A stretch of 12,554 nt of DNA from Deltaproteobacteria bacterium RIFOXYA12_FULL_61_11 (GTDB taxonomy: Bacteria; Bdellovibrionota_F; JAHFAK01; YA12-FULL-61-11): NCBI GenBank assembly GCA_001799195.1, contig MGSU01000097.1, positions 1-12,554 of the forward strand, read 5' to 3'. The translations under genes and the position numbers were made by a program. The notes beneath the pieces were generated by a model. It saw only the letters and a list, made by a program, of their open reading frames with translations. It was not told the origin of the DNA and made no database searches. Positions within the stretch are counted from its first letter, which is position 1, and each line of letters begins with the position of its first letter. Of the stretch, positions 1 to 12,554 are shown piece after piece.

Positions 1-1
1 G

Positions 2-385
2 GCCTCGACCGACGGCACGGTCCTGCGTATCCCCGATAATCCCCTGATCCTGCCCTCGGTGACCATACGCGGTCTCGTCGCGCTACTGCGGGACCAGGAC
101 ATTTCGGTCCGGGAAGAACCCCTCTGCTACGGTGAACTGCAAGACCTTGTCGCCAGGCGCGCCCTGGTGGCCATCTGCAGTGTTGGCACCGCGGGCATCC
201 TGAACCGTTGCGCCAGCCTCACGCTGGTTGATGCAGAGGGCAGGACCATCGCCCGACACCAGCCCCTGATCGATCATCCCCTCTATGCGACGTTGGGCAA
301 TCTCAAGGAACAATACTGGTCCGTGTACCGTGGCCGCAGAGCCGCGCCCGTCGGCATGGAAGTGAAGACGTATCGCTTGGAATGA
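2..385 (+). CDS. Class IV PLP aminotransferase (branched-chain type), C-terminal part
   Basis: The reading frame is open from base 2, so the gene begins outside the window; 127 residues and a TGA stop are visible. The first residues read ASTDGTVLRIPDNPLILPS, which resembles the strand and loop of BCAT/D-amino-acid transaminase proteins that precede the PLP-phosphate-binding ILPGITR-type segment (here ILPSVTIR). About 50 residues later SVGTAGIL matches the conserved GTA turn of the family. By family knowledge such enzymes transfer amino groups between branched-chain (or other) amino acids and 2-oxoglutarate in the cytoplasm. The lysine that binds PLP lies upstream and cannot be checked. Branched-chain aminotransferase is the best guess; D-amino-acid transaminase or aminodeoxychorismate lyase remain possible. 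It converges on ackA, with 18 bases between the two stops. Confidence 0.75.
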   Translation, partial: ASTDGTVLRIPDNPLILPSVTIRGLVALLRDQDISVREEPLCYGELQDLVARRALVAICSVGTAGILNRCASLTLVDAEGRTIARHQPLIDHPLYATLGNLKEQYWSVYRGRRAAPVGMEVKTYRLE

Positions 386-393
386 AATCCGGT

Positions 394-418
394 CCCGCGG
401 GGGTCAGCCCGGGGGCTG
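394..418. repeat. GC-rich inverted repeats between convergent stops
   Basis: The 18-bp gap between the aminotransferase and ackA, plus the end of ackA, holds the palindrome CCCGCGGG (394-401) and the hairpin CAGCCC-GG-GGGCTG (405-418). Only TTGATT follows on the plus strand, so this is at best a weak or Rho-assisted transcript end for the aminotransferase. The hairpin is seen directly; the function is inference. Confidence 0.3.
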
Positions 419-1651
419 TTGATTCATCATGATCCGCACCGTGTCTCGGGCATAGATCAGCTCTTCGTTGGTCGGGATGACGTACAACTCCATTCTGCTT
501 TTCCCGTTGCTGATCTTGCGTTCGACCCCACCTACCGCGGCGCAATTTGCCTCGGGATCGAGATGCAGGCCGAACCAATCCAGGTCGGCGCAGATGCGGG
601 CTCTGACCTGCGGGGCGTTCTCACCGATACCACCGGTGAAGCAGATGGCGTCGGCTCCGTTCATCTTCGCCAGATACGCGCCGAGGTACTTTTTCACCCG
701 CTGACAGAACATGTCCACGGCCAGTTTAGCGCGCCGGTCGTCGTGCTCCTCGACCTCCTCGAGGAGATCCCGCATATCATGGGTCAAACCGGAGATGCCG
801 AGCAAACCCGAGCGTTTGTTGAGCAGGGAGAAGACTTCGTCGAAGGAGGCCCCTTCCTTGTGGGCAACGATATCGAGTACGGTCGGATCGATGTCACCGC
901 TGCGGGTGCCCATGACCAGTCCCTCGAGCGGGGTCATGCCCATCGAGGTGTCGATGGATTTGCCGGCCACGATGGCACATGCCGAAGCGCCGTTGCCGAG
1001 GTGGACGGTGATGATCTTGGTCTCCTCGCGGCTTTTGCCCGTAATACGACGGTAGCGATGGGCAAGGTAGCGGTGCGAGGCCCCATGGAAGCCGTATTTC
1101 CTGATCTTGAAACGGCGATAGAGTTGATAGGGGATGGCATAAAGGTAAGCCGATTCGTCCATGGTGGAATGGAAGGCGGTATCGAAGATGCCGACCTGGG
1201 GGACGGCAGGACCGAAGAGTTTCTGAGCGGCATAGATACCCTTGAGGTTTGCCGGGTTGTGCAGCGGAGCTAAGTCGATGCACTCCTCGATGGCCTTGAT
1301 GGCCTCGGGGGTGAGCAACATGGATTTCTTGAACTTCTCACCACCGTGGACCACGCGATGACCTATCCCGTGAATGTCAGCCAGCGACTGAATGCCGGGG
1401 ATATTGGCCCCCCTGGCAGTGATCCATTTCACGATGTAATCGAGCGCCGCGGAGTGGTCGCGTATCGGTGCGGCCTCTTTGAGCGGCGACGACTTTCCTG
1501 CCTGCAAGGTAATGACGGCCTGACTGCCGATGCGCTCGATCAACCCCTTGGCTAATTGTTGATCCGCATCCTGTTCGATCGCCTCCAGATCGGTGGCGAT
1601 GATCTGGAACTTCAGCGAGGAACTACCGCAGTTGAGCACGAAGATGTTCAT
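404..1651 (-). CDS. ackA: Acetate kinase
   Basis: This 415-residue protein, near the family's usual 400, catalyses acetyl phosphate + ADP <-> acetate + ATP in the cytoplasm. It is the second half of the Pta-AckA pathway. The ASKHA-fold signatures are all present: NCGSSSLKF at 7-15 (first acetate kinase signature, with Asn7), GHRVVHGG at 97-104 (Arg99), FDTAF at 156-160 (catalytic Asp157), YGFHGASH at 186-193, VHLGNGAS at 216-223, GTRSGDIDP at 248-256 (Arg250), FTGGIGENAP at 338-347 and TNEE at 394-397 near the Mg site. The start at 1651 is chosen because family members begin with M-N/K-I/V-LVLNCGSSS and because GAGGTG lies 5 bases upstream. The frame stays open back to 1771, but that stretch is Arg-rich and unlike the family. 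No pta is next to it. A terminator lies between it and the upstream gene, so it should have its own promoter within about 1652-1800. Confidence 0.97.
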   Translation of the reverse strand: MNIFVLNCGSSSLKFQIIATDLEAIEQDADQQLAKGLIERIGSQAVITLQAGKSSPLKEAAPIRDHSAALDYIVKWITARGANIPGIQSLADIHGIGHRVVHGGEKFKKSMLLTPEAIKAIEECIDLAPLHNPANLKGIYAAQKLFGPAVPQVGIFDTAFHSTMDESAYLYAIPYQLYRRFKIRKYGFHGASHRYLAHRYRRITGKSREETKIITVHLGNGASACAIVAGKSIDTSMGMTPLEGLVMGTRSGDIDPTVLDIVAHKEGASFDEVFSLLNKRSGLLGISGLTHDMRDLLEEVEEHDDRRAKLAVDMFCQRVKKYLGAYLAKMNGADAICFTGGIGENAPQVRARICADLDWFGLHLDPEANCAAVGGVERKISNGKSRMELYVIPTNEELIYARDTVRIMMNQQPPG

Positions 1652-1801
1652 TCCCGCACCTCGTCGACGTTGTTCTCGGCGCCGTGCCCCTGATTGGACC
1701 ATGAAGTACCTCCGTTTCGAGGGACTACGACTCCTCAGGAGACCTAAGCCACGTCCCCGGAGCCGAGTCAAGCAGAAGTATTCATAGTCACGAAGAGTTA
1801 C

Positions 1802-1825
1802 AAAAATGCCACAGGTCAGAGTGGC
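1802..1825 (-). terminator. Rho-independent terminator after the 1841-2356 gene
   Basis: Read on the minus strand this is GCCAC, an 8-base loop, GTGGC, then ATTTTTG. The stem arms are at 1821-1825 and 1808-1812, and the five T residues correspond to AAAAA at 1802-1806. It lies 15 bases past the stop of the exported-protein gene and before ackA. The 5-bp stem is short, so termination may be partial. Confidence 0.6.
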
Positions 1826-1840
1826 CTGGGACAGGAAGGC

Positions 1841-2356
1841 TCAGCGGGGACCGAGGTCGGTGCACGTCTGCAGTTCGCCCTGATAGACCAAGCCGACCTT
1901 GATCAGGGGCGGTATCTTCTGACCCTTGACCCGACCCTCCCCGGCCATGGTGGTGAAGTCGTCGTCGTGCACGGTCTCGGTCTCGATCTTGACCTTGAGC
2001 GTTGGGCCGATCTCTTCGACCGTGGGATCCGGGAGGATCACGTCTTCGAAACGGGCCTTGATCTTCCGACGCCCCGCTTCGTACGAGAGCTCGTCGGCGC
2101 CGATCTGCTCTTCCACTTCTTTTTCGCCGATACGCATGGTCAGGAAGGTGAGGTACAGTGCACCCTCCCTGCGACCGATTTCTATGGTTCCCGAGGTGGG
2201 ATAGCTGCCCTTCGTGGGAATCTTGAGAGTCCCGGTGAAGGAGTACAGCGAGGTGAATTCGTGATCTATCGAGGCAGGACAAGCAGGTTCTGCCAAGGCC
2301 GTGGTCACGACAAGCAGCCAACCGGTGACCAGGGACAGGATGACGTGGGTTCGCAT
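1841..2356 (-). CDS. Exported protein of unknown function, beta-rich
   Basis: The 171-residue product starts with a clear Sec signal peptide (MRTH, hydrophobic core at about 5-20, probable cleavage after ALA22). The mature part has two cysteines, Cys26 near the new N-terminus and Cys165 near the C-terminus, which could form one disulfide closing the domain. The body alternates short hydrophobic strands with charged turns (GTIEIGRREGALYLTF, then KIKARFEDVILPDPTVEEIG, then LKVKIETETVHDDD, with an acidic HDDD at 130-133), suggesting a small beta-sandwich or beta-barrel domain in the periplasm. I do not recognise the family. The start at 2356 is supported by GGAG a few bases upstream and by the signal peptide; the open frame further upstream (to 2692) is not protein-like. 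It is transcribed divergently from the 2647 operon and ends in its own terminator. Confidence 0.8.
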   Translation of the reverse strand: MRTHVILSLVTGWLLVVTTALAEPACPASIDHEFTSLYSFTGTLKIPTKGSYPTSGTIEIGRREGALYLTFLTMRIGEKEVEEQIGADELSYEAGRRKIKARFEDVILPDPTVEEIGPTLKVKIETETVHDDDFTTMAGEGRVKGQKIPPLIKVGLVYQGELQTCTDLGPR

Positions 2357-2646
2357 AGGAGCTCCACTGGCAGGAACGACGGAAGAGCACCAATCACAGT
2401 ATGTGCCACCTGCAACGCATTGGGAATACATGCAATCATTTTCGCCCCTGGGTCGTTCCGACACCATGCAGTTCCTGGATCCGCACCCTGGCAAGACTTG
2501 CCGGGAAACCCCCCGAGTTTTCCTTCTTCCTCCTGTGGGTCTACCAGGTACTGCAGGCTGACATTCCTCGGCGCGTGGTGCTTTACAAGTCGGAATCGCG
2601 ATGGTACCACCACGGGGTTGTAGCTCAGACGGTGAGGCGCTCCACC
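2357..2646. promoter_or_regulatory. Divergent intergenic region (290 bp)
   Basis: This is the spacer between divergently read genes, so promoters for both must lie here. It is less GC-rich than its flanks in places (for example ATACATGCAATCATTTTCG near 2427-2446). A weak plus-strand candidate is CTGACA at 2558-2563 with CTTTAC/TTTACA 17-18 bases later, but the -10 is poor. GGTGAGG at 2631-2637 is the ribosome binding site of the 2647 gene. No strong operator or riboswitch is visible. Confidence 0.35.
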
Positions 2647-3318
2647 ATGGCCCCCAAGCAAGACGAAACGAAAAAGCAGCAGAAAAAGGCAACCCCTCAT
2701 ACAGCCACTTCCGGAACGCCCACCAAGGCTACCTCCACCAAGAAGAAGGCCAAGGCCGAGAATGCCCAGCCACCCAACGACAAGACCCCGGGGAAGCCGA
2801 AAAAACCCCGCAAGAACGCAGACAACGAGCGGCAAGAGCTCCTCATCGCCCACGGTCGCATGGTGATCGAACAATTCTTTCGCTCTGCCGGGCTGAACCC
2901 CGATGAGCTGCTCCAGGAAACCGACCAGGATGAATTGACCTGTTGGGGGTACCTCTGGACCGAGGTACATGTGTGGGTCTACCTGGTCCAACAGAAGACC
3001 GGGAGCCAACTCTGGGTCCTCTCGCCCATGGTGTACCTGCCCGAGAAACGGCGCGAGGCCTTCTACAAACGCTGTCTGGACATCAATCATACGCTCAGCC
3101 AATGCGCGGTGAGCACCTACAACGACCGGGTCTATCTCTCGGCCATGCGTCCGCTGGAAGGACTTGAACTCATGGGCTTGGCACAGCTCCTCGAGCACCT
3201 CTCGAGCATGTCCCAGGCAGTTGCGAGCGATCTCCACAAGCGCTTCGAGGCCCCGCTCTTCAAGGAAGTTCCTCCCGGAAACGACGATGATGATACCTTG
3301 CATCACGGCACCCACTGA
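2647..3318 (+). CDS. YbjN-like (T3SS-chaperone-fold) protein with lysine-rich N-terminal tail
   Basis: The protein has 223 residues in two unlike parts. Residues 1-62 are a low-complexity basic tail rich in Lys, Pro, Thr and Ala (TKKKAKAENA, PGKPKKPRKN), like histone H1-type tails, with no hydrophobic core. Residues about 63-205 form a compact alpha/beta domain: a helix (LLIAHGRMVIEQFFRSAGL), strands around CWGYLW, EVHVWVYLV and GSQLWVLSPMVYLP, a helix with LDINHTL, a strand NDRVYLSAMRP, then a helical ELMGLAQLLEHLSSMSQAV segment. That order and the SP-x-x-x-LP turn resemble the YbjN/type III chaperone-like family. Family members are small and poorly characterised, often without a known partner. 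The C-terminus is acidic and His-rich (NDDDD at 212-216, HHGTH). The start is set by GGTGAGG 9 bases upstream. It probably heads the operon with the two next genes. No signal peptide, so cytoplasmic. Confidence 0.75.
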   Translation: MAPKQDETKKQQKKATPHTATSGTPTKATSTKKKAKAENAQPPNDKTPGKPKKPRKNADNERQELLIAHGRMVIEQFFRSAGLNPDELLQETDQDELTCWGYLWTEVHVWVYLVQQKTGSQLWVLSPMVYLPEKRREAFYKRCLDINHTLSQCAVSTYNDRVYLSAMRPLEGLELMGLAQLLEHLSSMSQAVASDLHKRFEAPLFKEVPPGNDDDDTLHHGTH

Positions 3319-3382
3319 TAGATACTAGACGGCATGGTCCGAGGTCGACGATCGGTTGCCCCGGAGAGCTTCGGAGGGTTGC

Positions 3383-3958
3383 ATGGCCTCTCAACACGGT
3401 ATTCTCTTCCTGATCGCGCTGCTCCTGTGCGGCTGTCTGCAGTCCGATGAGGATACTGGCACGGACACGGCCGATACCTCGACCGACAAGGCGGCGACAG
3501 GGGATCAACCCTTCGCCGGGGTCGTACCTCCCGCCTTCATCAAGGTGACCATCACCGACTGGAACAACCAACACGTCGACCTCGGCGAACTGCGCGGGGA
3601 CCAGCCCGCGCTCGTCGTCTTTATCGGAGCAACCTGTCCGTATTGCGCTGCGTTCCTCGAGCTCATCGCCGAGCACTGGGCGACCTTCGAGGGTCGCTTG
3701 GTGTTCATGATCATCTCCCTGGACGACTCGACCACCACGAAACTCCAGCATCTGCGAAACAAGTTCCCCTTCACCTTCTACATCGACAACCGCGAGATTC
3801 TGGCCGAGAAATACGGCTACATCGGCCAGGTTCCCTATACCGTGTTCATCAATCGCCACGGAAAACTGATCAGGCGTGAGGTCGGGTTCACCGAGGAGAA
3901 CGGCCCCATCTTCCTCCGCCTGTTCGAAGAGGTCATCGCCGACGATACCCCCTTGTGA
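3383..3958 (+). CDS. Thioredoxin-fold (TlpA/redoxin-like) lipoprotein with CPYC active site
   Basis: The 191-residue protein is predicted to be exported and lipid-anchored. MASQHG is followed by the hydrophobic stretch ILFLIALLLCGC, with Cys18 as the likely lipidated residue. Residues 20-48 form an acidic, Thr/Asp-rich linker (DTGTDTADTSTD). The thioredoxin fold follows: DLGELRGDQPALVVFIGATCPYC with the dithiol Cys85-Pro-Tyr-Cys88, then FMIISLDD, FTFYIDN, and the cis-proline loop GQVPYTVFINRHGKL around Pro151. CPYC is the dipeptide found in glutaredoxins, unlike the CxPC of most TlpA proteins. It probably reduces or exchanges disulfides in envelope proteins. The start at ATG 3383 has GGAGGG just upstream; an in-frame TTG at 3356 would spoil the signal peptide. 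Its stop overlaps the start of the CPBP gene, so the two are likely translated together. Confidence 0.87.
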   Translation: MASQHGILFLIALLLCGCLQSDEDTGTDTADTSTDKAATGDQPFAGVVPPAFIKVTITDWNNQHVDLGELRGDQPALVVFIGATCPYCAAFLELIAEHWATFEGRLVFMIISLDDSTTTKLQHLRNKFPFTFYIDNREILAEKYGYIGQVPYTVFINRHGKLIRREVGFTEENGPIFLRLFEEVIADDTPL

Positions 3959-3960
3959 TG
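3955..3960 (+). other. GTGATG stop/start overlap (translational coupling)
   Basis: TGA at 3956-3958 ends the lipoprotein and shares its A with ATG at 3958-3960, the chosen start of the CPBP gene; an in-frame GTG at 3955 is an alternative. No clear Shine-Dalgarno precedes it, so re-initiation by ribosomes finishing the lipoprotein is the likely route. Confidence 0.6.
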
Positions 3961-4671
3961 CTCCGGTCACTGCTCTCGAACCACGTACGAGCCTGGTGGC
4001 GCGAGCTCTCCCCAGAGCATCCTCGGCTCGCACTCGTCGGGGCCATGCTTGTTGCTACGGTCTGTCTGACCCTCTCCCACGACGACGAACTGATCTCCAG
4101 GTTGGTGAAAAGCCTCCCCGGCCTGCGAGGCTTGGCTCCCTTGCGCCCCTATGACCTCTTCGGGTTCCTTGCGCTGTTCGTCCTGCCGATGGGCTACCTG
4201 CTGGTCACCCGGCAGAAACTCACCACGGTCGGGCTCTCGTTTGGCAGGTTGCGCTTCGCCCTGCCGGGTTTCCTCGCTCTGTTCGGCTTCCTCTCGCTGC
4301 TTTCTCTGGGTATCTCGAGGATGGGCTCGTTCCAGGGCTTCTATCATCGAGGCTTGGTCGATTGGTCTGACTGGGGCCTGCTCTTCTGCTCGCACCTCTT
4401 GTTCATGTGGGGTTGGGAGTTCATGAATCGGGGGTTCCTGCTCGGGTTGCTCCGCCCCCGCCTCGGAGTCCTGGCCGTTTATGTGCAACTCCTGCCCTTC
4501 GTACTGCTGCATCTCGGCAAACCGACCTTCGAGCTGTACGGCTCGGTGCTGTTCGGCCTTGCTTTCGGCTACTATGCCTATGTCGCCCGCAGCTTCATCT
4601 ACTGTGCTTTTCTGCACGCCTGGTTCGCCTGGTTCACCGAGGTCCTCATCGCAACAGGGTCAGCCGCCTAG
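3958..4671 (+). CDS. CPBP/CAAX-like intramembrane metalloprotease homologue, variant motifs
   Basis: The 237-residue protein is very hydrophobic, with about six to eight membrane segments (near 24-40, 67-83, 100-118, 139-152, 170-186, 194-213, 214-233). The CPBP pattern is visible but altered. Motif 1, usually EExxxRG, is WEFMNRGFL with Glu154 and Arg158, so the first Glu is Trp153. Motif 2, FxxxH, is FVLLH with His185. Motif 3, usually HxxxN/D, is HAWFA with His220 and Ala at the last place. Thus the second Glu and both His are kept while two polar residues are missing. Canonical members cleave prenylated or membrane substrates, or act as bacteriocin-immunity (Abi) proteins. The activity of this variant is uncertain. 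It is coupled to the thioredoxin-like lipoprotein and ends at a terminator. Confidence 0.78.
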   Translation: MLRSLLSNHVRAWWRELSPEHPRLALVGAMLVATVCLTLSHDDELISRLVKSLPGLRGLAPLRPYDLFGFLALFVLPMGYLLVTRQKLTTVGLSFGRLRFALPGFLALFGFLSLLSLGISRMGSFQGFYHRGLVDWSDWGLLFCSHLLFMWGWEFMNRGFLLGLLRPRLGVLAVYVQLLPFVLLHLGKPTFELYGSVLFGLAFGYYAYVARSFIYCAFLHAWFAWFTEVLIATGSAA

Positions 4672-4693
4672 TTCTTTTTCTAGACGAATCTCC

Positions 4694-4729
4694 CTGCCTC
4701 GGCGGGCAGCGTGGTTCCAACGCTTTTTT
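4694..4729 (+). terminator. Rho-independent terminator of the 2647-4671 operon
   Basis: Two adjacent hairpins precede a run of six T. The first is CTGCCT-CGGC-GGGCAG (4694-4709, one G-T pair). The second is GCGT-7 nt-ACGC (4709-4723), which can extend through GG/CC with a bulged A. TTTTTT is at 4724-4729. The position is 22 bases after the CPBP stop. The second stem directly abuts the T tract. On the minus strand the T tract reads as A, so it does not serve the convergent gene. Confidence 0.55.
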
Positions 4730-4771
4730 CGTTTGGTAGAGTGAACAGGTGGATCGAGGGGAGGGGAAGGG

Positions 4772-5137
4772 TCAGTACACCCCCATGCAGCCCTCGGTGA
4801 TCTCTCGCACGCGGTTGGGCTCGCCGCAATTGGTGGTATAGAGGTCGCGAGCCGAGGTGATGAGTTCCGAAACTTCGGCCATCCGTTGTTGCTGCCTTGC
4901 GATGACCGACCATAATTCCTTGCATTCCTCTTTACGATCAGGATCTTGGCAAACCTCGTGGGCTTCGTCCGCTTTCGAGTTGAGGAACAGGAGCAGGTTC
5001 TGTCTATCTTTGCACAGGTAGAAGTATTCTTCTTCTTGATCGTTACACTGTTGGTCGTGGCTCGAAGCCCGGACAGAACCGGGAAGGGCCAGCGCTCCAA
5101 CGCAGCAACAGAAGAAGAGAACTCGTAGCATTAGCAT
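4772..5137 (-). CDS. Small exported protein with six cysteines
   Basis: The 121-residue product has an N-terminal signal sequence (MLMLRVLFFCCCVGALALPG, likely cleavage after VRA24). The mature chain is strongly charged and helical and carries six cysteines at 31, 42, 63, 72, 104 and 117, an even number that fits three disulfides in the periplasm or outside. The central part (about 43-98) is rich in Glu, Lys, Arg and Gln and looks like a helical hairpin. No family is recognised. The start could be ATG 5137 or ATG 5131 two codons later; neither has a strong Shine-Dalgarno. It converges with the CPBP operon. Confidence 0.65.
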   Translation of the reverse strand: MLMLRVLFFCCCVGALALPGSVRASSHDQQCNDQEEEYFYLCKDRQNLLLFLNSKADEAHEVCQDPDRKEECKELWSVIARQQQRMAEVSELITSARDLYTTNCGEPNRVREITEGCMGVY

Positions 5138-5164
5138 TTCATATAGCCGCTGTTCACTACATCG

Positions 5165-5202
5165 GCCTTGTTCTCTGCAAACAAAATGCCAGGGAACAAG
5201 GC
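5165..5202. repeat. Nine-bp inverted repeat upstream of the six-Cys gene
   Basis: GCCTTGTTC (5165-5173) and GAACAAGGC (5194-5202) are perfect reverse complements separated by 20 bases. A 10-bp palindrome GCCCGCGGGC (5204-5213) follows at once. No T tract flanks either arm. On the minus strand the element lies 28-65 bases before the six-Cys start, so it could be a leader hairpin or an operator. Confidence 0.5.
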
Positions 5203-5343
5203 TGCCCGCGGGCTTGGTACGAGCGGGTCGGCCTCACCTTCGCGGAAACATTGGGGCGGTACTGTCCCCACTCTCCGGGTCATTCCAGCCCCGCCCGGCT
5301 ATCCCAAGAATAACTCTGGCCGGTAGCATGGCACCTCCTCGGT

Positions 5344-6240
5344 TCAGGGCTCGAGTAGCCCGAGCTGCCTCGCCAAGGAAGCAACCTGGCTGAAACCGTT
5401 GATAAAAGCATGGAGCCAGATGCCATGCCAGAGGTTATGGCTCTTGAAGACCGCGTAGCCGAGCAGCAGCCCGAGCAAGAGCTGTTCTCTTGCCACCGCG
5501 CCGAGCGCGCCGAGGAGCTCCTGATGGAAAGGAGAGGCCCCATTGAGGTAGCGCATCGGCAGATGATAGAGAGCGAAGATCAGCGCCGACAAGCCGACCG
5601 GCAGGATCCAGCGACGATCCGAGCGCACCGATGCGGGGAGTAGGCCGCGGAAGACGAATTCCTCCGGCAGCGCCACGGTGAGGGCCATGGAGGCAATCGA
5701 GAGCAGGAGGAGGAACGGGAAATACCAGTGGGTCGCCAAAGCCTGGATGAGGGAAGCATCCCGTGCCCCGAACACGAGGAGCGGCAGGAGGAACATGGCG
5801 ACGAGCACTGCATCGAGGTTGTTGCGGAAGGGATTACGCCAGTTGAAACCGAGGTTCCCGAGAGGCACGCGGAGCCGGCGTAGCAGGATGACCGGGAGGG
5901 TGAACTGAACCAGCCAGAGCAGCACCATGGAACCGAGGATCGGCACGAACCAGAGCGACAGCAGATAAACAAGGCAGTAAGAGCCCAGTATTATCCTGGT
6001 GTTGGATGGGAGTACCGGCCAAGGTTCGCGCGTGCTTTCCGTCACCCGGTACCGCCACTGGTAATAGAAACCCGGCACGAGCAGGGACAGCGGTAGAGCA
6101 GGGGACCAGGCGGTCTCCGCCACCACGACGCCGAGAGCGTAGAACAGCGCGAGGAGACCGAGTACGGTCCACTCGCTCGGCTTGAGCGAGTGCAGGAGGT
6201 GACGCAAACGGGTGAGTTGGTCTGCGGGGTTTGGGTGCAT
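5344..6240 (-). CDS. CPBP family intramembrane metalloprotease
   Basis: The 298-residue membrane protein has about eight hydrophobic segments (near 24-40, 48-60, 83-99, 103-120, 143-158, 173-190, 211-225, 253-266) and complete CPBP motifs. Motif 1 is LPEEFVFRGLL with Glu193-Glu194 and Arg198, motif 2 is FALYH with His226, and motif 3 is HAFIN with His277 and Asn281. In this family the Glu and His residues coordinate a metal within the membrane. Relatives include CAAX prenyl endopeptidases and bacteriocin self-immunity proteins; the substrate here cannot be read. A 5-residue Gly-rich/Asp-Arg loop (SVRSDRRW) separates motifs 1 and 2. The start is supported by GGAGG six bases upstream. It is read divergently from the PilZ gene and is not close in sequence to the other CPBP protein in the window. 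Confidence 0.92.
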   Translation of the reverse strand: MHPNPADQLTRLRHLLHSLKPSEWTVLGLLALFYALGVVVAETAWSPALPLSLLVPGFYYQWRYRVTESTREPWPVLPSNTRIILGSYCLVYLLSLWFVPILGSMVLLWLVQFTLPVILLRRLRVPLGNLGFNWRNPFRNNLDAVLVAMFLLPLLVFGARDASLIQALATHWYFPFLLLLSIASMALTVALPEEFVFRGLLPASVRSDRRWILPVGLSALIFALYHLPMRYLNGASPFHQELLGALGAVAREQLLLGLLLGYAVFKSHNLWHGIWLHAFINGFSQVASLARQLGLLEP

Positions 6241-6370
6241 GGAGGACCTCCGGCCGGCACGTACGGAACTCCTCTAGCATGATTGCGGCCGGCTTCCTAG
6301 CTTCCTCCACCCTCTCGGCGAACGGTCGGTGCCCCGGCTCCCTGCTGCGCTCGATAACCGGATCAAGCAC

Positions 6371-6399
6371 TTGACAGAAAACTCCAAGACCGCCATGCT
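6371..6399 (+). promoter_or_regulatory. Candidate sigma70 promoter for the PilZ gene
   Basis: A perfect -35 box TTGACA (6371-6376) is followed after 17 bases by CATGCT (6394-6399), which matches only three positions of the -10 consensus. It lies in the 279-bp spacer between divergent genes, about 120 bases before the PilZ start. The -35 is striking, the -10 weak. The rest of the spacer (6241-6370, 6400-6519) shows only the two ribosome binding sites, GGAGG on the minus strand and GAGGGAGG at 6507-6514. Confidence 0.35.
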
Positions 6400-6519
6400 G
6401 GAGCAGTCCTGATGCATGAGCAGCGAGGCTGCAGACGTCGTACTGTCCGGACCGGCCCCATTCCGGCACTAGGACGGTCCCTAGGTCATCTCCTCTCCAC
6501 GTGATCGAGGGAGGTTCGC

Positions 6520-7548
6520 ATGGAACAGACACCTCGACGGAAAGGCCGAGCGGTCCTGGTGCACTACCTCCTCGAGGGGCGAGAGTTCAGGACTCTGGCC
6601 CGGAACCTCGATCCGAAGGGGTTCTCGTTCTACTGCGGTCGCAGCTTGTGGAAGAACCCGGGGTTGCGCTTTTACCTGCAATGCGGCGAGCAGGTATCCC
6701 CGTGGCTCGACGGTAGGATCGTGGCGATCGATCAGACCTTGGCCGATGGAAACCTCACCTTTGCCACCCACGTACAGGTGTCGGGTTCGACCGACGACTT
6801 CTCCCAACTCCTCGCGGTCCTCTGCGGATCAGGAGCCTTGGATACCGGAACCAGGGTCCTACCCCCCATCACCAAGGAACAACGGCGGTACCCCCGCGTG
6901 AGTTGCCGCATGCCCGCTATCCTGTATCATAATGGCCAGACCTGGGCGGCCGAGGTGAGGGATTTCAGCGCCTTCGGAATTTTCGTGGTTTCGGACCTGC
7001 TTGTCTCCAAGGGCCACCTCCTCGAGGTCGTGGTAACCCTACCCAGCGCTTCGACGCCTCGCTTGGCAGGCGAGGTTCGACGGATCCTGGCAGTGGAAGA
7101 GGTCGGGCGCCGACGGGTCGGCCTCGGTCTCACCATCACGATCAATGACAATGAATTCCTCAGCTACTACCAACACCAGGTCCCGCCCAGGGAAGGAGCG
7201 GAACGCCGACGGCATCGGCGTTTGAAAGTCTCGCTCCCACTGCGGTTGTTCCTCTCCAGCGGAGAGTACGAAGGCACGACTCACGACCTCGCCCCTTTCG
7301 GACTCTATTTTTTCACCACCGCGCCCCTCCATGGGCTCGACGAACTCGAATTCAGTCTGGTCCTTCCCACGGGAGAGACCGAGCATCTCAAGGGTTCGAT
7401 CATCAGAGTGGAGCAAGGGGTGCGCGACGGCTCAGCCTGTTTTGGGGTGGCGTTGCAGATCATGATTAATGACGAGGGTTTCCTGGCCTATATAAGCACA
7501 CGCGAAGGTTTGACCACCCCCCGCGGCAGCACCGTGCCGCGGAGCTGA
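6520..7548 (+). CDS. Triple PilZ-domain protein
   Basis: The 342-residue soluble protein is made of three PilZ-like units. PilZ domains bind cyclic-di-GMP through RxxxR and [D/N]xSxxG motifs and regulate motility, exopolysaccharide or transcription. Unit 1 (about 6-105) has RRKGR at 6-10 and NLDPKG at 29-34, with Asp in place of the Ser. Unit 2 (about 121-217) has RRYPR at 122-126 and a canonical DFSAFG at 148-153. Unit 3 (about 229-325) has RRHRR at 230-234 and DLAPFG at 256-261, with Ala in place of the Ser. Units 2 and 3 end in matching IND-x-x-FL-x-Y segments (208-217, 316-325). So unit 2 is the likeliest ligand binder and the others may be structural or weak. There is no signal peptide or membrane segment. 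The start ATG 6520 has GAGGGAGG five bases upstream. It converges with the Ntn hydrolase gene. Confidence 0.9.
   Translation: MEQTPRRKGRAVLVHYLLEGREFRTLARNLDPKGFSFYCGRSLWKNPGLRFYLQCGEQVSPWLDGRIVAIDQTLADGNLTFATHVQVSGSTDDFSQLLAVLCGSGALDTGTRVLPPITKEQRRYPRVSCRMPAILYHNGQTWAAEVRDFSAFGIFVVSDLLVSKGHLLEVVVTLPSASTPRLAGEVRRILAVEEVGRRRVGLGLTITINDNEFLSYYQHQVPPREGAERRRHRRLKVSLPLRLFLSSGEYEGTTHDLAPFGLYFFTTAPLHGLDELEFSLVLPTGETEHLKGSIIRVEQGVRDGSACFGVALQIMINDEGFLAYISTREGLTTPRGSTVPRS
7521..7542. repeat. Perfect 8-bp hairpin at convergent gene ends
   Basis: CCGCGGCA (7521-7528) and TGCCGCGG (7535-7542) flank a 6-base loop GCACCG. It sits inside the last codons of the PilZ gene and 41 bases past the stop of the convergent Ntn hydrolase gene. 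The stem is very stable but has no T tract on either strand, so it may protect 3' ends or aid Rho-dependent ending of both transcripts. Confidence 0.5.
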
Positions 7549-7582
7549 CCTTCGCTCGGACCCTGCTCGCCGAAACGCCGGG

Positions 7583-8149
7583 TCACGCCGACACCGAATG
7601 CACCTCGATGGTCCCCCCGCAATAGACGCTGAAGGTGATCGCGGTTTCCACGGCCTTCCTGGCTAAGGCAGCCGGATCTGCCTGCTCGTCGTAGAGCACG
7701 TGCAGGGCGCCGAGACTGTACGCACAACCCGAGCCGATGGCATGGTAGCGTTCGAACGTGGCCACGCTCATATTGGCCGAAACCGCGAAGATGCCGCTGT
7801 GATTGACGACCAGGAAATCGGAATCGAGGTTGCCGAAGGGGCTGTCGGTCTCGGCGCACTGGTCGTTGACGAAGGCATAGTCCTCGTGCAGGGCCTTCCA
7901 GAAGTCCCGGAAGAACGAGAAGATGGTGAGCTGGTCCGTGAGCGTGGCCCGGCGCAACCGTTTGACGTAATCGAGGAGGATGTCTTGGTAGAGGCTCCAG
8001 CCGGTCATGGCGACGAGGGATTCCCCGATGGTCATGATCTTGTGCGCCTGGTGATTGCGCGGATCCGCGGTCTCGCTGCCCCAGTTCGACTGGGAATCCG
8101 CTGCGATGACGATACCTTTTCCTGTTCGTACGGCGACGGCGATGGACAT
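7583..8149 (-). CDS. Proteasome/HslV-like Ntn hydrolase (peptidase T1-like)
   Basis: The 188-residue protein is close to HslV in length. The N-terminus reads M-S-IAVAVRTGKGIVIAADSQ, the first beta hairpin of proteasome beta/HslV subunits. If Met1 is removed, Ser becomes residue 1, the nucleophile place held by Thr in HslV and the proteasome. Asp falls exactly at mature position 17 (AADSQ), and a Lys at mature 36 (AHKIM) stands for the usual Lys33 after a 3-residue longer loop. Later landmarks are VAMTGW (47-51), SDFLVVNHSGIFAV (110-123) and the IGSG-x-x-YSLGAL turn (138-149). It resembles an uncharacterised bacterial family of single-subunit proteasome homologues with an AADS-x-x-x-x-G start. 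No propeptide, no hslU or other ATPase is adjacent. The start is fixed by GGGGAG six bases upstream and by the position of the fold. Likely cytoplasmic and self-assembling; substrate unknown. Confidence 0.85.
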   Translation of the reverse strand: MSIAVAVRTGKGIVIAADSQSNWGSETADPRNHQAHKIMTIGESLVAMTGWSLYQDILLDYVKRLRRATLTDQLTIFSFFRDFWKALHEDYAFVNDQCAETDSPFGNLDSDFLVVNHSGIFAVSANMSVATFERYHAIGSGCAYSLGALHVLYDEQADPAALARKAVETAITFSVYCGGTIEVHSVSA

Positions 8150-8330
8150 GGTTGCTCCCCGGGGTGAAGGATGACGGCCGGTCACTCTACTCGGTGCGAG
8201 GGGGCCAGGCAAGCAAGGTCGGAGGCAAGAGCAACCGCCAGCCTTTCGAGACCTTCGAGGAAGCGGCACAGGTGGAGACCGTCGGCCACAGCGTGGAGAA
8301 CCTGCGGCAAGACGGGCAGGAAGATCGACC
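8150..8330. promoter_or_regulatory. 181-bp spacer upstream of the Ntn hydrolase gene
   Basis: This non-coding stretch separates two minus-strand genes. The Shine-Dalgarno GGGGAG of the Ntn hydrolase is at its left end. I see no convincing terminator with a T tract and no good -35/-10 pair, so whether the Ntn hydrolase is cotranscribed with 8331-8972 is open. Confidence 0.3.
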
Positions 8331-8972
8331 TCATAGGAGTCCGAGTTCCCCGAGCCTGCGGAAATAAACTGCCCTCTCCCTGACAGGGTCAGTCGGTTCA
8401 CCCGCCAGGACCACAAAGGAGCGTTCCTTCGCCACTTCGGGCAGCATGGGGCGGAAATACAGGTCCATGGTCACTTTCTGACCGGTGCGAGGATGCACGA
8501 GGCGACCGGGATGGCTGCCGTCGGGTTTGAAGTACCGTTCGCGTTCCAGGTCGGCCAAGCATTGCTTGTCGGTCGGTTCGATGAAGAGGTCGAGGTCCTT
8601 GTACGACGTCTCCCCCTTCCATTTCTGCAACCCCTGGGCGGGAGCGCCGGCCGGGAGCTTCCCGCCGATTTTTGCATCGGTCGGCGGCATGTTGTCGTAC
8701 TGAGGATCGACCCGCAGCAGAGCACCCTGGGGATCGAGGAGATAGTGCCTGCCGGAACCGAAGAGGACGACCGCCTTGACACACCTGGCGGGAAAATGTT
8801 TGGCCACGTGTTCGAGAATCTGCTGGACGGTCAAGGGTGCGGCCAGATCGGTGAGGTAGGTGTAGTCCTGATTGCTGCTGGGGCAGGTCAGTCCGTGCTC
8901 TGCCTGCAGCGTACTCGCGAGGAAGAGGAAGGGCAGCGCGAGCACCCAGCCGGGCAGAGGACGGTGGGGCAT
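8331..8972 (-). CDS. Exported protein of unknown function
   Basis: The 213-residue product has a signal peptide (MPHRPLPGW, hydrophobic 10-22, cleavage probably after LQA24). The mature part contains three cysteines (30, 64, 138). It reads as an alpha/beta domain: a helix QQILEHVAKHF, a strand VKAVVLFGSG (66-74), a HYLLDPQGALLRVDP strand pair, a Pro/Gly-rich loop (about 95-118), a strand YKDLDLFIEP (124-133), a helix, then a strand KVTMDLYFRP (166-175). The combination of FGSG, DLDLF and a later MDLYF faintly recalls nucleotidyltransferase-fold carboxylate spacing, but the distance between GSG and DLD is far longer than usual, and the protein is exported. I therefore give no function. The start at 8972 is supported by GAGG about 8 bases upstream and the signal peptide. 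It follows yajD on the same strand after 97 bases. Confidence 0.78.
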   Translation of the reverse strand: MPHRPLPGWVLALPFLFLASTLQAEHGLTCPSSNQDYTYLTDLAAPLTVQQILEHVAKHFPARCVKAVVLFGSGRHYLLDPQGALLRVDPQYDNMPPTDAKIGGKLPAGAPAQGLQKWKGETSYKDLDLFIEPTDKQCLADLERERYFKPDGSHPGRLVHPRTGQKVTMDLYFRPMLPEVAKERSFVVLAGEPTDPVRERAVYFRRLGELGLL

Positions 8973-9044
8973 GTCGGAGACCTCATTTGACGCTATGCAT
9001 CCAACCGAACATAGCACCGAGCGGCCCTTGGGTCAAGATGTGAC

Positions 9045-9056
9045 CGGACCGGTCCG
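9045..9056. repeat. 12-bp perfect palindrome between yajD and the exported-protein gene
   Basis: CGGACCGGTCCG is its own reverse complement and is embedded in the longer near-symmetric GACCGGACCGGTCCGACC (9042-9059, one mismatched pair). It lies just past the yajD stop and 73 bases before the start of the 8331-8972 gene. It could be an operator or a short hairpin; no T tract follows it on the minus strand. Confidence 0.4.
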
Positions 9057-9069
9057 ACCTTTTCGGCCC

Positions 9070-9435
9070 TTACTTCTTGCGTTGGAAAAGTTGTTCCAGG
9101 GCTGCGAAGGGCTTGTGGGTTGCGAGAGGTTCGCTCTCCCCCCCGGGGGTCGGCTTCTCGTACCACTCCGCATCGCTCATCCGCGCGTGCTCATTCTCGT
9201 GGCAGTAGAGGCAGAGCAACTCCCAATTGCTTCCGTCCGGAGGATTGTCCTCGTGGTTGTGGTTCTTGTGATGGACGGTCAACTCCTTGACGCGTTTGCC
9301 GGAGAACTCCCTGGTACAGCGGGCGCAAACCCAGGGGAAGAGCTTCAGGGCCCGTTCGCGATACCCCTTCAAGCGCTCGCGCCGCTCGCGCACCAATTGC
9401 TCGCTGAAACCTGTCGTCTGATCGTTCTTGGTCAT
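9070..9435 (-). CDS. yajD: YajD-type HNH nuclease
   Basis: The 121-residue protein closely follows the YajD pattern: GYRERALKLFPWVCARCTRE (Cys37-x-x-Cys40), ELTVHHKNHNHEDNPPDGSN with His55-His56 and Asn70, then WELLCLYCHENEH with Cys75-x-x-Cys78 and His79/His83. The four cysteines would bind a structural zinc, and the HH...N...H set is the HNH beta-beta-alpha metal site that cuts phosphodiester bonds. YajD proteins are stand-alone nucleases whose cellular role is not well known. They end with a basic NPFA-x-L-x-x-x-F-x-x-KK tail, matched here by KPFAALEQLFQRKK. ATG 9435 is preferred (GAGG nine bases upstream); a GTG five codons earlier at 9450 is in frame. Confidence 0.93.
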   Translation of the reverse strand: MTKNDQTTGFSEQLVRERRERLKGYRERALKLFPWVCARCTREFSGKRVKELTVHHKNHNHEDNPPDGSNWELLCLYCHENEHARMSDAEWYEKPTPGGESEPLATHKPFAALEQLFQRKK

Positions 9436-9468
9436 GGCTACCAGCCTCACGAGTCTGTACCTCTTCCT

Positions 9469-9498
9469 ATGCTAGACTCGGGGCGGGGGGATAGGCAA
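9469..9498 (-). promoter_or_regulatory. Candidate promoter for yajD
   Basis: On the minus strand TTGCCT (9493-9498, four of six -35 matches) is followed after 18 bases by TAGCAT (9469-9474, four of six -10 matches). Transcription would start near 9462 and give a leader of about 27 bases. Confidence 0.4.
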
Positions 9499-9510
9499 CG
9501 GCTTTCGGAC

Positions 9511-9540
9511 TGGACCGAATCCTTGCTCCCGGGCTATGAT
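9511..9540 (+). promoter_or_regulatory. Candidate sigma70 promoter for the 9582-11066 pair
   Basis: TGGACC (9511-9516, four of six -35 matches), an 18-base spacer and TATGAT (9535-9540, five of six -10 matches) lie in the 146-bp divergent spacer. A start near 9547 leaves room for the GAGGAGG ribosome binding site at 9566-9572. It is the best -10 box seen in the window. Confidence 0.5.
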
Positions 9541-9581
9541 ACCAGGCATTCTCCATCCGAGCTCTGAGGAGGCTAGCCCTC

Positions 9582-10193
9582 GTGAATCGCAGCCTACTCC
9601 TGATCCTGTGCCTCGTCCCCTGCCTCTCCAACGCTGGCGGCACCTCCTGGACCGTGCCCGACAGTTCGCTCGAACTCGCGCTCGGTTACCGTTTCAATTT
9701 CTTCCCCTCCAGCTTGCTCGAATCTGTCTTCAGCGAAACCATGCCCATCAGGGCTCACGGGGTCGGTCTGGAACTCCTGTCGAAGAAACAGAGCTTCCTG
9801 CTCTTCCTGAACGTCCAACACGATTTCTCGGCCATCAAGGATGGGGTCTGGGTGGACTTTGAGGGCGAGTCGAAACATTCGGAGATCGACCTGAGTATGA
9901 CCTCTGCGGAATTCGGTCTCGGCTTCGATATCGCCCTGCCCGGGACCCCCGTTTCTTTGACCCTCGGAGGCGGCATCGGCATCGGCGTGCTGAGCGGCTC
10001 GCTGCATCTGGTTTCGACCGATCCTGAGATCATCTACGACGAGTACAAACCCATTCCTCCCATCTTGCCCATCTTGCATCTCTTCATCGCGCCAAAGTTC
10101 ACCATCGCGCATTGTGCGGCCCTGCGCGTCGAATTCGGCTTCCGCGACCTCTTCTACGTAGGGCTCTCGGGGGCCTTGGTCCTGCCGCGCTGA
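9582..10193 (+). CDS. Outer-membrane beta-barrel-like exported protein
   Basis: The 203-residue product begins with GTG and a signal peptide (MNRSLLLILCLVPCLSNA, cleavage after SNA18). The mature sequence alternates amphipathic beta strands and turns typical of small outer-membrane barrels: SLELALGYRFNFF, AHGVGLELLS, QSFLLFLNVQHDF, AEFGLGFDIALPG, VSLTLGGGIGIGVLSG, ILHLFIAPKF, ALRVEFGFRDLFYVGLSGALVLP. About eight strands can be counted. It ends in LPR, lacking the aromatic last residue favoured by the barrel assembly machinery, so a periplasmic beta protein is possible. The start is chosen from GAGGAGG nine bases upstream. The radical SAM gene follows after 27 bases, so they are probably cotranscribed. 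The family is not recognised beyond fold type. Confidence 0.72.
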   Translation: MNRSLLLILCLVPCLSNAGGTSWTVPDSSLELALGYRFNFFPSSLLESVFSETMPIRAHGVGLELLSKKQSFLLFLNVQHDFSAIKDGVWVDFEGESKHSEIDLSMTSAEFGLGFDIALPGTPVSLTLGGGIGIGVLSGSLHLVSTDPEIIYDEYKPIPPILPILHLFIAPKFTIAHCAALRVEFGFRDLFYVGLSGALVLPR

Positions 10194-10220
10194 GCTCATC
10201 GAAGTTTGGGGAGTACGGAC

Positions 10221-11066
10221 ATGCCCAGCCCATGCCTCAGGGTCGCCTGGTGGGGAAAACACTTCGGCGAGGAACCCCCCCTGGTCGGTGCTCCGGAACA
10301 GGGTGCGGGGACCATCTTCTTCGGCGGGTGCGACCTGCGCTGCGTGTTCTGTCAGAACCACCAGATCTCCCAGACCCGGGTAGGCTCCCTGCTCGACGAG
10401 CGGGCCTTGCTCGAGGTCATCTTCACCTTGCAGGACCAGGGTGTGTGTTGTCTCGACCTGGTCACTCCCTCGATCTGGTGGCGCCCCCTCGCGGACGCCC
10501 TGCGCACAGCTCGGAGGGATGGTTTGCGCCTGCCGGTGGTCTGGAACTGCCACGGGCACGAACCGCTTCGCGTCCTGACAGCTCTCGAGGGTCTGGTCGA
10601 TGTCTACTTGCCCGATTTCAAGTACGGCTCGGCCGACGTCGGATGGCGATACTCCCGGGCGAGGAATTACCCCGACCAGGCCGAACGGGCCCTACGCGAG
10701 ATGCTTCGCCAGGTCGGCCCTTTGCGTTGCGACGAGCACGGCGTGGCTACGAGGGGAGTCATCGTCCGGCACCTCGTCCTGCCCGGCAACCTTCCCAGCA
10801 CATGGGAAGTCCTTCGCCGTCTGGCCTCCATCGATCCTGGGTTGCACCTGAGCTTGATGAGCCAGTACCTCCCCCTGCATCGCGCCGACGAATTCCCGGA
10901 GCTTGCCAGGACCCTCACCCCCGAGGAATGGGCTCAGGCCCTCGCCTGGCTGGAAGAATTCGGCTTCGAGGAAGGTTGGATCCAAGACCCTTGCAGCGCC
11001 CCGGACTTCGTGCCTGATTTCTGCAGTTCCAGCCCCTTCGAGACCGGGCAGAAGGGACCTTACTAA
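10221..11066 (+). CDS. Radical SAM protein, PflX/pyruvate formate-lyase-activase-like
   Basis: This 281-residue protein carries the radical SAM cluster motif CDLRCVFC (Cys37-x3-Cys41-x2-Cys44) followed by QNHQIS, which binds a [4Fe-4S] cluster and S-adenosylmethionine. The surrounding GEEPPLVG (16-23), GAGTIFFGGC (28-37), LDLVTPS (78-84), PVVWNCHG (105-112), VDVYLPDFKYG (126-136), ARNYP (147-151), RHLVLPG (183-189) and SLMSQYLP (211-218) follow the COG1313 (PflX) pattern. This family is related to glycyl-radical-enzyme activases but its members are largely uncharacterised. The target protein is not visible here; no glycyl radical enzyme or partner is adjacent. The ATG at 10221 has GGGGAG seven bases upstream; an in-frame TTG lies at 10206. 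It converges with the AEC gene, 23 bases apart. Confidence 0.92.
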   Translation: MPSPCLRVAWWGKHFGEEPPLVGAPEQGAGTIFFGGCDLRCVFCQNHQISQTRVGSLLDERALLEVIFTLQDQGVCCLDLVTPSIWWRPLADALRTARRDGLRLPVVWNCHGHEPLRVLTALEGLVDVYLPDFKYGSADVGWRYSRARNYPDQAERALREMLRQVGPLRCDEHGVATRGVIVRHLVLPGNLPSTWEVLRRLASIDPGLHLSLMSQYLPLHRADEFPELARTLTPEEWAQALAWLEEFGFEEGWIQDPCSAPDFVPDFCSSSPFETGQKGPY

Positions 11067-11089
11067 GACAGACCGGCGAAGAAGCGATT

Positions 11090-11986
11090 TCAGAGCAGCG
11101 TCGAGAAGAACGGCACCGTGGCCAGGGCGAGGACTATACCGAGGCCGAGCAGCGCTGCGACCAGTCGCGGGGCGAACCCGGCTTGCAGGGCCAAGGCTCC
11201 GGCGGTGATCATGGGAGGCATGCCGGCCTCGAGGACGCTCACCCTCGCAGCAAGACCGGTCAGCTCGAAGCAATGGAACAGGGCCAAGGCTAGGGCCGGC
11301 GCAACGACCATCTTGAGGCTCAGACCGACCAGGAGCGGCCATGTTTGTCCGGGAGCCAGTCGAGGAGAGAGCTGCAACCCGACCGCGACCATCACCGTCG
11401 GTACGACAGAGGCAGCGATGGTCTCCAACCCGGCGACGGCTGGGGGAGGTAAGCCGAAGGGTAGGAGGAACAGGGCCGCGAGCAAGGCCAAGAACGGAGG
11501 GAAGGTGACCAGCCGTCGCAGGACGACAAGCGGAGTAGGGCGTGCCGCCCCCCCGTACCAGGCAAGGACGAACGCACCGTAGGTCGACAAGGCCAGGAAG
11601 GAACCGAGCTGGTCGTACAGGAGTGCATAGGGCACCCCTTCGGGTCCGATCAGCCAATCGATCAGCGGCAGACCGAGGAACGACGTGTTTCCCAAGGGGA
11701 CGCACAACAGGAGGGCCCCGAGGGTCGGGGCCGGCCAGCGCCACAGCTTGCCCAGTGCAAGCACTGCGGCTGCGCTGAGCACCAGCAACAGCCAGGGCAA
11801 GAGAATGGGGAGCAGCACCTCGGTGTCGAAATGCAGTGCCGGGAGCCGCGCCAGGATCAAGGCGGGTAGGGACACATGGATCACGAAGGCGGTGAGCGCT
11901 CCAGAGGCATCTCTCGGGAAGGATGGCAACCGCGCCAAGAGGAAGCCGAGAGCGAGGAGGACAAGAACGGTCAGGGCAGAGACCAA
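11090..11986 (-). CDS. AEC-family permease (auxin efflux carrier-like)
   Basis: The 298-residue membrane protein has about ten hydrophobic helices, the usual size for bacterial AEC transporters. Family landmarks are an N-terminal helix with LALGFLLARL, a cytosolic-side SLPALILARL repeat, GNTSFLGLPL near 97-106 (the unwound segment of the helix crossing), and in the second half VGLQLSP, then LEAGMPPMITAGALA with the conserved Pro-rich crossing and AALLGLGIVLALATVPFF at the end. Such carriers move organic acids or auxin-like anions, for example malate; the substrate here is not readable. The start is taken as TTG 11986, giving M-VSALTVLVLLALGF, with GAGG six bases upstream. The frame is open for 86 codons further, but that part is hydrophilic and unlike the family. 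Another TTG at 12022 has no ribosome site. Confidence 0.85.
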   Translation of the reverse strand: MVSALTVLVLLALGFLLARLPSFPRDASGALTAFVIHVSLPALILARLPALHFDTEVLLPILLPWLLLVLSAAAVLALGKLWRWPAPTLGALLLCVPLGNTSFLGLPLIDWLIGPEGVPYALLYDQLGSFLALSTYGAFVLAWYGGAARPTPLVVLRRLVTFPPFLALLAALFLLPFGLPPPAVAGLETIAASVVPTVMVAVGLQLSPRLAPGQTWPLLVGLSLKMVVAPALALALFHCFELTGLAARVSVLEAGMPPMITAGALALQAGFAPRLVAALLGLGIVLALATVPFFSTLL

Positions 11987-12096
11987 GGATCGCCTCGTGA
12001 GGATGAAAGGCTCGAAAGCCAACGGAAGGGAACCATGCCAGCCCCCGTTCGAGCGGTCAAGCCGGGAGCGTGCTGGTACTCGGTCGCGATCGGTTG

Positions 12097-12102
12097 TATG
12101 CT
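12097..12102 (+). promoter_or_regulatory. Weak -10-like box before the 12147 lipoprotein gene
   Basis: TATGCT matches four of six -10 positions and lies 44 bases before the ATG, in the 160-bp spacer between the divergent AEC and lipoprotein genes. No good -35 is found at the right distance. I see nothing else of note in the spacer apart from the ribosome sites. Confidence 0.22.
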
Positions 12103-12146
12103 GCCCTCTCGTGACGTTGTGAACAGCTTCACCGGCAAGAGGTTCT

Positions 12147-12554
12147 ATGAAGACAGTGCACATGCTCGGACCAGCTCTCTTGGTTCTCCTCGTCTTGGGA
12201 TGTGGAGGAGAAGGCAAGCAGGCTGCGCCTGTCGACCAATCCACGGACCAGGTCGATCCCGACAGTTATAACCTCGAGTCCACCGGTACCACCTTGGAAG
12301 TGCGTCTCGGCACCAACGCAGCCCTGACCTTGCCGACCTCGTCCACGTTCGAGAAGACCCAGCTCACCCTGCAACAACGTCCCTTTGCCACGGCCCTGGA
12401 AGAGCTTGCCTCAGCCGGGTCAACCCTGGGGCCGGCCACCACTCTCACCGGCCACGCTGCCCTCCGCCTGGTCAGCACCGCGGCCCTCCCGCTCCATGCC
12501 GGTGACGTGGCCGTGACCTTACCCTCTCCGGTGCTCGAAGAGGTCCGAGCCATT
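12147..12554 (+). CDS. Lipoprotein, N-terminal part (runs off the window)
   Basis: The frame stays open from ATG 12147 to the last base, 136 codons without a stop. A type II signal peptide is clear: MKTVHMLGPALLVLLVLGC with lipobox V-L-G-C and lipidated Cys19, then a short GGEGK and acidic/Ser linker (SYNLEST). From about residue 50 the chain forms short strands (LEVRLGTNAALTLP, FEKTQLTL, AALRLVS, GDVAVTLP). This recalls the ZU5-like or Ig-like beta domains at the N-terminus of large secreted lipoproteins of Myxococcota-like bacteria, but the similarity is weak and the rest of the gene is missing. The ribosome site AAGAGG ends four bases before the ATG. Its partner domain downstream would decide the function. 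Confidence 0.8.
   Translation, partial: MKTVHMLGPALLVLLVLGCGGEGKQAAPVDQSTDQVDPDSYNLESTGTTLEVRLGTNAALTLPTSSTFEKTQLTLQQRPFATALEELASAGSTLGPATTLTGHAALRLVSTAALPLHAGDVAVTLPSPVLEEVRAI

Follow-up and report, generated by a model that had tools for sequence, protein, structure and literature searches.

This study analyzed a window of 12,554 nucleotides from Deltaproteobacteria bacterium RIFOXYA12_FULL_61_11, in which a proteasome-like protein is encoded on the minus strand. This protein is very probably a Betaproteobacteria proteasome homologue (BPH) of the Ser1 type, and it would work in the manner of that family. BPHs form a tetradecameric double ring of two heptamers, carry Thr1, Asp17, Lys37, Gly50, and Ser139 together with a long acidic pore loop, and have neither a propeptide nor a partner ATPase (Fuchs et al. 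2017, PMC5777263). A survey of proteasome homologues assigns them to group I, with Thr1/Ser1, Asp17, and Lys33 as the shared triad (PMC8665760). The occurrence of Ser1 in BPHs outside Betaproteobacteria was reported in 2017 (PMC5777263).

Gene start and family assignment

The sequence-only reading had placed the open reading frame exactly and had left its minus strand unstated (Table 1). The GC content by codon position was 0.57/0.44/0.83 within the coding sequence and 0.60/0.75/0.55 in the in-frame stretch that precedes the ATG, where the coding pattern was lost. Together with the ribosome-binding site, these values support the ATG as the start codon. An alternative, longer gene starting at a TTG at 8416 was rejected because its codon composition was wrong and the relatives start at the ATG. 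The translation begins with MSIAVAV, confirming that Ser follows Met1 and occupies mature position 1. The start residue was identical in the window protein and in five of five close relatives, one of which (L038) has in-frame stops directly upstream of its start; these findings argue that a propeptide is absent, in agreement with the earlier claim.

Table 1. Features of the BPH-type gene and its predicted product in the window (residue numbers refer to the mature protein)
Feature	Position	Strand	Remarks
BPH-type proteasome-like gene	7583..8149	(-)	188 aa; ATG at 8149, stop 7583-7585
GGGGAG ribosome-binding site	8155..8160	(-)	5-base spacer to ATG; read from sequence
Ser1 codon, predicted nucleophile after Met removal	8144..8146	(-)	alignment; structural match to 5OVS Thr1
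Asp17 codon	8096..8098	(-)	invariant, 22 aligned proteins
Lys36 codon, equivalent to proteasome Lys33 and Td-BPH Lys37	8039..8041	(-)	invariant, 22 aligned proteins
Gly49 codon, oxyanion-hole Gly (Td-BPH Gly50, proteasome Gly47)	8000..8002	(-)	invariant, 22 aligned proteins
Ser139 codon in GSG, numbered as Td-BPH Ser139	7730..7732	(-)	
Long acidic pore loop AFVNDQCAETDSPFGNLDSDF	7814..7876	(-)	5 acidic, 0 basic; 21 residues vs 9 in an HslV

The window protein matched PF00227 of Pfam above the cut-off, and a phmmer search against the PDB returned the BPHs of Thiobacillus denitrificans and Cupriavidus metallidurans (1.5e-20 and 1.1e-19, respectively; best HslV, 0.0095). These matches exclude a chance similarity, and the gene is real and well conserved. 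The AlphaFold model of the protein had a mean pLDDT of 70.2 and a pTM of 0.74 and was weak at residues 21-34 and 142-151; a second structure model was discarded for its lower pLDDT (65.7). The best fold match of the model was a BPH both in Foldseek (TM 0.79) and in VIA (Z 20.3, rmsd 2.8, 178 residues), and the first non-BPH chain followed at Z 15.4. The structural alignment starts with model residue 2 against residue 1 of 5OVS, so that the predicted Ser1 coincides with the catalytic Thr1. The proteasome fold proposed in the sequence-only reading thus agrees with the PF00227 match and with the similarity of the model to BPH structures. By sequence search and predicted fold, the placement among BPHs is clearly ahead of that among HslV, Anbu, or 20S beta subunits.

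Relatives, pore loop, and gene neighborhood

Relatives were sought in whole genomes and in the contigs of named genomes, a set in which the phylum of the window host is represented by only two genomes. Five close relatives with Ser1 (L014, L015, L018, L019, and L038) were identified in at least three other phyla; their identity is 44-53%, and all of them start with MSIA or MSVA. L014 and L038 come from two genomes of the same phylum, and L014 shares a contig with L017 (candidate division KSB3). L018 belongs to Candidatus Sumerlaeota and L019 to Rhodospirillaceae, and L015 lies at a contig edge. A sample of 398 genomes from the phylum of G283 yielded 11 BPHs (E 9e-76 to 3e-53), with Thr at position 1 in 10 of them and Ser in one (L027). 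The same sample gave six further matches of low significance (E about 1e-11); one of these was translated and proved to be an HslV.

The tree united six Ser1 proteins, including that of the window, in one clade (support 94/94) and placed L027 among Thr1 proteins. The best tree contains two changes between Thr and Ser, of which the well-supported branches by themselves demand only one. L016 and L027 speak neither for nor against the published Ser/Thr split by taxon. A highly divergent Thr1 proteasome-like protein (L002, G030:C35:30207-30761; 27% identity) fitted the BPHs poorly. Its long branch makes its placement in the tree uncertain, and it could belong to another group I family.

The pore loop of the window protein, between H2 and S7, is long and acidic, as is characteristic of a BPH. 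Throughout the Ser1 clade this loop comprises 21-22 residues with the motif SPFG(N/D/E)LD (GPFGNLD in L015), whereas that of Thr1 BPHs comprises 19 residues and typically reads DPYESSQ. It is conceivable, if rather unlikely, that the Ser1 BPHs with an MSIA start, TGW(G/S)LY, and SPFG(N/D)LD constitute a functionally separate subfamily across unrelated phyla, in which the altered pore loop and the Ser nucleophile would act on one specific substrate or in a reaction other than proteolysis, different from that of Thr1 BPHs.

The gene neighbors of L014, L018, L019, L038, and L027 all differed from one another, and the genes of the operons published for BPHs (argG, pyruvate dehydrogenase, and hsp33; PMC5777263) were not matched beside any of these five loci; the context therefore gives no function. 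L027 (1501-2076), a Ser1 BPH starting with MSTIVVV, is flanked by a gene that reads as ribD and one that reads as riboflavin synthase. Within 2.3 kb, the window itself encodes two separate membrane proteins of the Rce1-like type (CAAX protease/CPBP; 3955-4671, plus strand; 5344-6240, minus strand). Upstream of the BPH gene, a minus-strand gene at 8331-9017 encodes a protein whose N-terminus resembles a signal peptide and for which neither Pfam nor NCBIfam gave a match. Single-sequence scans of the genome contig and viral contig collections revealed no relatives, and neither did an alignment scan of the viral contig collection. The plasmid collection likewise contained none, and the gene thus shows no sign of mobility.

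Active site, proposed mechanism, and alternatives

We aligned 22 proteins, including one phage homologue and one HslV, and found Asp17, Lys36, and Gly49 to be invariant. Ser or Thr occupied position 1 in every row with an intact N-terminus, a result in favor of the catalytic role that had been proposed for this residue. The mature numbering of Asp17 and Lys36 given earlier was correct in the window translation, and the invariance of both residues supports the predicted Ser nucleophile with Asp17 and a Lys33 equivalent at position 36. The three-residue longer loop before Lys36 is present as described and is not peculiar to this protein, since the corresponding lysine of the T. denitrificans BPH is Lys37; such a loop is usual among BPHs. 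These comparisons show the residues of the window protein and its predicted fold. Its ring assembly, chemistry, and ATP independence would be those of the BPH family.

Given the known specificity of methionine aminopeptidase, Met is expected to be removed when Ser follows it. By analogy with the family, the most likely mechanism would be that of an ATP-independent compartmental protease, with Ser1 activated by Lys36/Asp17 and the acidic pore loop controlling access. Methionine aminopeptidase would cleave off Met1 and expose Ser1, and the subunits would assemble into a closed double ring that encloses the active sites; in the solved BPHs this ring consists of two heptamers. Asp17 would hold Lys36, which would deprotonate Ser1, and the Ser1 hydroxyl would then attack a peptide bond in a substrate that is unfolded or specifically recognized; water would resolve the resulting ester. 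Gly49 may stabilize the oxyanion, and Ser139 may support Ser1. Instead of a partner ATPase, the long acidic pore loop would gate or select substrates. Removal of Met was detected in Cm-BPH by mass spectrometry, and epoxomicin and MG132 bind the BPH active site, epoxomicin being bound to Thr1 (PMC5777263).

The sequence-only reading had stated that no ATPase or hslU lies nearby. No ATPase gene was found within the window, and none adjoins the BPH gene there; the statement is nevertheless misleading, because another contig of the genome carries hslU (L006, G000:C94:3-1304; 598.8 bits, tail DLSRFVL). In the same assembly, searches with Pfam and an HslV query did not find hslV, and the window protein might on these grounds be taken for the HslV partner of the host HslU. 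We consider this highly improbable. The HslV models gave the window protein 28.9 bits (cut-off 157.75) and 31.7 bits (cut-off 137), and the pore loop is that of a BPH. The assembly is 87% complete, and the contig with hslU begins inside that gene, so that hslV, in its usual position, probably falls into an assembly gap; loss to such a gap is the likeliest explanation. In the nearest relative (G001), hslV lies directly before hslU, and the two genes are also adjacent in G236, G782, G783, and G283; G784 has both on separate contigs. A true HslV accompanies the Ser1 BPH in four genomes (G236, G782, G783, and G784), and the KSB3 genome G236 contains a third, weak HslV-model match (C23:170358-170879, covering positions 1-160 of the model), which may be a further proteasome-like homologue. 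Neither HslV nor HslU was found in G286, from the Ser1 clade (95% complete), or in G422, the genome of L027 (100%), so that HslU is not a requirement for a Ser1 BPH. According to the published work, BPH does not conserve the residues that contact HslU, and HslU was not recovered with BPH in a pull-down (PMC5777263). The host HslU is probably part of a separate HslUV system.

The published BPHs are inert on standard peptides and casein (PMC5777263), and connectase demonstrates that proteasome-like folds can be specific ligases (PMC8665760). The window protein might accordingly be a specific processing enzyme or a connectase-like ligase instead of a degradative protease. This appears quite unlikely, since the subunit is compact and aligns with Td-BPH over 178 residues, and since the closed ring of BPH binds epoxomicin productively (PMC5777263). 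Connectase has lost H1/H2 and has a two-helix insertion between S3 and S4, whereas the window model has helices at 52-64 and 73-90 and no insertion between the strands at 38-41 and 44-50. The inertness of known BPHs could also be read as that of a catalytically dead relic or a structural subunit, and the proteasome works less efficiently with Ser1 than with Thr1 (PMC5777263). Nevertheless, Ser1, Asp17, Lys36, and Gly49 are retained at 44-53% identity over several phyla, which points to selection on the active site and leaves a dead protein very unlikely. A Ser1-type BPH is the reading that we prefer.

Comparison with known systems

The Ser1 variant has been known since 2017, and the find in the window is ordinary apart from its host. 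New here are the host lineage, a Ser1 clade defined by its pore-loop motif, and one Ser1 case outside this clade. The little-studied Ser1 branch of the BPHs thereby gains a member whose phylum has hardly been sampled, and no new class is added. With the clade defined, it becomes possible to test whether Ser1 BPHs differ from the Thr1 BPHs assayed to date, which were inert, in having a detectable substrate.

HslV (ClpQ, CodW) has the fold and the Thr/Ser1-Asp17-Lys33 scheme in common with the window protein, and CodW of Bacillus subtilis likewise uses Ser1 (PMC5777263); the window protein differs in falling far under the curated HslV cut-offs, in its long acidic pore loop, and in not being linked to hslU. 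Anbu shares the proteasome fold (Z 15.3 between the window model and 5NYG). It has a C-terminal helical extension, H5 (PMC8665760), whereas the window protein stops at residue 188, after its last strand (182-187). Homology to the phage proteasome homologue (PPH) is weak: WNL50709.1 of Ruegeria phage RpAliso, which is likely a PPH, is 28.8% identical and, unlike the window protein, starts with MT and is without the pore loop region.

The solved BPHs of T. denitrificans (5OVS/5OVT) and C. metallidurans (5OVU) resemble the window protein in length and in having no propeptide and no adjacent ATPase. They also share Asp17, Lys at 36/37, Gly49/50, Ser139, the long acidic pore loop, and the predicted fold over 178 residues. 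The window protein, at about 30-33% identity to them, has Ser1 instead of Thr1 and a pore loop that is 2-3 residues longer, with SPFGNLD replacing DPYESSQ. The sequence-only reading had seen an unusual, unplaced stand-alone enzyme, a view that gives way to membership in the BPH family, in which Ser1 proteins with no partner ATPase have been published (PMC5777263). Compared by the published description rather than by individual sequences, the Ser1 BPH subfamily (Fuchs et al. 2017, PMC5777263, Fig. S3) revealed no difference from the window protein; both have Ser1, occur outside Betaproteobacteria, and keep the other active-site residues unchanged. The Ser1 residue, the missing propeptide, and the missing ATPase that had drawn attention to this gene are thus the features of a known subfamily (PMC5777263).
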